64,000 bases of DNA from Akkermansia sp. RCC_12PD (GTDB lineage Bacteria; Verrucomicrobiota; Verrucomicrobiia; Verrucomicrobiales; Akkermansiaceae), in assembly GCF_036417355.1 (NCBI RefSeq), contig NZ_CP143889.1, positions 1,426,001 to 1,490,000 on the forward strand, written 5' to 3'. A program made the translations under genes and the position numbers. Position 1 is the first letter of the stretch; the number at the start of each line of letters is the position of its first letter. Positions 1 to 64,000 of this stretch are shown in pieces. The notes beneath the pieces were generated by a model, which searched no databases, was not told the origin of the DNA, and saw nothing but the letters and a program-made list of their open reading frames with translations.

Positions 1-105
1 GGCAATGATGGCGAAGAAGATCACCAGGAAGATGACGAGAACGACAATGAGGAACGTTCCCCAGACAGTTGCATTGGACATGTCCGCTAACAGCAAATTG
101 TTCAT
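1..105 (-). CDS. N-terminus of a membrane protein (truncated by window edge)
   Basis: Only the first 35 codons are inside the window. They encode a short polar start (MNNLLLADMSN) followed by a strongly hydrophobic stretch rich in V, L, I and F, which is a signal-anchor or first membrane helix. A GGAGGGAAG sequence lies just before this ATG, supporting the start at 105. An in-frame ATG at 117 is possible but would sit upstream of that ribosome-binding sequence. The gene is divergent from queA. A short N-terminus followed by one helix would fit a flotillin-like or NfeD-like protein, but 35 residues are too few to assign a family. Confidence 0.6.
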   Translation of the reverse strand, partial: MNNLLLADMSNATVWGTFLIVVLVIFLVIFFAIIA

Positions 106-199
106 GCTTCCCTCCATACCATACTTGCCGGATGAGGGTAAAGAGATAATTGTGTTCCCCGATGTTCAAAGGTATTGACCTTTCGGCGGATTCGTGGCA

Positions 200-1189
200 A
201 TGCACTTGGCCGTGCGCACCATTGATTTTGATTATCCCCTGCCGGAGGAATTGATTGCGGACCGCCCTCTGCCGGACCGCGCCGCCTCACGGATGCTGGT
301 GCTCCACCGGGATACGGGTTTGATGGAACACAGGCATTTCTGCGACCTGCCGGAGTACGTAAGGCCGGGAGACCATTTCATCCTCAATGATACCAGGGTG
401 GTCCCTGCCAGGTATTTTTCCAATGACGGTTCCATTGAGATTGTCCGGGCCGAGGTGCTTAATCCCCTTCTGTGGAAGTGCATGGTGCGTCCGGGGCGCA
501 AAATGAAGGTGGGACGCGCCGTTTCCATCGGAGAATCCGTGGGAACGGTGGAGGGAATCGATGCGGAAGGGTACCGCCTGATCCGGTTTGACCGGGAAGT
601 GGACGAGGAAAAGTACGGACGGCTGGCGCTTCCCCATTACATGAACCGGGAGAGCGATCCTTCGGACAGGGAACGTTACCAGACAGTATACGCCAGGCAT
701 GAGGGGGCCATTGCCGCCCCTACGGCCGGTCTGCACTTTACACCGGAACTGCTTGCCTCAGTACCGCATGATTTTTTGACGCTTCACGTGGGCGTGGGCA
801 CGTTCCGTCCCGTCAAGGCGGACAATATTGAGGACCATCAAATGCACACGGAGCATTTTTTCCTGCCGGAAGCCACCGCCCGGGCGATCAATGAAGCCGA
901 AAGAGTTATTGCCGTGGGTACTACCAGCGTGCGCGTACTGGAGCATGTGGCCGCGGCGGAGGGATTGCCCCTACGTGAATGTTCCGGCTCCACGAACATT
1001 TTCATTTATCCGCCTTATAAATACAAGGTAGTGGATGCGCTGATCACGAATTTCCACCTGCCGCAAAGCACCCTGCTGATGCTGGTGAGCGCCTTTGCCG
1101 GAAAGGAGCTGGTCATGAAGGCATACATGGAGGCCATTCGGGAACGGTACAGATTCTTTTCCTACGGAGACTGCATGCTGATCCTGTAA
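200..1189 (+). CDS. queA: S-adenosylmethionine:tRNA ribosyltransferase-isomerase QueA
   Basis: QueA transfers and isomerises the ribosyl part of SAM onto 7-aminomethyl-7-deazaguanine in the tRNA wobble position, giving epoxyqueuosine. The 329-residue protein has the typical opening (DFDYPLPEELIAD), NDTRVVPAR at about 63-71, PTAGLHFT near 177, GTTSVR near 239 and the C-terminal TNFHLPQSTLLMLVSAF block. Length is near the family norm. A GTG at 194 lies in frame two codons earlier; the ATG at 200 was preferred. Another queuosine gene, queE, lies about 11 kb away on the other strand, so the organism appears to make the base rather than only salvage it. Family assignment is firm. Confidence 0.96.
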   Translation: MHLAVRTIDFDYPLPEELIADRPLPDRAASRMLVLHRDTGLMEHRHFCDLPEYVRPGDHFILNDTRVVPARYFSNDGSIEIVRAEVLNPLLWKCMVRPGRKMKVGRAVSIGESVGTVEGIDAEGYRLIRFDREVDEEKYGRLALPHYMNRESDPSDRERYQTVYARHEGAIAAPTAGLHFTPELLASVPHDFLTLHVGVGTFRPVKADNIEDHQMHTEHFFLPEATARAINEAERVIAVGTTSVRVLEHVAAAEGLPLRECSGSTNIFIYPPYKYKVVDALITNFHLPQSTLLMLVSAFAGKELVMKAYMEAIRERYRFFSYGDCMLIL

Positions 1190-1192
1190 TGC

Positions 1193-1801
1193 TCAGGGCT
1201 TTTCTGTCTCCCGGCTGAATTCCAGCAGAGCCGTTCCGAGGTCCAGCGTGTTCCGGAGTTCTCCCAAAGCGTGGAGAATTTCGCTGAGGATGACGACAAG
1301 AATGTTGGCGTATCTGCCGGCGTCCGCTTTGTTGCAAATTCTATCCAGGCAGGAGGCTTCCAGGTCCGGGGCGTTCCATTTGCACCGGATGAAACGGCTT
1401 ATGCGCGAATCCGGCTTCCAGATTTTCTCCCGTTGATCCGTCAGATAGGCTATGTAGCAGCTCCTGAGCAGGTCGATTTTGGGAAGCAGTTTAAAGCGGA
1501 ACGTTTCCGCGCAGGCCGGAAGGTTGTGGAGCCTGTCCATCCGCATGTGAATACCGGTGACGCAGAGAATAGTCCAGTAATGGATGGAGGCGGCCACGTC
1601 CCTGTTGCGTTTGTGGAACCGGCGGTGAAAATCAAAACTGAGGCCCAGGGCTGTCAGAGCTTTTACATACTGCACAAAAACAAAAAGGTCATGCTTCCGG
1701 TCGATGAAATGTTCCAATTGCCTACGGAGTGGCCGGTCTTCCAGTTTCATCTCGCTTTTCAGGCTGTTCCATTGTCTGTTAAAATTGGAATGTTGTGGCA
1801 T
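1193..1801 (-). CDS. Hypothetical helical protein, convergent with queA
   Basis: A 202-residue reading frame ending 3 bases from the queA stop. The chosen start (MPQHSNFNRQW) is uncertain: the frame stays open to 2200, and an ATG at 1888 would add a hydrophobic stretch rich in I, Y, L and F. The product is rich in Leu, Arg, Asp and aromatics and looks helical, for example LRRQLEHFIDRKHDLFVFVQ and ILVVILSEILHALGELRNTL. No signal peptide is seen with the short start and no family was recognised. A plus-strand frame over the same bases (1271-1849) has a less protein-like composition. Upstream bases are AT-rich and hold no Shine-Dalgarno. Confidence 0.5.
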   Translation of the reverse strand: MPQHSNFNRQWNSLKSEMKLEDRPLRRQLEHFIDRKHDLFVFVQYVKALTALGLSFDFHRRFHKRNRDVAASIHYWTILCVTGIHMRMDRLHNLPACAETFRFKLLPKIDLLRSCYIAYLTDQREKIWKPDSRISRFIRCKWNAPDLEASCLDRICNKADAGRYANILVVILSEILHALGELRNTLDLGTALLEFSRETEKP

Positions 1802-2227
1802 ATCTTTGATAATATAATCATGGGTGAGACTATGATGTTCATGATTTAATTCAAATAAATAATAAATAATGATAAATAAAAGCGACATGAAAGACGCATA
1901 CACTGGCGAATAGGAACTCCGTCCACTGCGTCTTTGTTCAGGAAAGGCGGCCAGGAGAAAGCCATGCCCGGCAGAATGGAGGCATGCCCTTTTTGAATCA
2001 CGGTTGTGGATGCCGGTTAAGGATCGGGACCATTGATACAATAAAACGGCATAAATCCATGTAACTCCCATCATCTCTTTTCTATCTTTCCCCGGACACG
2101 GTGAAAATGCGGCTGTATCCGGGTGAAGCGCACTGCGTTCTTGTGGGGGCGGTCCAAACAGGATAGCCTTGAAAAAGGCCGGGACCTTCACCAATTCCAT
2201 CCCTCAGACCTGTCACTCCTCCCATTT

Positions 2228-3979
2228 ATGGATCACGATTTCAGCCTCATTCTTACATTCGTCGGCGGCTTGACCGCCGCTCTTCTTTTCGGTCTCATTG
2301 CCAGAAAGCTGCACCTGTCCCCGCTGGTAGGGTACCTGCTGGCCGGCGTTGTCGTAGGGCCTTATTCGCCGGGCTTTGTAGCGGACAGCCATACAGTGGA
2401 GCAATTTGCGGAGTTGGGCGTTATTCTGCTGATGTTCGGGGTTGGCCTCCATTTCCATTTGAAAGACCTGATTGCTGTGCAGCGGGTGGCTGTCCCCGGC
2501 GCGGTGGTGCAAATCTCCGTGGCTACGGTGCTTGGGGTGATTGTGGGGTGGTGCTTCGGCTGGTCCACGATTTCCGGCCTTGTGTTCGGCATGGCTATTT
2601 CCGTAGCCAGTACCGTGGTTCTGACGCGGGTGCTTGAGGACCACCAGAATCTTCATACTCCCAGCGGGCATGTGGCTCTCGGCTGGCTGGTGGTGGAGGA
2701 TTTGTTCACCATTCTTCTGCTGGTTTTGATACCCGCTGTCATGGAAGCCCGGCAAAGCGGAGCAGGAGGCTGGGACAACATTCTCTCCGAATTGGGATGG
2801 ATGTTTGTCAAACTGTCCGTCCTGGTGGCGCTGACCCTTTTTGCCGGTAAAAAAATCATTCCGCTGGTCCTGCGTTATGTGGCACGGACCGGGGCGCGGG
2901 ACCTGTTTACGCTTGCCGTGCTGGTCATTGCTCTGGGGGTGGCGGTATGTTCCGCCGAATTCTTCGGGGCGTCCATGGTGCTCGGTGCATTTTTGGCGGG
3001 CATGGTCGTCGGCCAGTCAGACTTTTGCGCGCGCGCGGCCGCGGAGGCCATGCTGATGAGGGACGCTTTCGCCGTTCTTTTCTTCGTCTCCGTGGGGATG
3101 ATGTTTGATCCGATGTCCGTGGGCGACTGCTGGCCGCTGGCCCTGGCAACGCTGGCCGTCGTGATGATTGGCAAGCCCCTGGCCGCCTATGTGGTTGTGC
3201 GTTGCCTGCGGAGGCCGCTGGCTTTGGCCTTGAACGTATCCGTAGCGCTGGCGCAGGTAGGGGAATTTTCCTTCATTCTTGCCGGGATAGCGCTGGTGTA
3301 CGACATTCTGCCTCCGGAAGCCAATCAGGCCATTATTCTGGCCTCTGTCATTTCCATCTCCCTGAATCCCATCCTGTACCGCCAGATTACCCCGGTGGTC
3401 AAATGGCTGGAAAAGCGCGGCATCGGTCTTCCCGCTCCATCCCTGGCAAACGCCATTCCGCCGCCTGAGGAAGATGCCCGGCGCGTGGTGCTGGTGGGGT
3501 TCGGTCCCACGGGACGCATGCTTAAAAGCATTTTAAACGACAACGGCGTGGAAGTCGTCATCGTGGAAATGAACATAGATACGGTCACCAGAATACGGGA
3601 ACAAGGGGGTAAAATCGTGTACGGGGACGCCCGCCAGCGGGAGGTGCTGAAGCATGCGGGCATTGAATACGCGGAGAGTCTGATTCTTTCTTCCTCCATT
3701 CCGGATGCCAAGGACATCGTGGAAATGGCCATTGAGCTCAATTCCCGCCTCGACGTAATGATTCACACCAAATACATGCGGGATGTGGACATTCTGAAAG
3801 AAGCCGGAGCTTCCCAGGTTTTCTCCTCGGAATCGGAAGTGGCCCTCTCCATGGCGGAATATTTCCTGCGCGAGGGTGGAGCGGACGATGAAAAGATCGT
3901 TTCCGAACGTTTGCGCATCCGCGCCGAACTGAATAACGAATGCACTTCCGATCTCTGCCATGAGGAACTAAACGCGTGA
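2228..3979 (+). CDS. CPA2-family cation:proton antiporter with RCK domain (YbaL/Kef type)
   Basis: Inner-membrane monovalent-cation/proton antiporter of the CPA2 family, expected to exchange K+ or Na+ for H+. The 583-residue protein starts MDHDFSLILTFVGGLTAALL and follows E. coli YbaL closely in memory-based comparison: LSPLVGYLLAGVVVGP, ELGVILLMFGVGLHF, the GWLVVEDL ion-path motif, DAFAVLFFVSVGM and ALAQVGEFSFILAG. From about residue 418 comes a cytosolic TrkA-N (RCK) domain with a Rossmann nucleotide motif (VVLVGFGPTGRML). No RCK-C domain is obvious. The frame is open upstream to 2123, but the family N-terminus aligns to the ATG at 2228. It stands alone, convergent with the next gene. Confidence 0.93.
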   Translation: MDHDFSLILTFVGGLTAALLFGLIARKLHLSPLVGYLLAGVVVGPYSPGFVADSHTVEQFAELGVILLMFGVGLHFHLKDLIAVQRVAVPGAVVQISVATVLGVIVGWCFGWSTISGLVFGMAISVASTVVLTRVLEDHQNLHTPSGHVALGWLVVEDLFTILLLVLIPAVMEARQSGAGGWDNILSELGWMFVKLSVLVALTLFAGKKIIPLVLRYVARTGARDLFTLAVLVIALGVAVCSAEFFGASMVLGAFLAGMVVGQSDFCARAAAEAMLMRDAFAVLFFVSVGMMFDPMSVGDCWPLALATLAVVMIGKPLAAYVVVRCLRRPLALALNVSVALAQVGEFSFILAGIALVYDILPPEANQAIILASVISISLNPILYRQITPVVKWLEKRGIGLPAPSLANAIPPPEEDARRVVLVGFGPTGRMLKSILNDNGVEVVIVEMNIDTVTRIREQGGKIVYGDARQREVLKHAGIEYAESLILSSSIPDAKDIVEMAIELNSRLDVMIHTKYMRDVDILKEAGASQVFSSESEVALSMAEYFLREGGADDEKIVSERLRIRAELNNECTSDLCHEELNA

Positions 3980-3985
3980 GACGCG

Positions 3986-4720
3986 CTATTTTTTGCGGGC
4001 GGAAATGATGAGCATCATCGGGCGCCTCAACTCGTCGCGCATGCCGGGAACAGTATTCAGAAGTTCTCCGGAAGGCTGGGGCTCTTCCACGGCAATGATC
4101 TCAAATCCGTTTGCGGCCAGGGCGCCCAGGTAGGTGGTGAGCGTCCTGTGGTATTTGGTTACTTCCTCCCCCAGAAAGACGGACTTGCGGGGGCCTTCCG
4201 CAAAATAACCGTCCACGGGCCAGTGCATGATGCCGCCGGAGCCGTCATAATGCCAGTCCTGGCGTCCCTGGGCGGTAAAAACGGGGTGCTCCACGGAAAA
4301 AACGAATGCGCCGTCGCTGCCCAGGCAATGGGAAACCTCCCGGCAGATGCGGGGGAAATCCCGCGTGTAGTGAAAGGCCAGTGAACTGATGACTATGTCA
4401 AAGGAAGAGGGAGGAAAATCAATGTCCTCCATGGGCATGCAGATGTAGTTGATGATATCCGTCTTTTCCATGCTCGCGGCCCTGGCGAGCATTTTTTTCG
4501 AAATATCCACCCCCGTGACGGAAGCCGCTCCATGTTCCGCCGCATACCGGCAGTGCCAGCCGAATCCGCAGCCCAGGTCCAGAACCCGTTTCCCGTGAAA
4601 ATCCGGCAGCATCCGTTCCAGCGTTTTCCATTCTCCGGCTCCGGCCAGTCCCTTGACGGAACGGTCCATTTGGCTGTATTTCCGGAAAAAGGAATCTTCG
4701 TCGTACTTGTTCTGCTTCAT
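3986..4720 (-). CDS. Class I SAM-dependent methyltransferase
   Basis: A 244-residue soluble protein with SAM-binding motif I at about residues 43-53 (VLDLGCGFGWHC), the acidic end of strand 2 (VTGVDIS), a PMEDIDFPPSSFDIVISSLAFHY block corresponding to motifs II-III, and FVFSVEHPVF further on. This is the methyltransferase type 11 pattern. The substrate cannot be read from the sequence; UbiE-like and small-molecule methylases share the pattern. The ATG at 4720 was preferred over the longer open frame because the preceding 57 residues are Pro/Arg-rich and unlike the family. It follows the CDF transporter on the same strand by 38 bases and is probably co-transcribed with it. Confidence 0.88.
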   Translation of the reverse strand: MKQNKYDEDSFFRKYSQMDRSVKGLAGAGEWKTLERMLPDFHGKRVLDLGCGFGWHCRYAAEHGAASVTGVDISKKMLARAASMEKTDIINYICMPMEDIDFPPSSFDIVISSLAFHYTRDFPRICREVSHCLGSDGAFVFSVEHPVFTAQGRQDWHYDGSGGIMHWPVDGYFAEGPRKSVFLGEEVTKYHRTLTTYLGALAANGFEIIAVEEPQPSGELLNTVPGMRDELRRPMMLIISARKK

Positions 4721-4758
4721 GGCGGAGGGAAAGGAGGAAAGAGCCTGACTGCCCCGGC

Positions 4759-6183
4759 TCAGGTCCGGGCCTCCGGCTTCAGGATGACGGTGACGCGGCC
4801 CAGATGATGCAGGGCGTTTTCTATCTGGTCTTCCAGTTGCGAAGCTATCTGGTGGGACTGGCGGACGGTCAGCTCCGGGTCGGCCGTGCAAAGGCAGGTA
4901 AGGGTCGGGAAGCTGTCCTCCTTGTCCAGATCCAGCTTGACAATGTCGCGGATGTCGCGGTGCTGCTGGAGGATGAGGCGCACCTTCAAATGTACTTCTT
5001 CCGGGGGAATGTGCTCCGGGACGGAATTGGCCTTCATTTCACGGCAATCCGGTTCAATGCGGCAGACAACCTTTTCCGGTTGGAGCTCCTGGATAACATC
5101 TTTCCTGAAAGCTTCCACAACCTCGTATCCGCGGTCCAGCAGCCAGTCCGCGGGAACTTCCACATCCATGAAATAACAGGAAGCATGCTTGCCCCTTCCT
5201 TCATAAAAACCGTGAATGCGGACGTGATGGCGCAGGGCCAGGCGGTGGACGACCGCATCCGGCTCCATGCCGGCAAAGTCTTCATGGGCAGGTTCGATAT
5301 GTACGATGACATCCGCTTCCGGCAGCTCGTACTTCACAATCCCTTCTATGGACTCCGCCACGTCATGGGCCACGTCCACGTGCAATTCCGCCGGGGCCTC
5401 CACATCCAGTTCCACGAAAATGCGCGCCCCGCCGTCGCGCAGGCGGATGCGCTTGACCGGGTAATCCGGCGCGTTCTTCTTCATGGCAGCCAGCACCTGG
5501 TGCGTCAGGGCGGAGGACCCCCCGTCCATCAGGGCGTGGATGGAGCGCTTGGCCAGGCCGAAGGCTACGGAACAAACCAGGGCGGCAACGAACAGGGCGG
5601 CAACGGCGTCCGCCTTTTCCAGAAGGCCGTGCCAGACGGATTCCGCGGGAACCAGATGGGCCAGCCATACGCAGAAGAGGCCCAGCAGCACCACGGCGGA
5701 GGACCAGATATCCGTTGTAAAATGCAGGGCGTCTGCTTCCAAGGCCTGGCTCTTGTGCTTTTTGGCTACCCGGCGGAGCATGGCGGAGCGGTTCACGTCC
5801 ACCAGCAGGGAGACGGCCACCACGGCAAAGGCCCACCAGGTGAGAGTGATTTCCGCTTCATTGTAAAACAGGCGGTCTATGGCCTCCCAGACAATCCATC
5901 CGCAGGTGACCAGGAGCAGGGCCGTTTCCGCCAGGGCGGAAAGGTTCTCTATCTTTTCATGCCCGTAGGGATGGCTTTCATCCGCCGGGCGTGCGGCTAT
6001 CCTTACGGCGTAAAAGGTCATTCCCGCCGCCATCAGGTCCAGTCCGCTGTGCAGGGCTTCCGAGATAATGCCCAGGCTGCCCGTTTCCACACCGGCCCAG
6101 ATCTTGATTCCAGTCAGGAAGGCAGACCACAGGACGGAGGAGAAGGCCGCGCGTGATTTTTCATGGTGGGCTGCTTGATCCAT
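4759..6183 (-). CDS. Cation diffusion facilitator (Zn/Fe efflux) with extended C-terminus
   Basis: Inner-membrane metal/proton antiporter that exports divalent cations, probably Zn2+ or Fe2+. Two metal-site signatures are visible: H45-D49 in helix 2 (HSGLD) and H154-D158 in helix 5 (HFTTD), plus HPYGHEKIE at about 71-79. The membrane part ends near residue 215. The protein is 474 residues where typical family members are about 300. The extra length is cytosolic: a usual metal-binding ferredoxin-like domain, then a stretch beginning around residue 290 that looks like further copies of that domain (DAVVHRLALRHHVRIHGF and, near the end, EEVHLKVRLILQQHRDIRDI). Metal specificity is inferred only from the H/D pairs. 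Confidence 0.92.
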   Translation of the reverse strand: MDQAAHHEKSRAAFSSVLWSAFLTGIKIWAGVETGSLGIISEALHSGLDLMAAGMTFYAVRIAARPADESHPYGHEKIENLSALAETALLLVTCGWIVWEAIDRLFYNEAEITLTWWAFAVVAVSLLVDVNRSAMLRRVAKKHKSQALEADALHFTTDIWSSAVVLLGLFCVWLAHLVPAESVWHGLLEKADAVAALFVAALVCSVAFGLAKRSIHALMDGGSSALTHQVLAAMKKNAPDYPVKRIRLRDGGARIFVELDVEAPAELHVDVAHDVAESIEGIVKYELPEADVIVHIEPAHEDFAGMEPDAVVHRLALRHHVRIHGFYEGRGKHASCYFMDVEVPADWLLDRGYEVVEAFRKDVIQELQPEKVVCRIEPDCREMKANSVPEHIPPEEVHLKVRLILQQHRDIRDIVKLDLDKEDSFPTLTCLCTADPELTVRQSHQIASQLEDQIENALHHLGRVTVILKPEART

Positions 6184-6486
6184 AAGACTGAAGAGAACGG
6201 AAAAACCAATCTAAGCCGGGTCCTCTCTCTTAGTCAACGATAACACATTCTTTGTTGAACGGGGCGGCTGCCTTTTTGGGACAGCTATGGTTTCAGACGG
6301 CATACTGACGAAAAATCGTCAAGCCGGACGGAAGATGCGGGGAACAATTTTTGCCGGATGATGAAAGCCTCCTTGATGTTGAAGGCCAAATCATTTAATA
6401 AAAGACATTTGCCGTTTCCCATGCTCCACATGTGGTCAATTTTGCCCAGAGAATCTTTATCTTCCAGGTTATAGGAAGAAAATCAT
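6184..6486. other. Intergenic region with a small hairpin
   Basis: About 300 bases between the divergent CDF transporter and the secreted unknown at 6487. It must hold both promoters, but no convincing -35/-10 pair was found. A perfect 6-base stem with an AAAA loop lies at 6306-6321 (TGACGA/TCGTCA). An AGGAAG ribosome-binding sequence precedes the plus-strand ATG. No open frame of note. Confidence 0.45.
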
Positions 6487-7782
6487 ATGGATATGAAATA
6501 TTTATTGGCTTTTTTGATGATGGCTCTGCCGGGGATGAGCCTGTTTGAAGGAGGTGTCCGCATGTTTGATGTGAGAGGATTGCCGGTGATGGACTTGTGG
6601 GAACCGCCGAATCCCGGATATTTCGACCGAAAATATCCTCCCGTCAACTCCAGGAGTGTTGAGTTGAAGCCGATAGAATTCAATAGGCGGAAATTTCTGC
6701 AGTCAACATTGATTCTAGCCTGTGAAGAATGGGTGGATGCTCCTTCCCCGTCAACGGTGCGGCAGGGAGGGTTCCTGGATGCCCTGTCCGGTTTTTATCC
6801 CAAAAAAGAATATGATAGGGTGAATGAACGGAGCTGGACTGATATTCAGGATTACGGACTTTTCATTTACACGTATTTTACAATGGATGGCAAAATTTGT
6901 GAACTTGACGATCAGGGATACCATATGCGGGTAGTGGAAGAGAACAGGGGAAGAAACAGTGTCACTTTTTATAATGCGGAGGGAAAAGAATGCCATTGCA
7001 AGGACGGCTATCACCGCGGAGATGTCATTCAGCAGGCGGCATGGATTCTCCACGGGGCTTTTGTTTTCAGGGAATCCTTTTTTGGAAAGGGGGATGAGGG
7101 AAGCGGCATCTTTTATCAGGAACCTGTGGATGTGGAGCGCCCGGCAATTTATCCGAGGGGGCGGACAATACGGTACCATCAGTACAAGGCAACGCCCGCG
7201 CCCGGAGCCGGTGTGACCTGTCTGGAAGTTCACAAGGGCTGGGAGGCGGAAGTGACAGCTTTTGAGAGAAAAACATTTTATTTGAAGGGCAGGTTCGGCT
7301 TCGACTATGACATTGATGTATTACGGATGCTTCTGCCTGAAAAACTGCTGCAGGCCAGATTTTATCTGAACCCCTACGACGTAGCCGAGGCGGAATATAC
7401 GGACAAATTCGGACGGCTGACGCGCGGCCTGCAGGGCTGGGCACGGCGCTGTGCAGACCATTATGAGCCTGGAAGTGATTTGGGAGGGGGCCGTGCCGTA
7501 AAGGAAATTCGTTACTATGACCAGCACGGCGAATTAAGTTCCGATCATCAGCTGCAATGTGCGATGATCCGTTTTTCCTATCCGGAAAACGGTATTCAGC
7601 AGATCAGCTATTTTGATGAGCACGGCAGGGAATTGAAGCATTTGAAAAAAGAAAAGAAAGGTCTTTTGGACAGAATCACTTCCGATTCCTATAAGTGTTA
7701 TTCCATGCTTCATGAGGATGTGACTATGTATGAGGCCGATAATCGGGATGAAGGAGAAATAATAGAGCGTGAGGAGGACTAG
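6487..7782 (+). CDS. Secreted hypothetical protein
   Basis: A 431-residue protein not assigned to a family. The first 18 residues (MDMKYLLAFLMMALPGMS) look like a signal peptide, so it is probably periplasmic or surface-exposed. The body is rich in Tyr, Arg, Glu and Gly, with short stretches such as EIRYYDQHGELSSDHQ and QQISYFDEHGRELKHL that resemble each other and are reminiscent of YD- or MORN-like toxin-repeat beta hairpins, though too few to call. The end is charged (NRDEGEIIEREED). The AGGAAG at good spacing before the ATG supports the start. It stands alone, with a hairpin about 90 bases downstream. Confidence 0.72.
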   Translation: MDMKYLLAFLMMALPGMSLFEGGVRMFDVRGLPVMDLWEPPNPGYFDRKYPPVNSRSVELKPIEFNRRKFLQSTLILACEEWVDAPSPSTVRQGGFLDALSGFYPKKEYDRVNERSWTDIQDYGLFIYTYFTMDGKICELDDQGYHMRVVEENRGRNSVTFYNAEGKECHCKDGYHRGDVIQQAAWILHGAFVFRESFFGKGDEGSGIFYQEPVDVERPAIYPRGRTIRYHQYKATPAPGAGVTCLEVHKGWEAEVTAFERKTFYLKGRFGFDYDIDVLRMLLPEKLLQARFYLNPYDVAEAEYTDKFGRLTRGLQGWARRCADHYEPGSDLGGGRAVKEIRYYDQHGELSSDHQLQCAMIRFSYPENGIQQISYFDEHGRELKHLKKEKKGLLDRITSDSYKCYSMLHEDVTMYEADNRDEGEIIEREED

Positions 7783-8207
7783 CGGAGAGAGATAAAACGT
7801 CCCTCCATCTTTTCCTGGAGACGCTTGCTCCTCATCAAATTAAATAAGACGGGCGATCTTTCCGCAGAATAATTCCTCCAGACTGAGGGAGGAATTGTTT
7901 ATCCGATTCCCTGGAGTATGCCTCCATGCTTCCGTGACCTAAAAAAGTATTGCCAACGCCGGGGAATGCTGTATTTTGCTTGCGTTGAGAGTGACTGCCA
8001 AGTGGTTGCCGTCATCCTTTTTGGGAGTTCGGCATATTTTCCGGCAGAGTATCTGGTCCCTGTAGCATGTTTACGGATGATCGAGCCCTGATTCCCCCCC
8101 CGCGTGGTATGATGCAGAAAGCAATATGTTCGCCCGGGTTGAAGGATTGCGCCACTTGTTAGTTTGCCTCTTTTACATTCACTTATTATTATTCCCAGTT
8201 AATTTCT
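7783..8207. other. Intergenic region upstream of yebC, with hairpin and C8 run
   Basis: 425 bases with no credible gene. A 9-base perfect stem (AATTCCTCC, loop of 8, GGAGGAATT) occupies 7871-7896 and may end transcription of the preceding gene. A run of eight C residues lies at 8094-8101, about 107 bases before the yebC start. The 60 bases before yebC are AT-rich and probably hold the promoter, which could not be fixed. Confidence 0.5.
7871..7896 (+). terminator. Hairpin downstream of the 6487 gene
   Basis: Perfect 9-base inverted repeat with an 8-base loop, about 90 bases after the stop codon, followed by GTTTA rather than a full T-run. A weak or Rho-assisted terminator is the likeliest role. 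Confidence 0.45.
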
Positions 8208-8963
8208 ATGTCCGGACATAACAAATGGTCTAAAATCAAGCACGTTAAGGCTAAGGAAGATGCCAAAAAGGGCAAGGTGTTCGCCCGTTTTGCCCATGAA
8301 ATCATGCTGGCCGCCAAGAGCGGCGGGGGAGATCCGGACCTGAATCCTCGCTTGCGAGCCGCCATTGACGGAGCCAAGGCCGTGTCCACCCCCAAGGAAA
8401 ACATTGAACGCGCCATCAAGAAGGGAACCGGAGAACTGGGAGGAGCCACCATTCAGGAAATTACTTATGAGGGTTACGGGCCGGCCGGAACGGCCTTCCT
8501 GATTGAAGTGGCTACGGACAATACGAACCGTTCCGCTTCCGAACTGCGTACCCTGTTCACCAAGAACGGCGGTAGCATCGGCACTCCCGGCTCCGTTGCC
8601 TACCAGTTTGAACGCAAGGGGGAAGCCCGCATCATGGCGGAAGGCCTCACGGAAGATTCCGCCATGGACCTGGCGCTGGAATGCGGTGCGGACGACGTGG
8701 AAACCGGAGATTCCGACAATGAATGGGTGTTTGTGACCGATCCCACGGAATTGAATAACGTATGCGCCGCCCTGCGCGCCGCTGGACACACGGTGACCTC
8801 CATGAAGCTGATTTCCGTGGCCCAGAATGTAACCATGATTAATGATGCGGATACGGCCAGGGCCGCCATGCGGCTGTATGAAGCGCTGGATGATTACGAT
8901 GATGCGCTCAACGTGTTTTCCAATTTTGACGTGGCGGAGGAAATCCTCGAACAGCTTGACTAG
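8208..8963 (+). CDS. yebC: YebC/PmpR/TACO1 family protein
   Basis: A 251-residue member of the YebC/TACO1 family. Members have been described both as DNA-binding regulators (PmpR) and as translation factors that relieve ribosome stalling at polyproline; which applies here is not visible. The hallmark opening MSGHNKWSKIKHVKAKEDAK is complete, followed by PKENIERAIKKGTGE, ITYEGYGPAGTAFLIE, GGSIGTPGSVAYQFERKG and the acidic C-terminus. Length matches the family. The ATG is fixed by the conserved N-terminus; no Shine-Dalgarno is present. rho follows 48 bases downstream on the same strand and may be co-transcribed. Confidence 0.96.
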   Translation: MSGHNKWSKIKHVKAKEDAKKGKVFARFAHEIMLAAKSGGGDPDLNPRLRAAIDGAKAVSTPKENIERAIKKGTGELGGATIQEITYEGYGPAGTAFLIEVATDNTNRSASELRTLFTKNGGSIGTPGSVAYQFERKGEARIMAEGLTEDSAMDLALECGADDVETGDSDNEWVFVTDPTELNNVCAALRAAGHTVTSMKLISVAQNVTMINDADTARAAMRLYEALDDYDDALNVFSNFDVAEEILEQLD

Positions 8964-9011
8964 CGCCGTTGTCTTTCAGGAAACGCTTTTTGCAGTTTAA
9001 CCTTCTTTTTC

Positions 9012-11006
9012 ATGTCTGATACTTCCCCAGATTTGACTCCGGAGCAGGGTTCTCCGGAGCCGGCAGTCAAAAAACGCACCGTGCGCAGGACCAAATCCTC
9101 TGCGGAAACTCCGGCGGAATCCCTGGTGAACGCGCACTCTTCCGCATCCGCACAGGAATCTTCCCCCGCCCCGCGCAAGCGGACTGTCAGGAAAAAGGCG
9201 CCTGAAACGGAAATCAAAGGTGAAAGGGAAACGAAGGAGCCGGAAAAGAAGACCTCCGTCCGCAAGCGTACTGCCAAGGCCGTAGAAGAAGTCCCGGCGG
9301 AGGAAGCTTCCGCCAAACCCAGACGGGGCCGTCCCCGCAAGAAGCCCGTGGAGGAAGTTTCCGATCAGGCAGAAACGCCTGTTCCTGCTGCGGATACCGC
9401 AGTCAAGCCGGTACGCAGGCGTTCTAAAAAGGCCGTTCCCATGGTGGAACATGAGGCTGGCGCCCCGGATTCCTCCGCTCCCGTCCTGGCGCCGCAGCAT
9501 TTCGCTCCACCCGCAGAGCCTCCTTCCGGAGAAGCTGAGGAAAAGAAGCCCAAAGTGATCCGCCAGCGGTTCGTGAGAAAGAGCCGTGTGCAGGATGCGG
9601 AGGGGAATTCCGATGACGCTTCCCCCGCTATCAAGGTAGTGCAGGAAGGGGCGGCAGACCTGTCAGACGAATCTTCCCGGGAACCACAGCGGGGGAATGA
9701 CCAGCAGCGCCAGCGTTTTGACCGGAACAACCAGCGCAATAACGACCGTTTTAACAAAAACAGGACCAACCGGCCCGACAACCGCAACGGAAATTATAAT
9801 AATAAAAACGGCAACGGCCGATTTAAAAACCGCCGGAATGGCAATTTCCAGGACAATCCCTCCCCCCAGAACAATGCTCCGCGGGAACTGGGGCCGCCGG
9901 AACCGGTGGACGGCCTGCTGGAGATCACGAACAAGGGATTCGGCTTTCTGCGGAAGCCGGACAATGATTTTGACGCTTTTGCGGAGGCCGTGTACGTCCC
10001 GCAGGACATGATCCGCAAATTCGGCCTGCGCCCCGCCGTGTGGGTTCACGGGCAGGCTTGCCGCCATGACCGCGGCATTCTGCTGACGGAAATCACCTCC
10101 ATCAACGGAGACCTTGCGGAGAAAGCCCGCAAGCATCCGCATTTTGAAGAACTCAAGGCGGTCAACCCGACCAAGCGCCTTTCCTTTGAAACCCGTCCGG
10201 AACGCTATACCACGCGTACGCTCGACCTGATTGCCCCCATAGGCCGCGGCCAGCGCGGGCTGATCGTCTCTCCGCCTCGCGCGGGCAAGACGACGCTCCT
10301 CCAGCATATGGCTGAGGCCATTCTGGAAAATTACAAGGACTCCGTCCACCTGATGGTGCTTCTGGTGGACGAACGACCGGAAGAAGTCACGGAATTCAAG
10401 CGTTCGTTGCCCGGCGCGGAAATCTACGCTTCCTCCAATGACGGAAGAGTGCGCGACCATTGCCGCATGGCGGAACTTTGCATCGAACGCGCCAAACGCC
10501 TTGTGGAAGCGGGGCAGCATGTATTCCTGCTGATGGACTCCATCACCCGCCTTGCGCGTGCCTACAACAATGCGGACAAGGGGAGCGGCCGCACCATGTC
10601 CGGCGGCATTGACGCCCGTGCACTGGAAATGCCCCGTCGCCTCTTTGCCGCCGCCCGCAACACCCGGCAGGCCGGTTCTCTGACCATTATCGCCACGGCG
10701 CTGGTGGAAACGAACAGCCGCATGGACGACCTGATTTTCCAGGAGTTCAAGGGAACGGGCAACATGGAGCTGGTGCTGAACCGCCGCATTGCGGAGCATT
10801 ACATTTTCCCGGCTGTGGATATCCTGAAGTCCGGGACGCGCCGTGAGGAACTGATCATGCCGGATGCGTGGCTCTTCAAGATGAACCTGATTCGCCGTGC
10901 GCTGGCAGGCCACAAGCCCGTGGAAGCCATGGAACGCTTCCTGTTCTTCCTGAACAAGTACCCCAGCAATGCCCAGATGCTTCTGGACCTGAAGCAGAAG
11001 GCCTAG
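9012..11006 (+). CDS. rho: Transcription termination factor Rho with long disordered N-terminus
   Basis: Hexameric RNA-dependent ATPase that ends transcription at unstructured C-rich RNA. Residues from about 295 onward are canonical: an RNA-binding cold-shock-like domain (GLLEITNKGFGFLR), Walker A near 420-426 (PPRAGKTTLL), LLVDERPEEVTE, the Q/R-loop region and MSGGIDARALEMPRRLF. The N-terminal ~290 residues are atypical. Residues 1-225 are Lys/Arg/Pro/Ala/Glu-rich with repeated KKRTVRR, RKRTVRKK and RKRTAK blocks. About 228-290 is an Asn/Arg/Gly-rich segment (NNQRNNDRFNKNR). E. coli Rho is 419 residues; this is 664. Similar insertions are known in Bacteroidetes Rho and can drive condensate formation; that this one does is inference. 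Confidence 0.97.
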   Translation: MSDTSPDLTPEQGSPEPAVKKRTVRRTKSSAETPAESLVNAHSSASAQESSPAPRKRTVRKKAPETEIKGERETKEPEKKTSVRKRTAKAVEEVPAEEASAKPRRGRPRKKPVEEVSDQAETPVPAADTAVKPVRRRSKKAVPMVEHEAGAPDSSAPVLAPQHFAPPAEPPSGEAEEKKPKVIRQRFVRKSRVQDAEGNSDDASPAIKVVQEGAADLSDESSREPQRGNDQQRQRFDRNNQRNNDRFNKNRTNRPDNRNGNYNNKNGNGRFKNRRNGNFQDNPSPQNNAPRELGPPEPVDGLLEITNKGFGFLRKPDNDFDAFAEAVYVPQDMIRKFGLRPAVWVHGQACRHDRGILLTEITSINGDLAEKARKHPHFEELKAVNPTKRLSFETRPERYTTRTLDLIAPIGRGQRGLIVSPPRAGKTTLLQHMAEAILENYKDSVHLMVLLVDERPEEVTEFKRSLPGAEIYASSNDGRVRDHCRMAELCIERAKRLVEAGQHVFLLMDSITRLARAYNNADKGSGRTMSGGIDARALEMPRRLFAAARNTRQAGSLTIIATALVETNSRMDDLIFQEFKGTGNMELVLNRRIAEHYIFPAVDILKSGTRREELIMPDAWLFKMNLIRRALAGHKPVEAMERFLFFLNKYPSNAQMLLDLKQKA

Positions 11007-11065
11007 GGAAAAGGCTTTCCCTTTTTTACGGCGTCCGGCCGATTTCGGAAAATACTGAAATCCGG

Positions 11066-11752
11066 TCAGACGCCTTTTTTACTGCCCCAAATGGCGATGT
11101 GCAGACGGTCGGAAAAGCGCAGGCCGTAGCGCAGGCACCATGCCACAACCCGCGGGCGCATGATGTCCAGTTCTTCCCGGCTGGCGGCCAGAGGCATGAT
11201 GAGGATGCGCTCCGCAGGGATTCCCGCCTGTTGTGCCAGTCGCAAAACGCCTGCCACATCCTCTTCGCAGGAAGCCACAAATTTGAACCAGGCTTTTTCC
11301 GTCTCCGCCAGACGGCGCAGAATATTCGGTTTCCAGGCTCGGGCGGCATCATTGCCGGAATGGGGAAGCTTGGGGGATACGTTGAACTGGCCGATATGGT
11401 GCAGCAACTCTTCATCCGGCAGGATAGTGCCGTTGGTTTCCATTTCCACGAAGTGTTCCGGAAGCAGTCGGAACAGTCCCGGTAGAGCCTTTTGCTGAAT
11501 AAGAGGCTCGCCCCCGGTGAGGACCAGGCGGCGGCAGGGGTAACGAAGGACGGCTATCGCCGCCTCTTCAGGGGAAAGCCTCACGACGGGAGATGTACCG
11601 TCCCATGAATAGGCCGTATCACACCAGGAGCAGGCCAGATTGCACCCAGCCAGGCGCAGGAAAACACAGGGCGCACCCTGGGATGCTCCCTCCCCCTGAA
11701 TGGAATGGAAGATCTCCGGTTCTCCGTGAAGCTGGGCCAGTTTTAACATCAT
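11066..11752 (-). CDS. queE: 7-carboxy-7-deazaguanine synthase QueE
   Basis: Radical-SAM enzyme that contracts 6-carboxytetrahydropterin to 7-carboxy-7-deazaguanine, an early step to queuosine. It shows the family opening EIFHSIQGEG and the 4Fe-4S cysteines in a CX3CX2C arrangement at about 37, 41 and 44 (CNLACSWC), then LTGGEPL, the ETNGT strand and a late NVSPKLPHSGND block. Length, 228 residues, is usual. The frame is open to 11908; MMLKLAQLHG at 11752 gives the normal N-terminus, with an ATG at 11773 as alternative. It is convergent with rho and follows the coiled-coil gene by 58 bases. Confidence 0.94.
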   Translation of the reverse strand: MMLKLAQLHGEPEIFHSIQGEGASQGAPCVFLRLAGCNLACSWCDTAYSWDGTSPVVRLSPEEAAIAVLRYPCRRLVLTGGEPLIQQKALPGLFRLLPEHFVEMETNGTILPDEELLHHIGQFNVSPKLPHSGNDAARAWKPNILRRLAETEKAWFKFVASCEEDVAGVLRLAQQAGIPAERILIMPLAASREELDIMRPRVVAWCLRYGLRFSDRLHIAIWGSKKGV

Positions 11753-11810
11753 CAAGCCGCATGAGACTACCATATCTCCTGCATCCGTCAACGCCTCCCT
11801 CCGGGGGGCG

Positions 11811-12866
11811 TCAACCGTTACCGCGGCGGAAGGCCCCCACGGTAAACAGCAGCAGGACGAACCCGACGACAGAAGCGGCTCCCGTGAACATCTTCTGGAA
11901 GGAGGCATGGCTCTTTTGCTCCTTGTTCAAATCGGCCAGTTCCTCTTTGGAGGCCCTGCCCATGGCCGCCCGTGCCCTGTCATAGGCATTGGAAGCCTGT
12001 GCTTCTTCCTTCTGGGCCCGTGCGAATGCCTCCCGGACGGTTTTGGATTGTTCCCTGTATTCTGCGGTTGCCAGCAGATCGTCGTCCGTCACGTCCATCA
12101 TGTCCGGCACTTTTTCCTCCCTGTTGTCTGCCAGAGCGGTATCTTTCTGTTCAGTCAATTTTTTTTCGGCGTTTTGCAGGCGGAGTTCCTGCTTGACGGC
12201 CTTTTCTTCCTGCGTCGTCAGATCGGCGTCCAACTGGCGAATTTTCTCATTCGTGCCGGCGATTGCGTGGTGGATGCGGGCCAGTTGTGCCTGCAAGGCT
12301 TCCGTATTGACTTTCTGGGAAGGAGCACGGACGGCGGATTTTTTCTTGGTTTTGGAATCTTCCCGCGATTTTGCCGCCTCGCGTTCCGCATCCGCCAGTT
12401 CCTTTTGGATGCTTCGCTGCTTGTCCGTCAGTTTGGCAAGAAGGCCCCTCATTTGCTCTTTTTTCTGGAGCAGTTCCTCCCGGGCTGATTTGATGCTTTC
12501 CCTCTGCTTGGCGGCGCGCTGCCGGAAGTGTTCCATTTTTTGGTTGTGATCGTTCACTTCCTCCTGATGGTCCTCCATGGCTTTCCGGTAGGAGGCATCG
12601 GCATTTTCCTGATACTGCTGCCTTTTTTTATCCAGATAATGCGCTTGGAATTTTTCCAACGCCAGCTCCGCATCCCGCGTAGCGTCCTGGGCGTTGTTCA
12701 ATTTTGTGCGGCTTTCGTTGACAGTTTGCTGCAGTGTCACGGCTGCTTCTTCCATGGTCTGTTTCCGGGCGGCCAGGGCCTCTCCTTTCGGTGTGATTTT
12801 ATGTTGGTAATACCAAACGGAGAGACCGGCAGTCAGGATAGTCAGCAAGAGAAGTACGTAGCGCAT
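11811..12866 (-). CDS. Coiled-coil protein with terminal membrane segments
   Basis: A 351-residue protein of unrecognised family. An N-terminal hydrophobic helix (residues 4-20, VLLLLTILTAGLSVWYY) is followed by about 290 residues of heptad-like Glu/Lys/Gln/Ala-rich coiled coil, and by a second hydrophobic helix near the C-terminus (TGAASVVGFVLLLFTVGAF) ending RRGNG. This gives a long coiled coil anchored at both ends in the inner membrane, with the coil in the periplasm or cytoplasm depending on topology. A basic, Ser-rich stretch (SKTKKKSAVRAPSQK) interrupts the coil near the middle. It sits just upstream of queE, with no evident link to queuosine. Confidence 0.8.
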   Translation of the reverse strand: MRYVLLLLTILTAGLSVWYYQHKITPKGEALAARKQTMEEAAVTLQQTVNESRTKLNNAQDATRDAELALEKFQAHYLDKKRQQYQENADASYRKAMEDHQEEVNDHNQKMEHFRQRAAKQRESIKSAREELLQKKEQMRGLLAKLTDKQRSIQKELADAEREAAKSREDSKTKKKSAVRAPSQKVNTEALQAQLARIHHAIAGTNEKIRQLDADLTTQEEKAVKQELRLQNAEKKLTEQKDTALADNREEKVPDMMDVTDDDLLATAEYREQSKTVREAFARAQKEEAQASNAYDRARAAMGRASKEELADLNKEQKSHASFQKMFTGAASVVGFVLLLFTVGAFRRGNG

Positions 12867-12938
12867 GGGAATGTTCCAACGATTCGGGTAAAACTACAAA
12901 AATAAGTCTCTCTTGTCAATCAGGCAGAAATGAAGAAA

Positions 12939-12971
12939 GACCGCACTCCCTTAGTATCAAGGAGAGCGGCC
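12939..12971 (-). terminator. Terminator hairpin after serA
   Basis: An imperfect 11-12 base stem with a 10-base loop lies about 45 bases past the serA stop. On the minus strand it is followed by a T-rich stretch (CTTTCTTCATTT). On the plus strand it is also followed by TTTTT. Confidence 0.65.
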
Positions 12972-13016
12972 TTTTTGCCAGGGATGTTCCAGACAGCTCC
13001 GGAAGCATGGCGCGGA

Positions 13017-14588
13017 TCAAACGTCCAGAGAAAAGGCGGTTATGGCGTCTATTTCTTTGGCAATTTTGTTGAGTAGTTCGTCGGAAACGGGCTTGTTGGT
13101 TTTGAGGACGGCCAGGGCTTCCTGGGTGGAGTGGTCGGCCGGGGCGGCGATGTTGTCGATGTTGATGCCGTTGGAATACAGGGCTGAACCGATGATGGCA
13201 ATGATGCCGGGGCGGTCCTTGTAGTGCAGGAAAATGGTCGTTCCGCGCAGGTCGGCATACAGGCCGTTGAAGTTGTTCAGTCGGGAGACCATGGGAATGC
13301 CCTCCGTCACGACGCCGCGCACACTGGTGTTGAAATATTCCCCTTCGTCCTCCATGACCACGTCCAGCGTGATAGAATCTTCATAGGGCTTGTCGTCCTT
13401 GGGTTCGCGGGCCTTGAAGACAATGCCGTGTTCCCGTAGCGACTCTTCCGCGGCGGGAGGCATGAGCCCTTTTTCCGCGTGCGGCAGCAACCCTTCCAGA
13501 ATGGGGGCGGTGAACCATTTGCGGAAAACGCGCAGATTGCCGTAAAAGGTGCATTCCACACGGCGTATGGGCTTGTTGCCGCCGGCTTTGCGGGCCAGGG
13601 CGGCCAGCAGGAAGGCCAGTTGCAGATGGGCCGGATTGAGGCCGTTGGGGGATTCCCCGTTGACCACGCAGGAGGTATCCCCGTCGGAGAAATAAGCTAC
13701 CATCTGTTCCGCGGCGCGTTTGGCGGCCTTGGTGTTGGCTTCCCTGGTATTGGCTCCCAGATGGGGCAGGAGCAGGTCTGCCACAGCGGCGGAGGGTTTC
13801 TCTCCGGCGGCGTCCTTGGGATGCACGTCCGTCAGGTAGCCGATGGTTTTGCCGGCGGCTTTTGCGGCGGCCAGGGCTTCTTCATCCACTACCCCGTAGC
13901 GGGAGCAGTTGATCAGGACGGCTCCGTCCTTCATGCGGCTGATGAGTTCCGCATTCACCATGTGGTGGGTGGAGGGACCGCCCGGAACGTGCAGGGTGAT
14001 GATGTCGCATTGGGAGAAAATGTCTTCAATGCTGGTGGGCGTGACGCCGATGTTCAGGGCGCGCTGGCGGGCCAGGAAGTGGTCATACCCCAGCAGGGTG
14101 GGTTCAAAGCCCTGGAGGCGTTTGACGAGGTTGCGGCCGATGTTGCCCAGGCCGATAATCCCCACGGTCTTCTTGGTCAACTCGCTGCCCATGTACTTTT
14201 TCTTTTCCCACAGGCCGGCGCGGGTGGTGGTGTCCGCCTGGACAAGATGGCGGTAATACGCCAGGATCATGGCCATGACTTCTTCCGCCACGGCATTGGA
14301 GTTGGCGCCCGGCGTGTTCATGACGTCCACATTCTTCTTGCGGGCGTACACGATGTCGATGTTGTCGTAGCCGGCTCCGGCGCGGATCACCAGTTTCAGA
14401 GAGGGAAGGGAGTCCATGATTTCCGGAGTGACTTTTTCACTGCGGACGATCAGGGCCACGGTATCCGGGTGGCTGGCTGCCTGTACGTCCAGGGGCGTGT
14501 CCGCGTCCTGAATGACTTCATATCCTGCCGTTTTAAGCGTGTTGGCCGCTACGTCGGAGAGTTTGGTGGGAATGAGAACCTTGTTCAT
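13017..14588 (-). CDS. serA: D-3-phosphoglycerate dehydrogenase SerA
   Basis: Oxidises 3-phosphoglycerate to 3-phosphohydroxypyruvate with NAD+, the first step of serine synthesis. The 523-residue length marks the long type with an intervening (ASB) domain and a C-terminal ACT domain for serine feedback. Seen in the sequence: VIRAGAGYDNID, the Rossmann motif GLGNIG at 146-151, NCSRYGVVDE with the catalytic-region Arg, PHLGANTREA with the catalytic His, and near the end the ACT-type FLHYKDRPGIIAIIGSALYS. It starts 21 bases after the DUF1015 gene, so the two form an operon, with the aminotransferase gene just upstream on the same strand. Confidence 0.96.
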   Translation of the reverse strand: MNKVLIPTKLSDVAANTLKTAGYEVIQDADTPLDVQAASHPDTVALIVRSEKVTPEIMDSLPSLKLVIRAGAGYDNIDIVYARKKNVDVMNTPGANSNAVAEEVMAMILAYYRHLVQADTTTRAGLWEKKKYMGSELTKKTVGIIGLGNIGRNLVKRLQGFEPTLLGYDHFLARQRALNIGVTPTSIEDIFSQCDIITLHVPGGPSTHHMVNAELISRMKDGAVLINCSRYGVVDEEALAAAKAAGKTIGYLTDVHPKDAAGEKPSAAVADLLLPHLGANTREANTKAAKRAAEQMVAYFSDGDTSCVVNGESPNGLNPAHLQLAFLLAALARKAGGNKPIRRVECTFYGNLRVFRKWFTAPILEGLLPHAEKGLMPPAAEESLREHGIVFKAREPKDDKPYEDSITLDVVMEDEGEYFNTSVRGVVTEGIPMVSRLNNFNGLYADLRGTTIFLHYKDRPGIIAIIGSALYSNGINIDNIAAPADHSTQEALAVLKTNKPVSDELLNKIAKEIDAITAFSLDV

Positions 14589-14609
14589 GTTGGTATGGAG
14601 AGGAGAAGG

Positions 14610-15863
14610 TTAGTGTTCAATGGTGTGGACGAAAAGCCCGCTGCGCAGCTTGGGCTCGAACCAGGTGGATTTGGGGGGCATGATTTCCCCGGCGTCCGCC
14701 ACGCGGAACAGGTCGTCCATGGTGACGGGATACAGGGAGAAGGCCAGCGCCATCTCTTCGGCGCAACGGCGTTCCAGTTCTCCCAGGCCGCGGATGCCGC
14801 CCACGAAGTCGATGCGGTCGTTGGTGCGCGGGTCGTCAATGCCCAGGATGGGAGCCAGCAGGTTGGCTTGGAGGATGGCGCAGTCCAGGCTTTCAATGGG
14901 ATGGTCCGCGTCGAAAGTGCCCGGTTTGGCGGTAAGGGAATGCCAGCGGCCGTCCAGATACATGCCGAATTCATGCTTGGCGCGCGGGGCGTAGCCTTCT
15001 CCCGGAACGGTGTCTGCGGGGACCACGTCGAAAACGGTTTGAAGCTTTTGCATGAACTCGTCGCGGCTCAGGCCGTTCAGGTCGCGCACGACGCGGTTGT
15101 AATCCATGATGAACAGGTCCTCGTCGCAGAAGACAACCGCCATCAGATAGTTGAATTCTTCCTGCCCCGTATAGTCCGGGTGCGCCTTCCGGCGTCTGGC
15201 GGAGACGGCGGCGCTGGAGGCCGTGCGGTGGTGGCCGTCCGCAATGTACAAAGCTTCCACTTCCTCAAATCCTTTCCGGATGGCCTCAACGGTTGAGGGA
15301 TCTGCAACAGGCCACAGAATGTGGGTTACGCCGTCCTCCGTGGTGAAATCGTATTCCGGCTTATGAAATTTGATCCATTCCCGGATGATGCGGGAAATCC
15401 CATCATGCTTCCGGTACGCCAGAAAGACCGGTTCCGTCTGCGCGGAACAGGCATCGAAATGCTCGATGCGGTCCAGTTCCTTTTCCCTGCGGGTCAGTTC
15501 ATGCTTCTTGATAGTACCGTTCGCATACTCGTCCACGGAGGCGCAGCCGACGATGCCTGTCTGCACGCGGCCCCACATGATCTGGCGGTAAATGTAAAAG
15601 GACGGTGCGCCGTCCTGGACGAGGTAGCCTTTCCGGATGAAGGCCTCCAGGTTTTCCTTCGCCCTGGCGTAGGTTTCCTGGGCATGAATGGCTTCCTCGC
15701 CCGTATCAATGTCGGAACGGCAGATGTGCAGGAAAGAGGCGTCGTTTCCGGCGGCCATCTCTTTGGCCTCCTGATGGTTCATGACGTCGTAGGGCAGGGA
15801 GGACACCCGTGCGGCCATATCCCGTGGAGGCCGCAGGGCGGGAAAAGGGTGGAGAGTGGACAT
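14610..15863 (-). CDS. DUF1015 family protein, serine-operon partner
   Basis: A 417-residue soluble protein matching the DUF1015 pattern: FPALRPPRDMAARVSSLPYD at the start, HICRSDIDTG, SFYIYRQ, IKKHELTRREKELDR, YIADGHHRTASSAA, MDYNRVVRDLNG and MPPKSTWFEPKLRSGLFVH at the end. This family is repeatedly found next to serA and serC-type genes, and a kinase or serine-metabolic role has been suggested in related bacteria; the sequence does not settle it. The HHRTAS motif is the most obviously conserved active-site candidate. It is immediately upstream of serA with a 21-base gap. Confidence 0.88.
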   Translation of the reverse strand: MSTLHPFPALRPPRDMAARVSSLPYDVMNHQEAKEMAAGNDASFLHICRSDIDTGEEAIHAQETYARAKENLEAFIRKGYLVQDGAPSFYIYRQIMWGRVQTGIVGCASVDEYANGTIKKHELTRREKELDRIEHFDACSAQTEPVFLAYRKHDGISRIIREWIKFHKPEYDFTTEDGVTHILWPVADPSTVEAIRKGFEEVEALYIADGHHRTASSAAVSARRRKAHPDYTGQEEFNYLMAVVFCDEDLFIMDYNRVVRDLNGLSRDEFMQKLQTVFDVVPADTVPGEGYAPRAKHEFGMYLDGRWHSLTAKPGTFDADHPIESLDCAILQANLLAPILGIDDPRTNDRIDFVGGIRGLGELERRCAEEMALAFSLYPVTMDDLFRVADAGEIMPPKSTWFEPKLRSGLFVHTIEH

Positions 15864-16051
15864 GGAAAAGATGAACGGTTAGGAGTAGCGGCGATGATAC
15901 AGGGAGCGGATGGGGGAGACAAGCCCCGCTAAAATACATGCCGCAATGAACGGCGGCGTATGCCGTGCGGAAAAGTCTGACAAACCGGAAAAATGAAAAA
16001 ACCCGGGCAATGTCCGTCTGGGAGATCCTTCTCTATGTGAAGCGGGCTGTT

Positions 16052-16087
16052 GCTCCCTCTTTCCCGGACAGCCGGGAAAGAGGGAGC
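16052..16087 (-). terminator. Perfect 16-bp hairpin after the aminotransferase gene
   Basis: A perfect 16-base inverted repeat (GCTCCCTCTTTCCCGG and complement) with a 4-base ACAG loop, starting 13 bases past the stop codon at 16100. No T-run follows on the minus strand, so it may act with Rho, as an mRNA 3' end stabiliser, or as an attenuator between this gene and the DUF1015-serA operon. Confidence 0.75.
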
Positions 16088-16099
16088 GGGGAGGAATTG

Positions 16100-17170
16100 C
16101 TAGATGTTGAGGATGTCCACAATGTTGGAGGTGATGGAGCGCATGTCGTCCATCGTCAATTCACCCATGTGGGCGATGCGGAACGTCTTGTTCTTCAAAT
16201 CACCATAACCGTTGCCAAGCTGCATGCCGCGTTCGATCAGCGCGTTGTTCAGCGCGGCGACATCAATGTCGCGTGTGTTGCTGATCACCGTCAGGGTGCG
16301 GGAAAGGTGGTCGCGGTTGGCGAAAACGCTGAAATATTCGTCCGCCCAGGAGCGCACGAACTCGGCCATGGCTTCATGGCGTGCAAAGCGGTTGTCCACG
16401 CCTTCCTGCATGATGCGCTGGAGCTGGAGGTCCATGGCGTACATGATGGAAACGCACGGGGTGTTCGTGTACTGGTAATCCTTCTTCTGGATGGTGTCGT
16501 AAATGGAACGCAGGTCAAAATAGCAGCCGCGGTTGGGAACGGAAGCGGTGCGTTCGTAAGCCTTCGGGGAGAGCGTACAGACGGCCATGCCGGGAGGCAG
16601 GGCCAGTGCCTTCTGGGTGGAAGTCACCAGCACGTCCACGCCCAGCTTGTCCGTTTCAATCCGGGAACCGGCGGCGGAGCTGACGGCATCCATGCACCAG
16701 ACGACATCCGGGTACTTTTTAAGTACTTCCGAGATTTCTTCCACAGGGTTCTGAATGCCGGTGGAAGTTTCGTTGTGCGTGATGCAGATCGTGTCGTATT
16801 TGCCGGTGGACAGGGCGGCGTCCACCATTTCCGGGGTGGTGGGCTGGCCGAGCTCGCTCTTGAAAATGTCGGCGGGGACGCCGTTGCCCGTGGCGATCTT
16901 ATACCACTTGTCGCCAAAGGCGCCCACGGAGAAAATGGCGGCGCGCTTGGCGGTGCAGGAGCGCACGGCGCCTTCCATCAGGCCCGTGCCGGAGGAGGTG
17001 GAAAGCAGGATTTCCTGTTCCGTCAGCAGAATGCGGCGCAAATTGTTGGAAATGCGGCGCTGCAGGGCGGAGGCCGCCTTGGATCGGTGACCCATCATCG
17101 GGCCGCTCATGGCGGCGAGTACTTCAGGTGCTACTTCGGTGGGCCCGGGAATGAATAATTTGGTTGCCAT
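16100..17170 (-). CDS. Class V aminotransferase (alanine-glyoxylate/phosphoserine aminotransferase type)
   Basis: PLP enzyme of the alanine-glyoxylate/serine-glyoxylate aminotransferase group, 356 residues. It opens KLFIPGPTEVAPEVLAAMS, with GHRSKA, LLSTSSGTGLMEGAVRS (the phosphate-cup region), ITHNETSTGIQNPVEEI, WCMDAVSSAAGS holding the PLP-ring Asp, and VTSTQKALALPPGMA with the Schiff-base Lys near 187. Because the neighbouring operon holds serA and DUF1015 and no classical SerC is in the window, the likeliest job is conversion of phosphohydroxypyruvate to phosphoserine. That is inference: sequence alone would also allow serine-glyoxylate or alanine-glyoxylate exchange. The start at 17170 fits the family; the open frame runs on to 17287. 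Confidence 0.9.
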   Translation of the reverse strand: MATKLFIPGPTEVAPEVLAAMSGPMMGHRSKAASALQRRISNNLRRILLTEQEILLSTSSGTGLMEGAVRSCTAKRAAIFSVGAFGDKWYKIATGNGVPADIFKSELGQPTTPEMVDAALSTGKYDTICITHNETSTGIQNPVEEISEVLKKYPDVVWCMDAVSSAAGSRIETDKLGVDVLVTSTQKALALPPGMAVCTLSPKAYERTASVPNRGCYFDLRSIYDTIQKKDYQYTNTPCVSIMYAMDLQLQRIMQEGVDNRFARHEAMAEFVRSWADEYFSVFANRDHLSRTLTVISNTRDIDVAALNNALIERGMQLGNGYGDLKNKTFRIAHMGELTMDDMRSITSNIVDILNI

Positions 17171-17290
17171 TGGTTTTAGAAACTGGGTACGTGTACTATA
17201 GCGTCTCCAGACGGTTTGGCTATTCAAAATTCTTTGCGGCCGGAGGAGGCGGGTTGCGGGAAGTGCGGTTTCACCATGGCACGGCATTTC

Positions 17291-18322
17291 TCATGCCATC
17301 CAGGCCGTTATTCCTTTCACGAGCCAGTAGCCTCCGAAGAAAAGCCAGGCATACAGCAGCGCCGCCAGCAGGAAGGGCCGCGCTCCGGCTTTCTTGAATT
17401 TCTCAAAGCTGGATTCCGCGCCCAAGGCCGTCATGGCCATGGTTAGCAGGAAGGTATCCAGGGAATTGATGGCGCTTACGACACCGGAAGGGAGCAGATG
17501 CAGGGAATTGAAGCCGATGACGGCCAGGAAAAGAAAAGCGAACCATGGGATGGTGATCTTCCGTTTTTCCCCGGCCTGTCCGGCGGCGGCTTCCCTGCGG
17601 GAAAGAATGATGCTCAGGATGACCAGGACCGGGGCCAGCATCATCACGCGGATCATCTTGACGATGATGGCCGGGTCTGAAATGGCCTGTCCCATGGCGT
17701 TGCCGGCGCCGACCACGTGCGCCACCTCATGCAGGGTGGCTCCCGTAAACAGGCCCATTTGTTCCGTCGTCAGGTCCAGCATTCCGGCCCGGAACAGGGC
17801 CGGATAGAGGAACATGGAAAGCGTTCCGAAGATAACGACGGTGGAGACAGCCACGGCCGCCTTGTACGGCTGGCTTTTCACGACAGGTTCCGCCCCCAGC
17901 ACGGCGGCGGCTCCGCAAATGGAACTGCCGATGGAGGTCAGCAGGGCCGTATCCCGGTCCATCTTCAGCAGGCGGCCCAGTCCCGCGCCCAGCAGAATGG
18001 TGAAGGCCACGACGACCGCGTCAATAAGCAGGGCGGCGCCTCCGATGTCGATCACGCTCTGGAACGTCAGCTTGAATCCGTACAGCACAATGCCCGTTCT
18101 CAAAACCTGCTTGGTGCAGAACTGAATGCCGGGGACCCACGTTTTCGGCAGATGGTTGCGCAGGCTGTTGGCGTAAATCATCCCCAGCACGATGCCGACG
18201 ATCAGCGGGCTGAAGGAAAGGTGCTTCACCCATTCGAAATCCGCAATGTAACAGGCGGAAAAGGAGAAGAGAACGATCAGCAGAATGCCGTGCAGGGGAT
18301 TGGCGAGTCGTTTGGGAGACAT
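17291..18322 (-). CDS. YeiH/UPF0324 family membrane protein (putative sulfate exporter)
   Basis: A 343-residue inner-membrane protein with about ten hydrophobic helices. It matches the YeiH/PSE family: PLIVGIVLGMIYANSLRN, GIVLYGFKLTFQSV, SIGSSICGAAAVLGAEPVVK, TGATLHEVAHVVGAGNAMG and LTMAMTALGAESSFEKFKKAG at the end. The family has been annotated as a putative sulfate exporter; direct transport evidence is limited. It lies downstream of a LysR-type gene on the same strand, mirroring the enterobacterial yeiH/yeiE pairing. A 12-base perfect inverted repeat about 93-128 bases before the start is a candidate operator. Confidence 0.92.
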   Translation of the reverse strand: MSPKRLANPLHGILLIVLFSFSACYIADFEWVKHLSFSPLIVGIVLGMIYANSLRNHLPKTWVPGIQFCTKQVLRTGIVLYGFKLTFQSVIDIGGAALLIDAVVVAFTILLGAGLGRLLKMDRDTALLTSIGSSICGAAAVLGAEPVVKSQPYKAAVAVSTVVIFGTLSMFLYPALFRAGMLDLTTEQMGLFTGATLHEVAHVVGAGNAMGQAISDPAIIVKMIRVMMLAPVLVILSIILSRREAAAGQAGEKRKITIPWFAFLFLAVIGFNSLHLLPSGVVSAINSLDTFLLTMAMTALGAESSFEKFKKAGARPFLLAALLYAWLFFGGYWLVKGITAWMA

Positions 18323-18414
18323 GGTTTTGGAGAATGATGGTTCGGAACGTTTGCGGCCTTCCGATGGCCACGAGTCGGACGGCTGAGCGGGATGTATACT
18401 TCTATTTCATGATT

Positions 18415-18450
18415 AAATCTAATCAAAAACGTTTATGGTTGATTAGATTT
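18415..18450. promoter_or_regulatory. Inverted repeat upstream of yeiH-like gene, candidate LysR operator
   Basis: Two perfect 12-base arms, AAATCTAATCAA and its complement, separated by 12 bases, lie 93-128 bases before the transporter start and overlap the last codons of the LysR gene. Arm length and distance fit a LysR-type recognition site. A terminator for the LysR gene is the alternative, but no T-run follows. Confidence 0.5.
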
Positions 18451-19345
18451 TGTTATAATAGCTCTTGCAGAACCTGATGAACAACTCGTTGATCCTGCTG
18501 TGGTCTCCATGCCCGGTTGCGAAATGGAAGGAGCGGCGGATTTCCATGTGGCGCAGGGGGATTCTTTTCAGGTTTCCCTTCTTGAGCTCTTCCCTGACGG
18601 CCAGGGAGGAAAGGAAGGAGCACGCCGAAGAATGTTCCAGGTAAAGCTTGATGCTCTCCGTATTGCCCAGTGTCATCAGGACATGCAGTTTGGACGGGGA
18701 GACCCCCTGGGCTTTCAGCGCTTCCTCCACGATCCTCCGCGTGCCGGATCCGGGTTCCCGCATGATCAGAGGGATGCCGGAAAGCTGGGCGGCAGTGAGG
18801 CCGTCCCGGGGCGCCGGCGCGGCCTGTGTTCCTCCCGCCAGAATAATTTCATCAGCCAGAAAGGGGAGGTAATGGAGGTCCTTTCTGGTTGCCGTGCCTT
18901 CCACAATGCCGAGCTGTACGGTTTCATCCTGCACGGCCTGTTCTATTTCTTCCGTATTGCCGCTTTTCAGCCGTATGCGGATGTCCGGGTAAAGGCGGCT
19001 GAACAGGGCCAGGAGGGGAGGGAGCACGTATTGGGCCATCGTGGAGCTGGCGCCCAGGTTCAGCTCTCCAGACACGGGCACATTCCCGGCGGACGCCATG
19101 TCTTCGTTCAATGCCTCGTATTCCTTCAGAATCCTGCGGGAATGGATCAGCAGGCGGCTTCCTTCCCCCGTCAGGACAATGCCCCGGCCTTCCCGTTTGA
19201 ACAGCCGCGCGTCAAGCAGGCGTTCCAGTTCCTTCACATGGCGGGTGACGGCAGGCTGGGTGATGAACAATTCCTCCGCCGCGCGGGTAAAATTGAGGCG
19301 CCGCGCGACCGTTTCAAATACCTTCAGCCGGAAATCCGTGATCAT
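18443..19345 (-). CDS. LysR-family transcriptional regulator
   Basis: A 300-residue LysR-type regulator. The N-terminal winged helix-turn-helix is clear (FETVARRLNFTRAAEELFITQPAVTRHVKELERLL, read as overlapping motifs over residues 9-43), followed by the linker helix and a substrate-binding domain from about 90 (GELNLGASSTMAQYVLPPLL). The start MITDFRLKVFE was chosen over the upstream in-frame ATG at 19366 because LysR proteins begin just before the first helix. It sits upstream of the YeiH-like transporter and most likely controls it, as YeiE does in enterobacteria. The effector is unknown. TTATGACATAA, a 5-1-5 palindrome at 19445-19455, lies about 100 bases before the start and may serve autoregulation. 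Confidence 0.93.
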   Translation of the reverse strand: MITDFRLKVFETVARRLNFTRAAEELFITQPAVTRHVKELERLLDARLFKREGRGIVLTGEGSRLLIHSRRILKEYEALNEDMASAGNVPVSGELNLGASSTMAQYVLPPLLALFSRLYPDIRIRLKSGNTEEIEQAVQDETVQLGIVEGTATRKDLHYLPFLADEIILAGGTQAAPAPRDGLTAAQLSGIPLIMREPGSGTRRIVEEALKAQGVSPSKLHVLMTLGNTESIKLYLEHSSACSFLSSLAVREELKKGNLKRIPLRHMEIRRSFHFATGHGDHSRINELFIRFCKSYYNKI

Positions 19346-19496
19346 GGGAGGAATGATGCCATTCAACCATGCCGCCCTGATTCCGGCAAGCCTCTTTCCT
19401 TCCTTCGTTTTTCCCTGAGGAAGCTGATGGAAATAAATAATTTGTTATGACATAATGACGGCTCGTCCGGCTTAACAGGAAGGAAGAGAACGGGTC

Positions 19497-21047
19497 ATGA
19501 TGAGAGTCAGATTATGGACGATGGCGGCGGCCGCATTGTTTTTATCCGGATGGGCTTCCGGGGAAGGGCGGAATAAAAAGATGGAGGAATGGCTGCTGCC
19601 TTCCGGTACGTTGAAAGCGTTTGCGGAATACATGCCCGCCTATGGAAAGCGGGCGTTTCCCGGACCGGATGCACGGGAGGCGGCTCGGCTGGAACAGGCA
19701 GTGGATGCCGCCAGGAAAGCGAAGGATGCCCGCGCCCTGGCGGAAGCCGCTGCCAGGCTGGATGCCTATTGGCAGTCAAAGCTGGATGCCCTGTATGCTC
19801 CCGTGGCTGCATGGCTGTCTTCACGGTGGTTTGTGAAGGCGGAACTGATTCCGTACAAATATGGCAGAGCGTACGAAATGCCCATGCAGGAATTGCAGGA
19901 CGAACTCGTCATGCTTGCCTGGGCGGCGACGCAGGCCGCCTGGGAGAAATTCCTTCAGGCGGATGAAGAATTTTACAGGGCATGGATTCTGGCCGAACGG
20001 AAGCGCCGGGAATATCCGGACTTGGGGGAAACTCCGTTCCGGGAGAAGCTGGGGGACATGGAAGAGGCGCAGGTGCTGGTGCGCCGAGCTTTAAAAAAAA
20101 TGGAAAGGATCATGGCCATTGCCGATACGGCGTGCGCGACGCATGCCTATCCCCTGGTGGATGCCGTTCCCGTCCACCCCGGATGGCAGGAGGATGATCC
20201 CGTTCTGCACAGGGTGGAGCAGGCCGTATGTTCGTCCGACTATCCTTTCATCAAATCCATGATGATGGAGTACCGGAATTACTGGAAAGCCCGTCTGGAC
20301 GGCATCAGGACGGCTCTGCTGAGAGAGGACGGCTACAGGCCCGGTATGGAAACCGGATGGGAGAAAAAACTGAAAATGGCGAATCGTGCCTGGAGGTATT
20401 ATGTGATCATGTCCGTGGAATACGAGATACAACCCGGAATCTATTTCTGGAGTTCCGGTATTGACATTTACATGACGGCACACTGGACATGGCTGTACCG
20501 GCAGCGATGCCGGGATTTGATGACGCTGGCCGGACTGGCGCCGGAAAGAAGGGCGGAAGGTTTTGAATGTCCTTCCCGTTCCTTTGCCGGATTCGGGGAG
20601 GCGCGTCTTGCGATGGAGCGCAAGGCCTCTGCCGGAGGGCCTTTGGCGGCGGAATACGCGGAATTGGCGGAGAATCTGGAAAAACTGCGCACGGATTTGG
20701 ATGATGCCGCATCTCCGTGGCGGGCCGTTTTTTTAGCCGTCAGGCTGAAGGATGAGGACGCGCTCCGGCTGTTGACATCCCGTATCCGGCTGCATGAACA
20801 GCACGCTCTTCTCAAGGGCGCGGTTACGCCGCTCATGGAGGCCGCCGAGGCGGGTTCCTCCGGGATGGTCCGGATTTTGGGGACATGCTGGGGAATGATC
20901 AATGCGGAAGACTGGCGAGGGCGGACCGCACTGGACATCGCCCTGGAACATGGTCATGGGGAAGCTGCATCCCTGATCCGGGAGAATGGTGGAATGACCG
21001 GAGCGGAGAAAAGAAGGAAAGAAGAGAAGGAGGCTGCCCGCAAATAG
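19497..21047 (+). CDS. Secreted helical protein with C-terminal ankyrin repeats
   Basis: A 516-residue protein of no recognised full-length family. A signal peptide is likely (MMRVRLWTMAAAALFLSGWASG). Residues about 45-430 are Ala/Glu/Arg/Trp-rich and helical. The C-terminal 75 residues show two ankyrin-like units: VTPLMEAAEAGSSGMVRILG and RGRTALDIALEHGHGEAASL. The last 15 residues are Lys/Glu-rich. Ankyrin repeats mediate protein binding, so a periplasmic or surface scaffold is plausible, but function is unknown. It is divergent from the LysR gene and has no close downstream partner. Confidence 0.78.
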   Translation: MMRVRLWTMAAAALFLSGWASGEGRNKKMEEWLLPSGTLKAFAEYMPAYGKRAFPGPDAREAARLEQAVDAARKAKDARALAEAAARLDAYWQSKLDALYAPVAAWLSSRWFVKAELIPYKYGRAYEMPMQELQDELVMLAWAATQAAWEKFLQADEEFYRAWILAERKRREYPDLGETPFREKLGDMEEAQVLVRRALKKMERIMAIADTACATHAYPLVDAVPVHPGWQEDDPVLHRVEQAVCSSDYPFIKSMMMEYRNYWKARLDGIRTALLREDGYRPGMETGWEKKLKMANRAWRYYVIMSVEYEIQPGIYFWSSGIDIYMTAHWTWLYRQRCRDLMTLAGLAPERRAEGFECPSRSFAGFGEARLAMERKASAGGPLAAEYAELAENLEKLRTDLDDAASPWRAVFLAVRLKDEDALRLLTSRIRLHEQHALLKGAVTPLMEAAEAGSSGMVRILGTCWGMINAEDWRGRTALDIALEHGHGEAASLIRENGGMTGAEKRRKEEKEAARK

Positions 21048-21291
21048 AGACTTTTTCGGACAAGGCGCCTGCCGGGAGCCGGCTTGACGGCATGCTTCCA
21101 TGGTTTCCGGAACATTTCCCCGGTGAATTCCGTACGAAGCCCGGACTGAAAAACGGCGTGGGGCTGATGAGGAAATGCCGACGATTCAGGCTTGTCCCTG
21201 TTCATTTTCAGCCGTCTGTTCCGTCATGGGTGACATTCTGTTGCCGCTCATCGTCTGAACGGTGATGCCCGGCGGGGACTCCAATGCTTAT

Positions 21292-21711
21292 ATGAAACTG
21301 CATTCCATGATCATTACCGGCGCCGCCGGACTTATGCTGTTGGGGGCCTGTTCCCCTTCTTCTTATCAGACTACGTTTCCGGAACCGGCTTATGTGAAGG
21401 TTTCCGCCAATAACGGCGCATACGTTCCGTATCCCGTCAATCCTCAGGGACAGCAGGAACTGGTGTACTGGTACGAATCCCTGCGTGAACCCCTGACCGT
21501 TGTTGCGGAAGTGCCGCCCGCTCCCCTCGTCACCAGGGGCCCTGGTCCGGTAATTCTGGATTCCGACAATTTTTCCGCGAAGCTTTACCGCGACAGGACG
21601 GAAGTGAAGAAGAAGGACAAGGACGGCAAGTGGGTTACCAGCGTGCGTCCCACCACTCCGGCTGACCAGCGCATGAGGAATTACATCATTGCGAGCAAAA
21701 AATCCCGTTAA
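21292..21711 (+). CDS. Small lipoprotein of unknown function
   Basis: A 139-residue predicted lipoprotein. The start MKLHSMIITGAAGLMLLGAC gives a lipobox (LGAC) with Cys20 as the lipidation site, so the mature protein is probably outer-membrane anchored. The rest is short, Pro- and Tyr-rich (AYVPYPVNPQGQQELVYWYE) and ends basic (NYIIASKKSR). No family was recognised. An upstream in-frame ATG at 21262 would bury the signal sequence and was rejected. A strong bidirectional hairpin follows within 30 bases. Confidence 0.8.
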   Translation: MKLHSMIITGAAGLMLLGACSPSSYQTTFPEPAYVKVSANNGAYVPYPVNPQGQQELVYWYESLREPLTVVAEVPPAPLVTRGPGPVILDSDNFSAKLYRDRTEVKKKDKDGKWVTSVRPTTPADQRMRNYIIASKKSR

Positions 21712-21738
21712 TAGCAGTTTTTACTGCCCTTGAAAAAT

Positions 21739-21783
21739 AAGAATCCGGCCTGTTCCTTGAAAAAGCGAACAGGCCGGATTCTT
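21739..21783. terminator. Bidirectional terminator between lipoprotein and GH43 genes
   Basis: Perfect 16-base stem (AAGAATCCGGCCTGTT and complement) with a 13-base loop, between two converging genes. On the minus strand it is followed by ATTTTT, so it should end the six-gene GH43 operon. On the plus strand it follows the lipoprotein stop by 27 bases. Confidence 0.88.
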
Positions 21784-21910
21784 TAAAAGAGTCTGCGGCA
21801 GTTTCCCCCTGCGTCCGGAAATGCGGGAGGAAACAACTCTCCGTGCTGTTTCCCGGCAGGCGGCCTTCAGCAGGGAGCAGGAGCCGGCATCCGCGGATGC
21901 GGACCTTCAA

Positions 21911-23026
21911 TCACAGGTCTTCCAGCGTCCATTCATCCTTCCATTCCAGCTTGATCTGGTCGCCTTCCCATTTCATGGGCAGCCACAGGTAGCGTCCGTC
22001 GATGGCATTCTTGGGCCGCCAGATGTCCGCCATGAAGATGAATTTGCCGGGCTTGCCCTGCACGGGCAGAATGTACGTGCTTTGGCCGCCGAAGGTGATG
22101 CCCGCCTTCGGGCCCACGCAGGGGTTTTTGAGTTCCTTCCACGGTCCGGCAATCCGGTCGGCCACGGCGCTGCGGGCGGCGTTGGGAGCCCAGCCGGAAC
22201 AGCCGGAAGCGATCATGTAGTATTTGCCCTTGTGCTTGCAGATGGCGGGAGCCTCCATGTAGCGGTTGACGAAAGCCCGGACGTATTTTCCGTTATGCCC
22301 GGTGTAGTCCGGCGTGAGTTCCGCTATGTGGAGCGTGATGTTGCCTTCCGAGGAATAGATATGGTAGGCCTTGCCGTTGTCGTCCACAAAAATGGTCATG
22401 TCCCGGCTCATCTGGCCGCCGGGATAGTCACGCCTGATGATGCGGACGTAGTCGGGCATTTCCTTGGTGAACTCCGTGGTCTGGTCCTTTTTGTCCAGGT
22501 TCAGGGGCCATTTGCCCGGATTGACGCGCCCGGCCCTCAGGAACGTGAACGGCCCGGTCGGCTTGGTGGCCGTCGCCACTCCCGCATACGCGGAACCATA
22601 GCCTTTCCCCTTGAGCTCCAGATGGAACCACATCACGTACTTTTTGGTCTTCTTGTTGTAAACCACTTTGGGACGTTCCAGGATGCAGCCCTTGGCGATG
22701 GGGTGGGAATTGTCCCCTTCCACCACCTTCAGGGCGATTCCCTCGTCCTTCCAGTTGTACAGGTCCTTGGAGGAATAGCAGTGCACGCCCACCTGGGCGC
22801 GGTTCCCGGCGTCCCCTTCAACCTTGTGTTCCCCGTACCAGTAATAGGTTCCCTTGTCGTAGAGGATGCCGCCGCCGTGGGCGTTGATGTGGACGCCGTT
22901 GTTGTCCGTCCAGATTTCTCCGGGCTTGAAGGAAGTGTGCCTGACGGGGACGTCCGCCGGAGAAAGGGCGGTCATGCCGCAGAACAGGCAGAGGGAGAAA
23001 AAGGCGGTTGAAAATGTTTTTTTCAT
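21911..23026 (-). CDS. GH43 exo-beta-1,3-galactanase-type glycosidase, copy B
   Basis: Secreted five-bladed beta-propeller glycosidase, 371 residues, with signal peptide (MKKTFSTAFFSLCLFCGMTALSP). It follows the fungal exo-beta-1,3-galactanase group (GH43 subfamily 24): WTDNNGVHINAHGGGI, YYWYGEHK, ILERPKVVYN, YVMWFHLE, SRDMTIFVDDNG, YMEAPAICKHKGKYY, SGWAPN and ADIWRPKNA. In that group the catalytic residues are two Glu and a Gln in place of the usual Asp base; here E117 (ERPK), E258 (MEAPA) and Q315 (FGGQS) occupy those places. Expected activity is release of terminal beta-1,3-linked galactose, as found in mucin core structures. It is the last gene of the operon and a near-duplicate of the preceding one. 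Confidence 0.92.
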   Translation of the reverse strand: MKKTFSTAFFSLCLFCGMTALSPADVPVRHTSFKPGEIWTDNNGVHINAHGGGILYDKGTYYWYGEHKVEGDAGNRAQVGVHCYSSKDLYNWKDEGIALKVVEGDNSHPIAKGCILERPKVVYNKKTKKYVMWFHLELKGKGYGSAYAGVATATKPTGPFTFLRAGRVNPGKWPLNLDKKDQTTEFTKEMPDYVRIIRRDYPGGQMSRDMTIFVDDNGKAYHIYSSEGNITLHIAELTPDYTGHNGKYVRAFVNRYMEAPAICKHKGKYYMIASGCSGWAPNAARSAVADRIAGPWKELKNPCVGPKAGITFGGQSTYILPVQGKPGKFIFMADIWRPKNAIDGRYLWLPMKWEGDQIKLEWKDEWTLEDL

Positions 23027-23056
23027 ATTCTTGAAACAGGTTGCGTGTTCGTATTC

Positions 23057-24202
23057 TTACAGGTCTTCCAATTTCCATTCGTCTTTCCATTCCAGCTTGA
23101 TCTGATCGCCGTCAAACTGGATGGGCAGCCACAGGTAGCGTCCGTCGATGGCATTCTTGGGCCGCCAGATGTCCGCCATGAAGATGAATTTGCCGGGCTT
23201 GCCCTGCACGGGCAGAACGTAGGTGCTTTGGCCGCCGAAGGTGATGCCCGCCTTCGGGCCCACGCAGGGGTTTTTGAGTTCCTTCCACGGTCCGGCAATC
23301 CGGTCGGCCACGGCGCTGCGGGCGGCGTTGGGAGCCCAGCCCGTGCATCCGGAAGCGATGAAGTAGTATTTGCCCTTGTGCTTGAAGATGGCGGGGGCTT
23401 CCATGAAACGGCCCGGAAAAACGCGTACGAATTTACCCGTGTGCCCGGTGTAGTCCGGGGTGAGCTCCGCAATGTGCGTGGTGCTGTTTTCCTCGGAGGA
23501 ATAAATGTGGTAGGCCTTGCCGTCGTCGTCCACAAAAATGGTCATGTCCCGGCTCATCTGGCCTTTTTTAAAATCTTTCTTGAACATGTCCTCGGAGCGG
23601 ACGCCTTCCGGAAGGGCGCTGGAAGTAAGGCCTGGCACCCCCTTGAAGGTTTCCATGGTCTGGTCCTTCTTGTCCATGTTCAGGGGCCATTTGCCCGGAT
23701 TGACGCGCCCGGCCCTCAGGAACGTGAACGGTCCGGTCGGCTTGGTGGCCGTTGCCACTCCCGCATAGGCGGCCCCGTAGCCTTTCCCCTTGAGCTCCAG
23801 ATGGAACCACATCACGTACTTTTTGGTCTTCTTGTTGTAAACCACTTTGGGGCGTTCCAGGATGCAGCCCTTGGCGATGGGGTGGGAATTGTCCCCTTCC
23901 ACCACCTTCAGGGCGATTCCCTCGTCCTTCCAGTTGTACAGGTCCTTGGAGGAATAGCAGTGCACACCCACCTGGGCGTAATTGCCCGCGTCGCCCTCCA
24001 CCTTGTGTTCCCCGTACCAGTAATAGGTTCCCTTGTCGTAGAGGATGCCGCCGCCGTGGGCGTTGATGTGGACGCCGTTGTTGTCCGTCCAGATTTCTCC
24101 GGGCTTGAAGGAAGTGTGCCTGACGGGGACGTCCGCCGGGGAAAGGACGGCGGCGCCGCAAAACAGGAGGATGGAAAGCAGGGGACTGATGATATTAGTC
24201 AT
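23057..24202 (-). CDS. GH43 exo-beta-1,3-galactanase-type glycosidase, copy A
   Basis: 381-residue paralogue of the downstream GH43, with the same catalytic set (about E116, E268, Q325) and a signal peptide. Long blocks are identical to copy B even in DNA, while the signal peptide and one internal segment differ. After WPLNMDKKDQT copy A has a longer loop (METFKGVPGLTSSALPEG, then SEDMFKKDFKKG), whereas copy B has EFTKEMPDYVRIIRRDYPGG. The loop lies between two blades and could shape substrate or partner choice. Copies are separated by 30 bases, so they are co-transcribed and could exchange sequence by recombination. Confidence 0.92.
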   Translation of the reverse strand: MTNIISPLLSILLFCGAAVLSPADVPVRHTSFKPGEIWTDNNGVHINAHGGGILYDKGTYYWYGEHKVEGDAGNYAQVGVHCYSSKDLYNWKDEGIALKVVEGDNSHPIAKGCILERPKVVYNKKTKKYVMWFHLELKGKGYGAAYAGVATATKPTGPFTFLRAGRVNPGKWPLNMDKKDQTMETFKGVPGLTSSALPEGVRSEDMFKKDFKKGQMSRDMTIFVDDDGKAYHIYSSEENSTTHIAELTPDYTGHTGKFVRVFPGRFMEAPAIFKHKGKYYFIASGCTGWAPNAARSAVADRIAGPWKELKNPCVGPKAGITFGGQSTYVLPVQGKPGKFIFMADIWRPKNAIDGRYLWLPIQFDGDQIKLEWKDEWKLEDL

Positions 24203-24226
24203 GACTGTGTGAGGATGCGGAAGTGG

Positions 24227-25451
24227 TCAGTGAATGATCGGATGGCCGTACAGTTTGTCCCATGCCCTGGAAAGGGCGTACAGGGCATAACCGGTACCAT
24301 AGAATTTGTGATAATTGTACAATGGATAGTCCCACCAGGAACCGTCTCTTCCCTGGCGCGCAAGGATGTCGCCGGCCAGCAGAGACGCATGACGTTTTAC
24401 CTGATTGGGGGCCAGCATGTCCAGACACATTCCTGAATAATAATATCCATAATAGAAAAAGTACCCGGAATTCTGTGCGAAGCTTTCATGCGGAACCGGC
24501 TTGTGGAGGGCCATGGTCAGCCAGCCCCTGCGGCTCCACAGGCGGTCCAGTCCGTCCACAAGCTGGCGCATGGAAACATCTTCCGGTTCCCACAGCTTGA
24601 TGGCGTAATCGCAGGCCGGGGTGCGGGCCAGGCTGCCGGTGTGGCGGTTGATGGGTCTGCCGGGATAATAGGAGTGGCTCAGGGAGTAAACATAGGTTCC
24701 GGCCGGGGTACGCTGGGATTTGAGGAATTTCAGGGCCCGGCGGAATACCTTCTCATCCAGGGAAAGGCCGAATGTCTTACCGGCCATCCATGCGGAAATG
24801 AGAACGGTCCCGGTCAGGAAGGAGGTGGGTTCCGATGCTGGCCGTTTGCTGAATCCGATGTAGGTGAGATAGCCCCAGCCCCCCTTGGCGGAAGCCAGTT
24901 CGTTGAGCCTGTCCACCTGGAGGCGGGCGCAGTCCATGAGTTGTTTGTAGCGCGGGCTTTCGCGGTCCAGCCCGGCCGCACGCATGCTCATGGCGTCCAG
25001 CACGTAGGTATGCGCCCAGATGTTGTAAACGCAGAGGGCGTCCCCCCCGCTTCAAATGGGGCATCGTCCGGATCAGGTAATCTTCCGCGCGGGTCATGGC
25101 TTCCCGTACCTTTGGTTCGTCCCGCAGGGGAGTGGCGTTAAGTCCCGCGATGCACAGGGCCGTGCTCGCCGTCTTGAAGGTGAGCGGGCCGTCCGGATAG
25201 GGGCAGAGAATGTTCCATGTGCCGATCACCCGGTGGTCTCCCCAGGAGCCGTCCCTGTTCTGTTTTTCCAACAAAAAATCCACGCCGCGGCGGAATGCCG
25301 CGCTGAATTGTCCGCGTTCAGCAGGAGGAATATCCGGAATTTTTGCAATGGAAATGGTATCCTTCCGGTTGCCGGGTACCGTTTCCGGTTCTCTGGCGGA
25401 AACAGCCAGGGACGCAAGCAGAAGCAGGCTGGAAAGCAAAAGGCGGAACAT
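24227..25451 (-). pseudogene. Alpha-toroid (prenyltransferase/squalene-cyclase-like) protein, frameshifted at a G7 run
   Basis: Tandem paralogue of the next gene upstream. The N-terminal part reads from MFRLLLSSLLLLASLAVSA (signal peptide) through QNRDGSWGDH to MPHLKRGG, then leaves frame. The rest, from VLDAMSMRAAGL to the end KLYGHPIIH, is in another frame. The break is a run of seven C on the plus strand (25042-25048). With six, the join reads HLKRGDALCVYNIWAHTYVL and the product is 407 residues, exactly the length of the paralogue. So this is a recently disrupted gene, a slippage (phase-variable) gene, or a base-call error. The QXXXGXW motifs mark an alpha/alpha-barrel like terpene cyclases. 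The substrate is unknown. Confidence 0.85.
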
Positions 25452-25453
25452 GG

Positions 25454-26677
25454 TTAGGAAGCGGGCGGGGTGGTGGGATAAAGCGCGCTCCGGACCCGGG
25501 AAACGGCGAACAGGGCGTAGCCGGTGCCATAAAATTTGTGATAATTGTAGAGGGGATAGTCCCACCAGGAGCCGTCCTTCTCCTGCATGGGCAGGATGTC
25601 GTCCGCCAGATGGGCTGCATGGCGCGGCAGCCGTTCCCGGGGTACCTGGTCAAGGCAGCGGGCGGCGTAGTAATACCCGTAGTAGAAGAAATAGCCTGCA
25701 TTTTGCGCGAAGCTTTCATGAGGGATGGGTTTCTTCACCGCCAGGGAGAGCCACCCGGAGCGGCTCCAGATGCGTTCCAGCCCGTCTTCCAGCTGGCGTC
25801 TGGAAACAAAAGCCGGATCGTACTGGATCAGGGCCAGGTCTCCGGCGGGGGTGCGGGCCAGGCTGCCGGTGTGGCGGTTGATGGGCCTGCCGGGATAAAA
25901 CATGTGGGATATGGAATACACATAGCTCCCGGCCGGAGTCCGCTGTTTTTCCAGGCTGGCGACGGCGCGCTTGACAATCTGGGGGTCGGCCTGGAGGCCG
26001 AATGCGCGTTCGGCGTCCTTGAAGGCAATCAGCACCGTAGCCGTCAGGAAGGAGGTGGGTTCCCCCATCGGCCGTCTGGAAAAAGTTTTAAAGGTGTAGT
26101 AGCCCCAGCCGCCTTTGACGTCCGCCATCCAGTTCAGCGCCTCCACCTGCAGTGCGGCCACTTTCTTGAGCTCCGTGTATTGCGGGGAGTTCTCAGGCAG
26201 ATTTTCAGCGGCGCGGCACAGGGCGGAGAGGCCGTAGGCATGACCCCATACGCCGAGGACGGTGCGCGTGTCTCCGCGCTTGAGCAGGGGAAGGGTGGCA
26301 AGCAGGTACTGGACGGCCCGGTCAATGGCTCCCTTGACGGCGGGTTCATCCTTCAGCGGACTGGCGAGCAGGCCGATGACGCACAGGGACGTGCAGGCGG
26401 TCCTGAATGACCTGGGGCCTTCCGGGTAAGGGCAGATCACATTCAGCCCCTTGGTGCGCGTGTGGTCTCCCCAGGAGCCGTCCTTGTTCTGGCTGGCCAG
26501 AAGGAAATCCGCCGCCCTGCGTATGGACTGGTCCAGCGTTTCCCGGGAGGGGGGCTCCACGTCCGGAACCTTTTCAATGGGAATGGTGTCTCTTTTTTCC
26601 CCGCCTTCCGTCGGCACAGGTGCGCCAAGCGCCGTGCAGGCACTCAGAACGGAGAGGAAAAGGACGGCCTTATTCAT
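25454..26677 (-). CDS. Secreted alpha-toroid protein with squalene-cyclase-like repeats
   Basis: A 407-residue secreted protein: signal peptide MNKAVLFLSVLSACTALGAP, then helical repeats with QW-type motifs (SQNKDGSWGDH at about 62-72, MQEKDGSWWDYPLYNY near 375). This is the prenyltransferase/squalene-oxidase repeat fold, an alpha/alpha toroid. The DXDD motif of true hopene cyclases and the metal ligands of prenyltransferases were not seen, so it is not a standard terpene enzyme. Strongly conserved with its tandem copy are YPGRPINRHTGSLARTPA, PHESFAQNAGYFFYYGYYY and YHKFYGTGYAL, which may line the cavity. It lies 14 bases after the adaptor gene and 2 bases before the second copy. Confidence 0.85.
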   Translation of the reverse strand: MNKAVLFLSVLSACTALGAPVPTEGGEKRDTIPIEKVPDVEPPSRETLDQSIRRAADFLLASQNKDGSWGDHTRTKGLNVICPYPEGPRSFRTACTSLCVIGLLASPLKDEPAVKGAIDRAVQYLLATLPLLKRGDTRTVLGVWGHAYGLSALCRAAENLPENSPQYTELKKVAALQVEALNWMADVKGGWGYYTFKTFSRRPMGEPTSFLTATVLIAFKDAERAFGLQADPQIVKRAVASLEKQRTPAGSYVYSISHMFYPGRPINRHTGSLARTPAGDLALIQYDPAFVSRRQLEDGLERIWSRSGWLSLAVKKPIPHESFAQNAGYFFYYGYYYAARCLDQVPRERLPRHAAHLADDILPMQEKDGSWWDYPLYNYHKFYGTGYALFAVSRVRSALYPTTPPAS

Positions 26678-26691
26678 GCGCGGAAAAGAGA

Positions 26692-27876
26692 TCAGGCCTG
26701 CTGATCCTTGATGGTCACCTGGACGGGCAGTCCGGGAGCGAATATCTGGCTGGCGGGAACCTTGGGCGTCACGATGATGCGGCGTTTGCCGTCCGCTCCG
26801 GGAATGGGGCTGGCTTCCGTGATGACACCGGGAATCTGCATGTTCGTCACCTTGATGACGACGGTTTCCCCCACTTTAGGCGTGGCGGTGGAGTCTGGAA
26901 GGGTGGCCTGCACGATCAGTTCCGAGTCCGGGGGAACGATGGTGGCTATTTTGTCAAAGGCTTCCAGCTTGCCGCCGGGCTTGAGCTTTTCTGCCACGGG
27001 AATGGCCACCCATTTGTCCGCCACGTAGCCTCCGTAAAGCAGGATGCCGTTTTCCGGAGCCTTGAAGGAGGCCATTTCGCGGTCGGCTTTTAATTCGTTG
27101 TATTTGTCCTGGAGGCGGCGCAGGGACACCTCCGCTTCCGTAAGGGCTATTTTTTTCTGTTCCAGGTCGAATTCCGCCTGCTTGCGGGCTTCCGCCAGGT
27201 CCGTCTGCTTTTCCTTCACGGCCGTGGCGAAGTCTTCGCCCAGGCGGTGGATATTGCGTAGCTTGGCCAGTTCCGCGACCAGTTTGGCACCCTGGACGGC
27301 GAACTCGCTTTCTCCCAGCTCATTCTTCAGCCGTTTCAGGATGATTTCCTCCGTTTCTTCCGCCACCTGGTCGTCCTTGTACATCTTGGTGAGCTGGTTC
27401 AACTCCTCCTGCTTGTAGGACATGTAGCGCAGGGCCTTGTTGACGCGTTCCTCCTCTTCCGCCAGCATGCGGGCCTTGCGCTTTTCCAGGAAATCCTTCT
27501 GGTCCTCCTCCGTGCGCGTCAGGGCCGTCTGGAATTTCTGAAGGCTCATGGCGGAACGCTCCTTCTGCTGGTCCAGCGCGTAACGGAGTTTCAGCACTTC
27601 CAGATTCTTGCTCTTGATGGCCCGCTCGTAATCTTCAATGCTCTTGTCCAGCGTACGGAAATCCGCCTGGGCCACGGAATCTCCCTTCTTGACGGAGCTG
27701 CCCTGGGGCATGATGCCGATCAGGAAAATGTCGGAACTTCCCTTGGGGGCAAAGGAGATGGACTTGGTGTTCTTTTTGGGCAGCAGAATGCCTGGAGCGA
27801 TGGAGTCGGCCAAGGCGGCTCCCCCCATGAGGAGAGCGGCGAGAAGGCCGGTGGCGGTAAGGGATGTATGCTTCAT
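26692..27876 (-). CDS. HlyD-like periplasmic adaptor (membrane fusion) protein
   Basis: A 394-residue secreted protein with signal peptide (MKHTSLTATGLLAALLMGGAALA). It has the order of a periplasmic adaptor: a short lipoyl-like half-motif (APKGSSDIFLIGIMPQGSSVKKGDSVAQ), a long alpha-hairpin coiled coil (residues about 70-250, Glu/Lys/Gln-rich), the second lipoyl half (MASFKAPENGILLY), and a beta-barrel/membrane-proximal part ending VTPKVPASQIFAPGLPVQVTI. Adaptors normally bridge an inner-membrane pump and an outer-membrane channel; neither gene is nearby. Instead it leads into two toroid genes and two GH43 genes. A TTG two codons upstream could also start it. Confidence 0.84.
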   Translation of the reverse strand: MKHTSLTATGLLAALLMGGAALADSIAPGILLPKKNTKSISFAPKGSSDIFLIGIMPQGSSVKKGDSVAQADFRTLDKSIEDYERAIKSKNLEVLKLRYALDQQKERSAMSLQKFQTALTRTEEDQKDFLEKRKARMLAEEEERVNKALRYMSYKQEELNQLTKMYKDDQVAEETEEIILKRLKNELGESEFAVQGAKLVAELAKLRNIHRLGEDFATAVKEKQTDLAEARKQAEFDLEQKKIALTEAEVSLRRLQDKYNELKADREMASFKAPENGILLYGGYVADKWVAIPVAEKLKPGGKLEAFDKIATIVPPDSELIVQATLPDSTATPKVGETVVIKVTNMQIPGVITEASPIPGADGKRRIIVTPKVPASQIFAPGLPVQVTIKDQQA

Positions 27877-27903
27877 ATACAATGGTATGCAATCGGAGAT
27901 GAA

Positions 27904-28584
27904 TCAGGATTGGCGTGCGGAGAATGGGACGAAGCGCCCCTTCTTTCCAAGAATAACGGTGTGAAACGTAGTTTTCTTTCCTTTATGTGAAGCGGGCACC
28001 GCTTCCGTGCTGACTTCGAAGCCCGCTTTCTGCAGGGTGCGCACCAGCCGGGTGTCCGGACGGGCTACGGTGATGACCAGCAGGCCCCCCTGCTTGAGGG
28101 CGGCAAAATAATCGGAAGCTTCCGCTACGCTCAGGTTCATGCGGTCGTGCGTGGAACGGCACAAAATGGCGTGAAAGGCCTTCTGCTGCTTGCGGGCTAC
28201 CTGGAGAGCGGTGGAAAATTCCACGCTGACGCGGGGATCATGCAGGAATCCGGGACGTTCCCCATCCAGAAATTCCCGGTGCCAGTCCACCAGCTCCCTG
28301 CACGGTTCCGCCACGACGAAGCTGGCTTTTTCCCTCTGGACCTGGTCCATCAGGGAAAACAGGGTGAAGCCCAGGCCAAGGCCGTCCAGAAGGAAGGAGG
28401 GCTGGTTGGCCCTCTTGACGGGCGCCGTGGCAATGGCCGCCGCCGTTTCATTGCTTCCGTGGGAAAAACTGGAAGCCGTCTGCATGCCGTCCCTGAGCAG
28501 AAAATGGAAGCCGTCCCGTTCCCAGAGTTCAAGAATGGAGCCGTCGGGCAATTGTGTGGAAGCTAGTTTGGTAATGGGTTTCAT
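27904..28584 (-). CDS. Spermidine-synthase-like methyltransferase-fold protein
   Basis: A 226-residue cytoplasmic protein with a Rossmann SAM-type fold: FLLDGLGLGFTLFSLMDQ as the nucleotide loop, SFVVAEPCRELVDWHREFL as the acidic second strand, DPRVSVEFSTALQVARKQQ, and FHAILCRSTHDRMNLSVAEASDYFAALKQGGLLVITV. The arrangement resembles spermidine-synthase-like proteins, but the aminopropyltransferase signature is not evident, so a methyltransferase or orphan role is as likely. It is the first gene of the six-gene minus-strand run, 27 bases before the adaptor. The upstream extension to 28707 is not family-like. Confidence 0.75.
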   Translation of the reverse strand: MKPITKLASTQLPDGSILELWERDGFHFLLRDGMQTASSFSHGSNETAAAIATAPVKRANQPSFLLDGLGLGFTLFSLMDQVQREKASFVVAEPCRELVDWHREFLDGERPGFLHDPRVSVEFSTALQVARKQQKAFHAILCRSTHDRMNLSVAEASDYFAALKQGGLLVITVARPDTRLVRTLQKAGFEVSTEAVPASHKGKKTTFHTVILGKKGRFVPFSARQS

Positions 28585-28773
28585 ATCAAATAATGCCGGT
28601 CGGACAGCGTAGGGAAGAACGCTTTTCAGGGCAAGTCCGGACAGCGTGTTTGGAGAGGAATACGGGCCTAATTGAAAAAAATTGCATGGAAAACGAACTT
28701 TGCGCATTCTTTTTCTTGATTTACGGACGGAAATAAGCGAGAGCTATCTTTCAGCACAGCTATTTTTTCCGAT

Positions 28774-29469
28774 ATGAGTAATCCACCACCCCCCTCCATT
28801 CCGGGCGGTACTCCGCCGCCGCCCACTCCTCCGCCGGCTCCGGCAGCGCCTTCCGTACCCCAGCCGCCCGTACCTCCTGCCGCGCCTCCCGTGTCCGGAG
28901 CACCCGCGCCGGCTGCTCCGCCCGCAGCTGCCGCTCCTACCATTCCTCTCCGCCCTGCCGGCCTGGGAGGAGGGATCAAGCTTGGCGGCGGCCTGAAGAC
29001 GGTTGCCCTTGGCTCCGCCACCACTCCTGTGGCTCCCGCAGCAGCGGCCCCTACCGTTCCCTTGGCTCCTCCCGGTGCAGGGATGGCTACCGCGCAGCTT
29101 CCGCAGGCCACCATCGGCCTGAATACGGCTCCCGCCGCGGCTCCCGTTTCTTCCGCTTCCTTTACGGCAAAAAAATTTGAACAGGACTCCGAGGAGGGCT
29201 CCAATACCCTTCTGAATGTTCTTTCCTTTGTTGCCCTGGCTTTTGCCCTGGCATTCGTCGGTTACCAGTATGCTACGGATACGTTGGAATCCCGCAGCAT
29301 GACGGGCTGGCTGGGCAGTGAAGAAAAGCCTGCCGCCGCAGCTCCCGCCGCCAGCGACGAGTCTGCCGATGACGCCGCCGCCGAGGAAGCGTCTGAAACG
29401 TCTGACGAAGCCGCTGCGGATGCCCCTGCTGATGATGCGTCCTCCGATGTCGCCGACGACGAAGAATAA
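28774..29469 (+). CDS. Pro/Ala-rich single-pass membrane protein
   Basis: A 231-residue low-complexity protein. Residues 1-60 are almost entirely Pro, Ala, Ser, Thr and Val (for example PPPPSIPGGTPPPPTPPP). Residues about 60-130 remain Ala/Pro/Gly-rich. A single hydrophobic helix follows (LLNVLSFVALAFALAFVGYQY, about 149-169), and the C-terminus is strongly acidic (Ala/Asp/Glu/Ser). No signal peptide precedes the Pro-rich part, so it is probably cytoplasmic with the acidic tail in the periplasm. It stands 38 bases before trxA. Function unknown; the start is fixed by the ATG after an AT-rich leader. Confidence 0.75.
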   Translation: MSNPPPPSIPGGTPPPPTPPPAPAAPSVPQPPVPPAAPPVSGAPAPAAPPAAAAPTIPLRPAGLGGGIKLGGGLKTVALGSATTPVAPAAAAPTVPLAPPGAGMATAQLPQATIGLNTAPAAAPVSSASFTAKKFEQDSEEGSNTLLNVLSFVALAFALAFVGYQYATDTLESRSMTGWLGSEEKPAAAAPAASDESADDAAAEEASETSDEAAADAPADDASSDVADDEE

Positions 29470-29507
29470 GTGAACATAACGGTTCTCCAAATACTCTAAG
29501 CGGTACT

Positions 29508-29825
29508 ATGGCAAACGTATTTTCTGAAGCAAATTTTGAGGATGAAGTCCTGAAGTCTGACATTCCTGTGCTTGTCGACTTCTGGGCTACATGGTGCGGC
29601 CCCTGCCGCATGATCGCTCCGATCATTGACCAGTTGGCTACGGAACTTGCCGGCAAGGTCAAGGTGGGCAAAGTGGATGTGGACGCCAACAACGGCCTGG
29701 CCGCTACCTATGGCGTGCGCACCATTCCTACTCTTTTGATCATCAAGGATGGAGAAATCATGGACACCATGGTGGGCGCCACTTCCAAGGACGCCATTCT
29801 CCAGCGCCTGCGCCCGGTCATGTAA
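29508..29825 (+). CDS. trxA: Thioredoxin
   Basis: A 105-residue classical thioredoxin, cytoplasmic dithiol reductant. The active site WCGPC is at residues 29-33 within VDFWATWCGPC, followed by MIAPIIDQLA and the cis-proline loop GVRTIPTLLIIKDGE. No signal peptide. Length is typical. It lies downstream of the Pro/Ala-rich membrane protein and is followed by an intrinsic terminator. Confidence 0.97.
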   Translation: MANVFSEANFEDEVLKSDIPVLVDFWATWCGPCRMIAPIIDQLATELAGKVKVGKVDVDANNGLAATYGVRTIPTLLIIKDGEIMDTMVGATSKDAILQRLRPVM

Positions 29826-29846
29826 CCGTTCGCGATTATTGATTTA

Positions 29847-29892
29847 ATACCGGCCTCCGGTGGGAAAATCCTGCCGAAGGCCGTATTTTTTA
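29847..29892 (+). terminator. Intrinsic terminator after trxA
   Basis: Imperfect GC-rich stem (ATACCGGCCTCCGG pairing with CCGAAGGCCGTAT, one bulge and one mismatch) followed by a run of six T, 22 bases after the trxA stop. Confidence 0.82.
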
Positions 29893-30525
29893 TCCGGGGG
29901 TGCTTCCTCTGCCTCTTCTGGATGGCGCTTGGGGTGCCTCTTGATCTGCCGGAAAAGCAGAATTTGTTTTTAGCAAACAAACTTGGGACAAGACAGAATT
30001 TGCGCAGAACATGTGCCTGAAAAGGCGGGAAAAGCGTGGTTATCCTTTATTTCTCGTGTCCGGTTATTAGTTTCCCATGTGATTATATTTCGTAGGCACA
30101 GCCGGGGTTTCTTGTGAAAACAAGCGGTTTCCCTTACAATTGAGCAGAGAGGATATTCTGGTCCTTCCGGACGCGCCTCATTCCTGCATAGCGGTACGTA
30201 GCTGGCAGCAGGGCCTTTCTTAAAGAAACCCTGCGGAAAGAAGATCAAGGAAAAAGAGCCGTCAGGCATATTGGCTGCCGGATGCAGTACCTGCAGCTTG
30301 TTTCCCATTCTTGTGGGGGAATGGACGGACGATAAGAAATAGGGAAAAGCAATATTCGTTCTTATCAGAACCATGATATTTGTTTATCCCATATGTTGAA
30401 TTGGCTGGAATAAATCCATAAATTTGCATATGATCCATTAATTTGATTTTTTCAAGACAAACATCTCATGACGAATAGGAGGAATAATTTCTAAAACATT
30501 TGCAAGCAACAATATATCGGTAAAA

Positions 30526-30546
30526 AAGGAAGATATTATCTTCCTT
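30526..30546. promoter_or_regulatory. Perfect palindrome overlapping a promoter
   Basis: AAGGAAGAT-ATT-ATCTTCCTT, a perfect 9-3-9 palindrome, ends on the first bases of a TTGACT (30545-30550) that resembles a -35 element, with TATAAA-like sequence at 30566-30571 and the ATG at 30582. Position and symmetry suggest a repressor operator, or a hairpin in the 5' region if transcription starts earlier. Confidence 0.5.
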
Positions 30547-30581
30547 GACTTCCTTCTGTATTATATATAAATTTAGTTAAT

Positions 30582-31022
30582 ATGAAGAAATTAATAAAAA
30601 TAATGATTTTATTTTTATTAGGTGCCGCAGCGCTGTTTGCAGCCTACTTGTATATTAAACAGCAGACGGTGGACAGCAGACAAAGATCCATGGCTAATAC
30701 GGCGGCAATTTCAAGTATGTTTCTATCGTCCGTTTCCCATCAGTACCACTGCCGTTTCTCTACTTTGGGCGGCACCTGGTCCCTGGAAAAATTCACGAAG
30801 TCATATGGATTGGCTTTTGAAAATGAAGGCAATCCTGAAGCCTGGCAAGAATTGAAACGGCGCATTAATGACGGGACGATAGAAAAAGAATTTTATAATT
30901 TGTGGATATACATCGGAGCTTCTCCCACCATTGATATGGAAATTAATGAGGAGAATAAATTTATTAAAGTTATCATCAGTACGGAAAAGTCTCCATCCCA
31001 GAGTATGTTTTATCATTTATGA
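30582..31022 (+). CDS. Small membrane-anchored hypothetical protein
   Basis: A 146-residue protein with an N-terminal signal-anchor (KKLIKIMILFLLGAAALFAAYLY, residues 2-24) and a periplasmic body of about 120 residues with no recognised family. Visible stretches include HYHCRFSTLGGTW-like and KFTKSYGLAFENEG; a single Cys is at about residue 57. Codon use is more AT-rich than in neighbouring genes, and it begins an AT-rich patch (30.4-31.5 kb) of small unknown genes, which may reflect horizontal origin. No Shine-Dalgarno; the leader is AT-rich. Confidence 0.62.
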   Translation: MKKLIKIMILFLLGAAALFAAYLYIKQQTVDSRQRSMANTAAISSMFLSSVSHQYHCRFSTLGGTWSLEKFTKSYGLAFENEGNPEAWQELKRRINDGTIEKEFYNLWIYIGASPTIDMEINEENKFIKVIISTEKSPSQSMFYHL

Positions 31023-31140
31023 AAAATGGATAAAACAGGAAATAACCCCGCTTCTTATTCGAAAATCATATCGGTCGCACCATTTATAAAATTTATTTCG
31101 CGTAACGTATATTTTTATTTTTTCTTAAGAAATTGAAGCC

Positions 31141-31410
31141 ATGCCTTTAATATTTTTATTTTTTATATTGTACTTGATCCCCTTGTTTCTTTCCGCCATC
31201 GCGAAAGATTCGGAAATATCGCTCATTTTTAATATCATAGCTATCATCTTCGGCAGTGTTCCTGTTGTTTTAATTACGCTTACACTATGTTTGGTCCATG
31301 GAATAGCATACGGGTTGCTTGCAGGATTATTGTTGTTTGTATTATTGTTTTTTATCAGCAAGGGGATTCGTTTTGTTATTTTTAAAGCAGTTTCAACTAA
31401 TGTAAATTGA
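31141..31410 (+). CDS. Very small hydrophobic membrane protein
   Basis: An 89-residue, almost wholly hydrophobic protein with two or three membrane helices (about residues 3-20, 28-52 and 57-80) and a short polar loop (AKDSEI). No family recognised. It is AT-rich like the preceding gene and lies 118 bases after it. The reverse strand frame over the same bases is Asn/Lys-rich and is judged a shadow. Confidence 0.55.
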   Translation: MPLIFLFFILYLIPLFLSAIAKDSEISLIFNIIAIIFGSVPVVLITLTLCLVHGIAYGLLAGLLLFVLLFFISKGIRFVIFKAVSTNVN

Positions 31411-31503
31411 AATCTCCTGAATATTCAGGAATATATAATACAAAATGAAGAATTATAAATGAATGGGAAGAAATGAATTTTCATTTTATCCGTTTTTATT
31501 GCT

Positions 31504-32106
31504 ATGAAGCCGATCAAATTTCTTCTTGTTCCCGTAGCACTGTTTTTGGGACTGGGGAATTGCATCGCTGCTGGAGATGCTGAACTCCCCGGCAAATGGA
31601 CGACTTTCGGAAAAGGAGAAGAACGGGGGCGTTTTGCCCGGTGCTTCATCATCAGTTATCCAAGCAGTTTCACCATTGATCCCGCCAGTGGAATATCATT
31701 TAGTCCCGATATAGGAAGAGATGTTCGCATTCCGGAGGGAAACCTGCACACCCTTGTTTTGCATGATGAGAAAAAATCATTGGAAGTCAGGGCCAGCACC
31801 TACGGATTTATAACCGAGGACTTTTACGTCCCGCGCGGTTTTGAGACCCCGAGGGAGGTCATACTGGCTGACCTTTTCACTCACAGACCGATAACTAAAA
31901 TTATTAGAACAAAGCATTACGATCTTTTTTACAGTGAAACGGACAAGAGAGTGTGCGCACTTTATCTGTATCGAAAGGAAGGCTGGAATGCGAGCTATCA
32001 AACTCTCACATTTTTATTTCGCAATGGCACCACTTTTGAGGATCATGAGGAAATTGTTAAGAAAATCATGGAGGGGTTTATCCCGTATTTTGCGCGTTCG
32101 GACTAG
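31504..32106 (+). CDS. Secreted hypothetical protein
   Basis: A 200-residue protein with a clear signal peptide (MKPIKFLLVPVALFLGLGNCIAA). The mature part is mixed alpha/beta with many aromatics and charged residues, for example FIISYPSSFTIDPASGISFS and KHYDLFYSETDKRVCALYLY. The pattern, a beta-rich start then a late helix (FEDHEEIVKKIMEGF), is common in small periplasmic proteins that judge noise in PsbP-like or lipoprotein folds, but no specific match is claimed. It is the third of the small unknown genes here. Confidence 0.65.
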   Translation: MKPIKFLLVPVALFLGLGNCIAAGDAELPGKWTTFGKGEERGRFARCFIISYPSSFTIDPASGISFSPDIGRDVRIPEGNLHTLVLHDEKKSLEVRASTYGFITEDFYVPRGFETPREVILADLFTHRPITKIIRTKHYDLFYSETDKRVCALYLYRKEGWNASYQTLTFLFRNGTTFEDHEEIVKKIMEGFIPYFARSD

Positions 32107-32533
32107 TTCATGTGGGCGGTGTTTCTCCCGGGGTAAGGTTGGGGAGCCGGAGTTGGAGATTATTAGATATAGAATCTTGTAAAGTTCTTTCTCAGGAACC
32201 GCGGGGTTGCTTGAGGGCTGTATTCCAGGAATTGTTGATCCAGCCTTTTCTATGCGTGTTTCAGGTTTTCCAGTCCTTTTCGGTCAAGAGGCATTCCCGG
32301 AGAGGATGGGGAGAACCGGGATTTTAACGGACAGGCGGGTTTAAATGGATGAATCCGGCAGACAATGTATATCGGGCCGTCTGCGGGGATGCAGGCCGTT
32401 GCGAAACTTGTTCCTGTCCGGCGGTGACGCACCCGCTTGCTTCATTCCTTTTTGCTTGGCATGAGGAGCATTGCGACATACATTGAAGAATAAATTCCAC
32501 TGGGTGGAGTTGCCTTTCAACATCCCTGACGCC
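32107..32533. other. Intergenic region before the C39-like peptidase gene
   Basis: 427 bases with no gene or strong repeat seen. The minus-strand open frames that cross it are extensions of shadows of the peptidase gene. A promoter for the gene at 32534 must lie here but no clear elements were found. Confidence 0.4.
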
Positions 32534-33814
32534 ATGAAATTCATTTCTTTCTTTTTGTCCGTATTCACGAGTTGCTGCCTGCTGTCCGCTGCTTTGGCAG
32601 GCGGTGACATGGCTCCGGATTTGAAGTCCGGTTCCTTCTGGAGTTCGTCTAGGGAGGACTTGTTCGGCAAGTATTTTAATGGAGAAGCGGGCGGTTGGGT
32701 GGACAAGGAGAAAACCCAGCTCCGCATGGCCAGGCCCCGGATCAAGATAGGGGAAATTTCCCTGGGAGAGACTTTGGTGAACTGGAAGGATAATACACCC
32801 CAATCCATGACCGTCATGATTTACAACAAGGGGGACAACGGGGCGATTGACCGGGATGAGTTTGAAGCGCGCCTGGAGCGTGTCAAGGCGGCCCTGGACA
32901 CCCTCACCGGCGTGAAGTCCAAGGAATACCGCGCCTCCCGCCGTGAAGCCGTGGTGAAGGTGAACGGCTGGTCCTGGGTATGGGACAAGGGAGCCGCCGT
33001 GGTGGAGGCCAACTCGTCGCGTGAGGGCCGGGAGTTCGAGGCGGAATTCATCCGTCTGAAAGTAGGGCCTACGGAAGCTTCCATCGCCCGGGCGGACACG
33101 TCCTCCCGCGCGAAAAAGGCGGACATCAAGCAGCATGTGAAGAAGGAAGGGAAGCGCATCGTGATTCAGGACATCCCCATGGTGGACCAGGGACAGAAAG
33201 GCTACTGCGTGGTGGCTACTGCCGCCCGTGTGTTCGCTTATTATGGAATGGATTATGTGGATCAGCACGAACTGGCCTCCTTGGGCAATACGTCCGCTTC
33301 CGGAGGAACAAGCACTGCTGAAATGGCGGAAAACCTGAAGAAAATAGGAGCGCGGTTCCAAATCAGGATCCGTGTTCTGGATTCCCTGACGGATTACCGT
33401 GATTTCAATAATATATTGAAATCCTACAACCGGGCGGCTTCCAAGCTGAAGAAGGAGAAAGTGGACAGCCAGACGAGCTGGCCGGCCTTCTGGGACAATG
33501 CGGACGGTGAAGTGCTTAAACTGGCGCGGGCGGGTTCCCAGAGCCAGGTGGACAAATGGATCAATTCCATCCGCCCCTATATTACTGCGGGTATTCCCGT
33601 TCTCTGGTCCGTGCAGCTGGGCATCGTGCCGGAGCCCAAGAGGCTGTCCCAGACCCGCGGCGGCCACCTGCGCCTGATCATTGGCTTTGATGAGGAAAAG
33701 AAAACGGTCATTTTTTCCGATTCATGGGGCGCGGAGCATACAGAGAAAGAAATGCCCGTGGCTGACGCCATCGCTATCACGACGGGACGCCAGGTCCTGC
33801 AGCCGTCCAAATAA
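32534..33814 (+). CDS. Secreted C39-like cysteine peptidase
   Basis: A 426-residue secreted protein: signal peptide MKFISFFLSVFTSCCLLSAALAGG, an N-terminal region of about 190 residues of unknown fold, then a papain-like C39 domain. The catalytic features are visible: MVDQGQKGYCVVATAARVF with the nucleophile Cys at about 225 and its oxyanion-hole Gln just before, RGGHLRLIIGFDEE with His about 378, and IFSDSWG with Asp about 396. C39 peptidases cleave leader peptides after double glycine in bacteriocin export, but free secreted versions occur with other or unknown substrates. No ABC transporter is fused or adjacent. The upstream in-frame start at 32471 would bury the signal peptide. Confidence 0.84.
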   Translation: MKFISFFLSVFTSCCLLSAALAGGDMAPDLKSGSFWSSSREDLFGKYFNGEAGGWVDKEKTQLRMARPRIKIGEISLGETLVNWKDNTPQSMTVMIYNKGDNGAIDRDEFEARLERVKAALDTLTGVKSKEYRASRREAVVKVNGWSWVWDKGAAVVEANSSREGREFEAEFIRLKVGPTEASIARADTSSRAKKADIKQHVKKEGKRIVIQDIPMVDQGQKGYCVVATAARVFAYYGMDYVDQHELASLGNTSASGGTSTAEMAENLKKIGARFQIRIRVLDSLTDYRDFNNILKSYNRAASKLKKEKVDSQTSWPAFWDNADGEVLKLARAGSQSQVDKWINSIRPYITAGIPVLWSVQLGIVPEPKRLSQTRGGHLRLIIGFDEEKKTVIFSDSWGAEHTEKEMPVADAIAITTGRQVLQPSK

Positions 33815-33915
33815 GTACGGAAGGCTTTTACAGCCCGACGAAAGAATCGCAGAATATTTCCCTTTCCGGGGCACTTCTGGCTGGCTTGCGGGCAGGAGCG
33901 TATTATACTTGCGCC

Positions 33916-35286
33916 ATGATCAGCAGAACATTGGTAAAACACGCCCTGTCCAGTGAAGCGGAGATTCCGGACATGCTGGTGCAGGGCTGGGTGCGTACGC
34001 GCCGGGATTCCAAGGCGTTTTCCTTTCTGGAGATCAATGACGGCTCCAGCGTGGCCTCCCTCCAGGTGGTGGCGGATGCGGGCATCCGCGGCTATGAACG
34101 GATTGCAGAGATGACGACCGGGGCCGCGGTGAGCATCCGCGGCGCCCTGGTAGCCGGGCAGGGAAAGCAGCGCTGGGAATTGCGCGCTTCTTCCCTGGAG
34201 CTGGTCGGCGCCGCTCCGGAATCCTACCCTCTGCAGAAGAAAGGGCACACGCCGGAGTTTCTGCGTTCCATCGCCCATTTGCGCCCTCGCACCAACCTGT
34301 TCGGCGCGGTGTTCCGCATGCGCAGCCGTCTGGCTGCATCCATCCACCGGTTTTTTCAGTCCAGGGACTTTGTCTGGGTCAGTACGCCCATCATTACCGC
34401 CAGCGATTGTGAAGGGGCGGGAGAAATGTTCCGCGTAACAACGCTGGACGTGGGTGATGCCGCCTCCCGCGACGCCGCCCGGGATTTCTTCGGGAAAGCG
34501 GCTTATCTGACCGTGAGCGGACAGTTGGAAGGGGAGGCTTTTGCCTGTGCCCTGAGCAATATTTATACGTTCGGCCCCACGTTCCGGGCGGAAAATTCCA
34601 ACACTACGCGCCATGCGGCGGAGTTCTGGATGGTGGAGCCGGAAATGGCTTTTTGCGACCTGCGCGGGGACATGGACATGGCGGAGGCATTTGTCCGGGA
34701 ACTGGTCCGTGACGCCTTGGAGAACAGCGCGGAAGAGATCGAATTCCTGAACCGGTTTGTGGACAAGGGTCTGCGGGAGCGCCTGGAGCACGTGAAGGAT
34801 ACGCCGTTCGTGCGTTGTTCCTATACGGAAGCCGTGGACATTCTTCTCAAGAGCGGGAGAACATTTGATTTTCCGGTCTCCTGGGGAATCAACCTGCAGA
34901 GCGAGCATGAACGCTTCCTGACGGAGGAACATTTCAAGAGCCCGGTCATCGTGTACGATTATCCCAAGGAGATCAAACCTTTCTACATGCGTCTCAATGA
35001 CGACGGCAGGACCGTCACCGCCATGGATGTGCTGGTTCCCGGAATCGGCGAAATCGTGGGGGGAAGCCAGCGCGAGGAACGGCTGGACATTCTGCTGGAA
35101 AACATGAAGCGGCAGGGCATGAACGAGGAAGCCTACCGCTGGTATGCCGACTTGCGCCGTTACGGTTCCGTTCCCCACGCCGGATTCGGAGCCGGGTTTG
35201 AACGCCTGCTGATGTTCATCACGGGCGTAACGAACATCCGGGACGTGCTGCCGTTTGCCCGCACGCCGCGGAATTGCGAGTTTTAA
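33916..35286 (+). CDS. asnS: Asparagine--tRNA ligase
   Basis: Class IIb aminoacyl-tRNA synthetase charging tRNA-Asn, 456 residues. An N-terminal OB-fold (LVQGWVRTRRDSKAFSFLEINDGS) binds the anticodon. The catalytic part holds VWVSTPIITASDCEGAGEMF, LTVSGQLEGEAFACALS, motif 2 (TFRAENSNTTRHAAEFWMVE) and motif 3 (GFGAGFERLLMFITG, then NIRDVLPFARTP). The SDCEGAGE and NIRDV forms are typical of AsnS rather than AspS. The start at 33916 fits; the open frame begins 10 codons earlier. Confidence 0.97.
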   Translation: MISRTLVKHALSSEAEIPDMLVQGWVRTRRDSKAFSFLEINDGSSVASLQVVADAGIRGYERIAEMTTGAAVSIRGALVAGQGKQRWELRASSLELVGAAPESYPLQKKGHTPEFLRSIAHLRPRTNLFGAVFRMRSRLAASIHRFFQSRDFVWVSTPIITASDCEGAGEMFRVTTLDVGDAASRDAARDFFGKAAYLTVSGQLEGEAFACALSNIYTFGPTFRAENSNTTRHAAEFWMVEPEMAFCDLRGDMDMAEAFVRELVRDALENSAEEIEFLNRFVDKGLRERLEHVKDTPFVRCSYTEAVDILLKSGRTFDFPVSWGINLQSEHERFLTEEHFKSPVIVYDYPKEIKPFYMRLNDDGRTVTAMDVLVPGIGEIVGGSQREERLDILLENMKRQGMNEEAYRWYADLRRYGSVPHAGFGAGFERLLMFITGVTNIRDVLPFARTPRNCEF

Positions 35287-35394
35287 CGTTCAGGCGGCAG
35301 GCCGTGCCGCCGTTTCCGGCCGTGAAGCATATGGACCTGCAGTCCCCTTTTTTATAGGGTAAACGGTCTTTCCGCGGAGCGGAGAAAATCAAAA

Positions 35395-35423
35395 GCCCGG
35401 CTTTCCCTGGGGAAAAGCCGGGC
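35395..35423 (-). terminator. Terminator between asnS and the PEP-CTERM gene
   Basis: A GC-rich stem (GCCCGGCTTT with complement) and short loop between two converging genes. On the minus strand it is followed by TTTTGATTTT, so it should end the PEP-CTERM transcript; it could also slow asnS readthrough. Confidence 0.75.
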
Positions 35424-35448
35424 AAAATGGATTGCCGGGAAACGGTGG

Positions 35449-36192
35449 TTATTTTCTTCTGCGTCTCAAGAGCAAGCCTCCCAACCCCAGAATGCCCAGG
35501 GAAAAAGTGGCGGGTTCAGGGACGGTTTCATAATTGATAATTACCTTGGTAACGCCGTTTTCAGTGATCTGGGTGACGTTTGCCTGTACCTGAGAGGTGC
35601 TGGCAATGTTCAGGCCGCTCAGATCCAGTGTCAGGGGACCGTCCCACTGGTCAGATTTAATGCTGGCCAGCTCAATGGTACCGCTTCCGGTCAGGCTGTT
35701 CATGTCCAGCGTTCCGGTGAAATGGACGGAGTGGTGATTGACCCAGAAATTGGTGATGTCAGTAGCGGTCCAGGAACCGTGTTCCGAGGCGGTAAACGTT
35801 CCGAAGTTGAGAGTAAAGTCGCGGCCCAACCCAAAAGCGTTCGTTGATTCAAAAACCAGGTGGGCATTGCCTTCCAGGGTGATGGAATTGACATTGAGAT
35901 CCCCCTTGGCCGGACTGCAGACCAATGTACTTCCGGAACCGATCTGGATGGTGTTGGTGGCTCCGAAAAAAGCCTCGCTGTCTGACCAGGTAATGGTGCC
36001 CGCATTCTGCCCGATGACGGCATCGTCATTGGCGCTGTGCTGGGGATAATAGCCGTTCGGGGAACCGTTTACCGTCCAGTTGCCGGAATCTCCGTAAATC
36101 CCGTTGTTGGCCGCTCCGCTCCAGATATAGGTGGCTGCCTGGGAGATACCGCCCAGCATGCAGCAGAAAACACAAAATGCAGATAATTTCAT
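35449..36192 (-). CDS. PEP-CTERM sorting-signal protein
   Basis: A 247-residue exported protein with N-terminal signal peptide (MKLSAFCVFCCMLGGISQAA) and a textbook PEP-CTERM tail: VPEPATFSLGILGLGG, hydrophobic helix, then LLLRRRRK. The mature part is Gly/Ser/Thr/Asn-rich and beta-helical in look (TYIWSGAANNGIYGDSGNW, NTIQIGSGSTLVC), as in autotransporter passengers. PEP-CTERM proteins are processed by an exosortase and are usually surface or exopolysaccharide-associated; the exosortase gene is not in this window. A TTG at 36210 is an alternative start. Two copies of a palindromic element lie upstream. Confidence 0.9.
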   Translation of the reverse strand: MKLSAFCVFCCMLGGISQAATYIWSGAANNGIYGDSGNWTVNGSPNGYYPQHSANDDAVIGQNAGTITWSDSEAFFGATNTIQIGSGSTLVCSPAKGDLNVNSITLEGNAHLVFESTNAFGLGRDFTLNFGTFTASEHGSWTATDITNFWVNHHSVHFTGTLDMNSLTGSGTIELASIKSDQWDGPLTLDLSGLNIASTSQVQANVTQITENGVTKVIINYETVPEPATFSLGILGLGGLLLRRRRK

Positions 36193-36224
36193 TTCCAATA
36201 AATAGTTCAACGGGGCGGATGTAA

Positions 36225-36398
36225 CGGATTCTCAATCCGGCTTTATAGTTAAGTTAATTGTTAAACATTTATTTGGAGCATATTATAAATTAAAAAAAGC
36301 TTATTGAAAACTTCCTTCATTTGTTTTTAAAAGCAGGAATGTTTTCTTTTAAAGGGTTCTTTAAAAAATATTTGAATTGACGCCGGATTGAGAATCCG
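36225..36398. repeat. Pair of inverted palindromic elements (candidate operators)
   Basis: CGGATTCTCAATCCG at 36225-36239 is itself a 6-3-6 palindrome. Its reverse complement occurs at 36384-36398, and identity extends to 17 bases (CGGATTCTCAATCCGGC). The copies flank about 145 bases of AT-rich DNA just upstream of the PEP-CTERM gene, as expected for a looping operator pair or for arms of a small element. Confidence 0.65.
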
Positions 36399-36476
36399 CA
36401 GGAAACAATATTTTATCTTCTTTGCAACATACAAAGAGCAGGAACATGAAAAAGTGGATGCGCGGGCATGGAAAAA

Positions 36477-36503
36477 CCCTTTCCCGCACAAGGCGGGAAA
36501 GGG
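36477..36503 (-). terminator. Intrinsic terminator after the autotransporter gene
   Basis: Perfect 11-base stem (CCCTTTCCCGC and complement) with a 5-base loop, followed on the minus strand by TTTTT, 45 bases past the stop codon at 36548. Confidence 0.88.
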
Positions 36504-36547
36504 CCTACCATAACCAAGTAAAAGCATGCGTTGAAACGCCGTCGTAC

Positions 36548-39500
36548 TTAGAAAGTGTAGCTGATGGCGCCGTTGATGCCGTGGGCGGTCAGCTTGTTGC
36601 GGGTCTCGAACTGATAGCAGACGCGGGCTCCCCAGTTGCTGGAGAAGAGCACGTCAATGCCGGCGTTCAGGCGGAATGCGGTGCGGCCCATGTTGACGCC
36701 GCGTACGTTCCATGCGCCCAGAGGCCCGGTGACATTGGATTTGGGATTCATGCGGCTTACATCCTGGGCCACGGCTACCGTCAGGGCCGGGGTAATGGTG
36801 GTGCCGCCGTCCGTCTGATAGGCGCGGGCGATGGTGATGCCGGCCGGAATGGTCCAGTTCTGGGCCCGGGCGTGGTCGAAGGTGCGTCCGTAGGGACCGC
36901 TTTCGGAGAATCCCTTGAGCTCGGAAGTCATGAATTCAATCCCGGTGTAGGGTGTCACGTAGGCCTTGCCGAGGGCGAAGCGTTCCGTCCACGTGGCGTA
37001 CAGGCCGCCGCTGAAGGTGTCGGAATTGACGTTGCCGTTGAGATCGGAACCCATGATGTAGGAATTGCCCTTGAACTTGGAGCGTCCGTAGGCGCCGTAG
37101 CCGTCCAGGGTGAACTTGCTTTCCCTGAAGGGATGCATGCGTCCGTAGATCATGGCCAGGAAGGAGTCGACGTCATAGTCGGAACCGAAGTTCGACTTGT
37201 CCTTGATGTCGCCGAAGCTCTGGCCGGCTGCGATACCGATCAGGGAACCCTGTGCGGCCTTGTAGTCGATACCCACGGCATAGCCGCCGGCATTGTACTT
37301 GTAGCCGGAAACTCCTCCGCGGGCGTCCTGGTCGTCCCAGATACCCATGCCGCCTACCCAGATATTGCCGTTGCCCCTGGCAATCGTCTTGCGGGCGATG
37401 GGAGAGCCCTTGGCGTCCACCACTTCAATGGTGTCTTCCGTCTGGCGTGCCATGGAGGCGGCGGATTGGATGCGGCCCAGGTCGGCGAAGCTTCTCAGGG
37501 TGCGGCTTGCAGCCCAGGTGAAGTTCACGATGTTTTCACCGCTCACGGACTGAATCATGTGGGCAGCCTGGTCGGCATTTGTCGCCCGGAACAGTTCTTC
37601 GTAGAACTCGGCGGCGGGAGAACCGGCGACCGCGTTCAGACGGTTGTTTTCCAGACCGACGGCCGTGGTGTAAACGTTGCCGTTGTAACCGGACATGACA
37701 CCGTCAATGCCCCTCATGTTCTGGGTGATGGTAGTGGTGCCGTCAACCGTTCCGGGAGCCATGGTGGTGGTCAGGAACAGGCCATTCTGCAGACGGCCGG
37801 AAATATCCGTGCCGTTCAGCGTCACTGTTACGCTTTCCGTACCCTTTTTGAGTTGGGAGATCGGAACTGAATTGCCTTCGGAGTCGGAAACCTGGATGCC
37901 CACGCGGGAATCGTCCGTGAAGGTGGCCGGGGTGCCGAAGTCGAGAACGGATCCGTCGCTCAGAAGCAGGGTGGAATCACCGCTGAAAGTGGCGGAAGCC
38001 CCCTTCATCGTGGAATCCTGGGCCAGAGTCACGCTGCCGGTCCGGATGTCATATACGGTGGTGTCCGTGCCCATGACGGCGGAGTTGATGGATTCAGGAC
38101 CTGCAACTCTTCCGGTGGTGGCGTCCGGCGTGCCGAAGGTGGCGTTCCCGATAATCAGGTTGCCTTCAAGCTGCTGGTAGGTGCCTCCGAAGGTATCCGT
38201 GGCGCCCGTGCCGCCGTACACAAGGGTGCCGGCTCCGGTCTTGGTCATCACGGCGGCCTGGTCGGCGGCCCGTGAAACTGCGTCCGCAGCGGATGCGGTG
38301 GGAGCCGCGGTAGCGATGCCGTCACTGATGTAGGTGTAGGCGCCGGCGTCCGTGAATACGTTGATCTGGGTGTTTACGCCCGCATGAACGGAACCGCTTA
38401 CGCCGTTGGCCGTATTGCCGGAAAGAACGGTGTTGGAACCGATGTTCAGCGTTTGGCCGTCCGCCAGGTTGATAGCGGACTTGTCGGCGTTGGTGGCGGT
38501 GTTGTTCAGTACTTGCGTACCGTTGCCGAGAGTGATTTCTCCACCTGCCGTTACGATGCCGTCAGCGGCGGAATTGCCGGAGATCAGGCTATTTTCCCCG
38601 ATGACGATGTCGTCGTCAGCCGTCAGCGTGGCATTTTCCTTAACCGTAGTATTCTGGCCGAGGGCAATGCTGCCTTCGATGGTATCCAGCACTTCGGGAG
38701 TACCTTCTACGGTACCCCAGGAGTTGTCCGTATTGTTGTAAACGGTTTTGGTCAGGTCAGCAGAATCTGCCTGAACGGTGGTTCCGTTCAGAATGGTGTT
38801 ATCTCCCAGGGAGATTTGTCCGCCGTTGGCTTTGATCGTGATGGCTCCCGCAGCCGTTTCACCAAGCACGATGCCTCCGGAAACGCTGTTGTCCATGGAT
38901 TGCGTGACGGTTTTGCTCGTCTGGGTATTGGAAGCGTCAAATCCTTCCGTCGTTACGGAACCGATTCCCGCGTTGGAGGTCACGTCTCCGTTCAGCGTAA
39001 TCTTGGAATCAGGGTCGCTGGTGATTTGTCCGGTTGCCGTGACGGCACCCTGCAGGGACACATTGTCACCCAGTTGTACGGCTACTTCATTGGAGTCCTG
39101 ATAAGAGGAAGAAGTCGTTTTCGTATAGGCCTGGCCTGTGGGAGGAGTCGCCGGATCCTGCGTAGTGGTGGCTACGCCTTCTACCGTGATGGTCTGATCA
39201 ATGGCAACGTTGTCGCCGACGTTCACCTGGCCGTTCGTGGATTTGATGGCCGTGCCGAAAACCTTGGGAGCCCTGGGGTCTTCAGATCCCACGATGGAAA
39301 TGTTCCGGCCGTCAATGGTGGTGTTCGAGGCGTTGGTGACAACGATTTCATTGGCGCTGTCCGCAGGTTCGCTCAGCGTAATGTCGTTGAATTTGACCTG
39401 TTCGTTGACCAGGTCGTAATTGAAATTGACCAGTTTGCTGCTTGCATCAGTCATCTGGACGGTGATGCTTCCCGTACCGGAGATGGCCGCCAGCTGGGCC

Positions 39501-39709
39501 TTCTGTTCCTGGGTCAGCGTAATGTTGTCTGAATCGGCAGGAACGGTGATGGTGATGGTTGACGCTTCATTGGAAGCGGCAGCCTGGTTCCAGGCTGTCA
39601 CCAGCGAATCGGCGCTGTTTGCAGTGTAGTCAGCCGCTGTGGCAACTGAGAAGCTGCCGAGGCAGGCGATGACGGCTGCCAGCAACATCTGTGGGAGTCT
39701 TAATTTCAT
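36548..39709 (-). CDS. Autotransporter (type V secretion) outer-membrane protein
   Basis: A 1053-residue protein with signal peptide (MKLRLPQMLLAAVIACLGSFSVATA), a passenger of about 700 residues rich in Thr, Ser, Asn, Asp and Gly with beta-helix-like short repeats (ITLNGDVTSNAG, IVLGETAAGAITI, ITLGNGTQVLNNTATN), and a C-terminal barrel of about 280 residues (NIWVGGMGIWDDQD onward) ending in aromatic YTF, the BAM recognition end. Passenger features include the autotransporter-associated VMTKTGAGTLVYGG motif. It should display the passenger at the cell surface; adhesion or glycan contact is plausible but not shown. It starts on an A-rich leader without Shine-Dalgarno. The neighbouring PEP-CTERM protein shares the passenger style. 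Confidence 0.93.
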   Translation of the reverse strand: MKLRLPQMLLAAVIACLGSFSVATAADYTANSADSLVTAWNQAAASNEASTITITVPADSDNITLTQEQKAQLAAISGTGSITVQMTDASSKLVNFNYDLVNEQVKFNDITLSEPADSANEIVVTNASNTTIDGRNISIVGSEDPRAPKVFGTAIKSTNGQVNVGDNVAIDQTITVEGVATTTQDPATPPTGQAYTKTTSSSYQDSNEVAVQLGDNVSLQGAVTATGQITSDPDSKITLNGDVTSNAGIGSVTTEGFDASNTQTSKTVTQSMDNSVSGGIVLGETAAGAITIKANGGQISLGDNTILNGTTVQADSADLTKTVYNNTDNSWGTVEGTPEVLDTIEGSIALGQNTTVKENATLTADDDIVIGENSLISGNSAADGIVTAGGEITLGNGTQVLNNTATNADKSAINLADGQTLNIGSNTVLSGNTANGVSGSVHAGVNTQINVFTDAGAYTYISDGIATAAPTASAADAVSRAADQAAVMTKTGAGTLVYGGTGATDTFGGTYQQLEGNLIIGNATFGTPDATTGRVAGPESINSAVMGTDTTVYDIRTGSVTLAQDSTMKGASATFSGDSTLLLSDGSVLDFGTPATFTDDSRVGIQVSDSEGNSVPISQLKKGTESVTVTLNGTDISGRLQNGLFLTTTMAPGTVDGTTTITQNMRGIDGVMSGYNGNVYTTAVGLENNRLNAVAGSPAAEFYEELFRATNADQAAHMIQSVSGENIVNFTWAASRTLRSFADLGRIQSAASMARQTEDTIEVVDAKGSPIARKTIARGNGNIWVGGMGIWDDQDARGGVSGYKYNAGGYAVGIDYKAAQGSLIGIAAGQSFGDIKDKSNFGSDYDVDSFLAMIYGRMHPFRESKFTLDGYGAYGRSKFKGNSYIMGSDLNGNVNSDTFSGGLYATWTERFALGKAYVTPYTGIEFMTSELKGFSESGPYGRTFDHARAQNWTIPAGITIARAYQTDGGTTITPALTVAVAQDVSRMNPKSNVTGPLGAWNVRGVNMGRTAFRLNAGIDVLFSSNWGARVCYQFETRNKLTAHGINGAISYTF

Positions 39710-39980
39710 GCTTTTTTTATTTGTTTAATGATTAGGTGGTTACGCATTCGTGACAATCACGGCGTCCAGCATTTTAGATGATCCCTGCGAGCGCATGTTC
39801 AGGAGGATGACAAGGAGGGTTTTGTTGGAACGGGTGTTTAAAATATTTAACAATGAAATGATTGCATTTATATTTATCATGTGTCATTCATGACGATGTT
39901 TTCATGATAGCCCCGAAAAGAAAGTCATTTTAACCCGGAACAGATGAAGATTTCTTTACAAAACAACTATACTATTGATT

Positions 39981-42650
39981 ATGAAAATTATATGTGTATT
40001 GGTGGCATTTTTTACGGGCTCTCTTTTGGTGTGTTCAATTAAAAATGTCTGCATGGGGAGGGAATGTGCGGCGCATGTACGGGCCACACAGGCCATCGAG
40101 GAAAATATGAGCCTGTTTGACCAGTCGATGGTGCCCGGTCATCTGGACAAGGTGCTGGAGGAGCTGGAAGGTCTGGACGACCGTGACGGGCAGGGGAATG
40201 CGGCGCCGGAAATCCGGAGGTACAAGCTTCAGAACTACTTCCGCCTTTTCCGGATGATCACAGAGTCCGTGGATGCCAGCTATCTTCCGAGAATGTACCG
40301 TATTCTGACGGGAAAAGGGGAAAAAAACCTGCCGGAAAAAGTCCCGCGCCCTGTTCCCGCCAAGGTGGGAAGCGCCTATCTTTACGACTATATCCAGTCC
40401 GGACTCCGGGTGCTTCGTTTTCAGACCAGGGTGGCCGTCATGGACTATATCCGCTCCGCGTATTCCGGCAAGCCATCCCCGGAAGAACGAAAGGAGCTTT
40501 TGGCCCTTGCGGAAGGAGTGGAGAAGGAATTTTTCACCTTTCTCCAGAATTGGACGCAGACGGATGTGAGCTGGATGCCGGACAAAGACTTCAATTGCCT
40601 GGACAAGCCTGCGCCGGAAGAAAAGCTGCGGGAAATGATAAGCTGCCTGCAATACATGCATTTTCTGGAATATGCCCGGGATCCCCTTTTTCTGGAGGAG
40701 GATGTCGCATTCAGCAACATTGATCCGCCACCTCCTGTGGGGAAGGACGGCATGGCCTTTTCCGGTCAGGCTCCGGACAGTCTCCATGAGCCGGAATCCC
40801 GCAGGCAGTATCTGATTGCCCGCCGGGAAAATATCAGGAAAAGCCGTGGAGCTGACCTGAAGAAAAAGGTGCAGGATAAGCTGACGGATGCCTATTGGAA
40901 CGTTTTTACGCGGATTGAATCTGTCGAGTTCATGGACCAGGCATCCAGGCAGGCTTTGTTGCACACGGCGGAAATGTTGGGGATGAATGACGATTTCAGG
41001 GACAATCTGCGGGATGCCTGCGCGCGCAAGGATATTGATGAAGCGATTGACCGTTTTTCACAAACGAAAGACAGGAAGGACATGCAGGACGCGGATGCTT
41101 TGATCGGAGCATTTCAACAATGCCGGAAAGTATTGTGGGGAAAGGAGTCATCCACCTTTTTCCAGTTGGAACGCTGGCTGCGGCTTAACCACATCGTCGC
41201 CACGGAAACGTCGTGGCCGGACGGCTCCTTGGTAACACAGGATCTGGAAGAAAAAATGATGGAGAACATCAGGTGCACGTGCGGCGATTCCCGTTTCTAT
41301 TTGCAGGAGGCCAGATGGTGGCTGGCGGCCTATGGATTGAAGGCCCGCGCCTCGTACATTCATGACGAATGCCAGCGTATTCTGGAGATGGAAAAGAAAA
41401 GGATTGAAGACAGCCTTCTACTTCTGGACGAGAATTTTTCCAGAGGAGGTTTGGAAAAGGCAGACCGGTTGATTGAGTCTTTACTGCATCATGATTATCA
41501 GCGGCATAAGAATATCCTGGAAATACTGAATTTCAAAACAGCCTCTTGGCTGCGCCTGCTTTTCATTTTGGAAAAACGCCTGGATCCTTCCCATGAGAGG
41601 CGGGAGGAGGTGAATTTGGTATTTAAAATACCGGGGGAGGGTCTGAAAGAAGAGTATGACGAAGGCGCCCAGGAATTGCTGTACGGTCTGCACGCGGAAA
41701 TATTTTCAGATCTGAGCTACAAGGTGGAATCGGAGTACGAAAAATCCAGGGAAACACAGCAGAAATTTTTGAAGCTTGCGGAAGGAATGGGCGCGGAACC
41801 CGAATTCCTGATGTATTTCAAACATCGGTTTGACGGCCGCAATTTGCGTGAAGATCTTGATCAATTAAGAGAAAAGGGAAAGGGCAGTCCGGAACGGATA
41901 GCAGCCGCCATTGACGAATGGGTGGAACATGAGAAAATATACTGCAACTCTCCTTATGGGTGTCTTGTAGAAAAGCTGGGTCTCCAATTTTCTTTGTTGA
42001 AAGCCATGCACAAGAGCGGGAATTCCGGGAAAGAGGGTTTTGGCTCGTCTTTCCAGGCGGCTGTGATGGAAGCTGTAAGCACCTCCATCGCGGATAATCA
42101 GGAAGGATTTTTAGCGTGGAGATATATCTTGGAACGTTCTGAAGGGAGCCCTTTGGAAACAGCCATAGCCGCTCTGTTTCAACAAAGGCTGGATAAGAAG
42201 GAAGAGCTTTTTCATGAAAAACTTGTAACATTTGAAAAAGAGGGGCAGATGGACGATTTACACACCGCCTGTGTCAGCCTGGATGATATCACGCGTGATT
42301 GGGAACTCGGGAAGGAACTTCCTGTTGACCGGCGGAGAAAGACGGAAACTTATTTGAACCTGCTCAGGGTGGCCTCCCGCTTTCGTCCGCAGGAACTGGT
42401 AGATATGCAGAGAAAGCCCGTTTCCCAATGGGGGGGGCGATGGAATAATGAGCTGCCTCCCTTGCGGCGCATGGAACTGGAGCTGGATCTGATCCGGGAC
42501 AAAGTGCGTACAGACTTTTTTTCACATATCCGTTACGGATATGGCAAAGGGCCGGAGGATGCGGAGGAAATCCGCCAGCTGCTCCGCAATTCCGGGATGA
42601 GCGGCCAATTCATGCAAGAGGTGGAAGAACGTTTGGCAGAGAAGGAATGA
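39981..42650 (+). CDS. Large helical membrane-anchored protein of unknown function
   Basis: An 889-residue protein not recognised as any family. Residues 1-20 (MKIICVLVAFFTGSLLVCS) are a signal peptide or anchor, with a possible lipobox-like Cys. The rest is helical, rich in Glu, Lys, Arg, Leu and Met, with many short coiled-coil-like stretches such as ECQRILEMEKKRIEDSLLLL and TAALFQQR-like repeats, and no obvious catalytic motif. A Pro-rich break (NIDPPPPVGKDG) lies near 250. A run of eight G at 42430-42437 is in frame near codon 818; gain or loss of one G would cut off the last 70 residues. It is divergent from the autotransporter and convergent with the helicase gene 12 bases away. Confidence 0.72.
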   Translation: MKIICVLVAFFTGSLLVCSIKNVCMGRECAAHVRATQAIEENMSLFDQSMVPGHLDKVLEELEGLDDRDGQGNAAPEIRRYKLQNYFRLFRMITESVDASYLPRMYRILTGKGEKNLPEKVPRPVPAKVGSAYLYDYIQSGLRVLRFQTRVAVMDYIRSAYSGKPSPEERKELLALAEGVEKEFFTFLQNWTQTDVSWMPDKDFNCLDKPAPEEKLREMISCLQYMHFLEYARDPLFLEEDVAFSNIDPPPPVGKDGMAFSGQAPDSLHEPESRRQYLIARRENIRKSRGADLKKKVQDKLTDAYWNVFTRIESVEFMDQASRQALLHTAEMLGMNDDFRDNLRDACARKDIDEAIDRFSQTKDRKDMQDADALIGAFQQCRKVLWGKESSTFFQLERWLRLNHIVATETSWPDGSLVTQDLEEKMMENIRCTCGDSRFYLQEARWWLAAYGLKARASYIHDECQRILEMEKKRIEDSLLLLDENFSRGGLEKADRLIESLLHHDYQRHKNILEILNFKTASWLRLLFILEKRLDPSHERREEVNLVFKIPGEGLKEEYDEGAQELLYGLHAEIFSDLSYKVESEYEKSRETQQKFLKLAEGMGAEPEFLMYFKHRFDGRNLREDLDQLREKGKGSPERIAAAIDEWVEHEKIYCNSPYGCLVEKLGLQFSLLKAMHKSGNSGKEGFGSSFQAAVMEAVSTSIADNQEGFLAWRYILERSEGSPLETAIAALFQQRLDKKEELFHEKLVTFEKEGQMDDLHTACVSLDDITRDWELGKELPVDRRRKTETYLNLLRVASRFRPQELVDMQRKPVSQWGGRWNNELPPLRRMELELDLIRDKVRTDFFSHIRYGYGKGPEDAEEIRQLLRNSGMSGQFMQEVEERLAEKE

Positions 42651-42662
42651 GGACCTTCCGGA

Positions 42663-44672
<2,010 letters not shown>

Positions 44673-44748
44673 GTAGTTTCAGCGGCTGGCGGTCGGATGG
44701 TAGCGACTGGGAATTTTGGGTGGTGAATCTTCCATTCTCCAGCCGTTT

Positions 44749-46068
44749 TTAAAAATCCAGGTACATTTCTGCGCGGCGGTTTTCCTTGCGGGCCTCGTCG
44801 CGTTCCTCTTCGTTCGCATTGGTGGAATAAGTACGGCGCGGCTGGGATTTGCCAAATCCCCTGGTGACGATCCGGTCCGCCGGCACCCCGAATTCAATGA
44901 GCTGCGCCTTCACGGCGGCGGCCCGGCGTTCGGAAAGTCCCAGGTTGTAGCGTTCGCTGCCCACGTCGTCCGTATGGCCGCTGATTTCCAGCTTTTTACC
45001 GCCGTCCATCTTGATGGCTTCCGCCACAATCTGGAGCTGGCGTGCGGAACGTTTGGAGAGCGCGTCTTCATTGAAGCCGAAGAACAGGGCCAGAGAATCT
45101 CCGCCCTGCGGGTTTTTCACGATGGGGATGAAGAAATCGTCCCCGGCGCCCTGCCGCTTGGTGTAGGCTTCCAGCATGCTGTCCAGGGAGGCTTCCGCAA
45201 TAAGCCATTGGCCGTCCGTTTTCGCTACGGTCAGGCCCACATTGCCGGCTTTCCGGCCCTGGGCGTCCTGCAGATGCACGAAGAACCCCGCATTGGTGTC
45301 CGCCTCATAGGCGGTTTTAATGGGGGCATCGTCCCGCAGGCGGAAGGTGCCTTCTTCAAACAGAATGCACAGGCCCGCCACGGTAGCGTCCTGTACTTTG
45401 GAGCCGTCCACGAATTTCCGGGCTCCGCGGAAGTCCGCCTTGGCCACGGCGTCCATGAAGGAGCTAACGATGCCCATTGGGTCATTCATGACCATGGGGG
45501 CCGCCTTGTCCTTGGCCAGATCCTGCTTGCTGGGGAGGGTGAGGGTGTCCAGCGTCCACTGCTGCTTGTCGTTGCGCTTCATGTCCAGGTAGCCGCGCGC
45601 GCCGCTGCTGAAGTTGAGCGTATATCTGGCGGTGGGATTGGTGCCCTGGTTGTTGGCGCCGATGCTGGTGATGCCGGGGGAGGACAGGCGCACGTGGCGC
45701 GCCTCCATGAGTTCCCGGATGGTCCGGCTCTGGGCCTCCGTAACGGCCTGTTGCACTTCCAGGGCCTTTAGCGTGTTCAGGTCCCTGTCCTGGATTACTT
45801 TGGCAATGGCCTGCGCCAGCGTCTGGGGGGAGCTGAGGTTGACCAGCGTTGCCGGGGTGGAAGTCTGCTTTTCAATGTCGTCCCTGGTGAGCGGGTCCAC
45901 GGTAGGCTGGGGCGTCACGGTCTGGCGCGCCGGCTCTTCCGTAGTTGCCGCTGGGGAAGTATGTCCGGGTTCTTCCTCCTGGCGATTCATGAACAGGAAG
46001 ACCAGGGCCAGGCTGCCCACGACCAGGAAGCTGATGATGAAAGCGGTGATGGTGGATGCGTTTTTCAT
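44749..46068 (-). CDS. Membrane-anchored OmpA-like peptidoglycan-binding protein
   Basis: A 439-residue envelope protein. An uncleaved N-terminal helix (TITAFIISFLVVGSLALVFLFM) anchors it, followed by a Pro/Thr-rich linker (residues 36-65), a middle region of two DUF4878-like alpha/beta lobes (IVSSFMDAVAKADFRGARKFV), and a C-terminal OmpA domain with LEISGHTDDVGSERYNLGLSERRAAAVKA read as motifs, the conserved Asp and Arg that bind meso-diaminopimelate. It links the inner membrane to the cell wall. It is the penultimate gene of the envelope run, 21 bases after mpl, which also handles diaminopimelate-containing peptide. Confidence 0.88.
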   Translation of the reverse strand: MKNASTITAFIISFLVVGSLALVFLFMNRQEEEPGHTSPAATTEEPARQTVTPQPTVDPLTRDDIEKQTSTPATLVNLSSPQTLAQAIAKVIQDRDLNTLKALEVQQAVTEAQSRTIRELMEARHVRLSSPGITSIGANNQGTNPTARYTLNFSSGARGYLDMKRNDKQQWTLDTLTLPSKQDLAKDKAAPMVMNDPMGIVSSFMDAVAKADFRGARKFVDGSKVQDATVAGLCILFEEGTFRLRDDAPIKTAYEADTNAGFFVHLQDAQGRKAGNVGLTVAKTDGQWLIAEASLDSMLEAYTKRQGAGDDFFIPIVKNPQGGDSLALFFGFNEDALSKRSARQLQIVAEAIKMDGGKKLEISGHTDDVGSERYNLGLSERRAAAVKAQLIEFGVPADRIVTRGFGKSQPRRTYSTNANEEERDEARKENRRAEMYLDF

Positions 46069-46089
46069 TGGCGGAGAATGGTGAAGGGG

Positions 46090-47472
46090 TCAGTCTTGCA
46101 AAGCCTCCAGAAGTTTGGAATGGATGCCTTCAAAGCCGCCGTTGCTCATAACCAGAATAACGTCTCCCGGCTGGGCTTTCTTGCAGACGGCGGCTACGAT
46201 TTCCTGCGCATGCCCGCCAATCAGGGCATCCTTGCCCAGCGCGGCCAGGTCGCCGGAAAGTTTATGCAGGTCCAGGCGGTCCGCCAGTGTCACCTTGTCC
46301 GGATGGTCCACGGCGGCGACCACGGGGAAGTCCGCCGTGGCGAGCGCCAGGGCCAGTTCGTTCTGGAAGATATTGCGGCGCGTGGTGTTGGAGCGCGGTT
46401 CGAAAACGGCCCAGATGCGGGCTTCTGGATAACGCTGGCGCAGGCCCAGGATGGCCTGTTTGATGGCCGTGGGGTGGTGCGCGAAGTCGTCCACGACGGA
46501 AATGCCGTTCACAACTCCCTTGACTTCCTGCCGGCGCGCGACGCCCTCAAACCGGGCCAGGGAACCCGCAAGCTGCTTGACGCTCAGCCCCGCGAACTGG
46601 GCGGCCGCGATGGCCATGGCCGCGTTGCGGATGTTGAATTCCCCGATCATGGGTACGTAATAGCGGGTGCCTTCCAGCGTGAAAAGGCTGCCGTCCGTGG
46701 AGGTTTCCACGTCCAGGATGCGGATGTTGGAACTGTCTGAAAAGCCCAGCGTCTTGACGGGGCAGGGCGCGCCCTTCGCCACGTCCAGGCAGTTGGGATC
46801 GTCTGCGTTGACCAGCGCCAGCCCGTTGCGGGGGATGATCTGGGTCAGGCGCCTGAAGCTGAGCTTGATTTCCTCCAGCGAGTTGTAAATGTCCGCGTGG
46901 TCGAACTCAATATTGTTGATGACTACGAGTTCCGGGAGGTAGTGCAGAAATTTGGAACGCTTGTCGAAGAAGGCCGTGTCGTATTCGTCCCCTTCCAACA
47001 CGGAAAAGTCGGAATCCGTGAAGCGGCCGCCGCGGCCCAGGTTGCGGGCGATGCCGCCGATCATGAAGCTGGGGTTCATTCCGGAGTCCTCCATCAGCCA
47101 CGCGAGCATGGAGGTCGTGGTGGTTTTGCCGTGCGTTCCGGTCACTACGTAGTTGCGCTTGCCGCGCAGGAAGTATTCCTTCATCGTTTCCGGCAGGGAA
47201 AGGTAGCGCAGGCGGCGCTGGAGCACGGCTTCCACTTCCTCGTTGCCGCGGCTCATGGCGTTGCCGATGACGATGACGTCCGCTTCCGCCGGGATGTTGG
47301 AGGCCCTGTAGCCCTCAAACAGCGTGATGCCTTCCTGTTCCAGAAAGGTGGACATGGGGGGATACACGTTGGCATCGGATCCGGTGACGGTATAGCCCCG
47401 GCGCGCCATGGCGGCGGCTACGGCCCCCATGGCGGTGCCGCAGATGCCCAGAAAATGAAAATGTTTGTTCAT
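46090..47472 (-). CDS. mpl: UDP-N-acetylmuramate:tripeptide ligase Mpl
   Basis: Murein-recycling ligase that joins L-Ala-gamma-D-Glu-meso-diaminopimelate to UDP-MurNAc using ATP. The 460-residue protein carries the Mpl-type opening HFLGICGTAMGAVAAAMA, GSDANVYPPMST and IIGNAMSRGN-like block (here VIVIGNAMSRGN), the ATP loop GTHGKTT at 112-118, EGDEYDTAFFDKRSKFLHY and DDFAHHPTAIKQAI, ending VMSNGGFEGIHSKLL. SDANVYPPMST and DKRSKF separate Mpl from MurC. The frame is open to 47688 but the family start is at 47472. It lies in the envelope run between the HAD gene and the OmpA-like gene. Confidence 0.96.
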   Translation of the reverse strand: MNKHFHFLGICGTAMGAVAAAMARRGYTVTGSDANVYPPMSTFLEQEGITLFEGYRASNIPAEADVIVIGNAMSRGNEEVEAVLQRRLRYLSLPETMKEYFLRGKRNYVVTGTHGKTTTTSMLAWLMEDSGMNPSFMIGGIARNLGRGGRFTDSDFSVLEGDEYDTAFFDKRSKFLHYLPELVVINNIEFDHADIYNSLEEIKLSFRRLTQIIPRNGLALVNADDPNCLDVAKGAPCPVKTLGFSDSSNIRILDVETSTDGSLFTLEGTRYYVPMIGEFNIRNAAMAIAAAQFAGLSVKQLAGSLARFEGVARRQEVKGVVNGISVVDDFAHHPTAIKQAILGLRQRYPEARIWAVFEPRSNTTRRNIFQNELALALATADFPVVAAVDHPDKVTLADRLDLHKLSGDLAALGKDALIGGHAQEIVAAVCKKAQPGDVILVMSNGGFEGIHSKLLEALQD

Positions 47473-47504
47473 GTCAGGTAAGGAATGGGTGCGCTGGATG
47501 CGTT

Positions 47505-48389
47505 TTATTTGGAAAAGGAGGGTGCGGAGACGCAGGAGTCCGCCAGGGCCCGGTCCCGGCGGCGCACGATGCCGTTGGCGATGTCCGTGACCATGCCGCC
47601 CAGCACGCGGGTCAGATGGCTGCCGGGCCTGTAGTCCGCCGGGGCGATGAAGTTCACGCGGTCGGAATTGGAAGCCAGGTTGTAGCATTTGCGGAAACTG
47701 CGGCCGGTCTGGTCTTCCGGGTTGTAGACGGCTACGGCGTGGCCGCCGTTTCTGCGCATGACGGTGAAGCAGGGAACGTCCGTAGGACCGTCCCCAATGT
47801 AGATCATGTTGGCGAAGGGGACCGGGCGCATGTCTTCCGGCATATGGTCGTTGACGTCCTGGTCGTAGTCCAGCATTCCCTTATTGATGCGGAAAAGGTA
47901 CTGTGTCTTCGTGGTATGGGAGATGACCCGCTTGGGAAAATCGATGTGGCCGTTGACCTCGCTGAATTCGCAGCCGAAGACGGCTTTGAAGTAGGGGCGC
48001 AGGGCGGACCCGTCAATCAGGGCCTTCAATCCGGAAGAAATGATGTAGTATTCAATGTTGATGCCCAGGTCCGCGTGGAGGGGGGACAGGGTCATGGACG
48101 GGAACGATTCAAAAAAATCCGGCAGTCCGGGATAGAAGGTAAGGCGCTCTCCGAGCTGGGTCAGCCGCGCATTGCTGACGCGGTCCAGGGAAAGGGCGTC
48201 CAGCAGGCTTTTCATGTAGATCAGCTCTCCGTCCCATCCTTCCCGTTCTCCGGTGGCGTTGCACCTGGTCCAGAATTCCTCAGGGGAGATGCCGAATTCC
48301 GGGAAAATGGCCTGGTCCTGCATGTAGGACGGACTCAGCGTCTGGTCATAGTCGAAAACAAGGGCGATCGTGTTTTGGGGAACGGACAT
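47505..48389 (-). CDS. HAD-superfamily phosphatase, candidate KdsC or SerB substitute
   Basis: A 294-residue HAD hydrolase. The nucleophile motif I is [13 protein letters not shown] (Asp13, Asp15, Thr17), motif II is the Ser of [12 protein letters not shown], a Lys follows (FPKRVIS), and motif IV is [13 protein letters not shown] helical cap of about 80 residues lies between motifs I and II. Classical KdsC is about 180 residues, capless and begins DVDGVLT; this differs. Yet the gene order kdsA, lptC, lptA, lptB around it is the one in which kdsC occurs elsewhere, so Kdo-8-phosphate phosphatase is a reasonable guess; phosphoserine phosphatase is another, as no serB is seen. Family sure, substrate unknown. 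Confidence 0.88.
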
Positions 48390-48412
48390 GGAAAATGAAG
48401 CGGAATGTGCGG

Positions 48413-49159
48413 TTACATGCGGAACTGGTCGCCCAGGTACTGTTTGCGGGCGATGGGGTCGTTGGCGATTTCCTCGGAAGAGCCATGCTTGATCACTTTT
48501 CCTTCAAACAGAATGTAGGCGCGGTCCACGATGTGCAGAGTTTCCCGCACGTTATGGTCTGTAATCAGGATGGAAAGCCCGTCCCTGTCGCTCAGTTCCA
48601 TGACGATTTTCTGGATGTCGGAAACGGCGATGGGGTCCACGCCGCTGAACGGTTCGTCCAGCATCAGCAGTTTAGGGTTCGTCGCCAGGGCGCGGGCTAT
48701 GGTCAGGCGGCGCTTTTCCCCTCCGGAAAGCTGGATGGCCATGGAACGGCGCAGCTTGGCGATGCCGAAGCGGTCCATCAGTTCCTGGGCTCGGTCCTTC
48801 TGCTGTTTGGCGGTCATGTCCTTGCGCGTTTGGAGGATGGCCATAAGGTTGTCTTCCACGGAAAGCCGGCGGAAGATGGATTCCTCCTGCGGCAGGTAGC
48901 CCATGCCGCGCCTGGCGCGCAGGTTCATCGGCAATTCCGTGATGTCTTCTCCGGCGAATATCACACGGCCTGCATCCGGCCGCACCAGCCCCGCCACCAT
49001 GTAAAAGGAGGTGGTCTTGCCTGCTCCGTTCGGTCCCAGCAGCCCCACGATTTCCCCGTGGCCCACGTTCAGGCTGACCTGGTCCACGACGGTCCGGGTC
49101 TTGTAGGTTTTGCAGATTCCTTCGGCGTTCAGCAGATAGTGGGAGGAAGAGTCGGTCAC
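48413..49159 (-). CDS. lptB: LPS export ABC transporter ATPase LptB
   Basis: Cytoplasmic ATPase of the LptB2FG complex that extracts lipopolysaccharide from the inner membrane. The 248-residue protein has Walker A at 42-50 (GPNGAGKTT), the LptB-type [22 protein letters not shown], signature [15 protein letters not shown], Walker [14 protein letters not shown] and [20 protein letters not shown]. Overlap of 4 bases (ATGA type) with the LptA-like gene shows tight coupling. LptF and LptG are not in the window. Confidence 0.96.
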
Positions 49160-50088
49160 GGCTTGCGGGCGGTTTTTTGTTGTTTCCGTTCGGAGAGCTG
49201 CTTGTCCAGATCCCGGAAGGAGGATTTGCCTCCCTTTGGAATGTAAACATTTCCATTCCCGTAAACGCGGATGAAGCCGTCCCTGGCGTCGCTCTTGAAG
49301 AAGGAACCGCCGCGGGAAAGGGAGGGATAGTTGCCCGCAAGAATGATTTCCCCGGTATTGGCATCGTAAGTGGCCTTTTCCGCTTTTGCCGTGCAGAGGT
49401 TTCCGTCTTTATCCGTATAACGCAGCACTACGTTGCCGGAGGCCGTGACTTTTTTGATGGAATTGAAATCGAAGTTGCCGTCATTGGGCAGCACGGGCCC
49501 GGATTTGTCAATTTCCTTTCCTTCTTCCTTCTTGCGGTCGGAAGGCTTTTTCTTGCCCTTCTTTTCTACATACTGCATATAGATTTTCAAAGGGCCAGTG
49601 CAGTCCAGGGAAAATTCCGGATTGCGAACATGCACGTTTTTCATGTACACCAGCACCCCCTCTTTCATGTCAAAATACAGGCCGTCATCGTACGTTATTT
49701 CCGTGGGGGTCTCCTTGTCGGTTTTCTCCATCCCGGAATCGGCGGGTGCGGCCGTGACTTCCGCGGGGGTGGCATGAATAGAGACATTGTATTTCTGCCG
49801 GAATCCGTTGATTTGTTCGTCCACTTCCGCGTCCTGGGCATTGGAGACGGAAAGGGCTTTCTCTCCGTCTTCCGTCAGGGGGGCGGAAGGGATGGGGGCC
49901 AGGTCTTTTTCCCTTTGAGCCGTTTCTTCCGCAGTCAGGGGACGCACGATGTCTGCCGGGGGCTGGAAGGCGGGTTCGAGCATGGGGTCCAGCTCCTGGG
50001 GCAACGGCTGAACGATGTGAGACGGAATGTCGGATGCGCCGGAGGCAAGGCCTCCGGCCAAAGCCAGCAGGGTGAGAATTCGGATCAT
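49156..50088 (-). CDS. LptA/OstA-like periplasmic LPS transport protein
   Basis: A 310-residue periplasmic protein with signal peptide (MIRILTLLALAGGLASGASD). The C-terminal 180 residues have OstA/LptA-type beta-jellyroll strands: ITYDDGLYFDMKEGVLVYMKNVHVRNPEFSLDCTGPLKIY read in pieces, KKVTASGNVVLRYTDKDGNL, AEKATYDANTGEIILAGNYP and FIRVYGNGNVYI. An N-terminal linker of about 110 residues and a Lys-rich insert (KKGKKKPSDRKKEEGKE) make it larger than E. coli LptA (185). It overlaps lptB and follows the LptC-like gene by 12 bases, which supports a role in the periplasmic LPS bridge. Confidence 0.83.
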   Translation of the reverse strand: MIRILTLLALAGGLASGASDIPSHIVQPLPQELDPMLEPAFQPPADIVRPLTAEETAQREKDLAPIPSAPLTEDGEKALSVSNAQDAEVDEQINGFRQKYNVSIHATPAEVTAAPADSGMEKTDKETPTEITYDDGLYFDMKEGVLVYMKNVHVRNPEFSLDCTGPLKIYMQYVEKKGKKKPSDRKKEEGKEIDKSGPVLPNDGNFDFNSIKKVTASGNVVLRYTDKDGNLCTAKAEKATYDANTGEIILAGNYPSLSRGGSFFKSDARDGFIRVYGNGNVYIPKGGKSSFRDLDKQLSERKQQKTARKP

Positions 50089-50100
50089 GGTAAGGTGACG

Positions 50101-50580
50101 TTACTTATTGAGATTTTTTACGTGAAGGATGGTCTTGCCGGGACCCAGCAGGATACCCCGTCTGGTTTCCGTATCCAGATAAAGCCCTGCGCCCGTGGCG
50201 GAGAAATTCTCATCCCGGATGGTGGTTTTCGCGTGTGAGACAACCAGTTTCCTGTCCAGGAAGTAGGAGGCGTCACCGGAAAACAGGTGTGTAACCTGGC
50301 TGTTTTTCCCATACAGGTAGATGTTCAGGGTTTTTCCCGCGGCTTGCTGGGGAGCGACCATCGTCATGCTGGAGGCGGTCAGCAGCAGGGAAAGACGCGG
50401 CCCTTCGTATTCGGTCATGCTGATTTTGGTCAGCGTACTGCCCACGGGGAGAAGTTCCAGCATGGGCATTTTCTTATCCACCCCGGCTAGTGGAGTTTCT
50501 GCCGGCAGGGCCGTGTCTGCGGAGACCGTCATGCAGAACATGAAGGACGCCAGCGCACATGTGGATAATGGTTTCAGCAT
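50101..50580 (-). CDS. LptC/LptA-like small periplasmic protein
   Basis: A 159-residue exported protein (signal peptide MLKPLSTCALASFMFCMTVSA). The mature part looks like a short beta-jellyroll: LELLPVGSTLTKISM, YEGPRLSLLLTASSMTMV, FSGDASYFLDRKLVVSHA, and FSATGAGLYLDTETRRGILLG, the last closely matching the LptC/OstA strand pattern. It overlaps the end of kdsA by 7 bases and precedes the LptA-like gene, the place where LptC is expected. E. coli LptC keeps its membrane anchor; here the signal looks cleavable. Assignment rests on context plus short motifs. Confidence 0.72.
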   Translation of the reverse strand: MLKPLSTCALASFMFCMTVSADTALPAETPLAGVDKKMPMLELLPVGSTLTKISMTEYEGPRLSLLLTASSMTMVAPQQAAGKTLNIYLYGKNSQVTHLFSGDASYFLDRKLVVSHAKTTIRDENFSATGAGLYLDTETRRGILLGPGKTILHVKNLNK

Positions 50581-51392
50581 GAACGGACTGCCTGATGAAT
50601 GGCCTGGAGGCGTTTCAGCACGCCTTCAAGCAGGTGGAGGGGAATCTGGTTGGGACCGTCGGAAAGCGCCTTGGACGGGTTCTTGTGCACTTCCATGAAC
50701 ACGCCGTCAACGCTGCCTGTTGCCATGGCGGCAGAAGCCAGAACGGGAGCCAGCTCGCTGTCTCCGCCCGTTGTCCCGCCCAGACCGCCGGGACGCTGGA
50801 CGGCGTGCGTGGCGTCAAACACCACGGGAAAACCTTCCTGCTTCATCCAGTACAGGGAGCGCATGTCCACGACCAGGTTATTGTAGCCGAAGGTGGTGCC
50901 GCGTTCGCACATCATGAACCTGTCGCAGCCGAAAGCTCTCATCTTTTCCGCGATATTTACCGTATCCCAGGGGGCCAGAAACTGGCCTTTCTTAATGTTC
51001 ACGGCGCGTCCGCTTTTGGCGCACGCCTCCAGCAGGTCCGTCTGGCGGCACAGGAAGGCGGGAATCTGGAGCAAATCCACGTATTCGGCGGCTGTCTCCG
51101 CTTCCTGTGTGGTGTGAACGTCCGTGACGATGGGGAGATCCAGCTCTTTTCCTATTTCCGCCAGGATGCGGCAGCCTTCCTTCACGCCCGGTCCGCGGAA
51201 GGAGGTGACGGAGGTGCGGTTGGCCTTGTCGTAGGATGCCTTGAAAATCAGCGGCACGGCCATCTTTTCAGCGATGGACTTGATAGAGCGGGCCATTTCC
51301 CAGACAAAGGATTCGCATTCCAGGGAGCAGGGGCCCAGAAGGTAGAACGGCCGGGGGCCGCCGATTTCAACGGATTGAATATAAAACGACAT
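50574..51392 (-). CDS. kdsA: 3-deoxy-8-phosphooctulonate synthase KdsA
   Basis: Condenses arabinose-5-phosphate with phosphoenolpyruvate to Kdo-8-phosphate, the inner-core sugar of LPS. The 272-residue protein shows YLLGPCSLECESF, FKASYDKANRTSVTSFRGPG, DVHTTQEAE, LQIPAFLCRQTDLL, NIKKGQFLAPWD, CERGTTFGYNNLVVDMRSL, FDATHAVQRPGG and FMEVHKNPSKALSDGPNQ. It has Cys in the LQIPAFLCRQTDLL/CSLE regions; metal dependence was not judged. The start at 51392 fits the family, with an ATG at 51422 as alternative. First gene of the envelope run. Confidence 0.96.
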   Translation of the reverse strand: MSFYIQSVEIGGPRPFYLLGPCSLECESFVWEMARSIKSIAEKMAVPLIFKASYDKANRTSVTSFRGPGVKEGCRILAEIGKELDLPIVTDVHTTQEAETAAEYVDLLQIPAFLCRQTDLLEACAKSGRAVNIKKGQFLAPWDTVNIAEKMRAFGCDRFMMCERGTTFGYNNLVVDMRSLYWMKQEGFPVVFDATHAVQRPGGLGGTTGGDSELAPVLASAAMATGSVDGVFMEVHKNPSKALSDGPNQIPLHLLEGVLKRLQAIHQAVRSC

Positions 51393-51728
51393 AAGACGGA
51401 AACCTGTATGTCCCTCTATCATGACTGTTCCGGCCTCTCCGGTCAAGCCGCTATCCTGCCTCCGGCGGGAGATTCGGCCTCCGGGGGCCGTCCCGTCCGG
51501 AGTATTTTTTGAAGGAGTGCGTAATTCCATGACGGCGTGCGCAATAACAGAATTTTTCATGCCTGTGTGCCGGGGACCGGATACGGGAAACAGAAAGAAG
51601 GTGAAAGAAGAGGTATGGTATTGCCTGAATCCGGCGTTTTTGCTACAAACGGCGAATCGTTCGCCGCCTTTCCGCTCTGCTGATGACGCCGGGACTGAAC
51701 GCCATTGCCCCGCCGGGGTCTTAACGAC
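51393..51728. other. Intergenic region between kdsA and the CbiX-DUF6714 gene
   Basis: 336 bases between divergent genes; it should hold the promoter for the envelope operon and that of the plus-strand pair. The only structure noted is a perfect 7-3-7 palindrome, CGGCGAA-TCG-TTCGCCG, at 51650-51666, 62 bases before the plus-strand start. Confidence 0.45.
51650..51666. promoter_or_regulatory. GC palindrome, possible operator
   Basis: Perfect 7-3-7 inverted repeat upstream of the two-gene pair. It could be an operator or a leader hairpin; no T-run follows. Confidence 0.35.
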
Positions 51729-52982
51729 ATGCCGAGAAAGATTTACAAATTATGCGTTTCCTATGATGAGGCGGGGGCCCGGCTGCGGCAGAAGGTAGCG
51801 GAAAACGTGAAGGGAGCGAGCGATTTTGTCTGGCAGGCATCCTTCCGCGACCTGGAATCTGCGGAGCTTCCTCCCGGTGAGGGCGCAGTCTGGGTTTATC
51901 CCGTTTTCATGCAGAGCGGCAGGACGGTGACGGAAACCCTGCCGGAATTGCTGCGTTCCCTGTATGCGGAGCGCGGCTTGTCCCCGGCTCTGGAATTCCA
52001 GCCCGTATGGGGAGCGGAGCGTACATGGAACCTTGGCGTGTGGAAATCCCTGCAGAATGAATTGGAGCAGGACGCTTCCCTGCTGGTGGTGGCCCACGGC
52101 GTGACGGGAAGGGAACTGCCCCCGGAACCGTCCGATTTTCTGGAACATTCAAAAGTATGGCTGCCGAAGGGAACGGAGATGGCGCTGGCGTACTTCGGCG
52201 TCTCTCCTTCCGTGGAAGAGGTTCTTCCTTCTCTGAAGGGAAAGAAGGTGCTTGTTCTTCCATTCCTGATCGGGGAAGGCAAGCACATGAGGGAGGACAT
52301 GCCTTCTCCGGAGCTGGCGGCCAGGTTCGGCAAGGAGTTGAAGATATTGCCGCCCTTCGGCACGTTTTATTTGCAGGCGGAGCACGCGTATCGGTCGGCG
52401 GAGCCGGAAAGAGATGCGGGAAAAAAATCCGACTGGCCGGACATGACGAATCTTGAGGATGTCCGGGCATGGTATTTGCAACAATTTGAAGAGACTCAGA
52501 AAGAACTGGAACGGATACCGGGATACGGGGCAATGCGCGAAGGAGCGGCCCCCGTCATTGAGCAGATCACCAAGGCGTTTGCCGGGGTGGAACTGGGGAA
52601 CGGAATAGGACTGCTCCAGGCGGATTACAGGGATATGGGGGGATTCGGGGAGGTTTTTCGCGGACTGGCGGACAGTGATGAACGGCACGACTGGACAAAG
52701 CTGACGGACGCGATGCTGAATCATTGTTATACGGCCCTGTGCTTTACGGATCCGGAGGGTTACCGTTTTCTGGTCCCCGCATTCATGTGCTGTGATCTGC
52801 GATGCAGGATGTGGAGCTGCATGGAGGTGACGTGTCCCGAGGATTTCGCGGAATGGGGTTTGGAGGATACGGCCCTGCTCAGTGCAGACCAGCGCCGGGC
52901 CATGGAAGCCTACGTGGATTTTTGCCATTCCCACAGAGAGGAAGACGGAGAAAACAGGAAACTGCCCTGGCAATGGAATTGA
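51729..52982 (+). CDS. CbiX-like chelatase-fold protein fused to DUF6714
   Basis: A 417-residue two-part protein. Residues about 1-215 resemble the CbiX/SirB chelatase fold in two halves: VWVYPVFMQSGRTVTETLPE and LLVVAHGVTGREL then VLVLPFLIGEGKHMREDMP, with a His in each expected metal or porphyrin site (AHG, GKHMRED). From about 265 the sequence fits DUF6714: VIEQITKAFAGVELGNGIGL, DWTKLTDAMLNHCYTALCF and GYRFLVPAFMCCDLR. No cobalamin or siroheme genes are nearby. The domain pairing is unusual and the role unknown. The start is the ATG at 51729; an in-frame ATG at 51705 also exists. The stop overlaps the next gene by 10 bases. Confidence 0.75.
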   Translation: MPRKIYKLCVSYDEAGARLRQKVAENVKGASDFVWQASFRDLESAELPPGEGAVWVYPVFMQSGRTVTETLPELLRSLYAERGLSPALEFQPVWGAERTWNLGVWKSLQNELEQDASLLVVAHGVTGRELPPEPSDFLEHSKVWLPKGTEMALAYFGVSPSVEEVLPSLKGKKVLVLPFLIGEGKHMREDMPSPELAARFGKELKILPPFGTFYLQAEHAYRSAEPERDAGKKSDWPDMTNLEDVRAWYLQQFEETQKELERIPGYGAMREGAAPVIEQITKAFAGVELGNGIGLLQADYRDMGGFGEVFRGLADSDERHDWTKLTDAMLNHCYTALCFTDPEGYRFLVPAFMCCDLRCRMWSCMEVTCPEDFAEWGLEDTALLSADQRRAMEAYVDFCHSHREEDGENRKLPWQWN

Positions 52983-53644
52983 ATGGAAAAACACTGCCCG
53001 TCGAATTAAAGGCCTTTGGCTATTATCTGATTGAGCCTTTCCACGTACCCCCGGATTCCGGATTTTTCCCGGTTTCCGTCATTCTTTCCGTCAGCGATTG
53101 CCTGTGCCGCCTTCATCCGGAGATGGACTGGGGCCGGTACGGGCGTGCGGAGGAGGATTATCCCCGGAGCATGGGACTTTCCCCGCGGGAGGCGCAGCAG
53201 CTGCGCGAAGCGGCGGAAGAGTTCATGGACTGCTGGGTAGCCGACAATTTCCCCACTCTGGCGGGAGCCCGCAGCGTGCTTTCGTTATTGTCCTCCTCCG
53301 GCCGCGAATTGGAACTGGTCAGTATCTCCTTTGCCGGGGAAGATGACCGGGCCATGCGCGCGGCAGTGGAACGGGAACGCGGCGCCGCTCCGCAGGCGGA
53401 CGAGCCGGAATGCGGGGAATTCCTGGGTTTTGACATCGTGGGTTATGAATGCGGCTCCTTCCATTCCTGGCTGTGCAACGCCCTTTACAAAGACGTGGAG
53501 GAAAGTTATGAACTGAAGTTCAGTTCCTTCGGATTGCTGGAAAACGACTGGGAAGAGGTGTGCGCCATGACCGCAGCCATTCAGGGCATCGGGGAACCGG
53601 TGGTGTGGACGCCGTGCGTTGTCCGCCGTTATGCTGCGGAGTAA
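52973..53644 (+). CDS. Hypothetical acidic protein overlapping the CbiX-DUF6714 gene
   Basis: A 223-residue soluble protein with no recognised family, rich in Glu, Ser, Cys and aromatics. Visible segments are VILSVSDCLCRLHPEMDWG, EAQQLREAAEEFMDCW and GFDIVGYECGSFHSWLCNAL. The composition and DUF6714 partner recall the small SUKH-like immunity and regulatory proteins found beside toxins, but no direct match is claimed. The start lies 10 bases inside the preceding gene, so translation is probably coupled. The frame opens further upstream to 52802, where it overlaps the neighbour deeply; that part is a shadow. Confidence 0.68.
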   Translation: MELNGKTLPVELKAFGYYLIEPFHVPPDSGFFPVSVILSVSDCLCRLHPEMDWGRYGRAEEDYPRSMGLSPREAQQLREAAEEFMDCWVADNFPTLAGARSVLSLLSSSGRELELVSISFAGEDDRAMRAAVERERGAAPQADEPECGEFLGFDIVGYECGSFHSWLCNALYKDVEESYELKFSSFGLLENDWEEVCAMTAAIQGIGEPVVWTPCVVRRYAAE

Positions 53645-53664
53645 AGAAGGCTTTCCTTCCGCCG

Positions 53665-55071
53665 TTATGCCGCCTGGCGTATGGATTCGCGTTCTTCCCC
53701 GCAGTATGGGGGAAAGGGCTGTTTCATGGATTGTGCGAGCCTCTTTCTCGTGAAGAAGTAGGCAATGGCGAGCGGCACGCAGGAACCGATCCATGCGGCG
53801 GGGCTCGCCATGCTGGCCCCGGCAAAACCCAGGTACCGCGCCAGGATAATGGCGGCAAAGGCGCGCATCCCCAGCTCCATGACGCCTGCAAAGGTAGGCA
53901 CGATGCTCTGCCCCAGCCCCTGAAGCGTGTAGCGGAATACGAACAGCAGGGCCAGTACCCAGTACATGGAGGCATTGATGTTCAAATAGGTCTGGGCCAG
54001 CCTGACGACTTCCCGCTCGCCCGTCCCTACGAACAGCCGGATGAGTTCCGGTCCCCAGATGATGTTCACGACAGCTATGGCGATGCTGAATCCTACGGAC
54101 ATGAGGCTGCACTGCAGCACCCCCTGCCGGATGCGGAGCGGATTCCTGGCGCCGTAGTTCTGGGCTACGTAGGTAGCCATCGTGATGCCGAAGGACATCA
54201 TGGGCAGCGTGGCCACCATGTCGATTTTCTGGGCGGCGCTGAAGGCGGCTACGGCCTGGGCTCCCAGCCGGTTCAGCGCGAACTGCACGAGAATGGCGCC
54301 TATGGCGATGATGGATGCCTGGAAGCCCATGGGGAGGGCCAGGCGGATATGCGCCCAGAGGTAGCGGCGGCTCATGTTCCAGTCCGTCCGGGTGAGCCGG
54401 AGCATGGGAAACTTCCTGAACACGTAGATGGTGCAGAGGAGTCCGGAAACCAGCTGGGAAGTGACCGTGGCCACGGCCGCACCGGCGGGCCCCATGCCGA
54501 AACGCAGGATCAGCGCCAGGTCCAGGACGATATTCAGCACGCAGGCCAGCACCAGGAAGTAGAGAGGGGTTCTGCTGTCCCCCAGAGCGCGGATGACATT
54601 GGAAAGGAGGTTGAACAGCATGGCCGCGCCGATTCCCCAGAAAATAATGATGATGTAGGAATGGGCCGCATCCAGAATTTCCGGAGGCGTTTGCAGCAGT
54701 TCCAGCACGGGGCGGGCGAAGACGACACTCACGGCTGTCAGCAGGACGGTTGCTGCCGCGCTCAGGAGGATGCACACGGCAAAACTGCGCCGCACGGCCC
54801 GTTTGCGTCCGGCGCCGAAACGCTGGGCCGTGATAATGGAAAGGCCGGCCGTGAATCCGATCACGAACCCGAGGATGAAAAACATCAGCCCTCCCGTGCA
54901 GCCTACGGCAGCCAGGGCTTCCACACCCAGCGTCCTGCCCACGATCAGGGTGTCGGCCATGTTGTAGAATTGCTGGAACAGATTGCCGATCAGCAGGGGA
55001 ATGGTAAACAGGAAAATCAATTTGGCGGGATTGCCGCTTGTCAGAGTCTTGGTCATCCGGAGCGGACGCAT
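53665..55071 (-). CDS. MATE-family multidrug/cation efflux protein
   Basis: Inner-membrane transporter of the MATE family, 468 residues with about twelve helices in two MatE halves. Seen: LIFLFTIPLLIGNLFQQFYN with MADTLIVGRTLG, ALAAVGCTGGLMFF, GLSIITAQRFGAG, NVIRALGDSRTPLYFLVLA and, in the second half, KIDMVATLPMMSFGITMATY, AQNYGARN and FRYTLQGLGQSIVPTFAGVMELG. MATE proteins export drugs or metabolites against Na+ or H+. The exact start is uncertain: ATGs at 55071 and 55056 are both plausible. Convergent with the preceding pair, divergent from rpsB. Confidence 0.94.
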   Translation of the reverse strand: MRPLRMTKTLTSGNPAKLIFLFTIPLLIGNLFQQFYNMADTLIVGRTLGVEALAAVGCTGGLMFFILGFVIGFTAGLSIITAQRFGAGRKRAVRRSFAVCILLSAAATVLLTAVSVVFARPVLELLQTPPEILDAAHSYIIIIFWGIGAAMLFNLLSNVIRALGDSRTPLYFLVLACVLNIVLDLALILRFGMGPAGAAVATVTSQLVSGLLCTIYVFRKFPMLRLTRTDWNMSRRYLWAHIRLALPMGFQASIIAIGAILVQFALNRLGAQAVAAFSAAQKIDMVATLPMMSFGITMATYVAQNYGARNPLRIRQGVLQCSLMSVGFSIAIAVVNIIWGPELIRLFVGTGEREVVRLAQTYLNINASMYWVLALLFVFRYTLQGLGQSIVPTFAGVMELGMRAFAAIILARYLGFAGASMASPAAWIGSCVPLAIAYFFTRKRLAQSMKQPFPPYCGEERESIRQAA

Positions 55072-55374
55072 GGAACGCCTGCCCGGCGTTTTTTCCAAGT
55101 CCGTTTTGCGGCATGTTCATGTTTTTTGTACGATAAGTGTCCGCATGCCTCCCGGAAGGTCTGGAACGGCACGGGCGCCGGGAAGTGCGGCGGATGACGG
55201 AATGGTTTCGTAAATCAATGATTTATGCTTTGACAAGAAGGGCTGCACGCGGTATATTATTTGTCCCTCGCGCGATTCGGCGCAACCTAAACAATGGGGA
55301 TCGGAGGGGTAGAAAGCGTCGAAGTCCCCAAAAACCGCTTTTCCTGCCGCAAGGAAAGCCACCTACATACATAT
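55072..55374 (+). other. rpsB leader and promoter region
   Basis: About 300 bases between the MATE gene and rpsB. A clear promoter lies at 55230-55258, giving a leader of roughly 105 bases. Such leaders bind S2 for autoregulation in other bacteria; no specific structure was worked out here. Confidence 0.5.
55230..55258 (+). promoter_or_regulatory. Sigma-70-type promoter of rpsB-tsf
   Basis: TTGACA at 55230-55235, 17-base spacer, TATATT at 55253-55258: near-consensus -35/-10 elements at ideal spacing, about 117 bases before the rpsB start. The strongest promoter seen in the window. Confidence 0.85.
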
Positions 55375-56070
55375 ATGATTAATGATCTGATTAACCAGAT
55401 GGTTGAAGCCGGTGTTCATTTGGGCCACCAGACCCGCAAATGGCACCCCAGCATGAAGAAGTACCTCCTCAAGGACAAGGCCGGTATTCATATCGTCAAC
55501 CTTGAAGAAACTGAAAAGTGCCTGGACAAGGCCTGCTCCTTCCTCGCTGATCTGGCCCGCCGCAACAAGAAGATTCTCTTCGTCGGCTGCAAGCGCCAGG
55601 CTCAGGAAGCCGTCCGCGAAGCTGCGGAAGCCACTGGTCAGTACTATGTGAACCACCGCTGGCTGGGCGGCATGCTCACCAACATGAGCACTATCCGCAA
55701 GAGCATCGAACGCCTTTCCTATCTTGAAGGGATTGAAAAGACCCCCGAGTTCAAGAGCATGTCCAAGAAGGAACTGGCCGCTCTGGACCGCGAACGCCAG
55801 AAGCTGGAACGCAACCTCCAGGGCATCCGCAACATGGGCGGCGCTCCGGACGCCATGGTGGCCATCGGTGCCGACCATGAAGACATCGCCATCCGCGAAG
55901 CCCACCGTCTGAACATCCCCGTCTGCGTGCTGGTTGACACCAACGCCGACCCGAAGGACATCGATTTCCCGATCCCCGGCAACGACGACGCCGTCCGCTC
56001 CATCCGTCTGATTCTTGACTGCATCGTCAAGGCCATCAACGAAGGCAAGGGCGCCGCCGCCAACGCCTAA
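55375..56070 (+). CDS. rpsB: 30S ribosomal protein S2
   Basis: Small-subunit protein S2, 231 residues. Family motifs are complete: LINQMVEAGVHLGHQTRKWH, MKKYLLKDKAGIHIVNLEET, FVGCKRQAQEAVREAA, YVNHRWLGGMLTNMSTIRKS, LERNLQGIRNMGGAPDAMVA and IPVCVLVDTNADPKDIDFPIPGNDD. The start MINDLINQMVEAG fits the family although the open frame begins earlier. It is followed by tsf after 31 bases, the usual rpsB-tsf operon. Confidence 0.98.
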   Translation: MINDLINQMVEAGVHLGHQTRKWHPSMKKYLLKDKAGIHIVNLEETEKCLDKACSFLADLARRNKKILFVGCKRQAQEAVREAAEATGQYYVNHRWLGGMLTNMSTIRKSIERLSYLEGIEKTPEFKSMSKKELAALDRERQKLERNLQGIRNMGGAPDAMVAIGADHEDIAIREAHRLNIPVCVLVDTNADPKDIDFPIPGNDDAVRSIRLILDCIVKAINEGKGAAANA

Positions 56071-56101
56071 TCAACCCCCATTCAGAAAGAACAGAAAAAC
56101 T

Positions 56102-56974
56102 ATGGCAGAAATTACTGCTGCTCTCGTCAAAGCCCTCCGTGACAAGACGGACGCCGGCATGATGGATTGCAAGAAGGCCCTCAACGAATGCAACGGCGAC
56201 ATGGAAGCCGCCGTGAAGTACCTTCGTGAAAAGGGCATCGCCAAGGCCGCCGCCAAGGCTGACCGCGACGCCAAGGAAGGTGTAATCCGCACCGTCGTGG
56301 CTCCCTGCGGCTGCTGCGGCATCATCCTTGAACTCAACTGCGAAACGGACTTCTGCGCCAAGGGCGACAAGTTCCAGGGCCTGGTGAACGACGTTGCCAA
56401 GGCGCTCGCGGACTCCAAGGCCTCCACCCTGGAGGAAGCCCTGCAGGTCTCCATGCCTGAAGGCACCACGGAAGAGTACATCAAGGCCATGTGCAGCTCC
56501 ATCGGCGAAAACATGGGCCTGCGCAAATTCGCCCGCCTGACGGTGGACGGCAACGGCACCATCGCCTCCTACATCCATATGGGCGGCAAGGTCGGCGTTC
56601 TGCTGTCCGTCAAGGCCGTCAAGGAAGAAACCGTCAAGAGCGACGCGTTCAAGGCCTTGGTCAAGGACCTGACCCTGCACATCGCCGCCGCCGCTCCCAA
56701 GAGCGTCAGCTCCGACAGCCTGGACCCCGCCTTTGTGGCTGAAGAACAGGAAATCGCGCGCCAGCAGCTCATTCAGGAAGGAAAGCCGGAACACCTGCTG
56801 GAAAAGATCTTGCCCGGCAAGCTGAAGGCCCTGTATGCCCAGTCCTGCCTGCTGAACCAGGGATTCGTGAAGGATCCTTCCGTCTCTGTGGACGCCCTGC
56901 TCAAGCAGGTCGGCAAGGAACTCGGCGACGAAATTTCCGTCGTCTCCTTCGTCCGCTACCAGCTTGGCGCGTAA
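56102..56974 (+). CDS. tsf: Elongation factor Ts
   Basis: Nucleotide-exchange factor for EF-Tu, 290 residues. The N-terminal UBA-like domain (ITAALVKALRDKTDAGMMDCKKALNE), KYLREKGIAKAAAKADRDAKEG and the core CETDFCAKGDKFQGLV with TDF finger are present. A Cys-rich insertion VAPCGCCGIILELNCETDF is noteworthy: the four cysteines are unusual for the family, which generally has VVVELNSETDF here. The C-terminus ends VSFVRYQLGA. The start fits MAEITAALVK. Confidence 0.98.
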   Translation: MAEITAALVKALRDKTDAGMMDCKKALNECNGDMEAAVKYLREKGIAKAAAKADRDAKEGVIRTVVAPCGCCGIILELNCETDFCAKGDKFQGLVNDVAKALADSKASTLEEALQVSMPEGTTEEYIKAMCSSIGENMGLRKFARLTVDGNGTIASYIHMGGKVGVLLSVKAVKEETVKSDAFKALVKDLTLHIAAAAPKSVSSDSLDPAFVAEEQEIARQQLIQEGKPEHLLEKILPGKLKALYAQSCLLNQGFVKDPSVSVDALLKQVGKELGDEISVVSFVRYQLGA

Positions 56975-56996
56975 GCCCGCATGAACTGAATTTCAG

Positions 56997-57029
56997 GAGC
57001 CGTTCCCTGCGAGGGGAGCGGCTCTTTTT
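56997..57029 (+). terminator. Intrinsic terminator of the rpsB-tsf operon
   Basis: An 11-base stem (GAGCCGTTCCC with GGGAGCGGCTC, one G-T pair) and 6-base loop followed by TTTTT, starting 22 bases after the tsf stop. Confidence 0.92.
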
Positions 57030-57277
57030 CATGTTGCCGAATCCCTGGTCCCCCTCTGGGGCGGCAATTTTCCTGATGAGTGAATCATGGGTTATTCCTT
57101 GCGCATGCAGTCATGCCGCTCTTCAACAGGAAACCCGCCTGTTGACGGAAAAATCTATCATCCATGATCGGTGTTCGGATTCTCGTCATAATCGTCAGGA
57201 CGATGGTTTGCCGCTATTTTACCGCCCTGTTGCTGCCACAGGGATGAATCTGGGCGGTCCGTCCATTTCCCGTTTCT

Positions 57278-57805
57278 ATGGAATTAGCTGACCGGGAATA
57301 CAGGCAACCCGGACGGAAGCGTTTTTACTTGCTGCCGGGGGAATGTGCGGATAAAACGGCTTTCATGGAGCCTGGGGGTGACAGGAAGGGCCTTGTGGAA
57401 AAACCGGTGAAGCAGGATCCGGTTTTCCGCCTGCTCATGGGAGTGATCATCGGCATGTTCATCTGGAACATGGTGCTGGCCTCAAGCCTGTTGCAGCCCT
57501 TCTTCGGGCTTGTGTCCGGAGGCTGGTATTTCCTGCTTCTGCTGTGGTTTTATGCAGGGACCGGACGGAAGTACAGGTGGGAGACGGTTACTTTTTTAAT
57601 CATCGGCCTCATTTGTCATTTTTACTGGTTGTGGTCGGTCGCCACGCCGGGGTATTTGCGGAGCGACGCCCAGGCCGGGCTTATTTTCATTTTCGGTGGT
57701 TTTTGGGCCGGAGGAACGGCTATTCTCGGCGATGCGGCGGTTTATGTTCTGGTGCAGCTGTTCCGCTGGTCTTTCAAGCCGGAAGATGATTCTCCGGGCT
57801 CATAA
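57278..57805 (+). CDS. Small integral membrane protein of unknown function
   Basis: A 175-residue protein with a polar N-terminal 48 residues and then about four hydrophobic helices (roughly 51-72, 80-95, 104-122 and 134-160). No family recognised. The start is uncertain; an ATG at residue 30 (MEPGGDRKGLVEK) would give a shorter cytosolic part. It lies alone between the tsf terminator and the OppF-type gene. The 250 bases before it (57030-57277) show no other feature. Confidence 0.6.
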   Translation: MELADREYRQPGRKRFYLLPGECADKTAFMEPGGDRKGLVEKPVKQDPVFRLLMGVIIGMFIWNMVLASSLLQPFFGLVSGGWYFLLLLWFYAGTGRKYRWETVTFLIIGLICHFYWLWSVATPGYLRSDAQAGLIFIFGGFWAGGTAILGDAAVYVLVQLFRWSFKPEDDSPGS

Positions 57806-57923
57806 AGAGACAGGAAGGCCGCCCTGTTCTTATTACTGCCGGGAGGGCTGGCGGCGCCCATGTTGACGAAGCTGGCACGGTTGGTATCTTGTCTTGTTCC
57901 GGAACACCTGTTAAAGTGAGGAT

Positions 57924-58709
57924 ATGGCTTTTCTGGAACTGGATCATGTGAGTGTCGTCTTTCCTGCGGTGCAGGGGATGCTCTCCTCCCGCAAACCGGC
58001 GTCCGTCGTGGCGGTGGACGGGGTATCCCTTTCCGTGGAAAAGGGAGAAATCCTGGGACTGGTGGGAGAGTCCGGCTGTGGCAAGTCCACGCTGTCCCGC
58101 ACGGTGATGCTGCTCCAGAAACCCACGGAAGGCCGTATTTTCCTGGAAGGAGAGGAATTGACGGCCCTTTCCCCGTCCGAGGTCAGGAAGCGCCGCCCGG
58201 ATTTCCAGATGGTTTTCCAGGATCCGTACGCATCCCTGAATCCCCGCTTTACCGTTTATGCGACGCTGAAGGAGGCGTTGGAATGCCGCCGCCGCAAGAG
58301 AACTTTCTCCCAGATGCGGGATGATGTGGCGGAATTGATGGAAAGGGTGGGGCTGAGCCCTGCCCTGATGCGGAAATACCCGCATGAATTTTCCGGGGGA
58401 CAGCGGCAGCGGGTGGCGATTGCCCGCGCCCTGGCGCCGGAACCCAGGCTGGTGATTGCGGACGAGCCCGTTTCCGCGCTGGATGTTTCCATCCAGTCCC
58501 AGATTCTGAATCTTCTCATGACGCTTGCCCGGGATTTGAACCTGACCATGATTTTCATTTCCCACGATTTGTCCGTGGTCCATTACATCGCGGACAGGAT
58601 TGCCGTTATGCGCAAGGGGCGCATCGTCGAATACGGGGATGCCGACGAGGTATTTTCCTCCCCGTCCCATGAATACACGCAGACCTTGCTGGCAGCCGTT
58701 CCACGGTGA
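57924..58709 (+). CDS. Orphan peptide ABC transporter ATP-binding protein (OppF/DppF type)
   Basis: A 261-residue ABC ATPase of the oligopeptide/dipeptide importer group: LELDHVSVVFPAVQG, Walker A at 48-56 (GESGCGKST), Q-loop FQMVFQDPYASLNPRFTV (typical of OppF/DppF), signature FSGGQRQRVAIARAL, Walker B LVIADEPVSALDVSIQSQI and ISHDLSVVHYIADRIAVM. The C-terminal zinc-binding peptide extension of OppF is short. Permease and binding-protein genes are absent nearby, so it is either an orphan or works with subunits encoded elsewhere; its partners cannot be named. Confidence 0.9.
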   Translation: MAFLELDHVSVVFPAVQGMLSSRKPASVVAVDGVSLSVEKGEILGLVGESGCGKSTLSRTVMLLQKPTEGRIFLEGEELTALSPSEVRKRRPDFQMVFQDPYASLNPRFTVYATLKEALECRRRKRTFSQMRDDVAELMERVGLSPALMRKYPHEFSGGQRQRVAIARALAPEPRLVIADEPVSALDVSIQSQILNLLMTLARDLNLTMIFISHDLSVVHYIADRIAVMRKGRIVEYGDADEVFSSPSHEYTQTLLAAVPR

Positions 58710-58735
58710 TGAACATGCGGTTGACACGCATGTCC

Positions 58736-59225
58736 CTATTCGTCTGATTCTTCTTTCATCCAGCCAAGGAGGCGCAGATTCCCGTCAAGAAGGAAATAGT
58801 AAGTCGTTTTGTCCGAAAGATCGCCCAGGTTGGCTTGTGTTCTTCCCACGCTGTTCTTGTCTCACAGCCGGCTATATATTTTACTTCAGCGGCCTGTTTA
58901 TTCCCGCAATACCAGTTGACGGACAGGGAAGTCAGTTTTCCCTCCGCCGCATATCTGGCCGTAGTTCGTTCCAGCCGTTCCCTGTAAGACTGGAAATCGG
59001 AGTCATTCCGGCCGGGAAGAACCCTCCTTCTATTCAATCGCTGTTCTATTTCGCATATGTCTTTAGGATTTTCCTTAATGATCTTCTCCATCGTGGCAGG
59101 AGTCATATCAGGATTTAAGCTGTATTTGACGTATAAAAAAGATATATGAAAGCAAACGGCATGACGATCCATACGGCCCCTGCCGCAATCAGGAGAGCTG
59201 CCATCCATTTAAAAACGGTTTTCAT
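58736..59225 (-). pseudogene. Membrane-anchored hypothetical gene with two frameshifts
   Basis: Three overlapping reading frames together spell a coherent protein of about 163 residues. Part 1 (from 59225) is MKTVFKWMAALLIAAGAVW and a hydrophobic helix in one frame, ending at a stop. Part 2, in a second frame, runs from YVKYSLNPDMTPATMEKI to EVKYIAGCE. Part 3, in a third frame, is DKNSVGRTQANLGDLSDKTT then YYFLLDGNLRLLGWMKEE to a TAG at 58736. The first break is at a run of six A (59135-59140 on the plus strand), the second near 58859-58865; each needs one base added. Total length with the two bases is an exact multiple of three. Family unknown. Confidence 0.8.
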
Positions 59226-59710
59226 TTTTTCAGGTAATTTTTGTTGGGATAATTCTACCTGCCGAGAGGTGACGCATCTTTTCAATGCCTTTTATTTTAC
59301 CGGAATCGCTTTCCGTGCTGTGGGCGCTGGTTGATTTCCGGTACAGCCGCCGGCTTGTATGTTGTCCGGCATTCCGTGCCATTCTTACCAGGAATACCAT
59401 CCATAGCCGATGAAGGAGATGAAAAATTCCGGGGCATTATTTCTCTTTTAAACTGAAGTAAACGGATTCCATGGTCCGCAGACCGTAAATGGGACGGAGA
59501 AACCCGGGTGTGGACACTTTAAGGAAATCCGGAAAATGTTTCCTATGGTATTTGCCTTTTCAGGGGATGGAGGCTGTCATGGAGAATTTACCACAGCATC
59601 CCCCAGGGCGAGGTTACTTTAAAAAGGCCGTCATATGATGGCACATTTTCATGAAATGGAAATGTGGAGGAATTGTCTGAATAAAAGACAACGATTCGTC
59701 TATTCAAACC
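59226..59710. other. Intergenic region before the amidohydrolase gene
   Basis: 485 bases with no supported gene. A near-perfect 11-base inverted repeat (CACATTTTCAT, GAA, ATGGAAATGTG with one mismatch) lies at 59642-59666, 45 bases before the amidohydrolase start, and may be an operator. A minus-strand frame around 59240-59400 is basic and Ser-rich and is not convincing. Confidence 0.4.
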
Positions 59711-60926
59711 ATGAAAAAGTCTTATTGGTTCGTGGCGCTTTTTTGCTGCTGCCTGTCCGCGGCGGGTGCGCAGCAGCCCGATGTGCCGTCCGTCGCCGGA
59801 AATGTGGTGGAATGGAGGCATCATCTCCACGAGAATCCGGAACTTTCCTTCAAGGAATACAACACAGGCAGATATGTGGCCGATATGCTGCGCTCCTTCG
59901 GCAATATTGAAGTCATCCGGCCTGCGGAAACTTCCGTCATAGGCATTCTTCGCGGAGCCAAACCCGGCCGTACCGTGGGTTTCCGGGCGGACATGGATGC
60001 CCTTCCCGTGCAGGAGGAAACCGGGTTTTCCTTTGCCAGCAAGACGCCGGGCATCAGCCATGCCTGCGGTCATGACATGCATACGGCCATGCTGCTGGGA
60101 ACGGCCAAGGTCCTTTCCGGCATGCAGAAGGAACTGCAAGGCACGGTTTATTTCATTTTCCAGCATGCGGAGGAAAAGTCCCCCGGCGGAGCTTTGCAGA
60201 TCATCAAGAGCGGGAAGCTGAAGGGGGTGGACGCCATTTTCGGCGCACACGTCATTCCCAACATGCCGGCGGGGTCCATCGGCATGCTGCCGGCTGGCGC
60301 CGCTTCTTCTTCATCGGATGGATTTTTCCTGACCATTCAGGGTAAGGGTTCCCACGGTTCCATGCCTCAGATGGGCGTGGACCCCATCGTGACGGGGTCT
60401 GAGATCGTGATGATGCTTCAGACCGTCGTGTCCCGCAATGTGACGCCCGGGGAAATGGCCGTGGTTTCCGTCGGAAAGTTCCAGTCGGGAGACGCTCCGA
60501 ACGTGATTCCCGGCAAGGCGGAGCTGGCCGCGTCCATCCGCACCGTCACGCCGGAAACCCGCAAGTTGATGGAGGAGCGCGTCCGTTCCATCATCGGCCA
60601 TGTGTGCGAGGCCAACGGGGCGGCGTACAAGCTGGATTACGTGCTCGGCTACCCGGCTATTCAGAATGATGCCGCTCTCCGGGAACTGGCGAAGAAGGCC
60701 GCCATGGAGGCGGTGGGTGCGAAAAACGTGTTCGATGTCCCGAGACTTTCCGCCAGTGAAGATTTTTCCTATTACGCGCAGGTGGCGCCGACTTATTTCA
60801 TGATCGTGGGTTCCGGTGACGGTCCCCCCCAACCACAATCCCGGTTTCAGGGCGGATGACAGCGCCTTGCTCAACGGCGTGAAGGCGGAAGTGCGGATTA
60901 TTCTGGATTACCTGAACGGCAAGTAG
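59711..60926 (+). pseudogene. M20 family amidohydrolase, frameshifted at a C7 run near its end
   Basis: Secreted zinc peptidase-family amidohydrolase (hippurate/N-acyl-amino-acid hydrolase type, M20D), signal peptide MKKSYWFVALFCCCLSAAGA. Metal ligands are visible: SHACGHDMHT at about 117-126 and HAEEKSPGG near 152-160, with EAPRL-like late core SASEDFSYYAQ. The uninterrupted frame ends at 60859 with the odd tail PPQPQSRFQGG. Removing one C from the seven at 60824-60830 restores GPPNHNPGFRADDSALLNG through YLNGK, stop at 60926, total 404 residues. That tail includes the conserved His (NHNPGF) thought to be a metal ligand, so the present frame should be inactive. Slippage, true mutation or base-call error are all possible. 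Confidence 0.86.
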
Positions 60927-60942
60927 GCTTCCGGGGAAAGGC

Positions 60943-62100
60943 TCATTCTGCGGAAGCCGCCTGTACTTGCATTTCCCGGATGCATTCCTCCATCAGGGCG
61001 GCGTCTATTTCATGGACGTCCATTCCCTTTCCGATGCCGGTGAGCATCAAAACGGTCAGATGGCCGCCCAGGTGCTCGCGGAAGGCTTCCAGCCCTTTCA
61101 GGATTTCGCATGCTCCGTCCTTCGCCCTCCGGGCGAGAAGAGGGTGGAAAACGGGCAGTTTCAGGACTTTCAGGACGGCGATGATCCGTTCCGCCTGCCG
61201 GGAGGGCAGCCAGCCTTTTTTGACGGAGTAAAGAATATCCAGGCACATTCCCACGGAGACGGCTTCCGCATGGCCCAGCGTATAGCCGGACATGGTTTCC
61301 ATGTAGTGGGCGGCCCAGTGGCCGAAGTCCAGGGGGCGGCTTGAACCCATTTCAAAGGCATCCCCTCCGCGGGCGATGTGTTCCGCATGGAGCAGGGCGG
61401 AACGCTCTACGGCGTGTTCCAGTATGTCCGTCTTGCATGCGGCCAGGGCTCCGGCGTGTTCCTCCAGCCAGTCGAAGAAAACGGCGTCTTTCACGACGGC
61501 CACTTTCACCACCTCCGCAAGGCCCGCGCGTTTGAGGGGTAAAGGCTGGGAGTGCAGAAAGAGAAAGTCGTTCAGGGTGGCCCAGGGAATGGCGAAGGTG
61601 CCCAAATAGTTTTTCTGCCCCATGAAGTTGATGCCGTTTTTGACGCCTACGCCGGAGTCCGCCTGGGAGAGGGTGGTGGTGGGTACGCGCAGCAGGCGGA
61701 TGCCGCGGTGAGCGGTGGCGGCCGCAAATCCTGCCACGTCGAGAAAGGCCCCTCCGCCCACGGCAACGATATGGGAATGGCGGTCAATCCCCGCTTCCAC
61801 GATGTGGCGCAGGCCCGTTTCCCACGCGGCAAAGGTGGTTTTGGCCGCCTCCCCGCCCGGTACGGTCCGGCGCCCGGCATAGCCCGGTGTTCCGGCCCGT
61901 TCCGTGAAGTAGCGGTCGATGTCCGCCGGGAGGGAGGGGTAGAACCGTTCCAGTCCTTCTTCCACCAGGACTAGGACGCGGCTTCCCTCCCTCTGCTCCA
62001 TCAGCCCGGCCAGTGCGTCGTTTTCCGGCCGGAAAACCCCGTGGGTGAAGGCTACCCTGTAGGGAAAATCCAGATGGATGTTCAGCGTGTGGAGGGACAT
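60943..62100 (-). CDS. Sugar-phosphate cyclase related to 3-dehydroquinate synthase (EboD-like)
   Basis: A 385-residue NAD-dependent sugar-phosphate cyclase. It keeps PGGEAAK at 81-87, the nucleotide-binding VAVGGGAFLDVAGFAAA at 113-128 and RVPTTTLSQADSGVGVKNG around 138-156. True AroB has GDLAGF and SSVGGKTAVN here; the present sequence, with GSSRPLDFGHWAAHYME near 255 and LGHAEAVSVGMCLD, matches the EboD branch found in ebo gene clusters better than AroB. EboD-like proteins act in a widespread pathway whose product is not settled. The other ebo genes are not in the window. It follows the HtrA-like gene by 45 bases. Plain AroB is a less likely alternative. Confidence 0.85.
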   Translation of the reverse strand: MSLHTLNIHLDFPYRVAFTHGVFRPENDALAGLMEQREGSRVLVLVEEGLERFYPSLPADIDRYFTERAGTPGYAGRRTVPGGEAAKTTFAAWETGLRHIVEAGIDRHSHIVAVGGGAFLDVAGFAAATAHRGIRLLRVPTTTLSQADSGVGVKNGINFMGQKNYLGTFAIPWATLNDFLFLHSQPLPLKRAGLAEVVKVAVVKDAVFFDWLEEHAGALAACKTDILEHAVERSALLHAEHIARGGDAFEMGSSRPLDFGHWAAHYMETMSGYTLGHAEAVSVGMCLDILYSVKKGWLPSRQAERIIAVLKVLKLPVFHPLLARRAKDGACEILKGLEAFREHLGGHLTVLMLTGIGKGMDVHEIDAALMEECIREMQVQAASAE

Positions 62101-62145
62101 TTCAGAACGTATGCTGTAAAACGGCGGCGTATCGGGACGGCAGGC

Positions 62146-63735
62146 TCAGTCCCTGCGGAGTACGGGAACGGCCCGCATCTGGATGAAGCGGTCCGCCTTG
62201 GCCGCCTCCTGCTGTGACATGTACATGGTGTACGGCTGCTGGCCGACTTCAATGCGGTGCGTGCCTCCGGGGGCGGGTCTGTCCAGAAGCTGGTTGAGGT
62301 GCTTGAAATTCTTTACTTGCACTCCGTCCACTTTTTCCACGATAGAGGGACTCATGGAGGCATAGCCCAGGGTGGCCTGCGTGGGAAGGGCTACCAGAAA
62401 GACCACGATTTCATCCACGCCTTTTTTCCGGATTTCCTCCTTTTTCTCCATCGCCTCAACCAGATTGAGAGGAGGGCGGTTTTTACTAAGCTTGTTGATT
62501 TCTCTCACCAGTGCGCCCGTCAGAGGAATGAAGACCAGGCCGCCGTAAATGCGGTAGCGCGGCTCAGCAACAAAGGGGGCGGGATTGATCAGGTCTCCTT
62601 CCAATGCGCCGCGGTCCAGCGTGACGTCCACCGTCATGGGCTGGCTGGCGCCGTTTTTGTCCTTGCGGCGGATGCCGAGCGTGATGACGTCTCCGGGTTT
62701 GGCGGAATCGCGGAACAGGAAGTTGGCGGAGACGGGACCGAGGGAGGAATCCCTGATGAGTCCCTTGCTGTCCAGGGGGATGCCGTTGACGCTTTCCACA
62801 ACGTCTCCGGAGCGTATGCCGGCCTTGTAGAAGGAACTGTAAACGGGCAGTTTGGCGACGTAAAGGCCGCCTCCGTTTTCGGGCAGTCCCAGATATTTGC
62901 GGAAAACGGGGTCCGTCAGTTCCGTGACCTGCGTGCCGTCCGCCGGGAAGCCGGAGTATTTGCCGGACTGTGCCTGTTCAAGGAAACGGGAAATCATGGT
63001 TTGGGTGACGGCCAGCACTTTCTGGGCGGAGGGGTTGCAGCTGGCGCTCAGACCTATCAGCTCCTTTCCGATCATGACCGGATTGCCCGCACCGCCCCTC
63101 AGGGGAGTGACGGAGGATTTGACATTGTACAGGACGAAGGGTTCGCCGCTGGTGAATGGGCAGGAGCTTTCCGTCGCCAGAATGGAACCGGACGTGGTGA
63201 TGGGGAGGCCGTCCGCGTTAAACTGCCAGAATTCCACCTTGTCCCCCAGTTTGGGGGCTTTCCCCAGCGTAACGGGGACCAGTTTGTCCAGAAAAGCGGC
63301 GTCTTTCTCGTTTTTCAGGCGCAGCAGAGCGAGGTTGGCTTCCGGGTCAAAGGCCGTAACGGTCACGGGAACCGTCTGGGAGCCGTCGGAGGAAGTTACT
63401 TCCACAAAGCTGGCGGAATAGACGATGTTGGCGGCCGTCAGGATGTTGCCGTCTCCCAGATAGATGCCGAAGCCTTCACTGTAGGACGGGTTTTCCTTGC
63501 TCCACGGCTGGACCATGGCATATCCCTGATTGGTGGCGTTGATGCCCACCATGGAATTGGTGGGGGAAGGCACGGGAAGGGAAGCGGGAGGCGCTTCCTC
63601 CGGCTGCCCCGGAGTCATGGCGGGCGCCTGTTGCTGTTCTGGTTCGGGAGCCGGGGCCGGGATGGAGGATTCGCGCGGCTGGCATCCGGCAAGAAGGATC
63701 AGGGAGCCGAAAGTAAGAAGAGAAAGGGATTTCAT
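62146..63735 (-). CDS. HtrA/DegP-like lipoprotein with PDZ domains and lost catalytic triad
   Basis: A 529-residue predicted lipoprotein: MKSLSLLTFGSLILLAGC gives a lipobox with Cys18. After a Pro/Gln-rich linker comes a trypsin-like domain (about 70-240) aligned to DegP, but the catalytic residues are replaced: the His of the usual NAHVV motif is Asn103 (TAANIV), the Asp of DLALL is Asn134 (EANLALLRL), and the Ser of GNSGGP is Ala216 (RGGAGNP). Two PDZ-like domains follow (GLYVAKLPVYSSFYKAGIRSGDVVESVNGI and SPSIVEKVDGVQVKNFKHLN, read as motifs). It is likely a chaperone-like or regulatory binder, not a protease. It directly follows a second family member by 7 bases. Confidence 0.86.
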   Translation of the reverse strand: MKSLSLLTFGSLILLAGCQPRESSIPAPAPEPEQQQAPAMTPGQPEEAPPASLPVPSPTNSMVGINATNQGYAMVQPWSKENPSYSEGFGIYLGDGNILTAANIVYSASFVEVTSSDGSQTVPVTVTAFDPEANLALLRLKNEKDAAFLDKLVPVTLGKAPKLGDKVEFWQFNADGLPITTSGSILATESSCPFTSGEPFVLYNVKSSVTPLRGGAGNPVMIGKELIGLSASCNPSAQKVLAVTQTMISRFLEQAQSGKYSGFPADGTQVTELTDPVFRKYLGLPENGGGLYVAKLPVYSSFYKAGIRSGDVVESVNGIPLDSKGLIRDSSLGPVSANFLFRDSAKPGDVITLGIRRKDKNGASQPMTVDVTLDRGALEGDLINPAPFVAEPRYRIYGGLVFIPLTGALVREINKLSKNRPPLNLVEAMEKKEEIRKKGVDEIVVFLVALPTQATLGYASMSPSIVEKVDGVQVKNFKHLNQLLDRPAPGGTHRIEVGQQPYTMYMSQQEAAKADRFIQMRAVPVLRRD

Positions 63736-63742
63736 GGCTGTG

Positions 63743-64000
63743 TTAGTTGGCAGGAGTTTCTTTGCGGGAGGGCTGGCGGCCGGGAATGGCGCTGTCAAGC
63801 CGGGCGTTTTTAGGGATATTGTAAGTTTTGAAGATCCGCTTGTTGGCCGCTTCCATGGCTTTTCCTTCAAAGATCAGGGGGCGTTCTCCGTCTTTCAGTT
63901 CAATAATGACATATTCCGGCATTTTTTCCGGGTAAAGCAGTTTGTAGGCATGGCTGAGGCCCTTGACCTTCACGCCGTTGATTTTTTCCACGATGGCGTT
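63743..64000 (-). CDS. C-terminal end of a second HtrA/PDZ protein (truncated by window edge)
   Basis: The last 85 codons of a gene that continues past the window. The end reads NAIVEKINGVKVKGLSHAYK, a PDZ-type tail that resembles SPSIVEKVDGVQVKNFKHLN in the downstream paralogue, then EYVIIELKDGERPLIFEGKA and a polar C-terminus ending SRKETPAN. It is separated by 7 bases from the lipoprotein gene, so the two are co-transcribed tandem relatives. Whether this one keeps a catalytic triad cannot be seen. Confidence 0.75.
   Translation of the reverse strand, partial: NAIVEKINGVKVKGLSHAYKLLYPEKMPEYVIIELKDGERPLIFEGKAMEAANKRIFKTYNIPKNARLDSAIPGRQPSRKETPAN

Follow-up and report, generated by a model that had tools for sequence, protein, structure and literature searches.

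One-base changes in homopolymer runs that shift genes out of frame are described as the main residual error of long-read assemblies (PMC8011154, PMC12007338). The sign of these errors is reported to depend on the polishing step (PMC8011154, PMC12007338), insertions prevailing at one stage of a pipeline and deletions at another (PMC8011154). Poly-G phase variation, proposed earlier in the genus Akkermansia (PMC3048395), is known there from Amuc_1413 of Akkermansia muciniphila, where one additional base in a G9 tract truncates the gene, the G9–G10 tract giving mixed reads (PMC13055324).

The locus described here lies in a window of 64 kb, i.e. the whole stretch of DNA that was analysed (64,000 nucleotides), in a single-contig Akkermansia assembly (G000). 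A gene for an M20-type amidohydrolase is split there at a run of seven C. The case resembles the long-read errors, in which genes are split by one-base run indels whose sign depends on the assembly or polishing step; it differs from them in that the pattern comes from the comparison of assemblies and not from reads. With Amuc_1413 it shares the truncation of a gene by a +1 in a G/C run, but the amidohydrolase run is C6–C7, is not conserved and is known from assemblies alone. As to the enzyme itself, the full-length copy of the sister assembly G001 aligns through the C-terminal histidine with three M20-type amidohydrolases (TIGR01891), namely YxeP (1ysj), 4ewt and the plant ILL2 (1xmb).

We put at about three in four the probability that the seventh C is a consensus error made in base calling or assembly. 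The assembly would then read a true C6 as C7, and the organism would make the whole secreted enzyme, an M20-type amidohydrolase of about 404 aa. As this is the likeliest explanation, the organism probably has an intact gene. We infer both the membership of the amidohydrolase C7 in a class of homopolymer errors and the intactness of the enzyme in the cell from the comparison of sequences.

The amidohydrolase gene and its C7 run

The amidohydrolase as assembled reaches 341.8 bits with the TIGR01891 profile (cut-off 153.75) and thus belongs to the family, yet the C-terminal histidine is missing from it, as are the last 30 residues. Its 382-aa ORF carries the Pfam domains Peptidase_M20 and M20_dimer, and its N-terminus, judged by eye, is signal-peptide-like. 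A sequence-only reading had proposed that one extra C shifts the frame of this gene, and that one C fewer restores an NHNPGF motif and a natural end at 60926. The position of the run and the frame analysis are exact. By codon the site reads GGT CCC CCC CAA; the assembled ORF ends in ...GDGPPQPQSRFQGG followed by a stop, while the frame onward of 60831 reads NHNPGFRADDSALLNGVKAEVRIILDYLNGK, carries the motif and has its stop ending at 60926 (Table 1). The histidine of the motif therefore sits in the displaced frame. In the G001 protein the NHNPGF histidine aligns with the histidine of HHP/HSP in 4ewt, YxeP and ILL2, a position that we take to be a metal ligand in ILL2 and its kin. The protein made as assembled should be inactive.

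Table 1. Coordinates of run lesions and of split genes (bare positions are those of the window)
Feature	Position	Strand	Remark
M20-type amidohydrolase ORF as assembled, 382 aa, early out-of-frame end	59711..60859	+	ORF list, TIGR01891, Pfam
C7 run (C6 or interrupted, frame-keeping versions in the other carriers)	60824..60830	+	exact position
Displaced rest of the amidohydrolase frame, NHNPGF to stop	60831..60926	+	one base off
C7 (G7 on coding strand) in "toroid" gene	25042..25048	-	one base fewer in relatives
"Toroid" gene, front part as assembled, ORF of 262 aa (G001: 454 aa)	24777..25565	-	
"Toroid" gene, remainder in other frame	24239..25045	-	98% identical to G001
murG, split in G000	G000:C1:1502738-1502745		locus L218
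murD, split in G001	G001:C1:957758-957761		locus L097
HrpA helicase, net +1 split in G000	L187:14952-18647		intact G001 copy
GH123 glycosidase, net +1 split in G000	L188:6567-8735		intact G001 copy
AsnC/AhbB-like (AsnC/siroheme-decarboxylase-like) protein, net +1 split in G000	L179:13165-14286		intact G001 copy
Histidine kinase, net +1 split in G000	L176:12514-13695		intact G001 copy
Thioesterase-like protein, net +1 split in G000	L176:11983-12468		intact G001 copy
M60 peptidase, net +1 split in G000	L094:2945-4465		intact G001 copy
WecG/TagA/CpsF glycosyltransferase, apparent split site	G000 L110:11439-12253; G001 L105 around 15677-15688		family from rear piece only

The amidohydrolase was found by protein search in 9 of 76 genomes of the genus, own genome included. 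A DNA search returned the same eight orthologues together with short chance-like matches, and one exact 27-base pattern gave no match in viral contigs. The eight other carriers all read the gene in one frame to the natural end, at residue 404, so that a frameshift shared by the genus is rejected. The two closest relatives (G001 and G046) have C6 at the run, and the six other carriers an interrupted run that keeps the frame. All seven relatives that can be aligned at 60824 are in frame without the extra C. The +1 is thus private to G000.

We aligned 87 homologous ORFs, of which 7 come from the genus and the other 80 are the best of 582 relatives; two loci repeat contigs of two others, which leaves 85 distinct ORFs, 84 of them with the histidine. 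In this set of the best 80 of 582 plus 7, the NHNPGF histidine is kept in 86 of 87 ORFs, and the same number continue for 27–50 residues from its column; the 87th, without the histidine, runs off the end of its contig. Loss of this histidine should therefore kill the activity. The same alignment bears on the idea that the 382-aa form is a natural and functional short variant, for which nothing speaks beyond the ORF itself. Since 86 of these 87 ORFs run on past the histidine and the remaining one is truncated by a contig end, we reject this idea, the least probable of all those considered here. None of these 87 ORFs ends naturally at the shorter stop, an outcome that would have spoken against the sequence-only reading.

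The main rival to the consensus error is a genuine and very recent +1 slippage mutation in the isolate, which would have inactivated the enzyme through the loss of 30 residues at the C-terminus and of the last conserved histidine. It agrees with a +1 that is private to G000 in an otherwise intact gene, and with the retention of the histidine in the alignment just described. It also agrees with the presence of the gene in just 9 of the 76 genomes, the other members of the genus managing without it. Codon changes on the G000 branch were counted against G001, with G046 as outgroup. Before the run they amount to 4 nonsynonymous and 10 synonymous, and in the 32 codons after it to 0 nonsynonymous and 2 silent. 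Amino-acid changes are thus few, and past the run the gene shows no decay; the shift therefore either arose at the extreme tip of the branch or is absent from the genome. Slow pseudogene decay is rejected on the same counts, and the absence of nonsynonymous changes past the run also weighs against the recent mutation, which we consider unlikely.

Another possibility is phase variation, C6 (on) and C7 (off) alternating in the population by slipped-strand mispairing. Its precedents in the genus are Amuc_1413 and the earlier proposal mentioned above. Phase-variable poly-C/G tracts are about 8 bases long or more, and the amidohydrolase tract has just 6 or 7. It exists in G000, G001 and G046 only, of nine carriers, and is thus no conserved switch; nor is another tract length at the same frame seen in any intact relative. 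We hold this explanation to be very improbable. A real but leaky C7, with some full-length enzyme produced by +1 ribosome slippage at CCC-CCC-C, ranks lower still. The codons of the site would suit it, CCC-C is documented as +1-prone (in E. coli up to 1% at codon 2; PMC4519876) and SufB2 is known from its isolation as suppressor of an extra C in a CCC codon (PMC7803779). But it presupposes a real C7, and no slippery site is conserved in further relatives. It also leaves the shared pattern unexplained, as the toroid run (below) is G7 when read on the coding strand. Between these two in probability we place a combined version, a real and reversible leaky switch: C6 would give the full enzyme and C7 a mostly dead one with a trickle through +1 slippage, and the other run lesions would reflect a strain-wide tendency to +1 slippage instead of error.

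A second lesion of this type lies 35.8 kb away, in the "toroid" gene, whose G001 copy has a weak match to Pfam SQHop_cyclase_C. This C7 is also a +1: the eight alignable relatives are all in frame without the extra base, G001 having C6. The likeness of the two lesions in type and sign, already remarked from the sequence, thus holds. The C7 pattern has 6 overlapping matches (4 separate runs) in the window against 34.6 expected from shuffles. C7 runs are thus rare there, and two of the four separate runs break genes. The under-representation of C/G runs of 7 or more is window-wide.

Run lengths and reading frames in G000 and its relatives

We compared stretches amounting to 664 kb of G000 (window included) with 680 kb of G001, about 21% of the single-contig genome; 498 kb aligned, with 94% identity. 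Runs were counted where the shorter copy has at least 4 bases and lies in an ORF of at least 150 aa of either genome, shadow ORFs included; the counted site at -229098 looks like one of these. C/G runs agree in length at 1790 sites and differ at 13, each time by one additional base in G000 (sign test, p = 0.0002). A/T runs in ORFs differ in both directions, 3 being shorter and 7 longer in G000. The C/G differences are concentrated in the longer runs: 5 of 69 where the shorter copy has 6 bases or more, 8 of 1734 where it has 4–5. Where the shorter copy has 3, C/G runs in ORFs are shorter in G000 at -241508 and 58845 and longer at 19560 and 312637. Outside ORFs the C/G differences go both ways (one -1, one +1 and one +3).

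G/C runs mutate fast in real cells too. True slippage is expected in both signs, and the +1-only pattern in ORFs therefore goes against the recent mutation. Outgroups polarised 10 of the 31 differences in ORFs, 5 being ambiguous and 16 without an alignable outgroup. Seven are derived in G000 (6 C/G +1 and 1 C/G -1) and three in G001, all of these losses, one of them in a C/G run. Part of the 13 to 0 excess consists of G001's own losses (72943, 223739), which also account for part of the net +1 junctions given below. The bias stands at 13 of 13 against G001, yet at 6 plus to 1 minus once polarised, a small count that is not significant alone, and the C7 total of G000 is not above that of its relatives. 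Genome-wide there are 305 C7 matches in G000, 235 in G001, and 300, 327, 374 and 292 in four other relatives. Long C runs are thus not in general excess in G000, which falls within the range of these four (292–374); it is G001 that is low.

Frames were compared in the same way. Among 325 ORFs shared with G001, G000 has 23 frame junctions, 18 of them internal (15 net +1, 1 +2 and 2 -1), some being losses in G001 or shadow ORFs. In the reverse direction G001 has 22 junctions, 20 of them internal. A frame-split test on three genomes gave 9 of 84 for G000, 7 of 79 for G001 and 4 of 82 for G010, shadow ORFs included. The total of split genes in G000 is not clearly above that of its relatives; this total, like that of the C7 matches, weighs mildly against the consensus error and favours the recent mutation. 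Because antisense shadow ORFs and overlong starts enter the ORF-based counts of split genes and junctions, we rely on the junctions that lie in genes of named families.

Split murG, murD and other genes

Besides the two genes of the window, the genes of named families with a net +1 split in G000 are MurG and the six listed in Table 1. The histidine kinase and thioesterase sites were compared with G001, without outgroup polarisation. About 16 kb from the amidohydrolase C7 and about 12.7 kb beyond the end of the window, a G run with one additional G splits the single murG of G000 into two frames. This run is short, 4 to 5, unlike the C6 to C7 of the amidohydrolase. In G001, G010, G004 and G046 murG is one intact frame above the family cut-off. 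A murG match is present in 72 of the 76 genomes of the genus, G000 included, and is in two pieces in G000 only; 8 of the 71 others have one stop within the matched stretch, and the match of G062 is partial. At E 1e-20, G005, G021, G036 and G050 are the four of the 76 genomes with no murG match. G005 (2.7 Mb, rated 100% complete) also has none above the family cut-off.

Both murG and murD are listed as essential in Verrucomicrobium spinosum, of the same phylum, and as non-essential in a planctomycete of the same table (PMC12283558). It is implausible that an Akkermansia could live with a dead murG, and the G000 assembly very probably contains at least one +1 run error. G001 offers the converse: its only murD is split by one base lost in a T run, murD being one full-length frame in G000, G010, G004 and G046. 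This sister assembly very probably has at least one -1 run error. A frame change relative to G000 is also seen in G001 in the C-terminal part of FtsH, near G001:C1 757533.

The one-way C/G differences, together with the split murG of G000 and the split murD of G001, indicate that both assemblies very probably carry homopolymer-length errors. The C7 runs of the amidohydrolase and of the toroid gene fit this class. That of the amidohydrolase is a private one-base change of run length, and the same lesion affects a gene that should not be dispensable, murG. Since the same kind of +1 splits the only murG of G000, the extra C is most likely an error and not biology, which again goes against the recent mutation. 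One error in murG does not prove an error at the amidohydrolase C7. Conversely the presence of C7 in the assembly does not show its presence in the cell. The statement of the sequence-only reading that the gene is broken thus stands for the assembly; as biology it is not supported, the same kind of +1 being found in several G000 genes, including the only murG. Homopolymer errors appear to split cell-wall genes of essential type in the single-contig assemblies of two close Akkermansia species, murG in one and murD in the other. Any pseudogene or phase switch called from either of them should first be supported by reads.

A long G tract in a glycosyltransferase gene

In both assemblies a WecG/TagA/CpsF glycosyltransferase gene seems split where it has a long G tract (G10 for G000, G12 for G001). 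An ORF containing the G10/G12 tract was rejected as the gene at this site: it has no Pfam match, and the real gene is on the opposite strand. Poly-G phase variation is more plausible for this G tract than for the C7 of the amidohydrolase, although homopolymer errors could contribute as well.
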